Origin: Sulfurimonas paralvinellae
Lineage (GTDB): Bacteria; Campylobacterota; Campylobacteria; Campylobacterales; Sulfurimonadaceae
Length of the DNA: 64,000 bases
Direction of reading: 5' to 3'
Assembly (NCBI RefSeq): GCF_014905135.1
Contig: NZ_CP041406.1
Location: 372,001-436,000, forward strand
Below are positions 1 through 64,000 of the stretch, one piece after another; position 1 is the stretch's first letter; each line of letters opens with the position of its first letter. Both the position numbers and the translations under genes were made by a program. The notes beneath the pieces are model-generated. The model made no database searches, was not told where the DNA came from, and saw only the letters and a list, made by a program, of their open reading frames with translations.

Positions 1-57
1 CTACTATTATGATGCAAGCGAATTTTATCATCAAAAATCCATTTGGAAACTTATAGG

Positions 58-1927
58 ATGAAAGCTTTTACATTACTCTTCTCAATCCTGAGCGTTTTTA
101 GTTTAACACTAAGTGCAGATAAATTAGAACAGACGCTATTTTACGGTGGTGACATCATCACTATGGAGGGTAACAAGCCAACATATGTTGAAGCAGTAAT
201 TACTCGTAATGGTAAAATAATTTATGCAGGAAAAAAAGCAGCTGCATTTAATAATTTTGCTGGAAAAACGGTAGGTGTAGACCTCAAAGGTAAAACAATG
301 ATGCCCGGGTTTATCGAGCCCCACTTACATCCTCTTATCGCGGCCATTTTACTCTCTGGTGATATTGTTGCACCACATGACTGGAATGTACCTGATGGTA
401 TTAAAAAAGGGGTTGAAGGGCATGATGCTTATCTGGCACGTCTTAAACAATCTATTGCAAAGTATGGTAAAAAAGATGATGTACTTTTTATATGGGGTTA
501 TCATCAACTGTGGCATGGAACGTTAAACCGTGAAATACTCAATAAAATATCTCCAAACAATCCTGTAGCTGTACTTCACCGCTCTTTTCATGAAGTGTTT
601 TTAAATGACAAAGCCATTGAACTTTTTAAAATTAAAGAAGAAGATTATAAAGGCAATCCTCAGGTAGAGTGGGACAAAGGGCACTTCTTTGAAGGTGGTT
701 GGCAGGCACTGGCTCCAAAAATAGCACCCTTTATGCTGAATCCTGTAAAGTATAAAAAAGGCTTGGCGGACATGACCAAACTTATGGAGAAAAATGGTAT
801 TACCACCATAGCAGAACCAGGGTTTCCAAATGTCAATTTTGACATGGAGTATAACCTTTTGAAATCTGAAATGGATAAAAAGCCCTCTTATGAAATCTAT
901 AATATTTTAAATGCCGGTCAATTGAGTGTTGCAAAAGGCAGTATTGAAAAAGCAACGCAGTTCATGGAAGCGTCACCCGCCAAATACAATACCCAAAACA
1001 TTAAAATATTACCAAAACAGGTCAAACTGTTTGCCGATGGTGCCATCTATTCGTTGGCCATGCAGATGAAAGAGGGATATACAGACGGCTTTAAAGGTCA
1101 ATGGATGACACCCCTTAAAATATTTAAAAAACAGATGAATTATTACTGGGACAGAGGGTATAAAATTCATATCCATGCCAATGGCGATCTGGGTATTCAA
1201 CGTTGTATAGACACCGTAAGAGAGATGCAAAAACGCAACCCGAGAAAAGATCATAGATTAACGCTTCACCATTTGGGGTATTTTACTTCTAAGCAAGCAG
1301 ATGAGATGAAAGAACTTGGTATAGAGGCATCTGTAAACCCGTACTATTTATGGGCATTGACAGAAAAATATTCTAAATACGGGTTGGGAAAAAAAAAGAG
1401 CAGAGAACTTGGTGCCTATGAAGTTTCTTAAAGACAGAGGCATTCCATTTTCTCTACACTCAGATTTTGCTATGGCGCCGGCTGAACCACTGACGCTTGT
1501 GTGGACAGCTGTCAATAGAGTAACAGATAAAGGGAGACCTGTTTCTCAAGATCAACGTATTGATCTCTTTACAGCAATGCAAGGAATTACAATAAATGCA
1601 GCAAGAACATTGAATCTTGAAAATAAAATAGGATCCATAAAAGCAGGTAAAACAGCAAATTTTACACTTCTTAATGAAAACCCGTTTAAAGTCAAAAAAA
1701 TGCATATTAAAGATATCGAAGTTGCAGGAGTTGTGTTTAGAGGTGATCTTAAAATTAGAGAACCAAAACTGGTCGGCGGAGACAAAGATACTCACGGTTG
1801 TATCGGCTCTGCCGGTTATAAGTGGTGTGCTAAAATACAAAACTGTGAAAGACCATGGGAATTAGCAAAAGATAAAAGTTTTAAAAATAGTGCAGAAGCA
1901 TTTAACAGTTTTTGCCAAAACAAGTGA
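58..1927 (+). pseudogene. Secreted YtcJ-like amidohydrolase, split by a frameshift
   Basis: This is a metal-dependent amidohydrolase of the Amidohydro_3/YtcJ type. The first part (58-1431) starts at ATG 58 with a signal peptide of about 20 residues ending near LSA. It carries the HxH metal pair in EPHLHP, a later HANGD and a LHHLG histidine. The second part is read in another frame (from about 1397 to 1927) and holds the expected metal Asp in HSDFAMAP. The frames switch at a run of nine A's (1389-1397); eight A's would give one continuous protein of about 622 residues. As written, the first part stops at 1431 without its metal Asp. The protein ends in a Cys-rich tail with the pattern C-x2-SAGY-x-WC-x5-C-x-RPW. 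It is followed after 20 bp by another secreted hydrolase. Substrate unknown. The cause may be a sequencing error, phase variation or true decay. Confidence 0.8.
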
Positions 1928-1947
1928 GTTTAATACAAGGAATAAAA

Positions 1948-3045
1948 ATGAACTTCAAAAAAAAGACATTAGGGCTAATCGCAATAGCAGTCACAACATT
2001 TGGAATAAGTACGGCAAATGCCTGTACAGGAGCACAGATCATTACCGAGGACAAAGCAGCTATCAATGGTCGTACTGTCGAATTTGGTGTACTGATTGAT
2101 ACTAGTGTGGCATTTGTGCCACGTGGGTACAAGTTCACTGGTATGACGACCAAGGGGCCGGGTAAAACCTGGAGAGCTAAATATGCTTCAGTTGGAATGA
2201 TCATCGCTGATTATGATGTCATTGTGGATGGAATGAACGAGAAGGGATTGGTATGTGCAAACTTCTATTTCCCTGGTTTTGCAAAATATTCTGTCACAAC
2301 CAAAGAGAATCAGTCTATTTCTATGTCCACTACGGATATGGTACAGTGGATACTCTCTATGTTCGACAATGTAGATGATGTGAAAAAAGCCCTGAAGAAC
2401 AACGAAGTGGCGATTTCGCCAGTACTAACTCCGGGCTTTCCTCCACAGGTACAGCCTTTTCATTTCATTGTTTATGACGCGGCAGGAAAGAGTATTGTCT
2501 TTGAGCCAATCGATGGCAAGCTAAAAGTATATGACAACCCTATCGGTGTCATCACCAACTCGCCTACATTTGACTGGCATATGATGAACCTTCGTAACTA
2601 TGTAACATTGGGACATACGACTCCACACAGTAAAAAGATCTTTGGCATCGAGCTTAAGCCGCTGGGGCAAGGCGCAGGTATGCTTGGTCTTCCAGGTGAC
2701 TTCACTCCTCCATCACGTTTCGTAAGAGCTGCGGCATTCGCCGGCAGTACAATCCCGGCAAAAACGGCTGAAGGTGGTGTCATGCAGATGTTTCACATTC
2801 TCAACAGTTTCGACATTCCAGTGGGTGCAGCAAGAACAGTAGAAGCAGGCAAGATCTATTCAGACTATACTATGCTAACCGTTGTACGTGACACCAAAAA
2901 CCTTCGTTTCTACTATAAAACCTATGATGACCAAAATATCAAGATGGTTGATATGAAAAAATTTGATTTTAATGCAAAAAAGATCGTAAAGCTGCATACA
3001 TTAACGAAACAGAAATTTGAGGATGTAAGCAAAAAGCTAAAATAG
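1948..3045 (+). CDS. Secreted Ntn-hydrolase, choloylglycine hydrolase / penicillin V acylase family
   Basis: A linear-amide C-N hydrolase of 365 residues. ATG 1948 is preferred over upstream in-frame starts because AAGGA lies just before it and it opens directly into a signal peptide (MNFKKKTLGLIAIAV...). Cleavage after ANA would expose Cys as the new N-terminus (CTGAQI), the N-terminal nucleophile expected in this family. Further family-like features are VEFG about 20 residues after that Cys, the VDGMNEKGL stretch, and NSP in VITNSPTFDWH. Substrates in the family include conjugated bile salts, penicillin V and acyl-homoserine lactones; none can be assigned here. It directly follows the amidohydrolase on the same strand, so the two may form a small periplasmic amide-degrading unit. 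The family call is firm; the substrate is unknown. Confidence 0.85.
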   Translation: MNFKKKTLGLIAIAVTTFGISTANACTGAQIITEDKAAINGRTVEFGVLIDTSVAFVPRGYKFTGMTTKGPGKTWRAKYASVGMIIADYDVIVDGMNEKGLVCANFYFPGFAKYSVTTKENQSISMSTTDMVQWILSMFDNVDDVKKALKNNEVAISPVLTPGFPPQVQPFHFIVYDAAGKSIVFEPIDGKLKVYDNPIGVITNSPTFDWHMMNLRNYVTLGHTTPHSKKIFGIELKPLGQGAGMLGLPGDFTPPSRFVRAAAFAGSTIPAKTAEGGVMQMFHILNSFDIPVGAARTVEAGKIYSDYTMLTVVRDTKNLRFYYKTYDDQNIKMVDMKKFDFNAKKIVKLHTLTKQKFEDVSKKLK

Positions 3046-3119
3046 CAGCCTAAGTTCAAATCATAAATGCAATTTTCTTGTAAATGAGTGAAGAAGGGGT
3101 TAAATGAAGTTTGTTCAAT

Positions 3120-3498
3120 TGGTGGAGACGTCCGGGATCGAACCGGAGTCCTAGAGCCAACTGTCTGTGACGTCTACATGCTTAGAAAGGTTGTTTCATC
3201 TTATCTTGCTTCACACAACCTGCAAAGCTACACAAGACCAGCCTCTTTTATTCATCATGTGTTGAGACAAACACATGATATATCTAAATAAAGGGTTATA
3301 CTTCAAAATCCTGCTTATTTAGAATCCGCAGGTGAAGCAGCCCGTCCTCTTTAAGAGGGGGTAAAACTTAAGCTACTGCTAAAGCTGGGCGATAATTTGT
3401 ATTGTTTGCGTTTAAGCAATTGTGAGCCGTATAACGGAGTTGCTCAGTCCGGCATGCAGCCAAAGACCATTGACTCCAGTCGAAGCCATGTCGTCCCC
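3120..3498 (-). ncRNA. ssrA: tmRNA (transfer-messenger RNA)
   Basis: On the minus strand the RNA begins GGGGACGACATGGCTTCGAC and ends GATCCCGGACGTCTCCACCA, with an encoded CCA. The ends pair as a 7-bp acceptor stem (GGGGACG with CGTCTCC, one G-U), and the T-arm carries GGTTCGATCC. The tag-coding frame runs from 3409 down to 3368 and reads ANNTNYRPALAVA followed by TAA, a typical epsilonproteobacterial tag with a resume codon GCA. Length is 379 nt. The RNA rescues stalled ribosomes together with SmpB. It lies downstream of tRNA-Phe on the same strand and has its own probable promoter. Confidence 0.97.
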
Positions 3499-3526
3499 AA
3501 GTTTATGTCCATAAGAACATATTAAA

Positions 3527-3532
3527 ATTATA
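3527..3532 (-). promoter_or_regulatory. Probable -10 element of ssrA
   Basis: A perfect TATAAT on the minus strand lies 28 nt upstream of the mature tmRNA 5' end. That would place the transcription start near 3520 and leave a short leader to be trimmed. No clear -35 box is visible, as is common in this phylum. Confidence 0.6.
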
Positions 3533-3584
3533 TCAAAAATTTTGTTTTCGTTAGTTGTTTTTTGGAGTTTGATATAAAGAAAGG

Positions 3585-3660
3585 TGGTGGCCTGTCTCGG
3601 AATCGAACCAAGGACACAGTGATTTTCAGTCACTTGCTCTACCGACTGAGCTAACAGGCC
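3585..3660 (-). tRNA. tRNA-Phe (anticodon GAA)
   Basis: A 76-nt cloverleaf on the minus strand. The acceptor stem GGCCTGT pairs with ACAGGCC and the CCA is encoded. The D-arm contains GCTCAGTCGGTAGAGC. The anticodon stem AGTGA/TCACT encloses the loop CTGAAAA (anticodon GAA), and the T-arm contains GGTTCGATTCC. It sits 86 nt upstream of ssrA on the same strand. Confidence 0.97.
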
Positions 3661-3677
3661 ATCTTTTAAAGAGTGAA

Positions 3678-3683
3678 ATTATA
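3678..3683 (-). promoter_or_regulatory. Probable -10 element of tRNA-Phe
   Basis: TATAAT on the minus strand lies 17 nt upstream of the mature tRNA 5' end, predicting a start near 3671 and a short 5' leader. It sits between the end of the TRIC-like gene and the tRNA. Confidence 0.5.
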
Positions 3684-3711
3684 TCTTGAATGTACTGAAA
3701 GTAAGCTTATG

Positions 3712-4311
3712 TTAACGAAGCGGGATAGACCATTTTTTATAGTAAGCGATAAGTCGAAGAGAAAGAGCCGTAATAAAAAGGGCAGTGATCGTTGTGAAGT
3801 TAATGAAATGAATCATATGCAAGAGAAACAGAATAGTTGCAATAAAGATGGAAATGGTTCCGTAAAATCCTGTTTTGAGTACAAAAGGAACTTCATTTAT
3901 GATCACATCGCGTGCAATCCCTCCACCAACAGCGGTAATGAAGGCCATGGCAATTACACCGGCTAGATTAAAATCGACATCGATGGCGATGAGGGCACCT
4001 GAGATGCTGAAAGAGACAAGCCCGATGGAGTCACTGAGAATAAAAAGTGGTTTATTTTCTAGAGAGTTTCTTTTATGAAATCGAAATACAATAAGCAAAA
4101 CAAGAAGAATAACGACAAGAAGAGCAGGATAGGTATGTGAAAAAGTAAAAGGAACTTTGTCAACAGTGATATCACGAATTATACCGCCGCCAAGAGCGGT
4201 TAAAAAGGTTGCAATAAGCACGCCGAGCAGGTCGAGCCTGTTTCGGACAGCTACGAAAAAACCACTCATTGCAAAAGCGATAATACCGATGTATTCAGCT
4301 ACTTCAAACAT
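3712..4311 (-). CDS. TRIC-like (UPF0126/YicG family) membrane protein
   Basis: A 199-residue, very hydrophobic protein with the internal duplication typical of the UPF0126/YicG family, related to trimeric intracellular cation channels. The two halves carry matching glycine-rich motifs, TALGGGIIRDI (about residues 38-48) and TAVGGGIARDV (about residues 124-134), each after a membrane segment. About seven transmembrane helices are expected. Family members have been linked to cation flux or glycine uptake; the substrate here is unknown. Its start overlaps the end of purN by 13 nt, so it is the last gene of mraY-purN-TRIC, suggesting translational coupling. tRNA-Phe follows on the same strand. 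Confidence 0.85.
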   Translation of the reverse strand: MFEVAEYIGIIAFAMSGFFVAVRNRLDLLGVLIATFLTALGGGIIRDITVDKVPFTFSHTYPALLVVILLVLLIVFRFHKRNSLENKPLFILSDSIGLVSFSISGALIAIDVDFNLAGVIAMAFITAVGGGIARDVIINEVPFVLKTGFYGTISIFIATILFLLHMIHFINFTTITALFITALSLRLIAYYKKWSIPLR

Positions 4312-4862
4312 TGTTGCAACCCTTCAATTACAGCGATTTTTTCAAGTTCTTTGATGCGTTTTTCCAAGCTTTCAGCTGTTTCATCTTTAGCAATTTTCAG
4401 AGATTTTTGCAGGATGATTCTGCCTTCATCGTAGTTTTCGTTGACTTCATGAACTGTCACCCCGCTCAAAGACTCATTAGCGGCTATGACAGCTTCATGC
4501 ACATGCCTACCATACATGCCTTTTCCGCCAAATTTTGGTAAAAGTGCAGGGTGGGAGTTGATGACTTTGAAGTTTTGCGTGATGGCAGGCGGGATCTTTT
4601 TCATATAGCCCGCCAATAAGATGATGTCGATTTTTGCATTTTTTAAAACTGTGTAAAGTACCTTGTCCGGATCTGGAGTATTATTGGCATTGATGACATG
4701 AGCTGTAATATTGTATTTTTTTGCTTTTAGCAAAACTTTTGCATCAGTATTATTGGAAATGACAAGTGAAAGAGTGATGTTCTGTAAAATGCCATTTGCA
4801 ATAGCAGAATGAAGAGTATCTAGCGTGCTGCCATTGTGTGAAGCTAGAATTGCAAGGTTCAT
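4299..4862 (-). CDS. purN: Phosphoribosylglycinamide formyltransferase (GAR transformylase)
   Basis: A 187-residue enzyme transferring a formyl group from 10-formyl-tetrahydrofolate to GAR, the third step of purine synthesis. The start MNLAILAS at 4862 is chosen because it overlaps the mraY stop as TAATG; a longer in-frame extension lies inside mraY. Diagnostic features are the substrate-loop region LASHNGS near the N-terminus, the catalytic run NSHPALLPKFGGKGMYGRHV with Asn and His, and the folate-binding region GVTVHEVNENYDEG with its Asp. Length is close to the usual 190-215. Co-transcription with mraY is very likely. Confidence 0.93.
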   Translation of the reverse strand: MNLAILASHNGSTLDTLHSAIANGILQNITLSLVISNNTDAKVLLKAKKYNITAHVINANNTPDPDKVLYTVLKNAKIDIILLAGYMKKIPPAITQNFKVINSHPALLPKFGGKGMYGRHVHEAVIAANESLSGVTVHEVNENYDEGRIILQKSLKIAKDETAESLEKRIKELEKIAVIEGLQQCLK

Positions 4863-5923
4863 TATCTTATTTTGAGTGTAATGAGTGCCAATACATTCGA
4901 GAGTACGGCAATAATCCAAAATCTGACGATAATTTTATTTTCTGCCCAGTTTTTCATCTCGAAATGATGGTGAATAGGAGCCATTAAAAAGACACGTTTT
5001 TGCCGCAGTTTGAAACTACCGACCTGTAGAATAACAGAGAGTGTTTCAATAACGAAGATAGAACCGATGAGCAGTAGAAGAATCTCACTTTTGGAGATGA
5101 TGGCAAGGTAACCTAAAAAAGCGCCGACTGTCAACGAACCGCTGTCTCCCATAAAGACTTCCGCAGGGTGGCAGTTGTACCAAAGAAAACCTGTGAGGGC
5201 TCCGATGAGCGCACTGGCTATAATGGCGACTTCACTTACTTCGAAATGCGGCATAAGAAGATAGGAGCTGATCTTTACGTTTCCTGTAATATAGATGATA
5301 ATACTAAAAGTTGTCAGAGCTATGATGGAAGGCACAGTCGCAAGTCCGTCAAGCCCGTCTGTAAGATTTACTGCATTTGATGTGGCGATAATGACGAGCA
5401 CCCAAAGGAGTATGGCAAACAGACCCATATCCATAACAGGATTTTTGAAAAATGGAATATAGAGGTCTGTATTGAAATCAGCAAAAAGACATAAAAAAGC
5501 AGCGATGACAAAAGCAGAAACTATCTGCAGTGCAAGTTTTGTGCGTGCTTTGAAGCCGGCAAGATTTTCACTTTTTTTGATTTTTGCAAAGTCATCATAA
5601 AAGCCAATTAGAGAAAAAAGAACAAGTGTTAATATAGCACCGAGTGCATAGGCATTGTCAAGTCGTATGGTTAAAAGAGAGGCAAAAACGGTAGCTCCGA
5701 TAAATACAACACCGCCCATTGTAGGTGTTGAACGTTTTTCCTGATGGCGCTGGGGTGCCCAGTCATTGATAGGCTGTACATTTGAAGTTCTTTGTGCCCA
5801 GCGGATGAATTTTGGCAGGAGATAAAGTGTCAAGCAGAGTGCGATGAAAAAAGCAACACCTGCTCGGATAGTAATGTATCCTAAAAGGTTGATATCAAGT
5901 AAATCATGTAACCAGTAAAGCAA
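4862..5923 (-). CDS. mraY: Phospho-N-acetylmuramoyl-pentapeptide transferase
   Basis: A 353-residue integral membrane enzyme that forms lipid I from UDP-MurNAc-pentapeptide and undecaprenyl phosphate. About ten transmembrane helices are visible. Family motifs include STPTMGG (about residue 65), the aspartate-rich GFYDDFAK (about 108-115), NAVNLTDGLDGLA (about 184-196), FMGDSGSL and MAPIHHHFE near the C-terminus. Translation starts at TTG 5923 with AGGA upstream; the nearby ATG leads straight to a stop. The gene is first in a minus-strand operon with purN and the TRIC-like gene and is divergent from gpmI. The mur genes usually beside mraY in other phyla are absent, as in other epsilonproteobacteria. 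Confidence 0.95.
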   Translation of the reverse strand: MLYWLHDLLDINLLGYITIRAGVAFFIALCLTLYLLPKFIRWAQRTSNVQPINDWAPQRHQEKRSTPTMGGVVFIGATVFASLLTIRLDNAYALGAILTLVLFSLIGFYDDFAKIKKSENLAGFKARTKLALQIVSAFVIAAFLCLFADFNTDLYIPFFKNPVMDMGLFAILLWVLVIIATSNAVNLTDGLDGLATVPSIIALTTFSIIIYITGNVKISSYLLMPHFEVSEVAIIASALIGALTGFLWYNCHPAEVFMGDSGSLTVGAFLGYLAIISKSEILLLLIGSIFVIETLSVILQVGSFKLRQKRVFLMAPIHHHFEMKNWAENKIIVRFWIIAVLSNVLALITLKIR

Positions 5924-5958
5924 ATCTATTTCCTGTTCATTTATAAAATTAAAGTGAC

Positions 5959-5971
5959 ATTATAGTATAAT
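5959..5971. promoter_or_regulatory. Back-to-back -10 elements for mraY and gpmI
   Basis: The 13-bp stretch ATTATAGTATAAT is an inverted repeat with one central base. It holds TATAAT on the plus strand (5966-5971, start predicted near 5978 for gpmI) and TATAAT on the minus strand (5964-5959, start predicted near 5952 for mraY). Both genes begin 23-30 nt downstream of the predicted starts with good ribosome sites. No -35 box stands out on either side. Confidence 0.6.
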
Positions 5972-6000
5972 CCGCAAACGAATAATTAATAGGAATAAAA

Positions 6001-7476
6001 TTGAGTAAAAAAGCAATTTTAGTAATTACAGACGGCATAGGATTTTGTGCAAAGACAGAGCATAACGCCTTTTACAATGCCAAGAAGCCGACATATGACA
6101 AACTTTTTAGTGAAGTCCCGCACTCGTTGATAGATACTTTTGGCTTAAGTGTCGGTCTTCCTGAAGGGCAGATGGGAAATTCTGAAGTAGGGCATATGAG
6201 TATAGGAAGCGGTCGTGTTTTGTATCAAGACCTTGTTAAAATTTCTTTGGCGCTGCAAGAGGGAACGCTGGAGTCCAATGAAGTCTTGCAGGAACTGTTT
6301 TCAAAAAGTGACAGACTGCATCTCATTGGACTCATGAGTGACGGCGGTGTACATTCGCATATAGACCATTTTATGGGCATAGCCGATATTGCTGCAAAAA
6401 ACGGTAAAAAAGTTTTTTTGCATCTCATTACAGACGGACGTGATGTTTCTCCGACTTCAGCAGAGCGTTATATGGAAAAAGTAAAAGAGCATTTGAATGA
6501 CAATGTCACTATCGCGACCATTGCGGGACGTTTTTATGCAATGGACAGAGATAACCGTTGGGAAAGAGTAAAACGTGCGTATGATGCCATCGTCAATGCT
6601 GAGCCAAAAACAGAGATGTCTGCAGAGGTTTACATAGGACATTCGTATGCACAGGGAGAGACAGATGAATTTGTCGAACCTACGGCATTTGAAGAGTACG
6701 ACGGTATGCAGGATGGAGATGCTGTACTTACTGTAAACTTTAGAAGTGACAGAATGCGTGAGATGGTGACGGCTCTGGCATCAGATGAATTTTCGGAATT
6801 TGAGCGTAAAGATATAAAAGTACATTTGGCAACGATCACAGAGTATGACAAGAGCTTCAGCTATCCGGTGCTCTTTAAAAAAGAACCGCCGAAAAATACG
6901 CTTGCAGAAGTTATATCCAATGCCAATCTTCGACAGCTTCACACGGCAGAGACTGAAAAATATGCACATGTGACATTCTTTTTAAACGGCGGTATAGATG
7001 AGCCTTATGAAAATGAAACACGGGTGCTTATTCCTTCTCCGGATGTAAAAACATACGACATGAAACCGGAGATGAGCGCTCATGAAGTCGGGGAAGCGGT
7101 ACTTGCTGCAATGGATGAGAATTATGACTTTATTGTTGTCAACTTTGCAAACGGAGATATGGTTGGTCACACAGGTGACTTTGAAGCGGCAAAAAAAGCT
7201 GTTGAAGCCGTTGATGCAGAACTTGGTCGCATCTGGGAAAAGGCAAAAGAGCATGACTACGCTTTTGTTTTGACTTCTGATCATGGAAACTGTGAAGAGA
7301 TGAGAGATGAAGAGGGCAATATGCTGACAAATCACACAGTTGGAAAAGTATGGTGTTTCGTTGATGCGGATGGCGTTGAAAAAGTCGATAACGGCGGACT
7401 CAATAACATTGCACCGACAGTTTTAAAATTAATGGATTTAGAGATTCCATCTGAGATGGATCATAGTCTTATATAA
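6001..7476 (+). CDS. gpmI: Phosphoglycerate mutase, cofactor-independent
   Basis: A 491-residue iPGM interconverting 3- and 2-phosphoglycerate in glycolysis/gluconeogenesis through a phosphoserine intermediate and two metal ions. It starts at TTG 6001 behind AGGA. Metal ligand Asp11 (VITDGIGF) and nucleophile Ser61 (GNSEVGH) are present. Other motifs are [43 protein letters not shown] and LTSDHGNCE. Length is slightly below the usual 505-515. It is the first plus-strand gene after the divergent promoter; fabG follows after 36 nt. Confidence 0.96.
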
Positions 7477-7512
7477 TAATAGAATCAAAAATTAAGGGAG
7501 ATTAGTAAAGTA

Positions 7513-8259
7513 ATGAAGTTTTCAGGAAAAAATGTTTTAGTAACAGGTGCAAGTCGCGGAATCGGTGCAGAGATAGCAAAAGTTTTGGCAGGATATGGTC
7601 TTAAAGTATGGGTTAATTACAGAAGCGGAGCTGCTGAGGCGGATGCTGTTAAAGAGGCTATAGAAGCTGCAGGCGGTGAAGCTGCAGTTATCGGTTTTGA
7701 TGTAAGTGACGAGGCAGCATTTATTGATGCTGTCAAAACTATCATTGACAGTGACGGCGAGCTTTCTTATCTTGTCAACAATGCGGGCATTACAAATGAC
7801 AAGCTTGTACTCCGTATGAAAACAGAAGATTTTATGTCAGTAATCAATGCAAATCTTACTTCTACATTTATTGGTTGTCGTGAGTTTTTTAAAGGGGCTA
7901 GAAAGAAAAAATTTGGTTCCGTTGTGAACATCGCTTCAATTGTCGGTGAAACAGGAAACGGCGGGCAGACAAACTATGCAGCAAGCAAGGGTGGTGTAAT
8001 TGCTATGACAAAATCATTTGCAATAGAAGCGGCAACAAGCGGCATCCGTTATAATACGGTTACACCGGGATTTATTGCAACAGAGATGACAGAAGTACTT
8101 AGTGACGAGGTCAAAAAAAGTTTTACAGACAAGATTCCAATGAACCGTTTTGGCAACCCGTCTGAAGTTGCAGAAGCGACAGCTTTTTTACTTTCAGACA
8201 GTGCTTCATACATTACCGGAGAGACACTCAAAGTAAACGGCGGCATGAATATGGCGTAG
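7513..8259 (+). CDS. fabG: 3-oxoacyl-[ACP] reductase
   Basis: A 248-residue short-chain dehydrogenase performing the first NADPH-dependent reduction in fatty-acid elongation. The cofactor motif TGASRGIG is at residues 11-18, NNAG at about 89-92, and the catalytic Ser142-Tyr155-Lys159 triad is intact. The C-terminus (GETLKVNGGMNMA) is typical of FabG. AAGGGAG precedes the ATG with somewhat long spacing. It lies immediately upstream of acpP in a fab cluster, which favours FabG over a generic SDR. Confidence 0.94.
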   Translation: MKFSGKNVLVTGASRGIGAEIAKVLAGYGLKVWVNYRSGAAEADAVKEAIEAAGGEAAVIGFDVSDEAAFIDAVKTIIDSDGELSYLVNNAGITNDKLVLRMKTEDFMSVINANLTSTFIGCREFFKGARKKKFGSVVNIASIVGETGNGGQTNYAASKGGVIAMTKSFAIEAATSGIRYNTVTPGFIATEMTEVLSDEVKKSFTDKIPMNRFGNPSEVAEATAFLLSDSASYITGETLKVNGGMNMA

Positions 8260-8310
8260 TGTTTATCTAAAATTAAGTTGGTGTTTCCAATTCAATTAAG
8301 ATAAATATGA

Positions 8311-8316
8311 TATAAT
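8311..8316 (+). promoter_or_regulatory. Probable -10 element of acpP
   Basis: TATAAT lies 34 nt before the acpP start codon in the 90-nt gap after fabG. An imperfect inverted repeat (about 8265-8306) lies just upstream and may be a weak terminator for gpmI-fabG. A separate promoter would fit the high demand for acyl carrier protein. Confidence 0.55.
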
Positions 8317-8349
8317 TACGAGATTTTAAACTTAAAGACAGGAGCTATA

Positions 8350-8577
8350 ATGGCACTTTTAGACGATATTAAAGAAGTAGTAGTTGAACAACTAAGCGTG
8401 AGCCCAGATGAGGTGAAAGAAGATTCAAAATTTGTAGAAGATTTAGGTGCAGATAGCCTTGATGTTGTAGAATTAGTAATGGCTCTTGAAGAAAAATTCG
8501 ATATCGAAATTCCTGATGATGAAGCTGAAAAGATTCAAACAGTTCAAGACGTTGTTAACTATATAGAAAACAAATAG
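8350..8577 (+). CDS. acpP: Acyl carrier protein
   Basis: A 75-residue acidic carrier protein. Ser36 in GADSLD is the phosphopantetheine attachment site, and the following helix ([24 protein letters not shown]) is the canonical partner-recognition helix. AGGAG lies a few bases before the ATG. It shuttles acyl chains to FabF, FabG and other fatty-acid enzymes; fabF follows after 110 nt. Confidence 0.97.
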
Positions 8578-8687
8578 TAACAATTTACTTATCTGAGGAG
8601 TTCAATCTTCTCGGAAGTAAATATTTTTAGTAGTTAATTTACTAATTAATTTTTAAAAGTATTTTATATTTTATGGAGAGTGTATAA

Positions 8688-9905
8688 ATGAAAAGAGTAG
8701 TAGTAACAGGTCTTGGTATGATCAATTCTGTAGGACATGATAAAGAAAGCGCATTTAAAGCAATATGCGAAGGTGAGTGTGGGATAGATACTATTACTCT
8801 TTTTGATCCGTCTGCATTTAGTGCACAGATTGCAGGTGAAGTAAAAGATTTTGATCCGGCAACGGTAATGCCGGCTAAAGAAGTCAAAAAAGCTGACAGA
8901 TTTATTCATCTTGGTCTCAAAGCTGCACAGGAAGCAATGGCTGATGCCGCTATACCTGAAGATACAGATATGGAAAGATTCGGTATCTCTGCCGGTTCAG
9001 GGATTGGTGGACTTCCTTCAATCGAGAAAAATTCAGTTATCTTAGATGCTCGCGGTCCAAGACGTATCTCTCCGTTTTTTATTCCTGGAGCATTAGTAAA
9101 TATGCTTGGTGGATTCGTTTCGATTGAACACGGAACAAAAGGTCCTAACCTATCTTCTGTAACTGCCTGTGCTGCAGGAACACATGCTATCAATGAAGCT
9201 GTAAAAACAATCATGCTCGGTGGTGCTGATAAAATGCTTGTTGTTACTGCAGAATCAGCAATTACCGGTGTCGGTGTCGGTGGATTTGCTGCTATGAAAG
9301 CACTTTCAACAAGAAATGATGACCCAAAACACGCATCTCGTCCATTTGATGCAGATCGTGACGGTTTTGTTATGGGTGAAGGTGCAGCTGCACTTGTTTT
9401 GGAGACATACGAAGATGCTGTGGCACGTGGTGCAAATATCTATGGTGAAATTATCGGGTTTGGTGAAAGCGGTGACGCAAATCACATTACTACGCCATCA
9501 CTTGACGGCCCTGCACGTGCAATGAAAGCTGCATATAAAATGGCAGGTGAACCAAAACTTGACTATGTAAATGCACACGGGACATCGACACCTATCAATG
9601 ATAAAAATGAAACATTGGCACTCAAAGAGCTTTTAGGCGGTAAAGAGAACTGTCCTCCGATGAGTTCTATTAAAGGTCAGATCGGTCACTGTCTTGGTGC
9701 TGCCGGTGGAATCGAAGCGGTAACATCTTTGATGGCTATAAGAGATGGAATCATTCCTCCAACAATCAACTATGAAACACCTGATGAAAACTGTGATCTT
9801 GATTATGTAACGGAAGGTGCGAGAAAAGCCGACTTGAATGTTGTTATGTCTAACTCATTTGGATTTGGTGGAACTAACGGCGTTGTCATTTTCAAAAAAA
9901 TCTAA
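8688..9905 (+). CDS. fabF: 3-oxoacyl-[ACP] synthase II
   Basis: A 405-residue condensing enzyme (KAS II) extending acyl-ACP with malonyl-ACP. The nucleophile Cys161 sits in SSVTACAAGTHA. The two catalytic histidines are in NAHGTSTP and in GQIGHCLGAAG, and the C-terminus has the NSFGFGGTN loop. Length and motif order match FabF rather than FabH or FabB. GGAGAG precedes the ATG. The 110-nt gap after acpP shows no strong terminator, so read-through from acpP is likely. Confidence 0.95.
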   Translation: MKRVVVTGLGMINSVGHDKESAFKAICEGECGIDTITLFDPSAFSAQIAGEVKDFDPATVMPAKEVKKADRFIHLGLKAAQEAMADAAIPEDTDMERFGISAGSGIGGLPSIEKNSVILDARGPRRISPFFIPGALVNMLGGFVSIEHGTKGPNLSSVTACAAGTHAINEAVKTIMLGGADKMLVVTAESAITGVGVGGFAAMKALSTRNDDPKHASRPFDADRDGFVMGEGAAALVLETYEDAVARGANIYGEIIGFGESGDANHITTPSLDGPARAMKAAYKMAGEPKLDYVNAHGTSTPINDKNETLALKELLGGKENCPPMSSIKGQIGHCLGAAGGIEAVTSLMAIRDGIIPPTINYETPDENCDLDYVTEGARKADLNVVMSNSFGFGGTNGVVIFKKI

Positions 9906-9917
9906 GAAGGATCTGAT

Positions 9918-10874
9918 TTGGCTACATACTTAGACTTTGAATATAAGATTAAATTTATTCAAGAAGACATTATCTCTGCACAGGTTCGTCATGATCACGC
10001 AGCTGTTGAAGAGTTAAAAAAGAAACTAGACAAAGAAGTTGAAAAGATATATAAAAATCTTTCAGACTTCCAAAAATTACAGCTTGCACGTCATCTTGAT
10101 CGTCCATATGCACTTGATTATATTAATCTTATTATGAAAGATAAGTATGAGATCCACGGAGACAGACACTTCCGCGATGATGCTGCTATTATCTGCTATA
10201 TGGGTTATATCGGTGATGAAAAAGTTGTCGTTATCGGTGAGCAAAAAGGGCGCGGTACAAAAAACAAGCTCAAGCGTAATTTCGGTATGCCGCATCCGGA
10301 AGGGTACCGTAAAGCGTTGCGTGCTGCAAAACTTGCTGAGAAGTTCAATCTGCCGCTTTTAATGCTTATTGACACTCCGGGTGCATATCCTGGAATCGGT
10401 GCAGAAGAGAGAAACCAATCTGAAGCGATTGCACGAAACCTTTTGGAATTGGCTGAACTCAAAACGCCTACAATCTCTGTAGTTATCGGAGAAGGTGGTT
10501 CAGGTGGGGCTCTTGCCATTGGTGTTGCCGATAAATTTGCAATGATGCGTTACTCTATCTTTAGTGTTATTTCTCCAGAAGGTTGTGCGGCAATTTTATG
10601 GAATGATCCTAAAAAAGTCGAAACTGCGACAAATGCGCTTAAAATCACATCACAGGATCTTATGGATCTTGATCTTATCGATGATATCATCAATGAGCCT
10701 CTAATCGGTGCTCACCGCGAGAAAGAAGCTGCTGCCGCTGCGATAGCTGATTACTTTTTAAAAGAAGTAAAAGAGCTTAAAGCGATGAGTGAGGAAGAGC
10801 GTATGGATGTAAGATATAAAAAACTTACAAAGCCGGGTGCTTTTGCAGAACTAGAAACACTACCACAGGCATAA
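9918..10874 (+). CDS. accA: Acetyl-CoA carboxylase carboxyltransferase subunit alpha
   Basis: A 318-residue alpha subunit of the carboxyltransferase that moves the carboxyl group from biotin to acetyl-CoA, forming malonyl-CoA. It starts at TTG 9918, 12 nt after fabF, behind AAGGAT. Family features are the N-terminal helical region ([10 protein letters not shown]), the [14 protein letters not shown] segment, [10 protein letters not shown] and [15 protein letters not shown] with its oxyanion-forming glycines, and [13 protein letters not shown]. Its partner AccD is not in this window. It ends 4 nt from the convergent exonuclease gene. Confidence 0.95.
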
Positions 10875-10878
10875 TTGC

Positions 10879-11679
10879 CTAATGTAACTCCTGACTCTCT
10901 TTAAGAGGGTCAAACTTCGGCCTTTTAAGCCGTTTTGCCTCTTTAGAAAATTTAATCAAATCTTCTACCGTTTCAATATTTTCATCCAAATGTTCCAAAG
11001 ATAGTAAAAAAAGTCCGTAGGTTGTCAGGACATCGCTCATTGCACGATGATGTGTTGCATTTGGATTGAGTTTAAGTGCATCATTGAGGTAAGAAAGCGC
11101 ATAGCGATAGGATACTATTGTCCTCTCTGCAAGAGCGAGTGAACAGAGACTTCTGTTAAGCAATGGTTCAAGACCTATCTTTTGCATACTTTTTGAAATG
11201 AACATATAATCAAATTTGACATCGTGGGCGACAAAAATGGCATTGCCTAAAAAGAGTTTGAACTTTTGAAGTACATATTCAAGTTGTGGAGCATCTTTTG
11301 TATCTTCGGCTTTGATGCCTGTGATCTCTGTGATGTGGGGATTTATCTCTTTTGTGTAAACTAAACTTTCAAAGCGGTCAATTATTTTGCCGGCCTTTAC
11401 TTTCACAGCAGCAAGTTCTATAATCTGATGCTTTTCTATTTTTGAACCGTTTGTCTCTATGTCAACGATGCAAAATTCTGCTTCTTTTAGTGGAACAAAT
11501 GCAGTGTCGAAGTAGTAATATCCCTGATGTTTGACTACATTGAGCCCTTGTGCCCGCCAAAGCTCCAAAGAGAGTTCAAGTTCATGTTCAAGCTGGTCTT
11601 TGAGGGTTTTTAAGGAGAGCCCGCGTGAGGCAAGCCGTGAGATGCTTTTTGCGTCAAGGTTTATATTGTTAGTGAGCAT
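10879..11679 (-). CDS. DnaQ-type 3'-5' exonuclease (DNA polymerase III epsilon-like)
   Basis: A 266-residue DEDDh exonuclease. The ExoI motif DIETNG (Asp73, Glu75), ExoII VAHDVKFDYMF and ExoIII HHRAMSDV are all intact. The catalytic domain is preceded by about 68 residues of helical sequence with no recognised motif. Such proteins either proofread as the epsilon subunit or act as stand-alone exonucleases; only the former would justify the name dnaQ. It overlaps the end of trpF by 11 nt and is last in the minus-strand run rpe-trpF-exonuclease, which says little about function. Confidence 0.85.
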   Translation of the reverse strand: MLTNNINLDAKSISRLASRGLSLKTLKDQLEHELELSLELWRAQGLNVVKHQGYYYFDTAFVPLKEAEFCIVDIETNGSKIEKHQIIELAAVKVKAGKIIDRFESLVYTKEINPHITEITGIKAEDTKDAPQLEYVLQKFKLFLGNAIFVAHDVKFDYMFISKSMQKIGLEPLLNRSLCSLALAERTIVSYRYALSYLNDALKLNPNATHHRAMSDVLTTYGLFLLSLEHLDENIETVEDLIKFSKEAKRLKRPKFDPLKESQELH

Positions 11680-12253
11680 TAAAGATAAAATCCTTTACTT
11701 TCTGTGCATCCTTTATACCATGTGCTTTTTCAACACCGCTGCTGACATCGACACCATAGAACCCATACTCTTTTAGTTGTGATACATTCTCAGGGTTTAA
11801 TCCGCCGGCAAGAATGATTTTTGAGCAGTCAATACCGTCAAACCACTCAATATTGATGCGTTTACCCGCACCGCCGTAAGATTCACAGTAGGCATCAACA
11901 AGTCTGTACTCATCGGCATATTTAAGGATATCTTCTTTTATTTTTGCACGAACTACTTTAATATGTGGTGTTTTGAGGGCTTCATATAAAGTCTTCTCTG
12001 CGTCAAAATGAATCTGTGCCAATGTCGCTCCGGTTTCTTGACAGACAGTGTCAATGCTGTTTGCATCTGCATTGACAAAAAGGGCGACTTTTTCAACAAA
12101 AGGAGGCAGTTTTTTGATGATTGTCTTTGCATCGGATGGAGTAAGGTAACGGGGGGATTTCTCATAAAAAACAAAACCAAGCGCATCTGCACCGGCTTTG
12201 ATTGCCGTCATGGCATCTTCGTAGGATGTAATACCGCAGATTTTAGTTCGCAT
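11669..12253 (-). CDS. trpF: Phosphoribosylanthranilate isomerase
   Basis: A 194-residue (beta/alpha)8-barrel enzyme for the third committed step of tryptophan synthesis. Features are the N-terminal KICGIT with catalytic Cys, ALGFVFYEKSPRYL, FVNA, a catalytic-type Asp late in the chain (GVDVSSGVE) and the phosphate loop LAGGLNPENV. Its ATG overlaps the rpe stop as TAATG, so it is translationally coupled to rpe and not part of a classical trp operon. Length is slightly below the usual 200-210. Confidence 0.93.
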   Translation of the reverse strand: MRTKICGITSYEDAMTAIKAGADALGFVFYEKSPRYLTPSDAKTIIKKLPPFVEKVALFVNADANSIDTVCQETGATLAQIHFDAEKTLYEALKTPHIKVVRAKIKEDILKYADEYRLVDAYCESYGGAGKRINIEWFDGIDCSKIILAGGLNPENVSQLKEYGFYGVDVSSGVEKAHGIKDAQKVKDFIFNAH

Positions 12254-12897
12254 TAGATTTGCAGGCTTTTTATTGCTTGGGCACGGTCTTTATGTTTGAA
12301 GACGTAGCTACCGGCAACAACGACGTCCACACCTGCATCTTTAAGTGCTTTTATATTTTGGTCACTCACGCCGCCATCGACTTCTATGAGGCATTTTGGA
12401 TTTAAACGTTTACGCATTTCATCGAGCTTCATAGCTTTTGGAATGACGGTATCGATAAAGCTCTGCCCGCCAAAACCGGGATTAACACTCATAAGCAGTA
12501 CCATATCGAGGTCACCTAAAATATACTCCAACTCTTCGGGAATTGTATTTGGATTTAAAACAATTGAGGGCTTAATGCCATATGAGCGGATTTTTTGAAT
12601 AAGTCTGTGCGGATGTTTTTCTTCTTCGATATGAAAAGAGATATATTCCGGTTTGAGCGGAGCAAAAAGGTCTACGAAAAAAGTGTTGTTCTCGACCATC
12701 AAATGAATGTCTAAAGGTTTTGTTGCCGCTTTTGCAACTGCTGAAACGACAACCGGTCCGATTGTAAGGTTGGGTACGAAGTGTCCGTCCATAACGTCAA
12801 CGTGGACTAAGTCACAGCCACTCTCACAAATCTCAGCAACATCACGTGCAAGATTACCAAAATCGGCAGATAAAATACTTGGGGCAACTTTCATCAT
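12253..12897 (-). CDS. rpe: Ribulose-phosphate 3-epimerase
   Basis: A 214-residue TIM-barrel epimerase interconverting ribulose-5-phosphate and xylulose-5-phosphate. Diagnostic features are APSILSADF, VDVMDGHFVPNLTIGP with catalytic Asp and metal His, DIHLMVE, MSVNPGFGGQSF, EVDGGVSDQN and VAGSYVF for phosphate binding. AAGGAT precedes the double ATG; 12897 is chosen as the first. It is followed by trpF with a 1-nt overlap. Confidence 0.95.
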   Translation of the reverse strand: MMKVAPSILSADFGNLARDVAEICESGCDLVHVDVMDGHFVPNLTIGPVVVSAVAKAATKPLDIHLMVENNTFFVDLFAPLKPEYISFHIEEEKHPHRLIQKIRSYGIKPSIVLNPNTIPEELEYILGDLDMVLLMSVNPGFGGQSFIDTVIPKAMKLDEMRKRLNPKCLIEVDGGVSDQNIKALKDAGVDVVVAGSYVFKHKDRAQAIKSLQI

Positions 12898-12941
12898 AAA
12901 AAAATCCTTATTATGAATGCAATTATAGTGCGATGTAACTT

Positions 12942-14336
12942 TTATCTAGTTAAGAAGAACAAAAACTTGTCGTCGTTGAAGTTCAGATCAACTTGAACAC
13001 CTTTTTTATCCTGTGCTATTTCCAGCAGACTATCCACATTTGGATAAGTTCTTGGCAGTGTGATGTCAACATTGATGTTCTCATCAGAAAGAAGTGTTTT
13101 GACTTTTCCGCCGACGATGTTGACAAGCTCAGCTAAAGTGTCCAAGATAAGTTCCTGATCTTCTGTGTTTTCACCAATTAACAGCTCACAGGCTTTTTTA
13201 GCGATTCCTATAGGGAAGACAAGTATGACCATCCCGTCAATATCGCCATAGAAACCTATGGAACTTGCTATTTTATCTTCTTTAGAGGCTATTTCAATTT
13301 TATCGATCTTTACGGCCTCTTTGGCCGCTTTTGAATTTGTCATCATCTCAATAGTGGCAACTGTGGCATCAATAAAGTTCGGTATCTCGGTGACTATCTC
13401 TTTGTTGAGCATGCGTTTGTTTTTAATGGCTGCTGCAGAAGAAGCACCAAGTTCTTCCAAGAGCTCTTTGTCACCAAGAATGTCGTCCATCTGCTCAAAG
13501 AACATGATACCGGCATCTTCGAGTGTCTCTTTAAAGGAAAGTGGTGTCTTTTCAAAAGTCATACCTACAAAGCAGATAGTTGCATTGTATTCAGCAGCTG
13601 AAGATGCAAGTCTTGAAAAGAAGTTGAGCGCATGAACATTCATGCTGACAACTTTATAGGCATCAAATATAAAGAGTCTGAAGCCTACATTTAAAGAGTT
13701 GTTGTGATAGGCGATATTAAAGGTATTGCCTATCTCTGCGTCCAAGAAGGATGATACAGTATATATGATGGCATTGCCCGTTACTCGTGTGGCAACTTTC
13801 TGTCCCATCTGCCCTAGAAAAGTATCGTCAATAATGACATCATAGGCATTTTCAGCTTGTGCTTTTTCCAAAAACTCCTCTTTTGTCTGTGCTACAATAG
13901 GGTTATGTCCGTTATCATGCAATTCTATTGCCATCGCAGCACGTTGGGATTTGTCATCGCTGTAGAGCAGGACATTTTTACTCTGGTTCTTAAAGCTTGA
14001 AGCAAAAAGTGTTGCAATCTCTTGTGTTTTAAAGAGAGAGAACATCAGTTCTTCTTTGTAGAATTTGATGATCGTGTTATACTTTTTTGTATCATAATCA
14101 CAAAAACCGACGACGATGTGATTGGCGGTTCTTACTTTTTGAAACATTTTTACAAAAGCATCAAGCCCGTTTCGATTGAAGAAGATGACTTTTTTCAAAG
14201 AGACCATAATCATGTCCGCATTAAGATGAACAGTCGCTTCGATGTCTTCGATGCTTAAAAGAGAGGCACTTGACGTTCCGTCGAGAAAACCTTGTGGATG
14301 AAAAACTCCGACACCATCTTTAACTACCGCTCTCAT
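12942..14336 (-). CDS. Multidomain signalling protein: STAS-like, receiver-like and CheX-like domains
   Basis: A 464-residue protein with no transmembrane segment. The C-terminal part (about 315-464) resembles CheX/CheC phosphatase-fold proteins, with the helix ELVNIVGGKVKTLL (about 403-416) in place of the usual ExxN signature region. Residues 1-95 look STAS-like (FLDGTSSAS then a strand and FFNRNGLDAF). Residues 120-200 resemble a receiver (LLYSDDKSQR, VIIDDTFLG). Residues 217-285 look like a second STAS-like fold. Its start overlaps the stop of the upstream HDOD gene by 4 nt, so the two are likely co-translated and may act together in motility or chemotaxis control. The CheX assignment is moderate; the other domains are inferred from pattern only. 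Confidence 0.6.
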   Translation of the reverse strand: MRAVVKDGVGVFHPQGFLDGTSSASLLSIEDIEATVHLNADMIMVSLKKVIFFNRNGLDAFVKMFQKVRTANHIVVGFCDYDTKKYNTIIKFYKEELMFSLFKTQEIATLFASSFKNQSKNVLLYSDDKSQRAAMAIELHDNGHNPIVAQTKEEFLEKAQAENAYDVIIDDTFLGQMGQKVATRVTGNAIIYTVSSFLDAEIGNTFNIAYHNNSLNVGFRLFIFDAYKVVSMNVHALNFFSRLASSAAEYNATICFVGMTFEKTPLSFKETLEDAGIMFFEQMDDILGDKELLEELGASSAAAIKNKRMLNKEIVTEIPNFIDATVATIEMMTNSKAAKEAVKIDKIEIASKEDKIASSIGFYGDIDGMVILVFPIGIAKKACELLIGENTEDQELILDTLAELVNIVGGKVKTLLSDENINVDITLPRTYPNVDSLLEIAQDKKGVQVDLNFNDDKFLFFLTR

Positions 14337-15130
14337 GCTATCTCCATTATATTTGCAAAATCATCATATATGTCTGAGACATACTCTATCTGAAAATCAA
14401 CAAAGTCGTTTAGTCCGGCTTCAATGAACTCTGCCTTTGAAAGTGTAAAGAAGAGCAGCAGATGCATCCATTTGCCAAGTTCATTTATCGCATCATCTTC
14501 GGCCGGCTTGACACCGCTTGCAGCCTGTATGATCTGTGCAATTTTCTTATCCATCTCCCATTTTTTGGATATTTGTTCACAGATATCGAAGAGATCCATA
14601 CTGCAGAGTCTTTTTAAAATGGTATTAAAGTCGATATTGTGCACGCTTCGCAGCAGTTTTACGTCATTTATCTTTTGGCTGAAAAGTGCTTCGGAGACAA
14701 TAATGCTCGCAGGAAGCAAAGAGACGGCACTCTCTATCTCTTTATCATTGATGTCAAGATGTTGCAGAATTTTTTGCCATCCTACCGATAATTCTGCTTG
14801 AAGATCATTAAAAGAGCTTCTGTTAAGTTTAAAAAGCTGCCATTTTGCGGGAGAGAGCAGTGTGACCATATAGTTATATACCGCCTGTTGGGAGCGTGAC
14901 ACACCAAGAATACCAAAGATTTGTGCAACATCGCTCACTTCACTTCTAAAACCGTAAATAGGCTTGTTCACAAGATTTTTCAGATAACTGCTCAGCGCTT
15001 TGTCCTCTTTTGCCGCAAGTGCAGCCTTTGGCAGGTCACCTGCATTTAAGGCAAAGATTGTCTCACGCAATGCTTTGGGAGAGGGTGGAATTTTTTCTAT
15101 AAATGCGTCAATTTGTTCTTGTGTTATCAA
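14333..15130 (-). CDS. HDOD-domain protein
   Basis: A 265-residue, helical soluble protein resembling the HDOD family: PPSPKALRETI near the N-terminus, VAQIFGILGVSRSQQAVYNY in the middle, and a long helical C-terminal part. HDOD proteins lack the HD metal centre and act as signalling or regulatory scaffolds. In Campylobacter jejuni an HDOD protein is needed for normal motility, which is suggestive here because a CheX-like gene overlaps its end. It is the first gene of this pair on the minus strand; the 145-nt gap to rpmB holds the divergent start regions. Confidence 0.7.
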   Translation of the reverse strand: MITQEQIDAFIEKIPPSPKALRETIFALNAGDLPKAALAAKEDKALSSYLKNLVNKPIYGFRSEVSDVAQIFGILGVSRSQQAVYNYMVTLLSPAKWQLFKLNRSSFNDLQAELSVGWQKILQHLDINDKEIESAVSLLPASIIVSEALFSQKINDVKLLRSVHNIDFNTILKRLCSMDLFDICEQISKKWEMDKKIAQIIQAASGVKPAEDDAINELGKWMHLLLFFTLSKAEFIEAGLNDFVDFQIEYVSDIYDDFANIMEIA

Positions 15131-15235
15131 AATACATACTTTGTGTTAAATATTGTATATTTTAGCTATAGTTGTATAAAAGAAATATAAAACAGTTTAG
15201 GAATTGGCTTAAGTTGCAGTTTTGCTTTGTTTTGG

Positions 15236-15241
15236 TACAAT
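15236..15241 (+). promoter_or_regulatory. Probable -10 element of rpmB
   Basis: TACAAT lies 35 nt upstream of the rpmB start codon, predicting a start near 15248. The site lies in the 145-nt gap between the divergent HDOD gene and rpmB. Confidence 0.45.
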
Positions 15242-15275
15242 TCGCAACTTTAAAATATCATTCAAGGATACTCAA

Positions 15276-15464
15276 ATGGCAAGAAGATGTGCTATTAGCG
15301 GCAAAGGCCCTATGAGTGGGAACAATGTTTCTCATGCAAAAAACAGAACAAAGCGTCGTTTTTTATTAAACCTAAGAACAGTGCGTATCACATTAGAAGA
15401 TGGTACAACGAAAAAAATTAAGATTTCTGCAAGAGAATTACGCACACTTAAGAAAAATTCGTAA
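15276..15464 (+). CDS. rpmB: 50S ribosomal protein L28
   Basis: A 62-residue basic ribosomal protein. [20 protein letters not shown] is the conserved L28 N-terminus, followed by an Arg/Lys-rich core ([16 protein letters not shown]) and ELRTLKK near the end. ATG 15276 behind AAGGA is chosen over upstream in-frame starts because it gives the standard N-terminus. The K+ channel gene follows after 15 nt and may be co-transcribed. Confidence 0.97.
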
Positions 15465-15479
15465 ACTTCAGGAATTCAT

Positions 15480-16610
15480 TTGAATCTTTTAGAAAGGATT
15501 CGTAAATTCCTCAATTGGGAGATTGCTCCCAAACCAGATAAAAAACTTCTTCCGGAAGTTTACCCGCACTTAAAAGCTTTCCGCTTACCTCTCATACTTA
15601 CTGTAATTGTCATGCTCGCCGGAACTATAGGTTATGTGCTTATAGATCATTTTACGATCATGGATGCAATTTATCAAACAGCAATTACATTCACGACTGT
15701 AGGTTTTGGTGAGATTGCTCCTATTTCAGACGCAGGCAGAATTTTTACGATCAACTTGATTATTGCAGGGTTCGCTGTTTTCTCCAGTGCTGTAGGTATC
15801 TTAGTTGCGGAGATAAATAAAGGGCATATCGTTGCCGTATTAAAGGAGCGAAGAATGTTATATAAAATAGCAAGGCTCAAAAAACACTTTGTTGTCTGTT
15901 ACCATAACGACTACACTATCGAGGTGACAAAACAGTTGCGTAAAAACCATATTCCGTTTGTTGTGATCGATCCGAGAGAGGAGATACATGCATGGGCAGC
16001 GGAATATAAATATCCTCAGTACCTTCAAGCAGAGCCTCACGCAGAGCTTGCCATGCTTAAAGCACATCTTGCCTCTGCAAAAGGTTTGATTACGCTCTCA
16101 AGCTCTATTGCAGACAACATCGCTTTAATAGCGTCGGTGCGACTTTTTGAAAAGGAGCACTTTTTACCGCGCCCATACTACGTCATCTCTGCTGCAGAGA
16201 CAATGAGTGATGTAGAAAAACTGAAAAAACTCGGAGCTGATACAGTGGTAAGTCCGACAAAACTGACAGCGCAGCGTGTCAGTGCCATGGCGGCACGTCC
16301 AGATATGGAGAACCTGCTTGAAGAGTTTTTGTATAAAAGTGACAATCCTCTGGATATGCAGGAGATTGTAGTACCGCGTTATTCATGGGCTGTTTTGAAA
16401 AAACTCAAAGAGACGCATATCCGTGAGATAGCCAATACTTCCATTGTCGGTATATCGAAAAAAGACGGTAAGTTCGTCAGTATGCCAAAAGGGGACACAC
16501 TGATAACGAGTGAATCGAAGCTTTTAGTGATAGGAACGCAAGAGGGCATCAAAATAACAAAAGATCTCTTAGGAAAAAGAGTGAAACCCAAGGAGTTGAA
16601 ATTTGTATAA
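15480..16610 (+). CDS. Two-transmembrane potassium channel with RCK (TrkA-type) domains
   Basis: A 376-residue channel protein. Two membrane helices (about 34-56 and 88-110) flank a pore loop with the K+ selectivity filter TVGFGEI (about 74-80), followed by a cytoplasmic TrkA-N/RCK domain (about 130-260) and a TrkA-C-like domain (about 285-370). The usual Rossmann glycine motif after the first RCK strand is replaced ([12 protein letters not shown]), though the acidic VIDPREE strand end is kept, so nucleotide binding is doubtful. TTG 15480 follows CAGGA. The stop lies inside the argJ start region (8-nt overlap). It probably conducts K+ under ligand or voltage control. Confidence 0.85.
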
Positions 16611-17781
16611 ATTAATAGAAGTAAAGAGCGGCGTCTGTTCTGCTGAAGGTTTTTTCGCTGATGGTGTAAGTGCCGGTCTTAAAAATGGCGGTGCTAAAGA
16701 TATGGCATTTATCTACTCAAAAGAGCCATGCGAGATAGCCTCTGTTTTTACGACAAACAAAATGGCAGCGGCTCCGATAAAGCACTTTAAAGCAAAAGGT
16801 GCTTTCAAAACGAACTTTGTTCTCATTAACTCTAAAAATGCTAATGCGATGACGGGAAGTGCAGGTGTAGAGGATATCAATGAGATTTTAGACACTTTGC
16901 CTGAATGTGCTCTCAATCCAGTTATGAGTTCAACCGGTGTTATCGGTGTAAGGATTCCAAAAGAGAAGATTATTGCAGGTGCAAAACTTTTTAACTTAAG
17001 TCAAAAAGAGCCTCACGCAGCGGCAGAAGCCATTATGACGACAGACAGCTTTTCCAAAGAGAAAGCATTCAGGGTCGATCTTGCAGACGGAAGCAGTTTT
17101 CACATAGGGGCAATGGCAAAAGGTGCAGGCATGATAAACCCTGCTATGGCCACTATGCTCTGTTTTATAACGACTGATGCCAAAGTTTCAAAAGATGAGA
17201 TGCAGGCAATTCTTAGCAAAACAACTATAACAACATTTAATGCGGCAAGCGTTGACGGTGACACTTCGACGAACGACACCGTTATGTTGTTAAGTAATGC
17301 CCAGTCAGGTGCGTACGATGCAGCGGCTTTTGAAGAAGCACTCCATAAAATCATGAAATTCTTAGCACGTGAGATGGTACGTGACGGCGAAGGTGCTACA
17401 AAACTCGTTACATACAATGTTACGGGTGCAAAAGATGACAAAGAAGCTGAGATAGTTGCCAAAGCACTTTCAAACTCTCTACTTGTTAAAACTGCTCTTT
17501 ACGGTGAAGATCCAAACTGGGGAAGAATCGCTTCTACCGTTGGTGCAAGTGGAGCTGAAGCATACGAGGAAAAATTGACAATATCTTTTGATGATCTCTG
17601 CGTCTATAAACAGGGTAAACTTTTCTTTGATGAGGCCATGGAAGCCAAAGCAGCAGAAGTGATGAAAAAAGATACTTTCACTATCTCATGCGATCTTGGC
17701 ATCGCAGACGGCTCTTTTGAAGCCTACGGCTGTGATCTAGGACACAGATATGTGGAGATAAATGCAGATTACAGAACGTAA
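16603..17781 (+). CDS. argJ: Bifunctional ornithine acetyltransferase / N-acetylglutamate synthase
   Basis: A 392-residue enzyme recycling the acetyl group between N-acetylornithine and glutamate in arginine synthesis. The precursor self-cleaves between Ala183 and Thr184 in the AMATML motif, and Thr184 becomes the nucleophile of the beta chain. Other features are the N-terminal [24 protein letters not shown] and [17 protein letters not shown]. It starts at TTG 16603, overlapping the channel stop, behind AAGGAG. Whether it also has full acetyl-CoA-dependent synthase activity cannot be told from sequence. Confidence 0.94.
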
Positions 17782-17810
17782 TCTGTGTAATTAAAAAAGT
17801 TGTAGTTGTT

Positions 17811-17892
17811 CCCTAACCTCTTATTTTTCTTATTTTCGCTGGTTTTTACGGAGCGTAGCGGAGTAAAAATCCAGTGCAGCGATTTGTTATGT
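17811..17892 (-). repeat. attC-like hairpin (cassette recombination site)
   Basis: On the minus strand: R'' ACATAAC, spacer, L'' region TCGCTGCACTGG, a long central stem-loop whose arms include TTTTTAC and GTAAAAA, L' region CCAGCGA, and R' GTTAGGG. The 18-nt A-rich spacer between L' and R' is longer than usual. The folded element could also terminate transcription of the gene it follows. Confidence 0.6.
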
Positions 17893-18761
17893 ATTTTCTG
17901 TCTCTGGGAGAAATTGTTTCCATTGTTCTTTGACATAGTCAACGAACCCGTCTACTCCCTGTGCTTGACACACGGAAGCTAATTCACGGCCTACTTGTGT
18001 GAGCAAAACTTTTCCGATTATAAGTTTATTATTTTCCTCATTTTTCATGAGCAATGGCAATGGCTGTCCATAATAAGAGACAGTGAATTTTTTTGGCAAA
18101 CCTTGCCGGATAAATCCAGAAAGGTCATTAAACTGAATGAGGCCAATGCTGTCTAAATGACTCAAAGTGCTAAAGTTGATTCCGATATCATTGTAAATGG
18201 AAGCTTGAGTATCAAATATTAATGGGGTGAAGTCGCCAAATATCCAACCAAAACGGCATATTGCCACAAATAGCTCTGCATCTTTTTTGTCTAGGTCTCC
18301 AAGAAAGTTTACTGTTCTTTTCGAGTAGCTTCCGGGTGAGTTGGATTCACCAGCTAAAACACTTGCCCATAGATCTTGCATTTCAGAATCAGAAACGATT
18401 CGTGATTTGTCAAAAAAGTTTGTGACCCAATCATCATCCATCTTGCTGGGATCTGACTTATCCTCTAGCTTAGGGAAAGCTTTCTTTGTTATCTGCTCCA
18501 TGTTCTCTTGACGATTTGCTTCTTCTTCAACAAACCGGTGCATTGCGCGGTGATGTAAATCAGTAATTTCAATTTCTGATTTTGCTTTTATTAGATTTGC
18601 TTCAGCTTCTGCCTTGGCAACCCGTTTTGTTTGCCATGGTTCAAAAACACCACCGATTGCACTCGAAACTTTCTTTATCAATGTATCGGCAGGCTTGGAT
18701 AGCTTTCCAAGATTTACGATAGACATGGAGTTGTCATCTGCCATTTTGTCTCCTTACATAA
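17817..18761 (-). mobile_element. Putative integron gene cassette carrying a DUF2806-like gene
   Basis: The region has the layout of a single inserted integron cassette. Reading the minus strand: core site G^TTATGT (18762-18756), then AAGGAG and the start codon within 20 bp, one gene, its TAA stop embedded in ACATAAC (17892-17886), a hairpin, and a terminal core-like GTTAGGG (17817-17811). ACATAAC is the exact reverse complement of GTTATGT, which is what the outer arms of a circularised cassette's attC require. Cassette length is 945 bp. No integron integrase is seen within this window, so it would be an orphan (SALIN-like) cassette. Boundaries are inferred from the recombination rule. Confidence 0.6.
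17887..18744 (-). CDS. DUF2806-like protein, cassette-borne
   Basis: A 285-residue soluble protein of unknown function, matching the pattern I associate with DUF2806. It has an Ala/Glu/Lys-rich helical N-terminal third (KRVAKAEAEANLIKAKSE), then EEEANRQENME, MDDDWVTNFFDKSRIVSDSEMQDLWASVLAGE, KRTVNFLGDLDKKDAELF, and a C-terminal LTQVGRELASVC. AAGGAG precedes the ATG. The stop codon is part of the attC-like site, and the gene is opposite in strand to argJ and isolated from the following carbonic anhydrase gene. DUF2806 genes are often found in accessory DNA; a defence role is conceivable but not shown by anything here. Confidence 0.7.
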   Translation of the reverse strand: MADDNSMSIVNLGKLSKPADTLIKKVSSAIGGVFEPWQTKRVAKAEAEANLIKAKSEIEITDLHHRAMHRFVEEEANRQENMEQITKKAFPKLEDKSDPSKMDDDWVTNFFDKSRIVSDSEMQDLWASVLAGESNSPGSYSKRTVNFLGDLDKKDAELFVAICRFGWIFGDFTPLIFDTQASIYNDIGINFSTLSHLDSIGLIQFNDLSGFIRQGLPKKFTVSYYGQPLPLLMKNEENNKLIIGKVLLTQVGRELASVCQAQGVDGFVDYVKEQWKQFLPETENT

Positions 18762-18762
18762 C
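18756..18762 (-). other. Cassette core site (GTTATGT)
   Basis: On the minus strand GTTATGT lies 11 nt upstream of the DUF2806-like start codon with AAGGAG directly after it. It is complementary to ACATAAC at the far end of the gene and marks the proposed 5' boundary of the cassette (cut after the first G). Confidence 0.55.
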
Positions 18763-18825
18763 TATTTATTCAAGGAACACTTTATCACAAAATCTCTTAA
18801 AATCAACAAATAAAGAAACATCTCA

Positions 18826-18859
18826 AATGTTTCATATTTGTATAAAAATATGAAACATT
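18826..18859. repeat. Perfect 14-bp inverted repeat, 6-nt loop
   Basis: AATGTTTCATATTT (18826-18839) and its exact complement (18846-18859) are separated by GTATAA. The surrounding 18763-18983 contains no gene I can support. The repeat may be the terminator of the flanking carbonic anhydrase gene, an operator, or a remnant of the cassette insertion region; it lacks a G/C-rich stem and a clear T-run. Confidence 0.6.
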
Positions 18860-18983
18860 AAAATAAAACTGGTTTGCTTTTAAAGAAATGATTATTATGC
18901 TTAAAAAGAAGATGTCCTTTTAAGCCTGATATATTAATTAAAAGGATAAAGTTTTGACTTCATGAACAGTAATTTAGGTTTAT

Positions 18984-19508
18984 TTACTGATAATCTTTCT
19001 TAAACTCCACATATCTTCTTGCAGAGGCATAAAGCTCATCGACTTCTTCTTGCGTGAGCTCACGCAGGACTTTGGCAGGAGAGCCTACGATGAGACTGCG
19101 TGGGGGGAACTTTTTGTTCTTGGTCACTAGTGCTCCCGCACCCACTATGCTCTCTTTGCCTATGACAGCACCGTCTAGAATTGTGGCACTCATGCCGATT
19201 AGGCAGGCATCTTCTAAGGTACATCCATGCAACATAACACGATGTCCTACTGTTACATCGTTTCCGATAACGGTAGGGTTTCCTGTGGATTTATCATCGT
19301 TTTTATAGTGGGTGACATGGATCATAGAGAGGTCTTGAACATTTGTTCTGTCTCCGATGGAGATGTAGTGCACATCACCGCGAACGACACAGCCAAACCA
19401 GATGGAACAATCCTTTCCTATGCTGACGTCGCCGATGACATCAGCTGAAGGAGCTATCCATGTAGCTTCTTTGACACTTGGTATTGTATCTTTAAACTTA
19501 TGAATCAT
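18984..19508 (-). CDS. Gamma-class carbonic anhydrase family protein
   Basis: A 174-residue left-handed beta-helix protein with hexapeptide repeats (VIGDVSIGKDCSIWFGCVVR and similar). The three zinc-type histidines are in the positions expected of the gamma-CA/YrdA/PaaY group: one in MIHVTH, two in TVGHRVMLHG. RGDVHYISIGDRTNVQD is the family signature. The C-terminus is helical (TQEEVDELYASARRYVEFKKDY). Family members hydrate CO2 or are inactive or moonlighting homologs; activity cannot be judged here. GGAGAG lies just before the ATG, 8 nt after ppk, so the two are probably co-transcribed. Confidence 0.88.
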   Translation of the reverse strand: MIHKFKDTIPSVKEATWIAPSADVIGDVSIGKDCSIWFGCVVRGDVHYISIGDRTNVQDLSMIHVTHYKNDDKSTGNPTVIGNDVTVGHRVMLHGCTLEDACLIGMSATILDGAVIGKESIVGAGALVTKNKKFPPRSLIVGSPAKVLRELTQEEVDELYASARRYVEFKKDYQ

Positions 19509-19516
19509 CTTCTCTC

Positions 19517-21619
19517 CTAACTCTCTATAAAGAGACGCTCGACAAGCTGCTGGACATAGGTTGAGGTCTCTTTTTTTGTCGCTTTTGCTATCTTGTTGAC
19601 ATAATCTTCTAAAAGTTTATGATTGTTTATCGCTTTTTGTCCGTTGTGCTTGAGTTTGAGATATGTTCCATCATTTTGAAGTTCATGGGCGAGAACATTG
19701 TCTGAACACTGCAACTTCAGAATTTGAATGATCTTTTTTTGTGCCGCTTCATCTTTTACAGCTGTTAAAAGCTCGATTCTTCGCACAAGATTTCTCGGCA
19801 TCCAGTCCGCACTTGAGATATAGACTTGAGTGGCATCGTTCTTAAAGTAAAAAGCACGGGCGTGTTCAAGATACTTTCCTAAAATGGAGATAACGCGGAT
19901 ATTTTCACTCACGCCTTTTATACCTGGTTTCAAGCAGCAGATACCACGAACAATAAGCTCGACTTTGACACCTGCCTGACTTGCTTTGTAAAGTGCGCGT
20001 ATGATGTCTTCATCAACCAAAGAGTTGATCTTTGCAATGATATGCCCGTTTGCCCCCTGTCGTGTTTCATTATGAATGAGTGAGAGCAGTTTTGGTTTTA
20101 TCTGTGACGGTGCCATATAAAGCTCGTTGAGCTTTCCTTTTTTACTAAAGCCTGTTAAGAAGTGAAAGAAGCGCGTGAGATCATTTGTTACATCATCCTT
20201 ACTTGTCATATAACTCATATCTGTGTATATCTTTGCTGTGGAAGGGTTGTAGTTTCCTGTTCCGAGATGGGCATACTGTTTGAGCTTGCCATTTTTTCTA
20301 CGTGTTACAAGGGCTGCTTTTGCGTGAACTTTAAAGCCTTTGATGCCGTAGATAACATGCGCTCCCGATTTTTCGAGTGCCTTTGCCCACAAAAGGTTAT
20401 TCTCCTCATCAAATCGGGCTTTAAGTTCAACCATAACGGTAACCTGTTTGCCGCTTTCACTGGCATCCATCAATGCTTTTACGATAGGAGAGTTCGTACC
20501 TGAACGATAGAGTGTCATTTTGATGGAGACGACATCAGGATCTTTTGCTGCAACCTGAATAAGCTTGATGACCGGCTCGAAACTCTCATAAGGATGGTAC
20601 ATCAAAACATCCTGCTTTTCCAAAGTTGCAAATATATTTTCGCTTGTATCAAAAGGCGGCAGCGTTTTTGGTTTAAAAGGCGGCAGCAGCAGATGTGCAA
20701 AGTCGCGGTTGGAAACTATCTGCCAAAGCGAGGAGAGATTTAAAAAGGTATGGAAAGTATAGATATCGTCTTTATAGACATTCGTATGTCTGTTGATAAA
20801 GTTAATGATCTCATCATCGGCATCGGAACCGACTTCCAGGCGTACCATCTCTCCTTTACGGCGGAGTTTTAGACCCTCTTCGAGAATCTCCATAAAATCA
20901 TCGGCTTCTTCCTCTTCTATGGCAATATCGGCATTTCTTGTTACCCGAAACGGCGCATATTTTATGAGTGAGTAACCCGGAAAGAGTTCATCGACATGTT
21001 TTTCAACGACACTCTCAATAGGGACATAGATACCGCCGTCAAGTTCGACAAAACGGTTCAAAACACGAGGAACACGGATGATGCCGAAGCGTTCTATGTT
21101 GTCATTGTCATTGTCGCGCAGTTTGACGATGAGGCCGAAACTGAGATTGTTAAGGTGAGGAAAAGGGTGTGTAGCATCAACGGCAATAGGAATAATGACC
21201 GGATAGATATTTTCGTTGAAGTACTGATTGACTTTGTGTTTTTCCTGATTGTTCAACTCCTCATAAATCTTGACGCTGATACCTTCAGGTTCGAGTTTTT
21301 TAAGAATCTCACTTCTGCAGTGCTCAACTACCTGCTGCTCTTGGTGGAGGTAGCTTCGTATCTCACGCAGCTGCTGCAGCGGTGTGAGTTTGTCTGGACC
21401 CGATACAATGATGCCTGCTGCAAAAAGCTTTTTTAGTCCTGCAACACGGATCATATAAAACTCATCTAAATTAGTACCGTAGATGGCAAGGAATTTAAGT
21501 CGCTCTAAAAGTGGCAGTGAATCATCCTGTGCCTGTTTTAAGACTCTTGTATTGAACTGCAGCCAGGAAATTTCACGGTTGTTATAGAGATTTGGATTTT
21601 TTAGATTGAGCGTTGTCAT
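19517..21619 (-). CDS. ppk: Polyphosphate kinase 1
   Basis: A 700-residue PPK1 that reversibly makes polyphosphate from ATP. Domain order is the N domain (NREISWLQFNTRVL at the start), the H domain, and C1/C2 catalytic domains with KVHAKAALV (the conserved phospho-accepting His region), HLGTGNYNPSTAK, SSADWMPRN and the arginine-rich RRIELLT. Length is standard. TATAAT lies upstream on the minus strand. Followed by the gamma-carbonic anhydrase gene. Confidence 0.95.
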   Translation of the reverse strand: MTTLNLKNPNLYNNREISWLQFNTRVLKQAQDDSLPLLERLKFLAIYGTNLDEFYMIRVAGLKKLFAAGIIVSGPDKLTPLQQLREIRSYLHQEQQVVEHCRSEILKKLEPEGISVKIYEELNNQEKHKVNQYFNENIYPVIIPIAVDATHPFPHLNNLSFGLIVKLRDNDNDNIERFGIIRVPRVLNRFVELDGGIYVPIESVVEKHVDELFPGYSLIKYAPFRVTRNADIAIEEEEADDFMEILEEGLKLRRKGEMVRLEVGSDADDEIINFINRHTNVYKDDIYTFHTFLNLSSLWQIVSNRDFAHLLLPPFKPKTLPPFDTSENIFATLEKQDVLMYHPYESFEPVIKLIQVAAKDPDVVSIKMTLYRSGTNSPIVKALMDASESGKQVTVMVELKARFDEENNLLWAKALEKSGAHVIYGIKGFKVHAKAALVTRRKNGKLKQYAHLGTGNYNPSTAKIYTDMSYMTSKDDVTNDLTRFFHFLTGFSKKGKLNELYMAPSQIKPKLLSLIHNETRQGANGHIIAKINSLVDEDIIRALYKASQAGVKVELIVRGICCLKPGIKGVSENIRVISILGKYLEHARAFYFKNDATQVYISSADWMPRNLVRRIELLTAVKDEAAQKKIIQILKLQCSDNVLAHELQNDGTYLKLKHNGQKAINNHKLLEDYVNKIAKATKKETSTYVQQLVERLFIES

Positions 21620-21650
21620 AGTTCGATAATCCTAATAAATATTTTTTCTT

Positions 21651-21656
21651 ATTATA
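21651..21656 (-). promoter_or_regulatory. Probable -10 element of ppk
   Basis: Minus-strand TATAAT lies 31 nt upstream of the ppk ATG, in the 59-nt gap after lnt. It predicts a start near 21644 and suggests ppk is not only transcribed through lnt. Confidence 0.45.
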
Positions 21657-21678
21657 TCTAATGAAGTTTAGAATAAGA

Positions 21679-22896
21679 TTATTGGATAATACCTGTGCCT
21701 TTGTAATTGGCTGCATGGTAGATGGTAACACCGTTCTTTCGGGCATAGTATTCCATCAGCAGTTTTTGGATTGTCGGTTCAATGGAAGGTGCAAACCAGG
21801 CATTGTTACTGATGGCTATCATGTATTTTACATCTCCCTTGAAAAGCTGCGGCGTTGTCGCTTCATAACAGATGGCATTGCGAAACTTCACGCCTTTGAT
21901 GAGAAAGTCTGTCGGTTCTTTGGCTGTTACAAAATCACTTGCTCCACTGAAAAAGGTATCGTTGATGAACTTCTGAGCAAATTTCGGCAGTGGAATATAC
22001 TCACCAAAGGGAACAAGAACGAGTTTTTTGGCGACTTTATAGCTGCCTTTGTCAAATATATAGGTGACATTGTAGTTTTTGCCATCTTCTTTTAAAAGTG
22101 AACCGGCAACGATGGTGATCTTTTGAGAGAATTTTTGAAGCTGTTCTATCAATTTTGGTGTCTGATTCATAAAAAGAGGAAAGACGGATTCAGGAAGTAC
22201 AACGACATCGTAGCCTTCATTGATGGCATGTTGAATTTCTGTAAAAACCATGTAAACGGTAGGCTCAAGTGCCTCTCTTGTCCATTTATACTCCTGCTTG
22301 ATATCGGTTGCTACGAGTTTTATTTTCAGTGGTGCTTCGTGTTGCGGTGGATAACCGTAGTTGATTGCACCGATGAGCAGCAAAAGCGGCAGATATCTGT
22401 ACACTTTGTTGGAGTTTTTGGCGAGTAAAGAGGGCAGTGAAAGTGCCAAGAGAACGAGTATGAGCTGATATTTGTACACACCGATGTAGCTGTTAACAAA
22501 GAGCAACTCAATCTGCATCCAGTTCCAGTTAAAAGGGTAAAAGTAGCTGAGTCCAAAAAGAAATAACGCTCTGATGAGAGCATTGTTAGTAAAAGCCAGC
22601 GGTGCAAAAAAGAGAAGATAGACAAACCCAAAACCAATGGTAACGATGGGTTCCATATAGCCGACACCCTGATACTTGAAACTGTATCCTATCCAATAAA
22701 ACCAGAGCAGTCCGATGAAAAAACCTGCAACCAAAACAGAACGCTTGGGAATGTAAAGCATCATGCTGATCCCAAGGAGTCCAAAAATGGTGTTTAGCAG
22801 CTTGCTTGTCAGTCCGAAATATTCAAAATATATAAAAGCACTGAAAAATAGTGCTGTAGTAATGCCGAGCAAAATATCTTTTGTAATTCTATTCAT
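21679..22896 (-). CDS. lnt: Apolipoprotein N-acyltransferase
   Basis: A 405-residue inner-membrane enzyme adding the third acyl chain to lipoprotein N-terminal Cys. About six N-terminal hydrophobic segments (residues 1-190) precede a nitrilase-like domain. The catalytic Glu is in VVLPESVFP, a Lys in the SLLKEDGKNYN region, and the Cys in NAICYEATTP. It is about 100 residues shorter than the E. coli enzyme, which is usual for epsilonproteobacteria. The C-terminus (HAANYKGTGII) lacks the final membrane helix seen in E. coli. It is divergent from yajC. Confidence 0.88.
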   Translation of the reverse strand: MNRITKDILLGITTALFFSAFIYFEYFGLTSKLLNTIFGLLGISMMLYIPKRSVLVAGFFIGLLWFYWIGYSFKYQGVGYMEPIVTIGFGFVYLLFFAPLAFTNNALIRALFLFGLSYFYPFNWNWMQIELLFVNSYIGVYKYQLILVLLALSLPSLLAKNSNKVYRYLPLLLLIGAINYGYPPQHEAPLKIKLVATDIKQEYKWTREALEPTVYMVFTEIQHAINEGYDVVVLPESVFPLFMNQTPKLIEQLQKFSQKITIVAGSLLKEDGKNYNVTYIFDKGSYKVAKKLVLVPFGEYIPLPKFAQKFINDTFFSGASDFVTAKEPTDFLIKGVKFRNAICYEATTPQLFKGDVKYMIAISNNAWFAPSIEPTIQKLLMEYYARKNGVTIYHAANYKGTGIIQ

Positions 22897-22940
22897 TTTG
22901 AAATTGTACTCAATTTAGAAGCTTATTAGTATAGTTTTTG

Positions 22941-22946
22941 TATAAT
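22941..22946 (+). promoter_or_regulatory. Probable -10 element of the yajC-sec operon
   Basis: TATAAT lies 33 nt before yajC, predicting a start near 22953, followed by AAAGGA before the ATG. Confidence 0.5.
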
Positions 22947-22978
22947 CCTCACAATTTTATCTAAAGGAACCCTCAGTC

Positions 22979-23245
22979 ATGGAAATTATTTCGCAACTGT
23001 TACCGTTTATATTTTTAATTGCAATTATGTATTATGTAATTATTCGCCCACAACAAAAAGAGGCAAAAGCCAAAAAAGAGATGCTCGAAGCTCTTAAAAA
23101 AGGTGACAAGGTCGTCACTAACGGTGGATTCATCGTTGTTGTTCACAAGGTCGAAGAGAATTTCGTCTCTGTGAAAATGAACGAAGATACAATCGTAAAA
23201 ATTGTAAAAGATTCCATTGCAAAGAAGTATGAGGATGAAGCTTAA
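22979..23245 (+). CDS. yajC: Sec translocase accessory subunit YajC
   Basis: An 88-residue small membrane protein with one N-terminal helix (LLPFIFLIAIMYYVIIRPQQKEAKAKKEM, the standard YajC junction) and a short cytoplasmic domain with KGDKVVTNGGF. It associates with SecDF-YidC. It overlaps the start of secD and leads the yajC-secD-secF operon. Confidence 0.95.
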   Translation: MEIISQLLPFIFLIAIMYYVIIRPQQKEAKAKKEMLEALKKGDKVVTNGGFIVVVHKVEENFVSVKMNEDTIVKIVKDSIAKKYEDEA

Positions 23246-24800
23246 TTACCGCATAGTCATTTTCGCTCTTGCCATAGTTTTCGGTATTGTTTTTTCAATA
23301 CCTTCTCTGTTGCAAACGCAAAATGGTAAAAAAATAACCTTAGGCCTTGATCTTCAAGGCGGTCTACATATGCTTCTTGGTGTTAAAACCGATGAAGCGA
23401 TCAAAAGTCGAATCAAATCAGTAGCAGCAAGTGTCAAACACTTTGCGGATAGAAACGATATCCTGATAGATGGTCTCACTTTTGATGAGAACAGTGTTCG
23501 ATTTGAAGTGCTTGACAGTGATGAACTGCAGGCTTTTAATGATTTCCTATCAAAGATAGATGGTGCAAAAACAGATATTCAAGGTGATGTGATCACGCTT
23601 ACTTTTACACCGCAGGAAGTTCAAAAGATTAAAAAACTTGCCATCACGCAAGCTATTGAGACGATCAGAAACAGACTTGATCAGTTTGGTCTTTCTGAGC
23701 CGATAGTCGCACGTCAGGGAAAAGATAAGATTCTTGTAGAACTTGCAGGTATCAAAACGGCACAGGAAGAACAACGTGCGCGTGAGCTTATCAGCCGTGC
23801 TGCAAAACTTGAACTTATGGCAGTCGATGAAGCAAGAAATGCCCGTGTGTACAATATGAGTGATACAGATGCAGCGGCATATGGTGATGTAATCCTGCCC
23901 GATGCAAAGAATCCGAAGATCAAGTATCTTGTACATGAGATTCCTATTTTAGACGGCAGTATGCTTACAGGTGCCAATGTCGGTTTTGATAAGAACAACC
24001 GTCCTGTCATTGACTTTAAACTCAACTCAGAAGGTGCTGACATTTTCGGTGACTTTACCGGTAAGAATGTAGGAAAACGTTTGGCTATCGTTCTTGACGG
24101 CAAGGTCTTTTCCGCACCGAATATCAATGAACGTATCGGTGGCGGTGCGGGTCAGATCTCCGGAAACTATACTGTTTTAGAAGCAAAAGACTTGGCAATC
24201 GCTTTACGTTCTGGTGCACTGCTTGCTCCAATTTATTTAATGGAAAAACGTTCTGTCGGTCCAAGTTTGGGTGCAGACAGTATTAAAGCTTCGATGATAG
24301 CACTTATCGGCGGTTTTGCACTGGTTATTGTCTTTATGATCGTTTACTATCGCATGGCCGGTGTCATTGCAAATATCGCACTTATTGCCAACTTAATCCT
24401 ACTCTTGGCTATTATGAGCCTTTTTGGTGCAACGCTAACGCTGCCGGGAATGGCGGGCATTGTTTTAACGGTCGGTATGGCAGTTGATGCCAACGTCATC
24501 ATCTCTGAGCGGATTCGTGAGCTTATTTATGAAGGCAAGTCTATGCATAAAGCTATTGAAGATGGTTACTCAAATGCTATGAGCGCAATTTTGGATGCAA
24601 ATATTACGACACTTATTGCAGCGGTTGTTCTCTATGTTTACGGAACAGGTGCGATCAAAGGGTTTGCCATTACGATGAGTATCGGTATCTTGGCATCGAT
24701 GCTTACAGCGATATTGGGAACTCACGGTATTTATGATCTGCTTGAGAAAAAAATATCAAAAAGTAAAGACTACAAATTTTGGTTTGGGATTAAGGGGTAA
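23235..24800 (+). CDS. secD: Protein translocase subunit SecD
   Basis: A 521-residue RND-type membrane protein using proton motive force to complete Sec export. It has an N-terminal membrane helix, a large periplasmic P1 region with LGLDLQGGLHMLL, and five C-terminal helices including GMAVDANVIISERIRE with the conserved Asp. ATG 23235 gives MKLNYRI and overlaps yajC by 11 nt; ATG 23229 is two codons upstream and equally possible. secF follows after 2 nt. Confidence 0.95.
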   Translation: MKLNYRIVIFALAIVFGIVFSIPSLLQTQNGKKITLGLDLQGGLHMLLGVKTDEAIKSRIKSVAASVKHFADRNDILIDGLTFDENSVRFEVLDSDELQAFNDFLSKIDGAKTDIQGDVITLTFTPQEVQKIKKLAITQAIETIRNRLDQFGLSEPIVARQGKDKILVELAGIKTAQEEQRARELISRAAKLELMAVDEARNARVYNMSDTDAAAYGDVILPDAKNPKIKYLVHEIPILDGSMLTGANVGFDKNNRPVIDFKLNSEGADIFGDFTGKNVGKRLAIVLDGKVFSAPNINERIGGGAGQISGNYTVLEAKDLAIALRSGALLAPIYLMEKRSVGPSLGADSIKASMIALIGGFALVIVFMIVYYRMAGVIANIALIANLILLLAIMSLFGATLTLPGMAGIVLTVGMAVDANVIISERIRELIYEGKSMHKAIEDGYSNAMSAILDANITTLIAAVVLYVYGTGAIKGFAITMSIGILASMLTAILGTHGIYDLLEKKISKSKDYKFWFGIKG

Positions 24801-24802
24801 TT

Positions 24803-25774
24803 ATGGAATTTTTTAGATATAAATCAGCCCTTAATTTTATGGGCAAATCAAAAATAGCAATAGCGATTTCGATAACTTTGATGCTGCTTTCGTATGGTAT
24901 TTTATTTACGAAAGGTTTTAACTACGGTATTGACTTCGCCGGAGGAACAATTGTTCAGGTCAAATATGACAAAACGGCACCAATCAAAGAGATGCGTGAG
25001 AAGCTTCAAAGCAATAAGCTTTTTGAAAATGCTTCCATTACAGAGTTTGGTTCTCCTGATGAGGTTGTTATTCGTATGAAAACAACGACAGGCAATGTTA
25101 CACAGGATATCGGAGACATCACACGTGAAGCATTGAAAGGTACCGGAAACTTTGAAATCCGCCGTGTCGATATTGTCGGACCGAAGGTTGGAGGCGAGCT
25201 GCGTGAAAAAGGCATTATGTCTATGCTTTTGGCGATTGCGGGTATTCTTATCTATGTTGCTTTTCGATTCGAGTGGCGTTTTGCCGTTGCTTCTATCGTA
25301 GCATTAGTGCATGATGTTTCCATCGCAAGCGGCTTTGTCGCACTCTTTGGCATAGAAGTGAATTTAGATGTCTTAGCGGCACTCCTTACACTGTTAGGGT
25401 ATTCGCTTAATGATACCATTATTGTATTTGACCGTATCCGTGAGGGAATAGTCACTTCTAAAAACATGACACTTGAAGAGATCATCAATGAATCGATCAC
25501 ACGTACGCTCTCAAGAACGACATTGACTTCACTAACGACATTCTTTGTTGTATTTACGCTTTTCATGTTCGGTGGTGAGATCATTCATCCGTTTGCGTTT
25601 ACGATGCTTATCGGTATTATCATCGGTACATATTCATCTATCTTTGTTGCTTCACCGATTCTACTTTGGTTTGGTTTCGATGTGAAAAAATATCATACGA
25701 AACTTGCCGAAAAAGCAAAGAGAGAAGCAGAAAAAGAGCGTATGCGTGCACAATTTGAATCAGGAGTGATGTAA
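24803..25774 (+). CDS. secF: Protein translocase subunit SecF
   Basis: A 323-residue partner of SecD. The N-terminal helix is followed by FNYGIDFAGGTIVQV, then the periplasmic domain (about 45-130), and five helices including SLNDTIIVFDRIRE. A basic C-terminal tail (KAKREAEKERMRAQF) ends the protein. The stop overlaps the next start by 1 nt. Confidence 0.95.
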   Translation: MEFFRYKSALNFMGKSKIAIAISITLMLLSYGILFTKGFNYGIDFAGGTIVQVKYDKTAPIKEMREKLQSNKLFENASITEFGSPDEVVIRMKTTTGNVTQDIGDITREALKGTGNFEIRRVDIVGPKVGGELREKGIMSMLLAIAGILIYVAFRFEWRFAVASIVALVHDVSIASGFVALFGIEVNLDVLAALLTLLGYSLNDTIIVFDRIREGIVTSKNMTLEEIINESITRTLSRTTLTSLTTFFVVFTLFMFGGEIIHPFAFTMLIGIIIGTYSSIFVASPILLWFGFDVKKYHTKLAEKAKREAEKERMRAQFESGVM

Positions 25775-26112
25775 TGGACTGGGGTAAGGTAGTATATGTT
25801 TTTTTCTCTTTAATGAGTTTAACCTCAATTGCGGGGTTTTTATATGAAAATACAGCAATTTCTCTCTTTGTGGCGGCAAGTGTGAACCTTGTTTCTACGA
25901 TCTTGAAGATTGGGGTTAGAAATCTGCTCTCTGCAGAGCTTTTGGCATCTTCTTTGGTAGCCGATCTGCACCTTATCCCTGCTTTTATATTTTTGGTCAT
26001 TGTTCATGATGACTCATGGGCGATCGCCCTCTCTATCGGAGCACTCATCGCAAACATCTTCTCTATGGGACTTGTTTATATAGAAAGCTCCAAAACACAA
26101 GAAGAATATTAG
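25774..26112 (+). CDS. Small membrane protein of unknown function (DUF6394-like)
   Basis: A 112-residue protein with three to four hydrophobic segments (about 8-28, 30-50, 60-80 and 84-104) and few charged residues. I associate the pattern with a family found mainly in epsilonproteobacteria and annotated DUF6394, with moderate confidence. It starts at the secF stop with a 1-nt overlap and ends 5 nt before leuS, so it is part of the sec-leuS transcription unit. An auxiliary role in the membrane is possible; no motif indicates one. Confidence 0.7.
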
Positions 26113-26117
26113 GAAGA

Positions 26118-28577
26118 ATGACATTGGAATACAGCGCACAAAATATTGAAAAAAAATGGCAAGAGTATTGGAAAATAAACGAAAGTTTTGAGCCTAGTGA
26201 GGATTTTACGCAGGAAAAGAAATATATTTTATCTATGTTTCCTTTTCCAAGCGGACGTCTGCACATGGGGCATGTGAGAAACTACTCTATCTCTGATGCT
26301 TTTGCACGTTATCACAGACAGCAGGGGAAAAATGTTCTGCATCCTATCGGTTTTGACAGTTTCGGAATGCCTGCTGAAAATGCTGCGATCAAAAACGGCT
26401 CACATCCAAAATCATGGACCTATGACAACATAGACTACATGAAAAATGAGTTTTACTCACTCGGTTTTTCATTCTCACGCAAGCGTGAGCTGGCAACCTC
26501 TGATGAGCTTTACACAAAATTTGAGCAGGGCTTTATCATTGATATGTACAATAAAGGTCTGCTTTATCGCGAAAAAGGGATGCTCAACTGGTGCCCGCAC
26601 GATCAGACGGTCCTTGCAAACGAGCAGGTTGTTGACGGATGCTGCTGGCGTTGTGATACACCGATCGTTAAAAAAGATATGAACCAGTACTACTTCAAGA
26701 TCACTGCCTATGCGGATGAACTTTTAAAAGACCTCAAAAAGCTTGAAGACGGCTGGCCGAAACAGGTGCTTACAATGCAGGAGAACTGGATAGGCAAATC
26801 AAACGGTTTGGCGTTCGATCTCTATTTTGATAATGATTCAAAAGAGAAACTGCACCATAAATTTGAACGTTTCGATGTCTTTACGACTCGTCCTGATACT
26901 ATTTACGGTGTCAGTTATACGGCACTTGCTCCTGAACATGAGATTGTCACTTATATGATAGAGAACAAGCTCTTGGATGATGATATCATTGCTCAGATCA
27001 ATGCGATGAAAAATGCCTCTTCAATAGATAGACAAAAAGAGAAAGCAGGGCTGTCTTTAGGATTAAATGTGCTGCATCCGCTTACCGGTAAAAGCATTCC
27101 TGTATGGATTGCAAACTTTGTTTTGATGGATTATGGAAGTGGTGCCGTTATGGCAGTGCCTGCTCATGATGATAGAGACTTTGATTTTGCAAAAAAATAT
27201 GACCTTCCTATTCATGCCGTCATCAAACCTTTTGAAGGAGAACATGATTTTTCAAGATCTGCCTTTACGGAAGTTGGTGAGTTGATCAACTCAGGCGATT
27301 TTGATGGTATGAACTCTAAAAAAGCGCAACAGCATATCATTGCAATGTTCGAAGAGAAAGGCATTGGTAAAAAGACGACAAACTATAAACTCAAAGATTG
27401 GGGTGTGAGCCGTCAACGTTACTGGGGTGCGCCTATCCCATTTGTTCATTGTGATCAATGCGGTCTTGTGATGGAGAAAAAAGAGAACCTACCGATCGCT
27501 CTTCCTGAAGATGTGGAAATTACAGGTGAAGGAAACCCGTTGGAGAATCATCCGACATGGAAGTACTGCAAATGTCCTGAGTGTGGCGGTGATGCTACAC
27601 GTGAGACAGATACAATGGATACTTTCGTCGAGTCAAGCTGGTACTTTTTGCGTTTTTGTGCATCGCCGCAGAACTGGGAAAAAGAGGCTTTTTCAGCCCA
27701 GCAGATAAAATACTGGATGAGTGTGGATCACTATATCGGCGGGATAGAACATGCCATTTTGCACCTGCTCTATGCACGTTTCTTTACAAAGGTCTTCCGT
27801 GATTTAGGCTATCTGGACTTTGATGAGCCGTTCGAGAGGCTTCTCACGCAGGGAATGGTACTCAAAGACGGTGCAAAAATGTCCAAATCAAAAGGCAATA
27901 CTGTCGATCCTGATGCTATCATTGAAAAATACGGGGCTGATACTGCAAGACTTTTTATTCTCTTTGCTGCACCGCCGACACAGGAGTTGGAGTGGAATGA
28001 CAGTGCTGTAGAAGGGGCGTTTCGATTTATAAAACGTTTTTTTGAACGAAGCACGAATGTTGTGCCATGTCAAAGTAAGCCGGAAATTGACCATGACAGT
28101 CTTTCAAAAGAGGAAAAATTTGCTCGTAAGAAGGTTTATGAAGCATTGAAACGTTCCGAAGAAGTATATAATGAACGTTATACTTTCAATACAATGATAG
28201 CCGGTGTCATGGAAGCGATGAATGCACTCAATGCGCAAAGCAATCCTGATGTTTGGAGCGAAGCATATTGGATTTTAACAGCTATTATGGAACCGGTCAT
28301 TCCGCATACTGCATGGGAGATCAGTGAGAAATACTTTAATCTCAAAAACTTCGCACCTCAAGAGATCATAGAAGCGGTTTTTGTTGAAGACTCCATCTCG
28401 CTTGGTGTTTCTGTCAATGGAAAAAAACGTGGCGAAATTGAAGTGGCTGCCGATGCCGATAAAGATGCCATCATTGAAGCGGCAAAAGCCGAAGTGGCAA
28501 AATGGCTGGAGGGCAAAGAGATCGTAAAAGAGATCGTTGTTCCTAAAAAACTTGTTAATCTGGTTATCAAAGGATAA
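26118..28577 (+). CDS. leuS: Leucyl-tRNA synthetase
   Basis: An 819-residue class I synthetase. The HIGH-type motif is in [13 protein letters not shown] (about residues 46-58) and the KMSKS loop in [10 protein letters not shown]. The editing domain carries [20 protein letters not shown] and [10 protein letters not shown]. Zinc-type cysteine pairs occur at [21 protein letters not shown] and at [17 protein letters not shown] 26118 behind AGGAAG gives the standard N-terminus ([12 protein letters not shown]). Its TAA overlaps the next ATG by 1 nt. Confidence 0.96.
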
Positions 28578-29104
28578 TGATGAAGCGATATGCCCCGATG
28601 CTCAAACTTCTTTTACTCTTTTTATTTCTTTTAGAGTTGAGCGGATGCGGGTATAAACCAAGCTCCAAGTATTCACGCAATGTTATCGGTGAGAAGATAA
28701 GTACGAATGTTGTCATTTCGGCGCAGGACCCTGAAAATACCGTACTCATTAAAGATGCCGTTGACAGTGCGATTGTTGAGATATTTCACGCTTCACTTGT
28801 CGATCCCAGGTATGCCGATACACATTTGGACCTCAGTATCTCGGAGCCAAGGTACACGGCTATTGAATATGACACAAATGGATATGTTATCGCTTATCGT
28901 GCTACAATCTTGCTTAAGATTGTCCGCCGAACAAAGGATGTTACAAAAAGCTATACTGCAAAAGGAACTTATGACTTTTCGATAGATGCGAATGCGGTCA
29001 TTACGGATCAGGAAAGATTCGATGCTATAAAATACAGTGCTAAAAAAGCGATCAGTTCATTCTTAGCAAAGGTTTCGGCAGAAGGTACAAGAACAGGAGA
29101 ATAA
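28577..29104 (+). CDS. lptE: LPS-assembly lipoprotein LptE-like
   Basis: A 175-residue lipoprotein. The signal peptide ends in the lipobox LSGC (Cys24), followed by GYKPSS, as in LptE proteins. The mature part is beta-rich (LDLSISEPRYTAIEYDTNGYVIAYRATILLKI) and ends with helices. LptE plugs the LptD barrel that inserts lipopolysaccharide in the outer membrane. The assignment rests on lipobox, length and the conserved leuS-lptE-folC order of H. pylori and C. jejuni. It overlaps leuS by 1 nt. Confidence 0.8.
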   Translation: MMKRYAPMLKLLLLFLFLLELSGCGYKPSSKYSRNVIGEKISTNVVISAQDPENTVLIKDAVDSAIVEIFHASLVDPRYADTHLDLSISEPRYTAIEYDTNGYVIAYRATILLKIVRRTKDVTKSYTAKGTYDFSIDANAVITDQERFDAIKYSAKKAISSFLAKVSAEGTRTGE

Positions 29105-29105
29105 C

Positions 29106-30653
29106 ATGACGATACAGACCATCATAAACAATGCAGTAAAACGACTTAAAGCGGAAGGGAAACTGCTTACGCCGGATTTTTATGCCGAGGCATTCTGTAA
29201 AGAAGCCGAGCGTGCTAAAATAAGTGTCGAAGATTGTAATCATGTTGAAAAATTTAAAGATATGCTCTCCAAAGATTTTCAAAAAGATCTGAAGAACTAC
29301 CGTATTAAAACGATGAGTGAATTCGTTCGTTTTCTCATATCTAAACTGAACCGAACCAATCCTACCCAATGTTCTAATACTCTTGAAGCTCAGACTCATT
29401 TTTGTAAACGAGTCCTGCAGGTTATTACTGTTTTACACAATAAAGAAGCTGCGGAACTGGCACAAAACAGTATTGATCTGCTGGAAAATGCTGCAACACC
29501 GGAGCAGTTAGATAATTTTCGCCAGCGATGGGTCAACTTCATTACTACGTATGATGATACCTTTTTACAAAAACTTAAAGAGTTGGGAGATGTAGACAGT
29601 TCCGATCTGCGTAAAACTGTAGAAAACCTACATATTCATGCTCCAAAAGAGCCCAGCAGTGCTGCTGTCGATCTTCACAAAGTCTCAAAGCTCTTGGTGG
29701 CATCTTTTGTTCCTTCAATTGCCTCAAGTGTGAATGATACGATCGCAGATATCAGTGACAAGCTAAGAAAAAACCCTGAGATACTCGATAGTGAAGATGT
29801 TGAAAAAGAGATAAAAGCGGCTATCTCGCTTCGTATTGCTCTTGATAAAGAGAGTGTCAAAGAGATGGTGGAATCCATTGACGGTGTTTTGGACAAACTC
29901 TCTTTACGTCTTATTGATATGATAGAGAGCTCGGATAATTCAAATGCAGAGGTTCAGGCAATAAAAAAAGAGCTTGAATCATATACGGAAGAGTCTACTG
30001 CCAACTTTAAAGTAGCGCACAAAAAACTCTTTACTATTGCTGTTGCACTGGAAGAAAACACTCAACTGCTTTCCAAAGATCTTAAAAATCATAATAAAGA
30101 TGTCGATGCTTTGAGTAAAAAAGTGAAAAAACTCGAAGAAGAACTTGAAAAAGCAAAAAAAGAATCGAAAGAGGATTTTCTTACAAAACTTTACAATAAG
30201 CGTGCTCTCGATGAATTTATGGAATTCAAAGAGGCCGAATATCAACGCTATGAAAGAAATTATGCCGTCGTTATGTTTGATCTCGATCATTTTAAAGATG
30301 TCAATGACACATATGGCCACGAAGCCGGTGATGCAGTTCTCTCTGCCTTTGCGAAAATTTTGAAAAAAGAGGCTCGAAGTGTCGATATCGTCGGTCGTTT
30401 CGGTGGAGAAGAGTTTCTTGCTCTTTTAAGTGATACAGACCTTCAAGGCGGTGTTACTTTTGCCGATAAAGTACTGAAACATGTAGAGAAATCCCGTTTT
30501 ATGTACAAAGGCGATCGTATCAAGGTTACAGCAAGTGCAGGTGTGAGTGAACGTAAACAACATGTCTCTTTGGAAGCTACAGTCAACTCCGCTGATGAGT
30601 ATCTTTATATTGCAAAGAAAAACGGAAGAAACAGAGTCGAGTATAAAAAGTAG
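29106..30653 (+). CDS. Diguanylate cyclase (GGDEF domain)
   Basis: A 515-residue cytosolic protein. The C-terminal GGDEF domain (about 355-515) has MFDLDHFKDVNDTYGHEAGD and the active-site GGEEF, with an RxxD inhibitory site (RSVD) five residues upstream, so it should make c-di-GMP and be product-inhibited. The N-terminal 350 residues have no transmembrane segment and are largely helical, with a coiled coil (about 310-355, KKVKKLEEELEKAKKES) leading into the cyclase; the sensory input is unknown. It lies between lptE and folC, 1 nt after lptE and overlapping folC by 1 nt. Confidence 0.92.
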   Translation: MTIQTIINNAVKRLKAEGKLLTPDFYAEAFCKEAERAKISVEDCNHVEKFKDMLSKDFQKDLKNYRIKTMSEFVRFLISKLNRTNPTQCSNTLEAQTHFCKRVLQVITVLHNKEAAELAQNSIDLLENAATPEQLDNFRQRWVNFITTYDDTFLQKLKELGDVDSSDLRKTVENLHIHAPKEPSSAAVDLHKVSKLLVASFVPSIASSVNDTIADISDKLRKNPEILDSEDVEKEIKAAISLRIALDKESVKEMVESIDGVLDKLSLRLIDMIESSDNSNAEVQAIKKELESYTEESTANFKVAHKKLFTIAVALEENTQLLSKDLKNHNKDVDALSKKVKKLEEELEKAKKESKEDFLTKLYNKRALDEFMEFKEAEYQRYERNYAVVMFDLDHFKDVNDTYGHEAGDAVLSAFAKILKKEARSVDIVGRFGGEEFLALLSDTDLQGGVTFADKVLKHVEKSRFMYKGDRIKVTASAGVSERKQHVSLEATVNSADEYLYIAKKNGRNRVEYKK

Positions 30654-31801
30654 TGCTACAAGAGTTCTTAGATGCTAAACCGCTCTTTTATGATGAGATA
30701 GATTATGATCGTATGCCGTGTGTTTATGGGCGTATATCATCTCAATTTAAATTTCCGAAAATCATTCATATTATTGGAACAAACGGTAAAGGCACTACCG
30801 GCCGTTTTTTAGCAACAGCTCTTTATAAAAAGGGCTACAGAGTCGGTCACTATACTTCCCCCCATATTTTACAATTTAATGAACGTGTCTGGTTTAACGG
30901 TAGCGATGTTGCTATGGAATGTTTAGAATCGACGCATAAAAAACTGCTTGCTCTCCTCACGCAAGATGAAGCTGAGTCGCTCAGCTATTTTGAATATACG
31001 ACACTGCTTGCAATGCTTTACTATTCAGATAAGAGTGACTTTGTCGTTTTGGAAGCTGGACTTGGTGGAGAACATGACGCGACCGCTGTTTTTGCCAATG
31101 ATCTGACCCTCGTTACACCCATAGCTATGGATCATGAAGCCTTCTTGGGATCTGATATAGAGAGTATTGCAAAAACAAAGTTAAATGCTGCTCAAAAGGC
31201 AGTTATTATTGCAAAGCAACGATATAAGGTTGTGTACGATATTATGAATGAACTGCAAAAAGAAAAAGGATTGCAGACATTTCGAGTGGAAGAACTCTTG
31301 GATGAGAAAGACCGTCAAAATATTTTAAAAATAGCCGAGCACGAAATATTGGCTACCTATCTTCAAACAAATCTTGCTTTGGCGATAGCCGCATTGAAGT
31401 ATTTTAAAATTGAGTACAGTGTTGAAGATTTTTATAATGCAAAGCTTTTTGGAAGACTTTCAGTTTTAGAAAAAAATATTATAGTCGATGTTGGACACAA
31501 TGTCTTAGCAGCAGAGTCTATTTCAGAGAGTTTAAAAAATAACAAATATACTTTAGTCTATAATAGCTACAAAGATAAAAACTATAAAGAGATATTGTCA
31601 GTTTTAAAACCAATTATCGAGACAGTCGAATTGATAGATGTCTATAATGCAAGAGTAGAAGAGAGTGGCTACTTGCAGCAGACTCTTGAAGATTTAGGTA
31701 TAAACTATAGTAAGTTTAAAAAGTTAGAGACAGAGAAAAAGTACCTTGTATTTGGTTCTTTTTCAGTCGTGGAGGCATTTTTGAAGGTATATCGTGGATA
31801 A
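30653..31801 (+). CDS. folC: Folylpolyglutamate / dihydrofolate synthase
   Basis: A 382-residue Mur-ligase-fold enzyme that glutamylates folates. The P-loop GTNGKGTTGRFLATAL (about residues 42-57) is intact. SPHILQFNERVWFNG, LEAGLGGEHDATAVF and the IVDVGHN segment are typical. The start is GTG 30653 overlapping the upstream TAG. It is slightly short for the family (usual 400-440), as in other epsilonproteobacteria. It overlaps the M23 peptidase gene by 8 nt. Confidence 0.92.
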   Translation: MLQEFLDAKPLFYDEIDYDRMPCVYGRISSQFKFPKIIHIIGTNGKGTTGRFLATALYKKGYRVGHYTSPHILQFNERVWFNGSDVAMECLESTHKKLLALLTQDEAESLSYFEYTTLLAMLYYSDKSDFVVLEAGLGGEHDATAVFANDLTLVTPIAMDHEAFLGSDIESIAKTKLNAAQKAVIIAKQRYKVVYDIMNELQKEKGLQTFRVEELLDEKDRQNILKIAEHEILATYLQTNLALAIAALKYFKIEYSVEDFYNAKLFGRLSVLEKNIIVDVGHNVLAAESISESLKNNKYTLVYNSYKDKNYKEILSVLKPIIETVELIDVYNARVEESGYLQQTLEDLGINYSKFKKLETEKKYLVFGSFSVVEAFLKVYRG

Positions 31802-32786
31802 ACATTTTACCGTAACCATTCATGATGACAATGGCTACAAACAGTTCAATCTGCATAAGTTTGTAAAAAAAGCCTTCTTATATGCAGGAATTTTTCTGCT
31901 TACGTTAGCGTTGATAGCCGTTGGAACCATTTTATATCTCAACTACAGTGTAGAGAGCGTTCAAAAGAAAAGAGATGCTATAGAAAAGGCATATTTGGAG
32001 ATGAAAAAAGAGAATGCTGCGCTTGAAAATTCAATGAAGGCCACACGTTACTCTTTGGATGAAAAGAAAAAGCAGCTCCATCAGCTTTCCGATTCTCTTA
32101 CTGAAATCGAAACTTTGATAGGTCTCAAACCCTTGGGTGATGAATCATTACAGGATCGTGTAAGCATTGCAAAATTAAGTTCTTCCCAAAGAGCGACACT
32201 GCTGCAGCTCATTCCCAGCGGTTCTCCTGTGGCGTATCGCGGTATTACAAGTAAATTCGGCTATAGAATTCATCCGACTTTGGGCACGAAAGAGTTTCAT
32301 CGCGGAACAGATATGAAAGCACAGCTCAATACACCCGTTTATGCAACGGCAGATGGTCTTGTGGAGTGGGCGGGGTATCACAAAAGCAGCGGTTTTGGCC
32401 GTCTTATCATTTTAGAACATGTATATGGATTCAAGTCTTACTACGGTCACTTAAACAAAGTTGTGGTAAAATCCGGAAAATTTGTAAAAAAAGGTGACCT
32501 TATCGGATATACCGGTAATTCAGGGCTCAGCAACGGACCGCATCTGCATTACGAGATTCGTTTTATCCACCGAGCGCTCAATCCGTTTTATTTTATAAAA
32601 TGGACGCAGCATCACTATAATGAAATATTTCAAAAGGAGAAAAAAGTACCATGGCAATCTTTAATAATGGCGACGTCGCGACTAAAAGTAGTTCCACAGA
32701 TTCAAACACAACAATCATTACAGCCGGAGCAAAAATCACAGGAGAAGTTGAGCTCTCGTGTAATCTCTACATCGACGGTGAACTAG
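31794..32786 (+). CDS. M23 peptidoglycan endopeptidase, Csd1/Csd2-like
   Basis: A 330-residue membrane-anchored LytM peptidase. One N-terminal helix (about 18-42) and a coiled coil (about 45-110) precede the M23 domain (about 150-265), which keeps the zinc motifs HRGTD (HxxxD) and HLHYE (HxH). By position next to bactofilin and mfd it corresponds to the H. pylori Csd1/Csd2 enzymes that trim cross-links to set helical or curved shape. It starts at GTG 31794. The last 45 residues are Gln/Ser/Lys-rich and are read in a different frame through the first 136 bp of the bactofilin gene. Confidence 0.88.
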   Translation: MDKHFTVTIHDDNGYKQFNLHKFVKKAFLYAGIFLLTLALIAVGTILYLNYSVESVQKKRDAIEKAYLEMKKENAALENSMKATRYSLDEKKKQLHQLSDSLTEIETLIGLKPLGDESLQDRVSIAKLSSSQRATLLQLIPSGSPVAYRGITSKFGYRIHPTLGTKEFHRGTDMKAQLNTPVYATADGLVEWAGYHKSSGFGRLIILEHVYGFKSYYGHLNKVVVKSGKFVKKGDLIGYTGNSGLSNGPHLHYEIRFIHRALNPFYFIKWTQHHYNEIFQKEKKVPWQSLIMATSRLKVVPQIQTQQSLQPEQKSQEKLSSRVISTSTVN

Positions 32787-33061
32787 AAGGCAGCATTACA
32801 TCTTCCAAAGAGGTAAATGTCGGTAAGAACGGTCATGTCAAAGGCAATATAGTGACAAATAGACTGGTTGTTCAAGGGTATGTCGAAGGTAGTGTTGAAG
32901 CGGACCGTGTTGAGATCAAAGCAGCGGGACATGTTAACGGTGAGATCACCTCGATTGAACTTGTGATTGAGTCAAAAGGTGTCTTTGAAGGGAACTCTAT
33001 CGTAAAAAACAGCTCAAATCATGCGAACATAGAAAAAACAGCAACAGCAAAACAAGTATAA
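32651..33061 (+). CDS. ccmA: Bactofilin, CcmA-like
   Basis: A 136-residue polymer-forming cytoskeletal protein. The central bactofilin domain (about 22-115) is built of short beta-helix repeats (ITGEVELSCNLYIDGELEGSI, GKNGHVKGNI, VQGYVEGSVEADRVEIKAAGHVNGEI). Disordered tails flank it. AAGGAG precedes ATG 32651. In H. pylori CcmA works with the Csd peptidases in cell shape, and the same adjacency is seen here; the start lies well inside the peptidase gene. Confidence 0.9.
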   Translation: MAIFNNGDVATKSSSTDSNTTIITAGAKITGEVELSCNLYIDGELEGSITSSKEVNVGKNGHVKGNIVTNRLVVQGYVEGSVEADRVEIKAAGHVNGEITSIELVIESKGVFEGNSIVKNSSNHANIEKTATAKQV

Positions 33062-33073
33062 TTCAGGAACTTA

Positions 33074-36061
33074 ATGTCTCAAGCTGCACTTTATAATTAT
33101 TTAAAAAATTCTCACGAGGCAATAGATGTTCTTGTCTGCGAGGACTCCAAAGAAGCTGATGAACTGCAAAATGTAGTAAAGTTCTTTAACAAAGATGTTG
33201 TTGTCTTCCCTGATTTTCGTCCATCATACGGGGATGATCTGCGCTCTTATAAAGAAGAACTGCATGAGCTTTTACATGCTTTGCGTGAGTACCATTCATC
33301 AAAGAAAAAACCGCTTGTTATCTCGCCTTTGAAAACACTTCTTTTCCCTCTGCCGAAACCTGAGCTTATGAGTGAAATGACTTTGGAATTCGGTACAGAA
33401 ATAGATCTTGCCGCCTTTAAGGAAAAGATGCTCTTTTGGGGGTACACCTTTGTCGATATGGTGCAGGTTGCCGGTGAGATTTCACATCGCGGCGATATTA
33501 TTGATATCTTTGTGCCGTCATCTAAAAATCCTGTCAGGATCTCACTTTTCGATACAGAGATAGAACAGATCAAAGCATTTGACCTCGATACGCAGAGAAC
33601 ACTGGGTGAAGAACTTGAGAGTGTCAAGATAACGAGTGCTTTTTTCGCACTCGATGAAGCAAGTTACAATGAACTCAACAAACGAATAGAGGCAAGTGCG
33701 TTCGATGCACTCTCACGTGATATTGCTTCGCTTGGTTTTTGGCATCTTGATGCGATGGCGGAGAATTTTTTAGATGGTAAAAAAGCGCTGCTTTCACGCA
33801 GTCTCGATAATGCTCTTGTCGATGCCTATGCTATCAATAACCCGCAGATCTCACGTGAGGCATTTGAACTTGATATACTGCCTGAGAATGAGAGTGTGAA
33901 AGAGCTGGTTGTTGCCAATGTTGAGCAGTTGATAAAAGTTCACAAAGAGAAAAAGATCACGCTTATCGCAGCCAATAAAGCGACGGTGAAACAGGCGGGA
34001 ATCTATGATACGACAAATATTAATGTCGTTGAAGCGCCCTATATTTTAAATATTATCACCGATGATGAGCTTGTTATCTCACTCAACAAGCCATCAAAGA
34101 AGCGAAGACGCAGAAAAAGTTCAATACTGCTGGATGACCTTAAAACCGGAGATTATGTCGTTCATGAAGATTATGGTGTGGGTATCTTTGAGAAAATCGA
34201 GCAGACTGAGATACTCGGTGGTGTAAAAGATTTCATTGTCATCAAGTATGTCGGAGATGACAAAATACTGCTTCCGGTTGAAAATCTAGACTACATTGAT
34301 CGTTACATAGCCGGAGGCGGCAGTGTGCCTGTTCTTGATAGACTTGGAAAAGGAAGTTTTGGAAAATTAAAAGCAAAAGTCCGTAAACGTCTTTTGGAAA
34401 TTGCCGGTCAGATTGTTAACACGGCTGCGGCACGCGCGCTTATCAAAGCACCTAAGATCTCTCTTAGTAAAAAAGAAGTGCAGGAGTTTCAGGCACTCTC
34501 CGGATTTGATTATACCGATGATCAGACACTCTCAGTCAACGAGATACTCACACAGATGAGTTCGGGGCATATCATGGACAGGCTGCTCAGCGGTGATGTC
34601 GGTTTTGGAAAGACGGAGATAGCACTCAATACAATCTATGCCGCATATAAATCGGGCTATCAGTCCGCTTTTATCGTTCCGACGACACTTCTCTCTGCAC
34701 AGCACTTTAGAAGTCTGGATGAGCGTTTCAGCGAACTTGGCATTCGTTATGCAAAACTGGACAGATTTGTAACTGCCAAAGAGAAAAATGCCATCATAAA
34801 AGGGCTTGCAAGCGGTGAGATAGACTGTGTTGTCGGTACGCATACACTTTTTGGGCTGGAGTTTAAAAAGCTCGGTGTTGTTATCATAGATGAAGAGCAC
34901 AAGTTTGGAGTGAAGCAAAAAGAGAAGATAAAAGAGCTCTATCATAATGTTCACCTGCTTTCCATGTCGGCAACACCGATTCCACGTTCACTCAATCAGG
35001 CGCTGAGTTCCATCAAAACCATGTCACAGCTGCTCACGCCGCCAAGTGAGCGTCAAGGGGTGCGTACCTTTGTTAAAGAGTACGATGAAAAGCTTATCAA
35101 AGAGGTTATCCTGCGTGAGCTTCGCCGCGGCGGGCAGGTCTTTTATGTACATAACTCCATCGATCATATGCCGATAAAAATGGGTGAACTAAAGGCCTTG
35201 CTTCCTGATCTGAGAATACTTATGCTGCATTCGAAGATCTCTGCCGTGGAGACTGAAAAAGAGCTGTTGAGATTTGAAGCGGGTGAGTATGATGTGATGA
35301 TCGCGACAAGTATCATAGAGAGTGGGATTCATATGCCGCGTGTCAATACCATCATCGTTGATGGTGCGGACAGATTTGGGATCGCTGACCTGCATCAGCT
35401 ACGTGGGCGTGTTGGTCGTGGTCATGTTGAAGGATTTGCCTACTTTATCGTACAAAACAGAGAAACTCTTACCGATGAGGCAAAAAAACGTCTTTTAGCG
35501 TTAGAGTCGAACTCCTTTTTAGGTTCAGGTTCTGTACTTGCTCATCATGACCTTGAGATCCGAGGCGGCGGTAATCTTGTCGGTGATGCACAGAGCGGTC
35601 ATATTAAGAACATAGGGTATTCGCTTTACCTTAAAATGCTCGAAGATGCCATAAAAGAGCTTAGTAACACGAAAGAGAGTGAGCGTATCAAGGTTGATAT
35701 CAAACTGACGATCTCGGCATATATCTCCGATGAGGTAGTGCATGAGGACAGACTCAGACTTGATGTCTACAGACGACTTTCCCAGTGCGAAGAAGTCGTT
35801 GAGATATATGAGATAGAAGAGGAGTTGATTGATAGATTTGGTGAGCTTGATATGCCGACGAAACAGTTTGTGGAGTTGATGGTCATCAAACTGCTTGCTT
35901 TGGATAAAAAGATCAAATCAATTGGAAATTATGGACAAAATATCACGTTTACCTATTTCAATGACTCAAAAGAGACAATCAAATCTGATAGTAAAGACGA
36001 TGATGATATCATCAAAGCAACACTTTACTATCTGAGAAATGCAAAACCAAAGGCAGTGTAA
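33074..36061 (+). CDS. mfd: Transcription-repair coupling factor
   Basis: A 995-residue ATP-dependent translocase that removes stalled RNA polymerase and recruits UvrA. Order: UvrB-like N-terminal region, RNA-polymerase interaction domain (DLKTGDYVVHEDYGVGIFEKIE, about 355), RecG-like helicase with Walker A DVGFGKTE (about 508), Walker B IDEEH, SATPIPRS and QLRGRVGRG, and a C-terminal TRCF domain. It is about 150 residues shorter than the E. coli protein, as in other epsilonproteobacteria. The stop overlaps the next start by 1 nt. Confidence 0.95.
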   Translation: MSQAALYNYLKNSHEAIDVLVCEDSKEADELQNVVKFFNKDVVVFPDFRPSYGDDLRSYKEELHELLHALREYHSSKKKPLVISPLKTLLFPLPKPELMSEMTLEFGTEIDLAAFKEKMLFWGYTFVDMVQVAGEISHRGDIIDIFVPSSKNPVRISLFDTEIEQIKAFDLDTQRTLGEELESVKITSAFFALDEASYNELNKRIEASAFDALSRDIASLGFWHLDAMAENFLDGKKALLSRSLDNALVDAYAINNPQISREAFELDILPENESVKELVVANVEQLIKVHKEKKITLIAANKATVKQAGIYDTTNINVVEAPYILNIITDDELVISLNKPSKKRRRRKSSILLDDLKTGDYVVHEDYGVGIFEKIEQTEILGGVKDFIVIKYVGDDKILLPVENLDYIDRYIAGGGSVPVLDRLGKGSFGKLKAKVRKRLLEIAGQIVNTAAARALIKAPKISLSKKEVQEFQALSGFDYTDDQTLSVNEILTQMSSGHIMDRLLSGDVGFGKTEIALNTIYAAYKSGYQSAFIVPTTLLSAQHFRSLDERFSELGIRYAKLDRFVTAKEKNAIIKGLASGEIDCVVGTHTLFGLEFKKLGVVIIDEEHKFGVKQKEKIKELYHNVHLLSMSATPIPRSLNQALSSIKTMSQLLTPPSERQGVRTFVKEYDEKLIKEVILRELRRGGQVFYVHNSIDHMPIKMGELKALLPDLRILMLHSKISAVETEKELLRFEAGEYDVMIATSIIESGIHMPRVNTIIVDGADRFGIADLHQLRGRVGRGHVEGFAYFIVQNRETLTDEAKKRLLALESNSFLGSGSVLAHHDLEIRGGGNLVGDAQSGHIKNIGYSLYLKMLEDAIKELSNTKESERIKVDIKLTISAYISDEVVHEDRLRLDVYRRLSQCEEVVEIYEIEEELIDRFGELDMPTKQFVELMVIKLLALDKKIKSIGNYGQNITFTYFNDSKETIKSDSKDDDDIIKATLYYLRNAKPKAV

Positions 36062-36870
36062 TGAAAATAGCTTTTATAGGCGATATCGTAGGCAAACCGG
36101 GTAGAGATATGCTTCAAAAGCATTTGCCGACATTAAAAGAGCAAGAGGGCATTGACTTTGTCATTGCAAACTATGAAAATGCTTCACACGGTTTTGGGCT
36201 GACGCTGAAAAACTGCAATGAACTTTTTTCTTATGGTGTTGATGTCATGACCGGCGGTAATCACTCTTGGGATAAAAAAGATATCTTGCCTCTTTTTGAT
36301 TCACATGAGCTGCTGCGCCCACATAATTATCCTGATGAACTTGCAGGGACAGGATGCAAAGTATATGATGTTTGCGGTGAAAAACTTGCCATACTCAATC
36401 TTATGGGACACTACGGCATGCCTTATACAGACAATGCTTTTCGTTGTGCAGAAGAGTCTGTAAATGCTTTGCGTGAGGATGGAATTTACAATATATTTGT
36501 CGATTTTCATGCTGAAGCGACCAGTGAAAAAAGAGCGATGCTGATGCTTTTAGAAGGCAGAGTAAGCGGTATAATCGGTACGCATACGCATGTCTCAACT
36601 GATGACTTTCAGATAGTTGCTGGAACTGCTTATATGACAGATATCGGGTTGACAGGCTGCCGTGATAATGTCATTGGGATGGATAAAAAGGTACCGTTAC
36701 AGCAATTCTTAACAGGAATGAAGGGACATTTCGACATTCCAAAGAAATGTAAAAAGATTTTGCAGATGGCCGTGATGGAGCTAGAAGAGGGGAAATGCAC
36801 ATCGGCTTTTAAATTGAAGATTTTAGATGATGGACGGACTTTGAAAAGTGAGGCATGGCTGGAAGACTAA
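36061..36870 (+). CDS. YmdB-type metallophosphoesterase
   Basis: A 269-residue binuclear metallophosphoesterase. Ligand motifs are GDIVGKPGRD (Asp), NYENASHG (Glu, Asn), GGNHSWDKK (Asn, His), DFHAEATSEK (His) and GTHTHVSTDD (two His). YmdB of Bacillus subtilis is a 2',3'-cyclic-nucleotide phosphodiesterase affecting biofilm choice; activity on the same substrates is likely but unproven here. It is the last gene of the run from mfd and meets a convergent gene with a 4-nt overlap. Confidence 0.88.
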   Translation: MKIAFIGDIVGKPGRDMLQKHLPTLKEQEGIDFVIANYENASHGFGLTLKNCNELFSYGVDVMTGGNHSWDKKDILPLFDSHELLRPHNYPDELAGTGCKVYDVCGEKLAILNLMGHYGMPYTDNAFRCAEESVNALREDGIYNIFVDFHAEATSEKRAMLMLLEGRVSGIIGTHTHVSTDDFQIVAGTAYMTDIGLTGCRDNVIGMDKKVPLQQFLTGMKGHFDIPKKCKKILQMAVMELEEGKCTSAFKLKILDDGRTLKSEAWLED

Positions 36871-37313
36871 GCTGCCGTTACTCTGTAGTAGTTGTCGTTT
36901 TCAATGTAAGTGTTGAGCATTTTTTCTTTTAAAAAAGTATGCTGAACCACCTGTGTCTCTTTAGGAAATTTACTATGTAAGCCAAAGTAAGAATTTTGGA
37001 GTGGAACTTTTGGTTTTTTCATATATGAGAAAGGGGTGACACTCTCTTTGTAAGCTGTTTTCGCCTTTTGCCTTTTTTGTACTTTTTCAAGTTCCTGTAA
37101 ATTTGGGTTCTGTTCTTGTTGCCAAAGAAGAGAATATTTGGCAGCAGTGCTGAGTGGCTGTGGCGCTGGTTGGAGTTTTGTTTCCGTGTTGTCAGGTTTC
37201 TGCTCTGAAAGTAAAACAGGTTCACTTTTGTGTGAAAAACTCTCTTTTATAGAATTATTCGGTTTTATAGTCGCTACAGTTGGTATGAAAGTTGCATAGG
37301 AAGCAATAAACAT
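36867..37313 (-). CDS. Hypothetical protein, unrecognised
   Basis: A 148-residue protein with no motif I recognise. The N-terminus (MFIASYATFIPTVATI) is weakly hydrophobic, the middle is rich in Pro, Gln, Lys and Ser (about 25-95) and likely disordered, and the C-terminus has mixed aromatic and charged residues. AGGAG lies at good spacing before the ATG, which supports real translation. It is convergent with the YmdB-type gene and divergent from the secretion operon. Confidence 0.5.
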   Translation of the reverse strand: MFIASYATFIPTVATIKPNNSIKESFSHKSEPVLLSEQKPDNTETKLQPAPQPLSTAAKYSLLWQQEQNPNLQELEKVQKRQKAKTAYKESVTPFSYMKKPKVPLQNSYFGLHSKFPKETQVVQHTFLKEKMLNTYIENDNYYRVTAA

Positions 37314-37341
37314 AAGTAACTCCTGAATGTTAATATAATTA

Positions 37342-37376
37342 TATCACATTTCATATAAATTTTTAAAAATGTGATA
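37342..37376. repeat. 10-bp inverted repeat upstream of the secretion operon
   Basis: TATCACATTT (37342-37351) and AAATGTGATA (37367-37376) are exact complements 15 nt apart, in the 147-nt gap between the divergent hypothetical gene and the secretion operon. It may be a regulator site, since it lies 50-85 nt upstream of the predicted -10 box. Confidence 0.45.
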
Positions 37377-37426
37377 AAATTTAAGATGTTAATTTATATT
37401 TTTATATGCAAACAGGAAATTTCAGG

Positions 37427-37432
37427 TATAAT
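37427..37432 (+). promoter_or_regulatory. Probable -10 element of the type I secretion operon
   Basis: TATAAT lies 28 nt before the GTG start, predicting a start near 37439; AAGGGAAG then serves as the ribosome site. No -35 box is evident. Confidence 0.5.
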
Positions 37433-37460
37433 AAAAAGAAATTTATAAAAAGGGAAGTTT

Positions 37461-39467
37461 GTGCTTAAAAGAGTAGTGACAATCAGTCTTTTTCCTATTA
37501 TCATAACGCAATTTGCAAGTGCTTTAACACTTAAAGAGAGTGTTGTTGAGGTGATGGATACGAATCCGATTGTGCAAGAGAGGTTGAAAAACTACAGAGC
37601 AACACGTCAAGATCTGAATGTGGCTGAATCTGAATATCTCCCAAGCATCGATTTTAGAGCGAGTCTTGGGTATACAAAAGCGGGTATGCTGAAAAGCGGC
37701 AATGCCAGCTGGAATCACACAGTACTAGATGAGAAGTATGGTAACTATGAATCTTCTTTAGTGCTGACTCAGAATCTTTTTGACGGATTTGGAACGACGT
37801 ATAAAGTTTCTTATCAGCAGGCACGAATTTTAGCGGCCGCTTACAACTACATAGAAAAAGCAAATGATGTTGCGTATAAAATGACAAATGCTTACCTTAA
37901 TGTTCTGCGTGAGTATGAGCTGCTGCAAACCGCCCGTGAAAATGTGCAGATAAATGAAGAGATATTTAAAAAGGTTAAGGATCTGTACGATTCAGGGTTG
38001 ACAACTGATTCGGAAGTTAAAAAGATCGAGTCTTCACTCTCACTTGCGCGTTCCAATCTGACTGTTCAAAAAAACAACACACGTGATAAAGAATATAACT
38101 TCCGCAGAATGCTAGGACGTATGCCGCAGGTTGCGCAAATGCAAAAACCCGATCTCAATGTTTCAATGCCAAGGAGTGTTGAAAGAGCTGCTGAGTATGC
38201 CATTAATCATAATCCCTCTCTTTTAGTGAGCCGATATAACATAAAAGGCGCACAGGCTCTTTGGAAACAGCATCAAAAAGAGTTCTATCCAAAGGTAGAT
38301 CTTGAAGTCTCTCAAAACTTCAATGATGTCGAAAAAAGAAATCTTTTTGACCGACCTGATGACAGATTCAAAGCGCGTGTTGTTCTTTCATATAATCTTT
38401 ACCGTGGCGGTGCGGACAGTGCTAATGTACAAAAAGATGTCAGTAAAATCAATCAGGAAGTCGAGACAAAACGTGACCTCAAGCGTCAGGTTATCGAAGC
38501 GCTTGATCTCTCCTGGAACGCTTATGAAATGATTGGCCTGCAGCTAAAAGACCTTAGAGACTACAAAAAGTTTGCAGAAAAAACGCTTGAACTTTATAAA
38601 GAAGAGTATGATCTCGGCCGCCGTTCTTTACTTGACCTGTTGACATCCCAAAATGATGTTATAAACTCTCGAGCGCAGATTATTAAAGCCGAATATGATT
38701 ATCTGCTTGCCAAATACCGGATCTTAGATGCTATGGGACTGCTTCCTCTTGCTATTGTAGGAGATACAAAAGAGTTTGATTCGAGAGTAAATCTCTATGT
38801 AAACGGTGATGCAAATGAGGTACTTGATACTGTTCCTGTCAAATACGATGTGGACAATGACAAAATAACTGATGATGAAGACCTTTGTGATAATTCACTG
38901 TTGGAAAATAACATTATGCCTTACGGCTGCGTGAAGATGACTCGTGATAGCGATGGTGACGGTGTTATCAATTCAAAAGACAAATGTCCAAACACGCCGA
39001 AAAATGCAAAGGTCTCACCTGATGGTTGTGCAGTCGATGTCGATATGGATGGTGTCAAGGATTACAAAGACAAATGTCCAAATACCCCAATAGGCTATAC
39101 CGTAGATGATAAAGGGTGTGCCACTTCTTTGAATCTTGGTGTCAATTTTGCCTACTATAGCGATGTCATTGACAAAAACTCATATGCCAATATTGAACGT
39201 TTTGCAGAGTTCGCCCAAAAGAATCCGCAGTATAAGATCCATATCGTAGGGCATACAAGTTCACGCGGTGATGCCGGACTGAACAAACAACTCTCTAAGA
39301 GAAGGGCAGAATCAGTAAAACGTGCTCTTGTTAAATTGGGAATCGACCCTGAAAGAATAACAACTGAGGGCAGAGGCGAAGAAGAACCAATCGCTGATAA
39401 CAATACCCCAGAAGGTAGATATATAAATAGAAGAGTCGAAATAGAACTGACTCTTGGGGAAGAGTAG
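37461..39467 (+). CDS. TolC-family outer-membrane channel fused to TSP3 repeats and an OmpA domain
   Basis: A 668-residue fusion protein starting at GTG 37461 with a signal peptide ending at FASA. Residues about 22-430 form a TolC-type outer-membrane efflux protein (two related halves with DLNVAESEYLPSIDF, SLVLTQNLFDGFGT and VLSYNLYRGG). Residues about 460-555 hold thrombospondin type 3 calcium-binding repeats (DSDGDGVINSKDKCPNTP, DMDGVKDYKDKCPNTP). Residues about 557-668 are an OmpA-type peptidoglycan-binding domain ending in QLSKRRAESVKRAL and GRYINRRVEI. It should be the outer-membrane pore of the type I system, with the extra domains tying it to the cell wall. It is first in the operon; the next gene begins 1 nt later. 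Confidence 0.93.
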   Translation: MLKRVVTISLFPIIITQFASALTLKESVVEVMDTNPIVQERLKNYRATRQDLNVAESEYLPSIDFRASLGYTKAGMLKSGNASWNHTVLDEKYGNYESSLVLTQNLFDGFGTTYKVSYQQARILAAAYNYIEKANDVAYKMTNAYLNVLREYELLQTARENVQINEEIFKKVKDLYDSGLTTDSEVKKIESSLSLARSNLTVQKNNTRDKEYNFRRMLGRMPQVAQMQKPDLNVSMPRSVERAAEYAINHNPSLLVSRYNIKGAQALWKQHQKEFYPKVDLEVSQNFNDVEKRNLFDRPDDRFKARVVLSYNLYRGGADSANVQKDVSKINQEVETKRDLKRQVIEALDLSWNAYEMIGLQLKDLRDYKKFAEKTLELYKEEYDLGRRSLLDLLTSQNDVINSRAQIIKAEYDYLLAKYRILDAMGLLPLAIVGDTKEFDSRVNLYVNGDANEVLDTVPVKYDVDNDKITDDEDLCDNSLLENNIMPYGCVKMTRDSDGDGVINSKDKCPNTPKNAKVSPDGCAVDVDMDGVKDYKDKCPNTPIGYTVDDKGCATSLNLGVNFAYYSDVIDKNSYANIERFAEFAQKNPQYKIHIVGHTSSRGDAGLNKQLSKRRAESVKRALVKLGIDPERITTEGRGEEEPIADNNTPEGRYINRRVEIELTLGEE

Positions 39468-39468
39468 T

Positions 39469-40587
39469 ATGAAAAGATTAGTATATATTTTTATTGGATT
39501 GATTACATCTACATTTGTGTATGCATCTGTTTCACATACGCTTGATGATACTTTTTTTGAAAAGGAATTTCAGCAAATTATCCGCTTTGAGATGCTGCAT
39601 TTTAATGATGAAAACAGTTTAGATGAAAAATCAATAGAGACGTTAGATGCTGCTATAGTAAAGATCAAAGAGCTGCAAAAATCATCGAAAATCAAAGTAA
39701 CTCTTGTCGGGCATGCTTATAAAGCGGCTGATTATTATCCGCAAAAGATGCAAAACAATCTTGGGTATGTCAATGAAAGCAGTAAAAATGATGACAATAG
39801 AAGTGAAAATTATGTTAAAGCAATAGAGAAAAAACTTATTGACAAGGGCATTGATCGTTCATCTCTTTATATATATGACAAAGAAGGACAGTTGCCTGCT
39901 TTTACCGATGAAATTCCTGAGAGCGGTTCGCTTTCAAATAGGGTTATGCTCAGCATATATGTATTAAAGCCGGAAGATATAGACAGTGACAGGGATGGTG
40001 TTTTTGACAGGTATGACAGATGTCCAGGTACGCCAAGAGGATCAAAAGTAGATAAGAACGGCTGTCCGATTGACAGTGATCATGATGGCGTTCTGGATTA
40101 TAAAGATAAATGCCCTGATACCCCGCCTAAGGGTGTACTTGTAGATTCACACGGTTGTCCGCTTGACAGTGATCATGATGGTGTTGTAGATTACAAGGAT
40201 AAATGTGAAAATACACCGGAGGGAATCAGGGTAGATCCTTTTGGCTGTCCACTTAAGCAGACACTCAAACTCCATTTTAAAAGTAATTCTGCTAAAATTT
40301 TGAAAAACTCTTATGGTGAAATACAAAAGTTTGCAGAGTTCTTGAAGAAAAATCCTGGCTATAAAGTAAAGATAACAGGACATACGGACAGTATAGGGAA
40401 AGCCGTTGTGAATATGCAGCTCTCTTTACAGCGTGCCAAGAGTGTTAAAAAAGCACTTGTTGCTGAAGGCATTGATGCATCGAGAATAGTGACAGCAGGA
40501 CGCGGTGAACTTGACCCAATAGAGTCAAACAGAACCGCAGAGGGAAGAAAAGCAAATAGACGTATAGAGATAAAGCTTTTTCATTAA
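39469..40587 (+). CDS. OmpA-family protein with TSP3 repeats
   Basis: A 372-residue envelope protein. It has a signal peptide (MKRLVYIFIGLITSTFVYA), an N-terminal region of about 150 residues with an OmpA-like look (KIKELQKSSKIKVTLVGHAY), three or more TSP3 calcium-binding repeats (about 170-265: DSDRDGVFDRYDRCPGTP, DSDHDGVLDYKDKCPDTP, DSDHDGVVDYKDKCENTP) and a C-terminal OmpA domain (KITGHTDSIGKAVVNMQLSL, RKANRRIEIKLF). OmpA-type genes also occur near LapA/BpfA-type secretion loci in gammaproteobacteria. It likely anchors or spaces the secretion machine in the periplasm. ATG 39469 is chosen for the clean signal peptide. Confidence 0.88.
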   Translation: MKRLVYIFIGLITSTFVYASVSHTLDDTFFEKEFQQIIRFEMLHFNDENSLDEKSIETLDAAIVKIKELQKSSKIKVTLVGHAYKAADYYPQKMQNNLGYVNESSKNDDNRSENYVKAIEKKLIDKGIDRSSLYIYDKEGQLPAFTDEIPESGSLSNRVMLSIYVLKPEDIDSDRDGVFDRYDRCPGTPRGSKVDKNGCPIDSDHDGVLDYKDKCPDTPPKGVLVDSHGCPLDSDHDGVVDYKDKCENTPEGIRVDPFGCPLKQTLKLHFKSNSAKILKNSYGEIQKFAEFLKKNPGYKVKITGHTDSIGKAVVNMQLSLQRAKSVKKALVAEGIDASRIVTAGRGELDPIESNRTAEGRKANRRIEIKLFH

Positions 40588-40602
40588 AAAATCAGGTGGC
40601 AT

Positions 40603-42750
40603 ATGAACGAACATAAAATATCGGTGCATGAGGACGTTTTACTTGATACCTTTGTCCTTTTTACCAAGCTTTTTCATAAGCCCTTTACGAAAGAGGCTCT
40701 TTTAGCAGGGCTTCCTATCCATGATTCTCAAAAACTTTTCTCCAAAGATAGTTCCAAATCACTTTTTTCCCGCGTAGCAGCACGCGCCGGTTTGAAATCA
40801 ACACTTATCAAACGCTCAATTGAAGATATGCTCTCATTGCATCTGCCGGCTATTTTACTGCTAAGTAATGATAATGCCTGCATATTGGAAAAATTTAATG
40901 ATGATAAAACGCAGGCAAAGATTATTTACCCTGAGGGTGACGGTCTTGAACAATGGGTTAGTGTGCATGATCTCGAAAAAGAATATTTGGGTTTTGCCTA
41001 TATATTAAAAAAAGAGTTCGAGTATGACAAAAAGAGTTCACGAACACTGCAGCGTAAACAAAAACATTGGTTTTGGAGTACATTAAAGCTCTCTGTTCCA
41101 ATCTACAGAGATGTGTTGATAGCATCATTCCTTATCAATCTCTTTGTTCTGGCAACACCGCTTTTTACTATGAATGTTTATGATAGAGTTATTCCAAACA
41201 ATGCCGAAGAGACTTTGATGGTCTTTACCATAGGTATAGTTCTTGTCTATGTACTGGATTTTTTTCTAAAATTCACCCGTTCGTATCTTTTGGAATTAGC
41301 GGGTAAAAAAAGTGACATTATTATGTCCTCAATTATTTTTGAAAAAGTGCTTGATCTGAAGATGTCACAGCATCCGCCATCAGTCGGCTCTTTTGCAAAC
41401 AATCTGAAAGATTTTGAGTCAGTCCGTTCTTTTCTTACTACAGCAACCATGACAGCCGTTATCGATCTGCCGTTTGCGATTATTTTTCTTGCTGTTATCT
41501 ACTATATCGGCGGTGTACTGGTATTTGTTCCCTTAGTGACTATCTTTTTGATTCTTCTGTATGCATTGCTTATTCGCAAGCCATTGCGTGAGAGCATAGA
41601 AGCCTCTTATGAGGCAAGTGCCAAGAAAAACGGGATACTCATAGAAACCTTGCAAAATATCGAAACAGTCAAAACGATGCGAATGAATGGTAAAAAACAG
41701 TGGGAGTGGGAAGAATCTACGGGTGAGATTGCCGAGAAAAATCTTAAATCACGTCTGCTTTCTGCTTCCATTCCAAGTGTAACAAATCTTTTTGTACAGT
41801 TAAATACTGTCTTTGTCGTTGTCTTTGGGGTATATCTTATCAAAGAGTTTGAGTTGACTATGGGCGGGCTCATTGCCATTGTCATCTTGACATCACGAAC
41901 AGTTGCTCCTATCGGACAGGCAGCTGCACTGATCTCAAACTATTCCGATGCAAAAACAGCCTATGATACGCTCGACGAAATCATCTCACGTGAGGTTGAA
42001 CGTCCTGCTGGCCAGGAGTTTGTGGAACGTCCGAAATTTCAGGGAAAAATAGAGTTTAAAGACGTCAGTTTCAACTACCCTGGAACGGAAGTTCCGGCAC
42101 TGACAAATGTCAGTTTTGTCATTAATCCCGGTGAAAAAGTGGCCATAATCGGTCGAATAGGTTCGGGGAAAAGTACGATCGCCAAGTTGATCTTGAAACT
42201 GTATGAACCGACAAGCGGAACAATTCTCATCGACGATATTGACATCGCCCAGATAGATCCGGCAGATCTGCGCCGGTTTATCTCTTATGTACCGCAGGAT
42301 GTCCATCTCTTTAAAGGAACCATCAAAGACAATATCGTCTCTTCCGAACAGCATCCTGATGTCGGAGATGTCATCTATGCGGCACAGGTAAGCGGTGTTG
42401 AAGACTTTGTACGAATGCATCCAATGGGGTATGATATGCCCATTGGTGAACGAGGTGCAGGACTTTCTGGCGGACAGCGACAGAGTGTCGGTATTGCCCG
42501 TGCATTGATGCAGGAGAGCTCGATTATGGTCATGGATGAACCGAGCAACTCGATGGATCAAACGACAGAAAAAAATCTGCTTGACAGGCTAAAAGTAGAG
42601 CTAAAAGATCAGACAGTCGTGATAATTACACAGAAATTAGGACTTTTGGATATGGTTGAGCGTGTCATCGTGATGCATAATTCCAAAGTACTGCTTGATG
42701 ATAAAAAAGAGACAGTTGTCAAACAACTCAGCGGAGTTTCCAATGGCTAA
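40603..42750 (+). CDS. Type I secretion ABC transporter (LapB/HlyB-like)
   Basis: A 715-residue inner-membrane exporter. Residues about 1-140 form a C39-peptidase-like domain without a recognisable catalytic Cys, the form used for docking large unprocessed substrates. About six membrane helices follow (160-440), then the nucleotide-binding domain with Walker A GRIGSGKST (about 517), signature LSGGQRQ (about 621) and Walker B VMDEPSNSMD. GGTGG precedes ATG 40603. Its stop overlaps the HlyD start by 8 nt. Its likely substrate is the giant adhesin encoded downstream. Confidence 0.94.
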   Translation: MNEHKISVHEDVLLDTFVLFTKLFHKPFTKEALLAGLPIHDSQKLFSKDSSKSLFSRVAARAGLKSTLIKRSIEDMLSLHLPAILLLSNDNACILEKFNDDKTQAKIIYPEGDGLEQWVSVHDLEKEYLGFAYILKKEFEYDKKSSRTLQRKQKHWFWSTLKLSVPIYRDVLIASFLINLFVLATPLFTMNVYDRVIPNNAEETLMVFTIGIVLVYVLDFFLKFTRSYLLELAGKKSDIIMSSIIFEKVLDLKMSQHPPSVGSFANNLKDFESVRSFLTTATMTAVIDLPFAIIFLAVIYYIGGVLVFVPLVTIFLILLYALLIRKPLRESIEASYEASAKKNGILIETLQNIETVKTMRMNGKKQWEWEESTGEIAEKNLKSRLLSASIPSVTNLFVQLNTVFVVVFGVYLIKEFELTMGGLIAIVILTSRTVAPIGQAAALISNYSDAKTAYDTLDEIISREVERPAGQEFVERPKFQGKIEFKDVSFNYPGTEVPALTNVSFVINPGEKVAIIGRIGSGKSTIAKLILKLYEPTSGTILIDDIDIAQIDPADLRRFISYVPQDVHLFKGTIKDNIVSSEQHPDVGDVIYAAQVSGVEDFVRMHPMGYDMPIGERGAGLSGGQRQSVGIARALMQESSIMVMDEPSNSMDQTTEKNLLDRLKVELKDQTVVIITQKLGLLDMVERVIVMHNSKVLLDDKKETVVKQLSGVSNG

Positions 42751-44083
42751 AAAAGAGATTAAAAAGAGCCTCTCCAAAAAAGATTATGAATTTATGCACT
42801 CACTGAGTGCGGCTGTGCTGGAAGTTGCACCGACGCGATTACGCATCGTGCTTTATTTCTGGGTTGCCGCCATCGTAATATTTTTGATCTGGGCAAATTT
42901 TGCAAAGATAGATGAGATAGCAAGAGGCAACGGTGAAGTGATTCCAAGCGGTGAAAATCAGATGATTCAAAATCTTGAAGGGGGAATAGTTGAAGAGATT
43001 TTGGTTCAAGAGGGACAGGAAGTAGAAAAAGGGCAGGTGCTTATTAAAATCGACAATCAAAAGTCGGTATCTTCATACAGCTCAAATGAGATAAAGGCAG
43101 AAGCACTACAAGCACAGATTTTACGTCTTAAAGCAGAGTCTACAGGACAGAAGTTCATAGTACCTCCAGATTTAAAAAAGAGACTTGCACAGTTTATTGA
43201 CAATGAAAAAAGTCTTTACAATACCAATAAACAGCAATTAAACTCGAAACTCAATGCTCTCCGTGAGAAGCTGGCACAAAAAAAGCAGGAACTCGCTGAG
43301 GCATATTCACAAAGAGACCATCTTGAATCATCATACTCGATGATATCGCGTGAGGTAAGAATGACTAGACCGATGGTGGCAAAAGGGGTTCGTTCGAAGA
43401 TAGATTTTTTAAAACTACAGCGTGAAGCGAATGATATTGCCTCAAAATATGATGCTGTTAAAAAGTCCATACCTCGCTTAAAATCGGCCATTAAAGAGGT
43501 CCAGAGCAATATAAAAGAGACAAAACTGAACTTTCAAAGTGAAGCGAAAACGAAGATGAATGAAGCTGTAGCAGAACTCAAAGGACTGCAGGTAGCATCA
43601 ACTGCTTTGGAAGATCAGGTAACGCGTACTATTGTCAAGTCACCCATGAAGGGAATTGTTCAAAAACTCTATGTTCATACAGTTGGCGGCGTTATCAAGC
43701 CGGGTGAAGATATTATGGAGATTGTTCCAAGTGATGAAACCTTGCTTGTTAAGGTGAACATTAAACCAAAAGACATTGCTTTTATTTACTTGGGACAGCG
43801 TGCCATTGTAAAATTTACCGCTTATGATTTTTCTATTTATGGAGGTTTGGAAGGGAAGGTTGTCCTTATATCTCCAGACAGCTTTAAAGATGAAGAGGGA
43901 AATGTCTTTTATGAAGTTCGCATTAAAACCGATAAAAATTACATCGGCAGACATGGTAAGAAACTTAAAATTATTCCAGGTATGACGACAACTGTTGATA
44001 TTATCACCGGTAAGAAAAGTGTTTTGGATTATATTCTCAAACCGATATTAAAAACAAAACAGTACACGTTTACAGAAAGATAA
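42743..44083 (+). CDS. HlyD-family membrane fusion protein (LapC-like)
   Basis: A 446-residue periplasmic adaptor joining the ABC exporter to the TolC-type channel. One membrane helix (about 32-54, VLYFWVAAIVIFLIWA) follows a cytoplasmic N-terminus. Then come the lipoyl half-motif (NLEGGIVEEILVQEGQEVEKGQVLIKID), a long helical hairpin (about 115-295), the second half-motif (VKSPMKGIVQKLYVHTVGGVIKPGEDIMEIVP) and a beta-barrel domain. ATG 42743 fits the 8-nt overlap and a normal N-terminus. The LuxR-type gene follows after 3 nt. Confidence 0.94.
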   Translation: MAKKEIKKSLSKKDYEFMHSLSAAVLEVAPTRLRIVLYFWVAAIVIFLIWANFAKIDEIARGNGEVIPSGENQMIQNLEGGIVEEILVQEGQEVEKGQVLIKIDNQKSVSSYSSNEIKAEALQAQILRLKAESTGQKFIVPPDLKKRLAQFIDNEKSLYNTNKQQLNSKLNALREKLAQKKQELAEAYSQRDHLESSYSMISREVRMTRPMVAKGVRSKIDFLKLQREANDIASKYDAVKKSIPRLKSAIKEVQSNIKETKLNFQSEAKTKMNEAVAELKGLQVASTALEDQVTRTIVKSPMKGIVQKLYVHTVGGVIKPGEDIMEIVPSDETLLVKVNIKPKDIAFIYLGQRAIVKFTAYDFSIYGGLEGKVVLISPDSFKDEEGNVFYEVRIKTDKNYIGRHGKKLKIIPGMTTTVDIITGKKSVLDYILKPILKTKQYTFTER

Positions 44084-44086
44084 CAG

Positions 44087-44674
44087 ATGGATATTGTACT
44101 CTATAGTGATAATATAAATCTACTCTCTCATTGGGAAAAAGCATTAAAAAATGAGCAATATAAGAGTATTGATGATCTTGAAGATTTGCACAATATTGAA
44201 AACAGCATCATCATTGTAAATTATGCGGCCTGTCAAAATAGGTGTCAATCTTTGCTAAGTGAATTGCGTGAGCGAGGGAATCGACTGCTTGTTCTAGACA
44301 GGGTGCCAGAACTTGACACAGCAAAACGATTGTTAAAATACGGTGCGATGGGTTATGGCAATGCACTCATGCGGGATCATTTTATTCTTGCCGCAGTTGC
44401 TGCTTTGCGTGAGGGTATGGTTTGGCTGCATCCCCAATTGACTTCGCAGCTGATTTTGGAGATTCCTGAGAGTCAAGATGCCAATGAGGAACTGCTACAA
44501 AAGTTAACATCACGCGAGAGAGAGACAGCACTGCTTTTAAAAGAGGGGCTGACCTACAATGAGATTGCAGAGCGTCTTGAGATCTCGCCAAGAACGGTAA
44601 AAGCCCATGCACAAGGGATTTACAAAAAATTGAATGTCAGTGACAGAATCGGTCTAGCTCTTCTTTTAAAATAA
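44087..44674 (+). CDS. LuxR/FixJ-type regulator with a degenerate receiver
   Basis: A 195-residue DNA-binding protein. Residues 1-120 have a receiver-like pattern, but where the phosphoacceptor Asp should end strand 3 there is Asn45 (SIIIVNYA). Residues about 135-195 form a LuxR-type helix-turn-helix (LTSREREtALLLKEGLTYNEIAERLEISPRTVKAHAQGIYKKLNV, lower-case t for a Thr). CsgD and VpsT are biofilm regulators of the same layout with unconventional receivers. As last gene of the secretion operon and immediate neighbour of the adhesin, it probably controls adhesin expression. It may respond to a ligand rather than phosphorylation. Confidence 0.9.
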   Translation: MDIVLYSDNINLLSHWEKALKNEQYKSIDDLEDLHNIENSIIIVNYAACQNRCQSLLSELRERGNRLLVLDRVPELDTAKRLLKYGAMGYGNALMRDHFILAAVAALREGMVWLHPQLTSQLILEIPESQDANEELLQKLTSRERETALLLKEGLTYNEIAERLEISPRTVKAHAQGIYKKLNVSDRIGLALLLK

Positions 44675-44698
44675 TTCATATTCACAAAATACTCATAC

Positions 44699-44712
44699 TG
44701 TCCCTAGGGACA
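44699..44712. promoter_or_regulatory. Perfect 14-bp palindrome, candidate operator of the adhesin gene
   Basis: TGTCCCTAGGGACA is a perfect palindrome, G/C-rich in an A/T-rich gap. It begins 25 nt after the LuxR-type gene and its centre lies about 43 nt before the predicted adhesin transcription start, the place used by class II activators. That the LuxR-type protein binds it is inferred. Confidence 0.6.
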
Positions 44713-44736
44713 ATATCTTTTTTTCTTCTTTTTCCC

Positions 44737-44742
44737 TATAAT
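44737..44742 (+). promoter_or_regulatory. Probable -10 element of the adhesin gene
   Basis: A perfect TATAAT lies 44 nt before the adhesin ATG, with TAGGAGAGAG as ribosome site. No -35 hexamer is visible at the expected spacing, consistent with activator dependence. Confidence 0.55.
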
Positions 44743-44785
44743 CAATAACAATCAAAAATTTGTCTAAATTTTTAGGAGAGAGAAA

Positions 44786-47700
44786 ATGAAAGTAATTATA
44801 GCAACTGTAAAAGAAGTAAGCGGGAAATTTTTTGCAAAAGATGAGCATGGCAACGTAAAAGAACTGCATGTCGGTGATACAATTAGTAAAGATATGCTTG
44901 TTTACGGAGCTGACGGTAATAGTGCCGATGCTCACATTAAGATTGCTATGCTTAATCTTGAACAGGCACTTGAATTAACAGGTCTTGAAAAACAGCTTTT
45001 CGATCTCTCTCTCATCCAAGACGGCAACAATCTAGACGAATTCATCTCTCCAAACAGTGTAGACAAAGCACTTGATAAAACAGGGGTATACGCTGAAGAC
45101 GGCGCAACAGATAAAGAAGAAAAAGACGGAACGATCAACGATGATGAAACAGCAGCAGGAAGCGAAGCAGTCGTAGGACACCTGCAAGAAGACCAGTTCG
45201 CTGCAAGAGATAATGATTTTGTTGATGTTCAAAGTACGCTTAGAGATGTACAGTTTGATAGTGCTGATAATGGCGTGAATATTGATGGGACTCCTGTGCT
45301 TTTAGATGATGAAAGTATATCCTCTCCAGCCGATACCGATACAAATGAGCCATTAACATTAACAGTGACTCCGGTAGACGGTCCATTCGTAGAAGACAGC
45401 ACAAACGCAGGCGATACAGTAGCAACATCCACTGCAAATGACCCTGACGGCGGCGATATCACCTACACAATAGATGACACAACAAACTATGCCATCGATG
45501 CATCTACTGGAACAGTGACGCTCACAGCAGCAGGCGCAGCCGTAGTCAATGGTGGTGGCAATCTTCCAGACTTTACTGTAACAGCAGCCTCTACAACAGG
45601 ACAAACTTCCTCTGCTACAGCCAATGTAAACCCAGCCGATACCGATACAAATGAGCCATTAACATTAACAGTGACTCCGGTAGACGGTCCATTCGTAGAA
45701 GACAGCACAAACGCAGGCGATACAGTAGCAACATCCACTGCAAATGACCCTGACGGCGGCGATATCACCTACACAATAGATGACACAACAAACTATGCCA
45801 TCGATGCATCTACTGGAACAGTGACGCTCACAGCAGCAGGCGCAGCCGTAGTCAATGGTGGTGGCAATCTTCCAGACTTTACTGTAACAGCAGCCTCTAC
45901 AACAGGACAAACTTCCTCTGCTACAGCCAATGTAAACCCAGCCGATACCGATACAAATGAGCCATTAACATTAACAGTGACTCCGGTAGACGGTCCATTC
46001 GTAGAAGACAGCACAAACGCAGGCGATACAGTAGCAACATCCACTGCAAATGACCCTGACGGCGGCGATATCACCTACACAATAGATGACACAACAAACT
46101 ATGCCATCGATGCATCTACTGGAACAGTGACGCTCACAGCAGCAGGCGCAGCCGTAGTCAATGGTGGTGGCAATCTTCCAGACTTTACTGTAACAGCAGC
46201 CTCTACAACAGGACAAACTTCCTCTGCTACAGCCAATGTAAACCCAGCCGATACCGATACAAATGAGCCATTAACATTAACAGTGACTCCGGTAGACGGT
46301 CCATTCGTAGAAGACAGCACAAACGCAGGCGATACAGTAGCAACATCCACTGCAAATGACCCTGACGGCGGCGATATCACCTACACAATAGATGACACAA
46401 CAAACTATGCCATCGATGCATCTACTGGAACAGTGACGCTCACAGCAGCAGGCGCAGCCGTAGTCAATGGTGGTGGCAATCTTCCAGACTTTACTGTAAC
46501 AGCAGCCTCTACAACAGGACAAACTTCCTCTGCTACAGCCAATGTAAACCCAGCCGATACCGATACAAATGAGCCATTAACATTAACAGTGACTCCGGTA
46601 GACGGTCCATTCGTAGAAGACAGCACAAACGCAGGCGATACAGTAGCAACATCCACTGCAAATGACCCTGACGGCGGCGATATCACCTACACAATAGATG
46701 ACACAACAAACTATGCCATCGATGCATCTACTGGAACAGTGACGCTCACAGCAGCAGGCGCAGCCGTAGTCAATGGTGGTGGCAATCTTCCAGACTTTAC
46801 TGTAACAGCAGCCTCTACAACAGGACAAACTTCCTCTGCTACAGCCAATGTAAACCCAGCCGATACCGATACAAATGAGCCATTAACATTAACAGTGACT
46901 CCGGTAGACGGTCCATTCGTAGAAGACAGCACAAACGCAGGCGATACAGTAGCAACATCCACTGCAAATGACCCTGACGGCGGCGATATCACCTACACAA
47001 TAGATGACACAACAAACTATGCCATCGATGCATCTACTGGAACAGTGACGCTCACAGCAGCAGGCGCAGCCGTAGTCAATGGTGGTGGCAATCTTCCAGA
47101 CTTTACTGTAACAGCAGCCTCTACAACAGGACAAACTTCCTCTGCTACAGCCAATGTAAACCCAGCCGATACCGATACAAATGAGCCATTAACATTAACA
47201 GTGACTCCGGTAGACGGTCCATTCGTAGAAGACAGCACAAACGCAGGCGATACAGTAGCAACATCCACTGCAAATGACCCTGACGGCGGCGATATCACCT
47301 ACACAATAGATGACACAACAAACTATGCCATCGATGCATCTACTGGAACAGTGACGCTCACAGCAGCAGGCGCAGCCGTAGTCAATGGTGGTGGCAATCT
47401 TCCAGACTTTACTGTAACAGCAGCCTCTACAACAGGACAAACTTCCTCTGCTACAGCCAATGTAAACCCAGCCGATACCGATACAAATGAGCCATTAACA
47501 TTAACAGTGACTCCGGTAGACGGTCCATTCGTAGAAGACAGCACAAACGCAGGCGATACAGTAGCAACATCCACTGCAAATGACCCTGACGGCGGCGATA
47601 TCACCTACACAATAGATGACACAACAAACTATGCCATCGATGCATCTACTGGAACAGTGACGCTCACAGCAGCAGGCGCAGCCGTAGTCAATGGTGGTGG

Positions 47701-50700
47701 CAATCTTCCAGACTTTACTGTAACAGCAGCCTCTACAACAGGACAAACTTCCTCTGCTACAGCCAATGTAAACCCAGCCGATACCGATACAAATGAGCCA
47801 TTAACATTAACAGTGACTCCGGTAGACGGTCCATTCGTAGAAGACAGCACAAACGCAGGCGATACAGTAGCAACATCCACTGCAAATGACCCTGACGGCG
47901 GCGATATCACCTACACAATAGATGACACAACAAACTATGCCATCGATGCATCTACTGGAACAGTGACGCTCACAGCAGCAGGCGCAGCCGTAGTCAATGG
48001 TGGTGGCAATCTTCCAGACTTTACTGTAACAGCAGCCTCTACAACAGGACAAACTTCCTCTGCTACAGCCAATGTAAACCCAGCCGATACCGATACAAAT
48101 GAGCCATTAACATTAACAGTGACTCCGGTAGACGGTCCATTCGTAGAAGACAGCACAAACGCAGGCGATACAGTAGCAACATCCACTGCAAATGACCCTG
48201 ACGGCGGCGATATCACCTACACAATAGATGACACAACAAACTATGCCATCGATGCATCTACTGGAACAGTGACGCTCACAGCAGCAGGCGCAGCCGTAGT
48301 CAATGGTGGTGGCAATCTTCCAGACTTTACTGTAACAGCAGCCTCTACAACAGGACAAACTTCCTCTGCTACAGCCAATGTAAACCCAGCCGATACCGAT
48401 ACAAATGAGCCATTAACATTAACAGTGACTCCGGTAGACGGTCCATTCGTAGAAGACAGCACAAACGCAGGCGATACAGTAGCAACATCCACTGCAAATG
48501 ACCCTGACGGCGGCGATATCACCTACACAATAGATGACACAACAAACTATGCCATCGATGCATCTACTGGAACAGTGACGCTCACAGCAGCAGGCGCAGC
48601 CGTAGTCAATGGTGGTGGCAATCTTCCAGACTTTACTGTAACAGCAGCCTCTACAACAGGACAAACTTCCTCTGCTACAGCCAATGTAAACCCAGCCGAT
48701 ACCGATACAAATGAGCCATTAACATTAACAGTGACTCCGGTAGACGGTCCATTCGTAGAAGACAGCACAAACGCAGGCGATACAGTAGCAACATCCACTG
48801 CAAATGACCCTGACGGCGGCGATATCACCTACACAATAGATGACACAACAAACTATGCCATCGATGCATCTACTGGAACAGTGACGCTCACAGCAGCAGG
48901 CGCAGCCGTAGTCAATGGTGGTGGCAATCTTCCAGACTTTACTGTAACAGCAGCCTCTACAACAGGACAAACTTCCTCTGCTACAGCCAATGTAAACCCA
49001 GCCGATACCGATACAAATGAGCCATTAACATTAACAGTGACTCCGGTAGACGGTCCATTCGTAGAAGACAGCACAAACGCAGGCGATACAGTAGCAACAT
49101 CCACTGCAAATGACCCTGACGGCGGCGATATCACCTACACAATAGATGACACAACAAACTATGCCATCGATGCATCTACTGGAACAGTGACGCTCACAGC
49201 AGCAGGCGCAGCCGTAGTCAATGGTGGTGGCAATCTTCCAGACTTTACTGTAACAGCAGCCTCTACAACAGGACAAACTTCCTCTGCTACAGCCAATGTA
49301 AACCCAGCCGATACCGATACAAATGAGCCATTAACATTAACAGTGACTCCGGTAGACGGTCCATTCGTAGAAGACAGCACAAACGCAGGCGATACAGTAG
49401 CAACATCCACTGCAAATGACCCTGACGGCGGCGATATCACCTACACAATAGATGACACAACAAACTATGCCATCGATGCATCTACTGGAACAGTGACGCT
49501 CACAGCAGCAGGCGCAGCCGTAGTCAATGGTGGTGGCAATCTTCCAGACTTTACTGTAACAGCAGCCTCTACAACAGGACAAACTTCCTCTGCTACAGCC
49601 AATGTAAACCCAGCCGATACCGATACAAATGAGCCATTAACATTAACAGTGACTCCGGTAGACGGTCCATTCGTAGAAGACAGCACAAACGCAGGCGATA
49701 CAGTAGCAACATCCACTGCAAATGACCCTGACGGCGGCGATATCACCTACACAATAGATGACACAACAAACTATGCCATCGATGCATCTACTGGAACAGT
49801 GACGCTCACAGCAGCAGGCGCAGCCGTAGTCAATGGTGGTGGCAATCTTCCAGACTTTACTGTAACAGCAGCCTCTACAACAGGACAAACTTCCTCTGCT
49901 ACAGCCAATGTAAACCCAGCCGATACCGATACAAATGAGCCATTAACATTAACAGTGACTCCGGTAGACGGTCCATTCGTAGAAGACAGCACAAACGCAG
50001 GCGATACAGTAGCAACATCCACTGCAAATGACCCTGACGGCGGCGATATCACCTACACAATAGATGACACAACAAACTATGCCATCGATGCATCTACTGG
50101 AACAGTGACGCTCACAGCAGCAGGCGCAGCCGTAGTCAATGGTGGTGGCAATCTTCCAGACTTTACTGTAACAGCAGCCTCTACAACAGGACAAACTTCC
50201 TCTGCTACAGCCAATGTAAACCCAGCCGATACCGATACAAATGAGCCATTAACATTAACAGTGACTCCGGTAGACGTCCATTCGTAGAAGACAGCACAAA
50301 CGCAGGCGATACAGTAGCAACATCCACTGCAAATGACCCTGACGGCGGCGATATCACCTACACAATAGATGACACAACAAACTATGCCATCGATGCATCT
50401 ACTGGAACAGTGACGCTCACAGCAGCAGGCGCAGCCGTAGTCAATGGTGGTGGCAATCTTCCAGACTTTACTGTAACAGCAGCCTCTACAACAGGACAAA
50501 CTTCCTCTGCTACAGCCAATGTAAACCCAGCCGATACCGATACAAATGAGCCATTAACATTAACAGTGACTCCGGTAGACGGTCCATTCGTAGAAGACAG
50601 CACAAACGCAGGCGATACAGTAGCAACATCCACTGCAAATGACCCTGACGGCGGCGATATCACCTACACAATAGATGACACAACAAACTATGCCATCGAT

Positions 50701-53700
50701 GCATCTACTGGAACAGTGACGCTCACAGCAGCAGGCGCAGCCGTAGTCAATGGTGGTGGCAATCTTCCAGACTTTACTGTAACAGCAGCCTCTACAACAG
50801 GACAAACTTCCTCTGCTACAGCCAATGTAAACCCAGCCGATACCGATACAAATGAGCCATTAACATTAACAGTGACTCCGGTAGACGGTCCATTCGTAGA
50901 AGACAGCACAAACGCAGGCGATACAGTAGCAACATCCACTGCAAATGACCCTGACGGCGGCGATATCACCTACACAATAGATGACACAACAAACTATGCC
51001 ATCGATGCATCTACTGGAACAGTGACGCTCACAGCAGCAGGCGCAGCCGTAGTCAATGGTGGTGGCAATCTTCCAGACTTTACTGTAACAGCAGCCTCTA
51101 CAACAGGACAAACTTCCTCTGCTACAGCCAATGTAAACCCAGCCGATACCGATACAAATGAGCCATTAACATTAACAGTGACTCCGGTAGACGGTCCATT
51201 CGTAGAAGACAGCACAAACGCAGGCGATACAGTAGCAACATCCACTGCAAATGACCCTGACGGCGGCGATATCACCTACACAATAGATGACACAACAAAC
51301 TATGCCATCGATGCATCTACTGGAACAGTGACGCTCACAGCAGCAGGCGCAGCCGTAGTCAATGGTGGTGGCAATCTTCCAGACTTTACTGTAACAGCAG
51401 CCTCTACAACAGGACAAACTTCCTCTGCTACAGCCAATGTAAACCCAGCCGATACCGATACAAATGAGCCATTAACATTAACAGTGACTCCGGTAGACGG
51501 TCCATTCGTAGAAGACAGCACAAACGCAGGCGATACAGTAGCAACATCCACTGCAAATGACCCTGACGGCGGCGATATCACCTACACAATAGATGACACA
51601 ACAAACTATGCCATCGATGCATCTACTGGAACAGTGACGCTCACAGCAGCAGGCGCAGCCGTAGTCAATGGTGGTGGCAATCTTCCAGACTTTACTGTAA
51701 CAGCAGCCTCTACAACAGGACAAACTTCCTCTGCTACAGCCAATGTAAACCCAGCCGATACCGATACAAATGAGCCATTAACATTAACAGTGACTCCGGT
51801 AGACGGTCCATTCGTAGAAGACAGCACAAACGCAGGCGATACAGTAGCAACATCCACTGCAAATGACCCTGACGGCGGCGATATCACCTACACAATAGAT
51901 GACACAAACAAACTATGCCATCGATGCATCTACTGGAACAGTGACGCTCACAGCAGCAGGCGCAGCCGTAGTCAATGGTGGTGGCAATCTTCCAGACTTT
52001 ACTGTAACAGCAGCCTCTACAACAGGACAAACTTCCTCTGCTACAGCCAATGTAAACCCAGCCGATACCGATACAAATGAGCCATTAACATTAACAGTGA
52101 CTCCGGTAGACGGTCCATTCGTAGAAGACAGCACAAACGCAGGCGATACAGTAGCAACATCCACTGCAAATGACCCTGACGGCGGCGATATCACCTACAC
52201 AATAGATGACACAACAAACTATGCCATCGATGCATCTACTGGAACAGTGACGCTCACAGCAGCAGGCGCAGCCGTAGTCAATGGTGGTGGCAATCTTCCA
52301 GACTTTACTGTAACAGCAGCCTCTACAACAGGACAAACTTCCTCTGCTACAGCCAATGTAAACCCAGCCGATACCGATACAAATGAGCCATTAACATTAA
52401 CAGTGACTCCGGTAGACGGTCCATTCGTAGAAGACAGCACAAACGCAGGCGATACAGTAGCACATCCACTGCAAATGACCCTGACGGCGGCGATATCACC
52501 TACACAATAGATGACACAACAAACTATGCCATCGATGCATCTACTGGAACAGTGACGCTCACAGCAGCAGGCGCAGCCGTAGTCAATGGTGGTGGCAATC
52601 TTCCAGACTTTACTGTAACAGCAGCCTCTACAACAGGACAAACTTCCTCTGCTACAGCCAATGTAAACCCAGCCGATACCGATACAAATGAGCCATTAAC
52701 ATTAACAGTGACTCCGGTAGACGGTCCATTCGTAGAAGACAGCACAAACGCAGGCGATACAGTAGCAACATCCACTGCAAATGACCCTGACGGCGGCGAT
52801 ATCACCTACACAATAGATGACACAACAAACTATGCCATCGATGCATCTACTGGAACAGTGACGCTCACAGCAGCAGGCGCAGCCGTAGTCAATGGTGGTG
52901 GCAATCTTCCAGACTTTACTGTAACAGCAGCCTCTACAACAGGACAAACTTCCTCTGCTACAGCCAATGTAAACCCAGCCGATACCGATACAAATGAGCC
53001 ATTAACATTAACAGTGACTCCGGTAGACGGTCCATTCGTAGAAGACAGCACAAACGCAGGCGATACAGTAGCAACATCCACTGCAAATGACCCTGACGGC
53101 GGCGATATCACCTACACAATAGATGACACAACAAACTATGCCATCGATGCATCTACTGGAACAGTGACGCTCACAGCAGCAGGCGCAGCCGTAGTCAATG
53201 GTGGTGGCAATCTTCCAGACTTTACTGTAACAGCAGCCTCTACAACAGGACAAACTTCCTCTGCTACAGCCAATGTAAACCCAGCCGATACCGATACAAA
53301 TGAGCCATTAACATTAACAGTGACTCCGGTAGACGGTCCATTCGTAGAAGACAGCACAAACGCAGGCGATACAGTAGCAACATCCACTGCAAATGACCCT
53401 GACGGCGGCGATATCACCTACACAATAGATGACACAACAAACTATGCCATCGATGCATCTACTGGAACAGTGACGCTCACAGCAGCAGGCGCAGCCGTAG
53501 TCAATGGTGGTGGCAATCTTCCAGACTTTACTGTAACAGCAGCCTCTACAACAGGACAAACTTCCTCTGCTACAGCCAATGTAAACCCAGCCGATACCGA
53601 TACAAATGAGCCATTAACATTAACAGTGACTCCGGTAGACGGTCCATTCGTAGAAGACAGCACAAACGCAGGCGATACAGTAGCAACATCCACTGCAAAT

Positions 53701-56700
53701 GACCCTGACGGCGGCGATATCACCTACACAATAGATGACACAACAAACTATGCCATCGATGCATCTACTGGAACAGTGACGCTCACAGCAGCAGGCGCAG
53801 CCGTAGTCAATGGTGGTGGCAATCTTCCAGACTTTACTGTAACAGCAGCCTCTACAAACAGGACAAACTTCCTCTGCTACAGCCAATGTAAACCCAGCCG
53901 ATACCGAACAAATGAGCCATTAACATTAACAGTGACTCGTAGACGGTCCATTCGTAGAAGACAGCACAAACGCAGGCGATACAGTAGCAACATCCACTGC
54001 AAATGACCCTGACGGCGGCGATATCACCTACACAATAGATGACACAACAAACTATGCCATCGATGCATCTACTGGAACAGTGACGCTCACAGCAGCAGGC
54101 GCAGCCGTAGTCAATGGTGGTGGCAATCTTCCAGACTTTACTGTAACAGCAGCCTCTACAACAGGACAAACTTCCTCTGCTACAGCCAATGTAAACCCAG
54201 CCGATACCGATACAAATGAGCCTTAACATTAACAGTGACTCCGGTAGACGTCCATTCGTAGAAGACAGCACAAACGCAGGCGATACAGTAGCAACATCCA
54301 CTGCAAATGACCCTGACGGCGGCGATATCACCTACACAATAGATGACACAACAAACTATGCCATCGATGCATCTACTGGAAACAGTGACGCTCACAGCAG
54401 CAGGCGCAGCCGTAGTCAATGGTGGTGGCAATCTTCCAGACTTTACTGTAACAGCAGCCTCTACAACAGGACAAACTTCCTCTGCTACAGCCAATGTAAA
54501 CCCAGCCGATACCGATACAAATGAGCCATTAACATTAACAGTGACTCCGGTAGACGGTCCATTCGTAGAAGACAGCACAAACGCAGGGCGATACAGTAGC
54601 AACATCCACTGCAAATGACCCTGACGGCGGCGATATCACCTACACAATAGATGACACAACAAAACTATGCCATCGATGCATCTACTGGAACAGTGACGCT
54701 CACAGCAGCAGGCGCAGCCGTAGTCAATGTGTGGTGGCAATCTTCCAGACTTTACTGTAACAGCAGCCTCTACAACAGGACAAACTTCCTCTGCTACAGC
54801 CAATGTAAACCCAGCCGATACCGATACAAATGAGCCATTAACATTAACAGTGACTCCGGTAGACGGTCCATTCGTAGAAGACAGCACAAACGCAGGCGAT
54901 ACAGTAGCAACATCCACTGCAAATGACCCTGACGGCGGCGATATCACCTACACAATAGATGACACAACAAACTATGCCATCGATGCATCTACTGGAACAG
55001 TGACGCTCACAGCAGCAGGCGCAGCCGTAGTCAATGGTGGTGGCAATCTTCCAGACTTTACTGTAACAGCAGCCTCTACAACAGGACAAACTTCCTCTGC
55101 TACAGCCAATGTAAACCCAGCCGATACCGATACAAATGAGCCATTAACATTAACAGTGACTCCGGTAGACGGTCCATTCGTAGAAGACAGCACAAACGCA
55201 GGCGATACAGTAGCAACATCCACTGCAAATGACCCTGACGGCGGCGATATCACCTACACAATAGATGACACAACAAACTATGCCATCGATGCATCTACTG
55301 GAACAGTGACGCTCACAGCAGCAGGCGCAGCCGTAGTCAATGGTGGTGGCAATCTTCCAGACTTTACTGTAACAGCAGCCTCTACAACAGGACAAACTTC
55401 CTCTGCTACAGCCAATGTAAACCCAGCCGATACCGATACAAATGAGCCATTAACATTAACAGTGACTCCGGTAGACGGTCCATTCGTAGAAGACAGCACA
55501 AACGCAGGCGATACAGTAGCAACATCCACTGCAAATGACCCTGACGGCGGCGATATCACCTACACAATAGATGACACAACAAACTATGCCATCGATGCAT
55601 CTACTGGAACAGTGACGCTCACAGCAGCAGGCGCAGCCGTAGTCAATGGTGGTGGCAATCTTCCAGACTTTACTGTAACAGCAGCCTCTACAACAGGACA
55701 AACTTCCTCTGCTACAGCCAATGTAAACCCAGCCGATACCGATACAAATGAGCCATTAACATTAACAGTGACTCCGGTAGACGGTCCATTCGTAGAAGAC
55801 AGCACAAACGCAGGCGATACAGTAGCAACATCCACTGCAAATGACCCTGACGGCGGCGATATCACCTACACAATAGATGACACAACAAACTATGCCATCG
55901 ATGCATCTACTGGAACAGTGACGCTCACAGCAGCAGGCGCAGCCGTAGTCAATGGTGGTGGCAATCTTCCAGACTTTACTGTAACAGCAGCCTCTACAAC
56001 AGGACAAACTTCCTCTGCTACAGCCAATGTAAACCCAGCCGATACCGATACAAATGAGCCATTAACATTAACAGTGACTCCGGTAGACGGTCCATTCGTA
56101 GAAGACAGCACAAACGCAGGCGATACAGTAGCAACATCCACTGCAAATGACCCTGACGGCGGCGATATCACCTACACAATAGATGACACAACAAACTATG
56201 CCATCGATGCATCTACTGGAACAGTGACGCTCACAGCAGCAGGCGCAGCCGTAGTCAATGGTGGTGGCAATCTTCCAGACTTTACTGTAACAGCAGCCTC
56301 TACAACAGGACAAACTTCCTCTGCTACAGCCAATGTAAACCCAGCCGATACCGATACAAATGAGCCATTAACATTAACAGTGACTCCGGTAGACGGTCCA
56401 TTCGTAGAAGACAGCACAAACGCAGGCGATACAGTAGCAACATCCACTGCAAATGACCCTGACGGCGGCGATATCACCTACACAATAGATGACACAACAA
56501 ACTATGCCATCGATGCATCTACTGGAACAGTGACGCTCACAGCAGCAGGCGCAGCCGTAGTCAATGGTGGTGGCAATCTTCCAGACTTTACTGTAACAGC
56601 AGCCTCTACAACAGGACAAACTTCCTCTGCTACAGCCAATGTAAACCCAGCCGATACCGATACAAATGAGCCATTAACATTAACAGTGACTCCGGTAGAC

Positions 56701-59700
56701 GGTCCATTCGTAGAAGACAGCACAAACGCAGGCGATACAGTAGCAACATCCACTGCAAATGACCCTGACGGCGGCGATATCACCTACACAATAGATGACA
56801 CAACAAACTATGCCATCGATGCATCTACTGGAACAGTGACGCTCACAGCAGCAGGCGCAGCCGTAGTCAATGGTGGTGGCAATCTTCCAGACTTTACTGT
56901 AACAGCAGCCTCTACAACAGGACAAACTTCCTCTGCTACAGCCAATGTAAACCCAGCCGATACCGATACAAATGAGCCATTAACATTAACAGTGACTCCG
57001 GTAGACGGTCCATTCGTAGAAGACAGCACAAACGCAGGCGATACAGTACAACATCCACTGCAAATGACCCTGACGGCGGCGATATCACCTACACAATAGA
57101 TGACACAACAAACTATGCCATCGATGCATCTACTGGAACAGTGACGCTCACAGCAGCAGGCGCAGCCGTAGTCAATGGTGGTGGCAATCTTCCAGACTTT
57201 ACTGTAACAGCAGCCTCTACAACAGGACAAACTTCCTCTGCTACAGCCAATGTAAACCCAGCCGATACCGATACAAATGAGCCATTAACATTAACAGTGA
57301 CTCCGGTAGACGGTCCATTCGTAGAAGACAGCACAAACGCAGGCGATACAGTAGCAACATCCACTGCAAATGACCCTGACGGCGGCGATATCACCTACAC
57401 AATAGATGACACAACAAACTATGCCATCGATGCATCTACTGGAACAGTGACGCTCACAGCAGCAGGCGCAGCCGTAGTCAATGGTGGTGGCAATCTTCCA
57501 GACTTTACTGTAACAGCAGCCTCTACAACAGGACAAACTTCCTCTGCTACAGCCAATGTAAACCCAGCCGATACCGATACAAATGAGCCATTAACATTAA
57601 CAGTGACTCCGGTAGACGGTCCATTCGTAGAAGACAGCACAAACGCAGGCGATACAGTAGCAACATCCACTGCAAATGACCCTGACGGCGGCGATATCAC
57701 CTACACAATAGATGACACAACAAACTATGCCATCGATGCATCTACTGGAACAGTGACGCTCACAGCAGCAGGCGCAGCCGTAGTCAATGGTGGTGGCAAT
57801 CTTCCAGACTTTACTGTAACAGCAGCCTCTACAACAGGACAAACTTCCTCTGCTACAGCCAATGTAAACCCAGCCGATACCGATACAAATGAGCCATTAA
57901 CATTAACAGTGACTCCGGTAGACGGTCCATTCGTAGAAGACAGCACAAACGCAGGCGATACAGTAGCAACATCCACTGCAAATGACCCTGACGGCGGCGA
58001 TATCACCTACACAATAGATGACACAACAAACTATGCCATCGATGCATCTACTGGAACAGTGACGCTCACAGCAGCAGCGCAGCCGTAGTCAATGGTGGTG
58101 GCAATCTTCCAGACTTTACTGTAACAGCAGCCTCTACAACAGGACAAACTTCCTCTGCTACAGCCAATGTAAACCCAGCCGATACCGATACAAATGAGCC
58201 ATTAACATTAACAGTGACTCCGGTAGACGGTCCATTCGTAGAAGACAGCACAAACGCAGGCGATACAGTAGCAACATCCACTGCAAATGACCCTGACGGC
58301 GGCGATATCACCTACACAATAGATGACACAAACAAACTATGCCATCGATGCATCTACTGGAACAGTGACGCTCACAGCAGCAGGCGCAGCCGTAGTCAAT
58401 GGTGGTGGCAATCTTCCAGACTTTACTGTAACAGCAGCCTCTACAACAGGACAAACTTCCTCTGCTACAGCCAATGTAAACCCAGCCGATACCGATACAA
58501 ATGAGCATTAACATTAACAGTGACTCCGGTAGACGGTCCATTCGTAGAAGACAGCACAAACGCAGGCGATACAGTAGCAACATCCACTGCAAATGACCCT
58601 GACGGCGGCGATATCACCTACACAATAGATGACACAACAAACTATGCCATCGATGCATCTACTGGAACAGTGACGCTCACAGCAGCAGGCGCAGCCGTAG
58701 TCAATGGTGGTGGCAATCTTCCAGACTTTACTGTAACAGCAGCCTCTACAACAGGACAAACTTCCTCTGCTACAGCCAATGTAAACCCAGCCGATACGAT
58801 ACAAATGAGCCATTAACATTACAGTGACTCCGGTAGACGGTCCATTCGTAGAAGACAGCACAAACGCAGGCGATACAGTAGCAACATCCACTGCAAATGA
58901 CCCTGACGGCGGCGATATCACCTACACAATAGATGACACAACAAACTATGCCATCGATGCATCTACTGGAACAGTGACGCTCACAGCAGCAGGCGCAGCC
59001 GTAGTCAATGGTGGTGGCAATCTTCCAGACTTTACTGTAACAGCAGCCTCTACAACAGGACAAACTTCCTCTGCTACAGCCAATGTAAACCAGCCGATAC
59101 CGATACAAATGAGCCATTAACATTAACAGTGACTCCGGTAGACGGTCCATTCGTAGAAGACAGCACAAACGCAGGCGATACAGTAGCAACATCCACTGCA
59201 AATGACCCTGACGGCGGCGATATCACCTACACAATAGATGACACAACAAACTATGCCATCGATGCATCTACTGGAACAGTGACGCTCACAGCAGCAGGCG
59301 CAGCCGTAGTCAATGGTGGTGGCAATCTTCCAGACTTTACTGTAACAGCAGCCTCTACAACAGGACAAACTTCCTCTGCTACAGCCAATGTAAACCCAGC
59401 CGATACCGATACAAATGAGCCATTAACATTAACAGTGACTCCGGTAGACGGTCCATTCGTAGAAGACAGCACAAACGCAGGCGATACAGTAGCAACATCC
59501 ACTGCAAATGACCCTGACGGCGGCGATATCACCTACACAATAGATGACACAACAAACTATGCCATCGATGCATCTACTGGAACAGTGACGCTCACAGCAG
59601 CAGGCGCAGCCGTAGTCAATGGTGGTGGCAATCTTCCAGACTTTACTGTAACAGCAGCCTCTACAACAGGACAAACTTCCTCTGCTACAGCCAATGTAAA

Positions 59701-62700
59701 CCCAGCCGATACCGATACAAATGAGCCATTAACATTAACAGTGACTCCGGTAGACGGTCCATTCGTAGAAGACAGCACAAACGCAGGCGATACAGTAGCA
59801 ACATCCACTGCAAATGACCCTGACGGCGGCGATATCACCTACACAATAGATGACACAACAAACTATGCCATCGATGCATCTACTGGAACAGTGACGCTCA
59901 CAGCAGCAGGCGCAGCCGTAGTCAATGGTGGTGGCAATCTTCCAGACTTTACTGTAACAGCAGCCTCTACAACAGGACAAACTTCCTCTGCTACAGCCAT
60001 GTAAACCCAGCCGATACCGATACAAATGAGCCATTAACATTAACAGTGACTCCGGTAGACGGTCCATTCGTAGAAGACAGCACAAACGCAGGCGATACAG
60101 TAGCAACATCCACTGCAAATGACCTGACGGCGGCGATATCACCTACACAATAGATGACACAACAAACTATGCCATCGATGCATCTACTGGAACAGTGACG
60201 CTCACAGCACAGGCGCAGCCGTAGTCAATGGTGGTGGCAATCTTCCAGACTTTACTGTAACAGCAGCCTCTACAACAGGACAAACTTCCTCTGCTACAGC
60301 CAATGTAAACCCAGCCGATACCGATACAAATGAGCCATTAACATTAACAGTGACTCCGGTAGACGGTCCATTCGTAGAAGACAGCACAAACGCAGGCGAT
60401 ACAGTAGCAACATCCACTGCAAATGACCCTGACGGCGGCGATATCACCTACACAATAGATGACACAACAAACTATGCCATCGATGCATCTACTGGAACAG
60501 TGACGCTCACAGCAGCAGGCGCAGCCGTAGTCAATGGTGGTGGCAATCTTCCAGACTTTACTGTAACAGCAGCCTCTACAACAGGACAAACTTCCTCTGC
60601 TACAGCCAATGTAAACCCAGCCGATACCGATACAAATGAGCCATTAACATTAACAGTGACTCCGGTAGACGGTCCATTCGTAGAAGACAGCACAAACGCA
60701 GGCGATACAGTAGCAACATCCACTGCAAATGACCCTGACGGCGGCGATATCACCTACACAATAGATGACACAACAACTATGCCATCGATGCATCTACTGG
60801 AACAGTGACGCTCACAGCAGCAGGCGCAGCCGTAGTCAATGGTGGTGGCAATCTTCCAGACTTTACTGTAACAGCAGCCTCTACAACAGGACAAACTTCC
60901 TCTGCTACAGCCAATGTAAACCCAGCCGATACCGATACAAATGAGCCATTAACATTAACAGTGACTCCGGTAGACGGTCCATTCGTAGAAGACAGCACAA
61001 ACGCAGGCGATACAGTAAGCAACATCCACTGCAAATGACCCTGACGGCGGCGATATCACCTACACAATAGATGACACAACAAACTATGCCATCGATGCAT
61101 CTACTGGAACAGTGACGCTCACAGCAGCAGGCGCAGCCGTAGTCAATGGTGGTGGCAATCTTCCAGACTTTACTGTAACAGCAGCCTCTACAACAGGACA
61201 AACTTCCTCTGCTACAGCCAATGTAAACCCAGCCGATACCGATACAAATGAGCCATTAACATTAACAGTGACTCCGGTAGACGGTCCATTCGTAGAAGAC
61301 AGCACAAACGCAGGCGATACAGTAGCAACATCCACTGCAAATGACCCTGACGGCGGATATCACCTACACAATAGATGACACAACAAACTATGCCATCGAT
61401 GCATCTACTGGAACAGTGACGCTCACAGCAGCAGGCGCAGCCGTAGTCAATGGTGGTGGCAATCTTCCAGACTTTACTGTAACAGCAGCCTCTACAACAG
61501 GACAAACTTCCTCTGCTACAGCCAATGTAAACCCAGCCGATACCGATACAAATGAGCCATTAACATTAACAGTGACTCCGGTAGACGGTCCATTCGTAGA
61601 AGACAGCACAAACGCAGGCGATACAGTAGCAACATCCACTGCAAATGACCCTGACGGCGGCGATATCACCTACACAATAGATGACACAACAAACTATGCC
61701 ATCGATGCATCTACTGGAACAGTGACGCTCACAGCAGCAGGCGCAGCCGTAGTCAATGGTGGTGGCAATCTTCCAGACTTTACTGTAACAGCAGCCTCTA
61801 CAACAGGACAAACTTCCTCTGCTACAGCCAATGTAAACCCAGCGATACCGATACAAATGAGCCATTAACATTAACAGTGACTCCGGTAGACGGTCCATTC
61901 GTAGAAGCAGCACAGCACAAACCGCAGGCGATACAGTAGCAACATCCACTGCAAATGACCCTGACGGCGGCGATATCACCTACACAATAGATGACACAAC
62001 AAACTATGCCATCGATGCATCTACTGGAACAGTGACGCTCACAGCAGCAGGCGCAGCCGTAGTCAATGGTGGTGGCAATCTTCCAGACTTTACTGTAACA
62101 GCAGCCTCTACAACAGGACAAACTTCCTCTGCTACAGCCAATGTAAACCCAGCCGATACCGATACAAATGAGCCATTAACATTAACAGTGACTCCGGTAG
62201 ACGGTCCATTCGTAGAAGACAGCACAAACGCAGGCGATACAGTAGCAACATCCACTGCAAATGACCCTGACGGCGGCGATATCACCTACACAATAGATGA
62301 CACAACAAACTATGCCATCGATGCATCTACTGGAACAGTGACGCTCACAGCAGCAGGCGCAGCCGTAGTCAATGGTGGTGGCAATCTTCCAGACTTTACT
62401 GTAACAGCAGCCTCTACAACAGGACAAACTTCCTCTGCTACAGCCAATGTAAACCCAGCCGATACCGATACAAATGAGCCATTAACATTAACAGTGACTC
62501 CGGTAGACGGTCCATTCGTAGAAGACAGCAAAAACGCAGGCGATACAGTAGCAACATCCACTGCCAAATGACCCTGACGGCGGCGATATCACCTACCAAT
62601 AGATGACACAACAACAAACTATGCCATCGATGCATCTACTGGAACAGGACGCTCACAGCAGCAGGCGCAGCCGTAGTCAATGGTGGTGGCAATCTTCCAG

Positions 62701-64000
62701 ACTTTACTGTAACAGCAGCCTCTACAACAGGGACAAACTTCCTCTGCTACAGCCAATGTAACCCAGCCGATACCGATACAAATGAGCCATTAACATTAAC
62801 AGTGACTCCGGTAGACGGTCCATTCGTAGAAGACAGCACAACGCAGGCGATACAGTAGCAACATCCACTGCAAATGACCCTGACGGCGGCGATATCACCT
62901 ACACAATAGATGACACAACAAACTATGCCATCGATGCATCTACTGGAACAGTGACGCTCACAGCAGCAGGCGCAGCCGTAGTCAATGGTGGTGCAATCTT
63001 CCAGACTTTACTGTAACAGCAGCCTCTACAACAGGACAAACTTCCTCTGCTAGCCAATGTAAACCCAGCCGATACCGATACAAATGAGCCATTAACATTA
63101 ACAGTGACTCCGGTAGACGGTCCATTCGTAGAAGACAGCACAAACGCAGGCGATACAGTAGCAACATCCACTGCAAATGACCCTGACGGCGGCGATATCA
63201 CCTACACAATAGATGACACAACAAACTATGCCATCGATGCATCTACTGGAACAGTGACGCTCACAGCAGCAGGCGCAGCCGTAGTCAATGGTGGTGGCAA
63301 TCTTCCAGACTTTACTGTAACAGCAGCCTCTACAACAGGACAAACTTCCTCTGCTACAGCCAATGTAAACCCAGCCGATACCGATACAAATGAGCCATTA
63401 ACATTAACAGTGACTCCGGTAGACGGTCCATTCGTAGAAGACAGCACAAACGCAGGCGATACAGTAGCAACATCCACTGCAAATGACCCTGACGGCGGCG
63501 ATATCACCTACACAATAGATGACACAACAAACTATGCCATCGATGCATCTACTGGAACAGTGACGCTCACAGCAGCAGGCGCAGCCGTAGTCAATGGTGG
63601 TGGCAATCTTCCAGACTTTACTGTAACAGCAGCCTCTACAACAGGACAAACTTCCTCTGCTACAGCCAATGTAAACCCAGCCGATACCGATACAAATGAG
63701 CCATTAACATTAACAGTGACTCCGGTAGACGGTCCATTCGTAGAAGACAGCACAAACGCAGGCGATACAGTAGCAACATCCACTGCAAATGACCCTGACG
63801 GCGGCGATATCACCTACACAATAGATGACACAACAAACTATGCCATCGATGCATCTACTGGAACAGTGACGCTCACAGCAGCAGGCGCAGCCGTAGTCAA
63901 TGGTGGTGGCAATCTTCCAGACTTTACTGTAACAGCAGCCTCTACAACAGGACAAACTTCCTCTGCTACAGCCAATGTAAACCCAGCCGATACCGATACA
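44786..64000 (+). CDS. Giant LapA-like repeat adhesin, 3' end outside the window
   Basis: A cell-surface adhesin secreted by the adjacent type I system. Residues 1-80 (MKVIIATVKEVSGKFFAKD...) match the LapA-type retention module that holds the protein in the channel. A charged linker with TAAG at 122-125 follows, the form of a LapG cleavage site. From residue 181 the protein is a tandem array of a 102-residue unit (cadherin/Ig-like look: DPDGGDITYTI, YAIDASTGTVTL). The window holds 61 complete units and the first bases of a 62nd, at least 6,400 residues, with the RTX and secretion-signal end not reached. The literal reading frame breaks at about 50275 (stop at 50287) and at many later indels, but the frame at the window end equals the starting frame. 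I treat this as one intact gene with consensus errors; a true pseudogene is less likely. Confidence 0.85.
45149..45160 (+). other. Candidate LapG protease site (TAAG) in the adhesin
   Basis: Codons 122-125 encode Thr-Ala-Ala-Gly, preceded by an acidic stretch. LapG cleaves LapA-type adhesins between the two alanines of such a motif at a similar distance from the N-terminus. No LapG or LapD gene is present in this window. Confidence 0.55.
45326..64000 (+). repeat. Tandem array of a 306-bp unit, 61 complete copies plus a partial
   Basis: The unit begins CCAGCCGATACCGATACAAA and encodes 102 residues. The first 16 copies keep perfect 306-bp spacing, and the copies match at synonymous sites. A 62nd copy begins at 63983, 18,657 bp after the first, which is 61 x 306 minus 9. 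I count about 36 indel sites whose sizes sum to -9 and one clear substitution (near 62528). Each unit has 12 Asp, 2 Glu and 23 Thr and no Lys, Arg, His, Cys, Met or Trp, giving a charge near -14. The array is unbroken by other sequence and runs off the window. Confidence 0.95.

Follow-up and report, generated by a model that had tools for sequence, protein, structure and literature searches.

In the window, by which we mean the whole stretch of 64,000 nucleotides analysed here (G000:C1:372001-436000), about 1.2 kb separate two genes that we take to be argJ-like and gamma-carbonic-anhydrase-like, and hold one open reading frame of 285 aa on the minus strand (Table 1). The original prediction had read this stretch as a single integron gene cassette on the basis of several short strings (GTTATGT, ACATAAC, two hairpin arms and GTTAGGG), all of which are present, with the stop codon lying within ACATAAC. 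The reading frame fills the unit from a start 11 nt past the core to a stop codon within R'', and GTTATGT and ACATAAC are exact complements (7 of 7). Complementarity of core and R'' is expected when a circular cassette enters at an attI site. GTTATGT occurs nine times in the window against 10.1 expected, and GTTRGGG twice against 7.0 expected; because GTTATGT is as common as chance, the case for a cassette needs more than strings.

Table 1 Features of the cassette locus, in window coordinates
Feature	Position	Strand	Basis or remark
Left neighbour, presumed argJ-like gene, 392 aa	16603..17781	+	Landmark for comparing relatives
Short repeat AAAGTTGTAGTTGT..CCTAACC..CTTATTTTT	17796..17836	+	Second copy at G000:C1:708722-708760
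GTTAGGG, supposed second core	17811..17817	-	19 nt from the CCAGCG arm; probably no core site
Truncated attC: R'', AAAT spacer, L'' CGCTGCACTGG, stem, loop; L'/R' half missing	17839..17892	-	Viral-contig attC comparison
ACATAAC, R'' of attC, stop codon TAA (17889-17887) inside	17886..17892	-	Sequence read
Cassette gene, DUF2806 (PF10987), 285 aa	17887..18744	-	Profile match; related to TIGR03899
AAGGAG, putative Shine-Dalgarno-like motif, 5 nt 5' of ATG	18750..18755	-	Sequence read
GTTATGT, first core (attI GTT + cassette ATGT)	18756..18762	-	Sequence read; 11 nt 5' of the ATG at 18744
attI proper, conserved 75 bp ending TTCCTTGAATAAATAGTTAT, extended -10-like TGTGATAAAG inside	18758..18832	-	Model R1
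attI with leader, ends on core GTT (18762-18760)	18760..18947	-	intI-attI profile, same-genus integrons
Right neighbour, presumed gamma-carbonic-anhydrase-like gene, 174 aa	18984..19508	-	Landmark for comparing relatives

The DUF2806 gene and its relatives in cassettes

Searches against Pfam identified the encoded protein as a member of DUF2806 (PF10987; 142.3 bits, E=2.6e-41, over the cut-off), and its scores against TIGR03899 (92.7 bits, cut-off 155.65) and Abi_alpha (19.3 bits, E=0.0012, cut-off 29) remained under the respective cut-offs. The protein matched no family in PADLOC, and structure prediction from three sequences reached a mean pLDDT of 35. Together with the cassette setting, the sub-threshold similarity to Abi_alpha may hint at phage defence, and at nothing firmer.

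The closest homologue, from Alteromonas sp. KUL49 (L010, 76% identity), has attC sites both before and after the gene, and that of a Bathymodiolus symbiont (L011, 67% identity across the whole alignment and 63% in its best segment) has one after it. A more distant homologue (L012, 41%) contains stops in the given frame, and no attC arms were found in the stretch examined around it. Within the genus, DUF2806 was detected in three of 135 genomes, in every case with an attI-like site upstream of it; in G012 and G021 the gene lies 1.1-1.4 kb downstream of that site, between two attC sites. The homologues of Alteromonas, the Bathymodiolus symbiont, G012 and G021 accordingly reside in cassettes. Because the window protein is nearer to its gammaproteobacterial counterparts (76% and 67%) than to those of the same genus in G012 and G021 (46% and 45%), transfer is likely, and the comparison fits the originally suggested origin in a gammaproteobacterium; judged from these sequences, the cassette was probably acquired horizontally. 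The G+C content of the gene (39.6%) shows little contrast to that of the window (42.7%). Homologues of DUF2806 also occur in 310 plasmid records, all with less than 60% identity; 306 of these plasmids are predicted to be conjugative, and the records derive mostly from Escherichia, Salmonella and Klebsiella.

The two boundaries of the unit

We constructed a long profile from 23 intI-attI regions of same-genus integrons, and positions 18947-18760 (minus strand) of the window aligned to the last ~196 of its positions (369-565) with 48.0 bits. In a shuffling comparison with this profile the attI-plus-leader stretch scored 47.8 bits, the highest of 1000 dinucleotide shuffles reaching 5.6 bits. Model R1, a sequence model made from 21 sites in relatives, all in the genus and with the window left out, returned the window attI (43.3 bits, E=2.3e-12) and nothing else in the 64 kb at E-values up to 10; across the whole genome the site had E=7.9e-11. 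When the relatives' stretches were shuffled (250 kb, ten times), the maximum was 9.7 bits with a profile made from the R1 alignment and 8.8 bits with the long profile, compared with 38 and 35 matches, respectively, of at least 20 bits in the unshuffled stretches. In the three genomes outside the genus that carry the homologues L010-L012, R1 had no match at E<=0.01.

A DNA search of the insert against the 135 genus genomes gave some match in 66, the own genome included. Many of the matches listed cover the stretch that starts at GTTATGT and extends in the direction opposite to the gene; others are confined to the end of argJ. Among the loci read, four (L053, L054, L060 and L066) have the attI stretch next to a divergent integrase gene. 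The start of intI in the profile lies ~70 positions past the end of the window match, where the window already has the carbonic-anhydrase gene. By these sequence comparisons, the DUF2806 gene sits directly on a genuine attI of the genus and is inserted at its core, a feature that the original prediction had missed. With the attI of the genus as its 5' boundary, the locus is best understood as what remains of an integron platform, as opposed to a stray insertion. The attI and the cassette setting of the relatives are the parts of the case that lie clearly beyond chance, and both bear out the reading as a single integron cassette. Transcription of the gene from the cassette promoter within attI probably persists; a simple sigma-70 promoter scan listed no promoter at the proposed position, the extended -10-like TGTGATAAAG.

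At the 3' boundary, the attC-like hairpin described earlier stood in part. Both of its arms, CGCTGCACTGG and CCAGCG, are present at the locus, and R'', L'', stem and loop can be recognised; the L'/R' half is missing, leaving no complete arm pair and thus no complete attC of the order R'' L'' ... L' R'. The 82-nt stretch as originally drawn folded with z -0.96 (35 of 200 shuffles as good), shorter pieces up to the stem with z -2.6 (54 nt; 3 of 200) and z -1.9 (61 nt; 8 of 200). Folding energy discriminates little here, because a comparable attC that is intact also reached only z -1.7 (11 of 200). An arm-pair scan found no complete attC at the locus, its sole candidate in 4 kb lying inside argJ. 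The attC covariance-model check that had been proposed ended insignificantly: R2, a model of the nearest attC kind, gave 14.1 bits (E=0.098) with the L'/R' pairs broken and was outscored by a chance match at 41911, in what is a weak test, as R2 also missed the attC sites of L010 and L011.

In uncultivated viral contigs, attC sites read by eye at, for example, L180, L210 and L234 continue past the stem with an L' resembling TGAGC and, after a short spacer, with GTT; these come from 59 pattern places listed, most of which are not attC and none of which matched the complete-site pattern. The window departs from this pattern right after CCAG (17839). As the attC is truncated, GTTAGGG, 19 nt past the arm, is probably accidental, and its former reading as a second core has the arm scan, the viral-contig comparison and R2 all against it. 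The attC stretch had no match in a DNA search of plasmids, and Rfam contained nothing relevant near the locus.

The short repeat in the 3' flank has the consensus AAAGTTGTAGTTGT..CCTRACC..CTTATTTTT over two intergenic places, and its copy at 708.7 kb is followed by a weak attI-like site. This site (G000:C1 ~708.7 kb), the third in the genome, scored 18.7 bits with R1 (E=2.7e-5 over 16 kb) and 0.8 bits with the long profile, and is absent from the whole-genome R1 list at E<=0.01. We had considered the repeat as an outer integron boundary and dropped it, with two copies in the genome, one of them in the window, and no match to the intI-attI profile.

Integrases, solo attI sites and the locus in relatives

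An integrase had been reported as absent from the window, and our search extends this to the genome, in which no IntI exceeded the curated cut-off (best match 59.8 bits, cut-off 265). Eight IntI-family matches were rejected as integron integrases: matches of this kind, none over the cut-off, occur in all 14 control genomes too, and on that ground we assign the eight to other tyrosine recombinases. No IntI fragment was detectable beside the window attI, and R3, a model of native-type attC, had no match in the own genome at E<=0.01.

A match to argJ was found in 96 genomes, the own included, and the loci of 30 were examined, namely our own and those of 29 relatives (best argJ identity 87.5%). 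In the relatives, argJ and the carbonic-anhydrase gene are at most 58 nt apart in 15 loci and 146-1404 nt apart in nine; in the remaining five, the carbonic-anhydrase gene was not found in the stretch examined. No IntI, no DUF2806 and no convincing attI match was present at any of the 29 loci; the insert of the window is therefore peculiar to its lineage, as far as sampled. The expectation that flanks lacking the insert should join as G^TTAGGG failed, GTTAGGG occurring on neither strand in any of the 15 near-adjacent junctions. The 125 stretches that surround attI or intI sites elsewhere contained neither of the two neighbour genes.

Integrons had been thought unusual in the phylum, which does not hold for this genus: of its 135 genomes, 52 have an IntI scoring above the curated cut-off, and 58 have a match at E<=1e-40, a level that none of the 14 control genomes reached. 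We examined 30 IntI loci and parsed 27. In 21 of these the core precedes the start of intI by 248-282 nt; of the six others, two show a variant core, and in four the upstream sequence is just 101-168 nt long. R1 gave 362 matches in 112 of the 135 genomes at E<=0.01, the 21 training sites being within the genus. Among these 112 genomes, 57 are without IntI at E<=1e-40 and 55 have both; of the remainder, three have IntI only and 20 neither. The two thus tend to occur together (odds ratio 6.4, p=0.001), in species that are not independent of one another. At the level of the order, 71 of 248 genomes and 28 of 73 genera have an R1 match at E<=1e-5, and 58 of these 71 genomes belong to other genera.

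Sixteen near-complete genomes contain 72 R1 matches, of which 42, including the window, were read. An adjoining IntI, in some cases broken, was found by tblastn (E<=1e-4) at six sites, a short remnant at three and none at 33; at some of the 33 (e.g., L166) the first intI codons are visible by profile. Arms of attC numbered 28 in 105 kb downstream of the 42 sites vs one in 88 kb upstream, with some stretches overlapping. At E<=0.01, R3 matched 54 times in 44 stretches, a count that includes 13 training sites and two sites counted on both strands. To the right of the attI core at L146, L147, L152, L158, L159, L170, L172 and L177 we observed a G+C-rich attC-like hairpin of 108-158 nt without an open reading frame, often the first after attI and sometimes found again later in the stretch.

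That intI can be lost in place is evident, for another site, from the comparison of G068 (L140) with G130 (L177). The two have a common flank of 95% identity that extends over the last ~50 nt of intI; G130 encodes IntI aa 1-322 and G068 has no IntI, and the attI of G068 heads 15 attC sites over 23.6 kb (255.7-279.3 kb; G068:C1:255680-281722, partly L140). Such a clean deletion was seen in this pair only. At L150/L174 and L155/L159 the flanks are likewise common, but other DNA separates the flank from the solo attI, and at L146 in G086 only IntI aa 299-322 are left beside attI. The own genome contains a second, degenerate attI relic beside recN (L138, G000:C1:936500-942700; R1 20.2 bits, E=0.0012; long profile 32.0 bits). 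Between recN and attI, intI is whole in G011, in pieces in G055 and absent from the own genome, so the lineage probably had an integrase once. An attC-like site of 137 nt lies ~1.3 kb downstream of the attI at L138.

Similarity between solo sites of the same genome stops at recurrent positions, ~-84 for L155/L156, L147/L150, L161/L163 and L162/L163, and ~-134 for L142/L144, L141/L142 and L168/L169. Trimming to a functional core by deletion would suffice for these ends, movement of attI-bearing units being a possible alternative. At L144, L149, L152, L153, L154 and L162 the left ends in the profile recur at positions 276-290, near the first intI codons; the intI start codon lies at ~300 in the profile, where the gene has an A-rich tract. 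These left ends may mark a hot spot of deletion, or the match may have been extended spuriously by A-rich sequence.

Origin of the locus and comparison with known integrons

Taken together, the 1.2 kb that separate the carbonic-anhydrase gene from argJ are very probably the remnant of a decayed integron platform that kept one cassette and lost its intI. A circular, gammaproteobacterial-type DUF2806 cassette would have been integrated at the window attI by an IntI of the lineage's own. Afterwards, intI and ~70 bp of its leader would have been deleted, much as in the in-place loss in G068/G130, and another deletion would have removed the 3' half of attC plus any further cassettes, whereby the DUF2806 gene would have become fixed at the locus. 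Several observations count against a relic platform: the incomplete attC, the lack of an IntI fragment beside the attI, of native-type attC in the genome at E<=0.01 and of a listed promoter in attI, the puzzling repeat in the 3' flank, the restriction of clean in-place loss to one pair, the absence of both neighbour genes from the 125 stretches mentioned above, and the finding of intI at this locus in 0 of the 29 relatives. The last of these also speaks for the attI and cassette having been inserted as one piece (a cassette with a shortened attI and a promoter) at a non-canonical site by an IntI acting in trans, with intI never present there. The abundance of attI-like sites, often several per genome, and the recurrent ends at ~-84 and ~-134 are also in keeping with such insertion. 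Cassettes with a shortened attI are, moreover, known in mobile integrons, according to the accessible text of PMC12901181; these Delta-attI cassettes of class 1 and 2 integrons resemble the window in having a shortened attI away from intI, whereas their attI piece lies downstream of the gene and replaces attC, and that of the window lies upstream and retains its leader. We nevertheless consider insertion as a piece improbable: the left end of the window site is at -188, at neither of the two recurrent ends, no core-like site was identified at the left ends, and L140/L177 represent plain in-place loss of intI.

Capture of an orphan cassette at a random chromosomal (attG-like) site without attI would account for the core complementarity and the cassette relatives, yet it is contradicted by the 188 bp upstream that are homologous to the attI region of the genus, and we regard it as very remote. 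An ordinary horizontally acquired gene flanked by accidental core-like 7-mers would suit the individually common 7-mers, the ordinary fold of the 82 nt and the insignificant covariance-model match. With the attI homology contradicting it and homologues in a cassette setting in Alteromonas, the Bathymodiolus symbiont, G012 and G021, this chance origin is practically negligible.

In the accessible part of PMC8618304, Campylobacterota are among the phyla listed with integrons, and a table in PMC10295459 assigns a single In0 and a single CALIN to Sulfurimonas autotrophica. The chromosomal integrons of Sulfurimonas have the same attI as the window, there beside IntI in same-genus genomes. Having neither an intI adjoining its attI (complete integron) nor an intI without attC (In0) nor two or more attC without intI (CALIN), the window, with a single truncated attC, falls outside these three classes as the accessible text of PMC10295459 defines them. 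It is well established that intI decays and is lost (PMC2426708 and PMC12444791). As in the window, cassettes outlast the loss or inactivation of intI in the inactivated integrons of Xanthomonas (PMC12444791) and are left without intI in CALIN elements, whose origins are treated in PMC8618304 (accessible part); in contrast to both, the window keeps an attI and has a lone cassette with a broken attC. Sites of attI are poorly described outside class 1 integrons, and IntegronFinder misses those outside this class, as stated in the available text of PMC9024848.

Integrons of Campylobacterota and the decay of intI were thus already known, and the most interesting by-product of this analysis is the presence of attI-like sites, apparently without intI and several per chromosome, across the order. 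A literature search, with most subscription papers outside its reach, found nothing on dispersed attI relics in this group. The attI-plus-promoter modules of Campylobacterales might conceivably act as dispersed landing pads for one IntI in trans, the window being an occupied pad, an idea that we hold only tentatively and consider rather unlikely. If true, it would describe a distributed integron with several pads per genome, in service now or formerly, many without an adjoining intI. Independently of this idea, a profile of one conserved attI detects integron relics that have neither intI nor two attC sites, and would allow one to trace the loss of intI and the fixation of cassettes and to test the use of several attI sites in trans.
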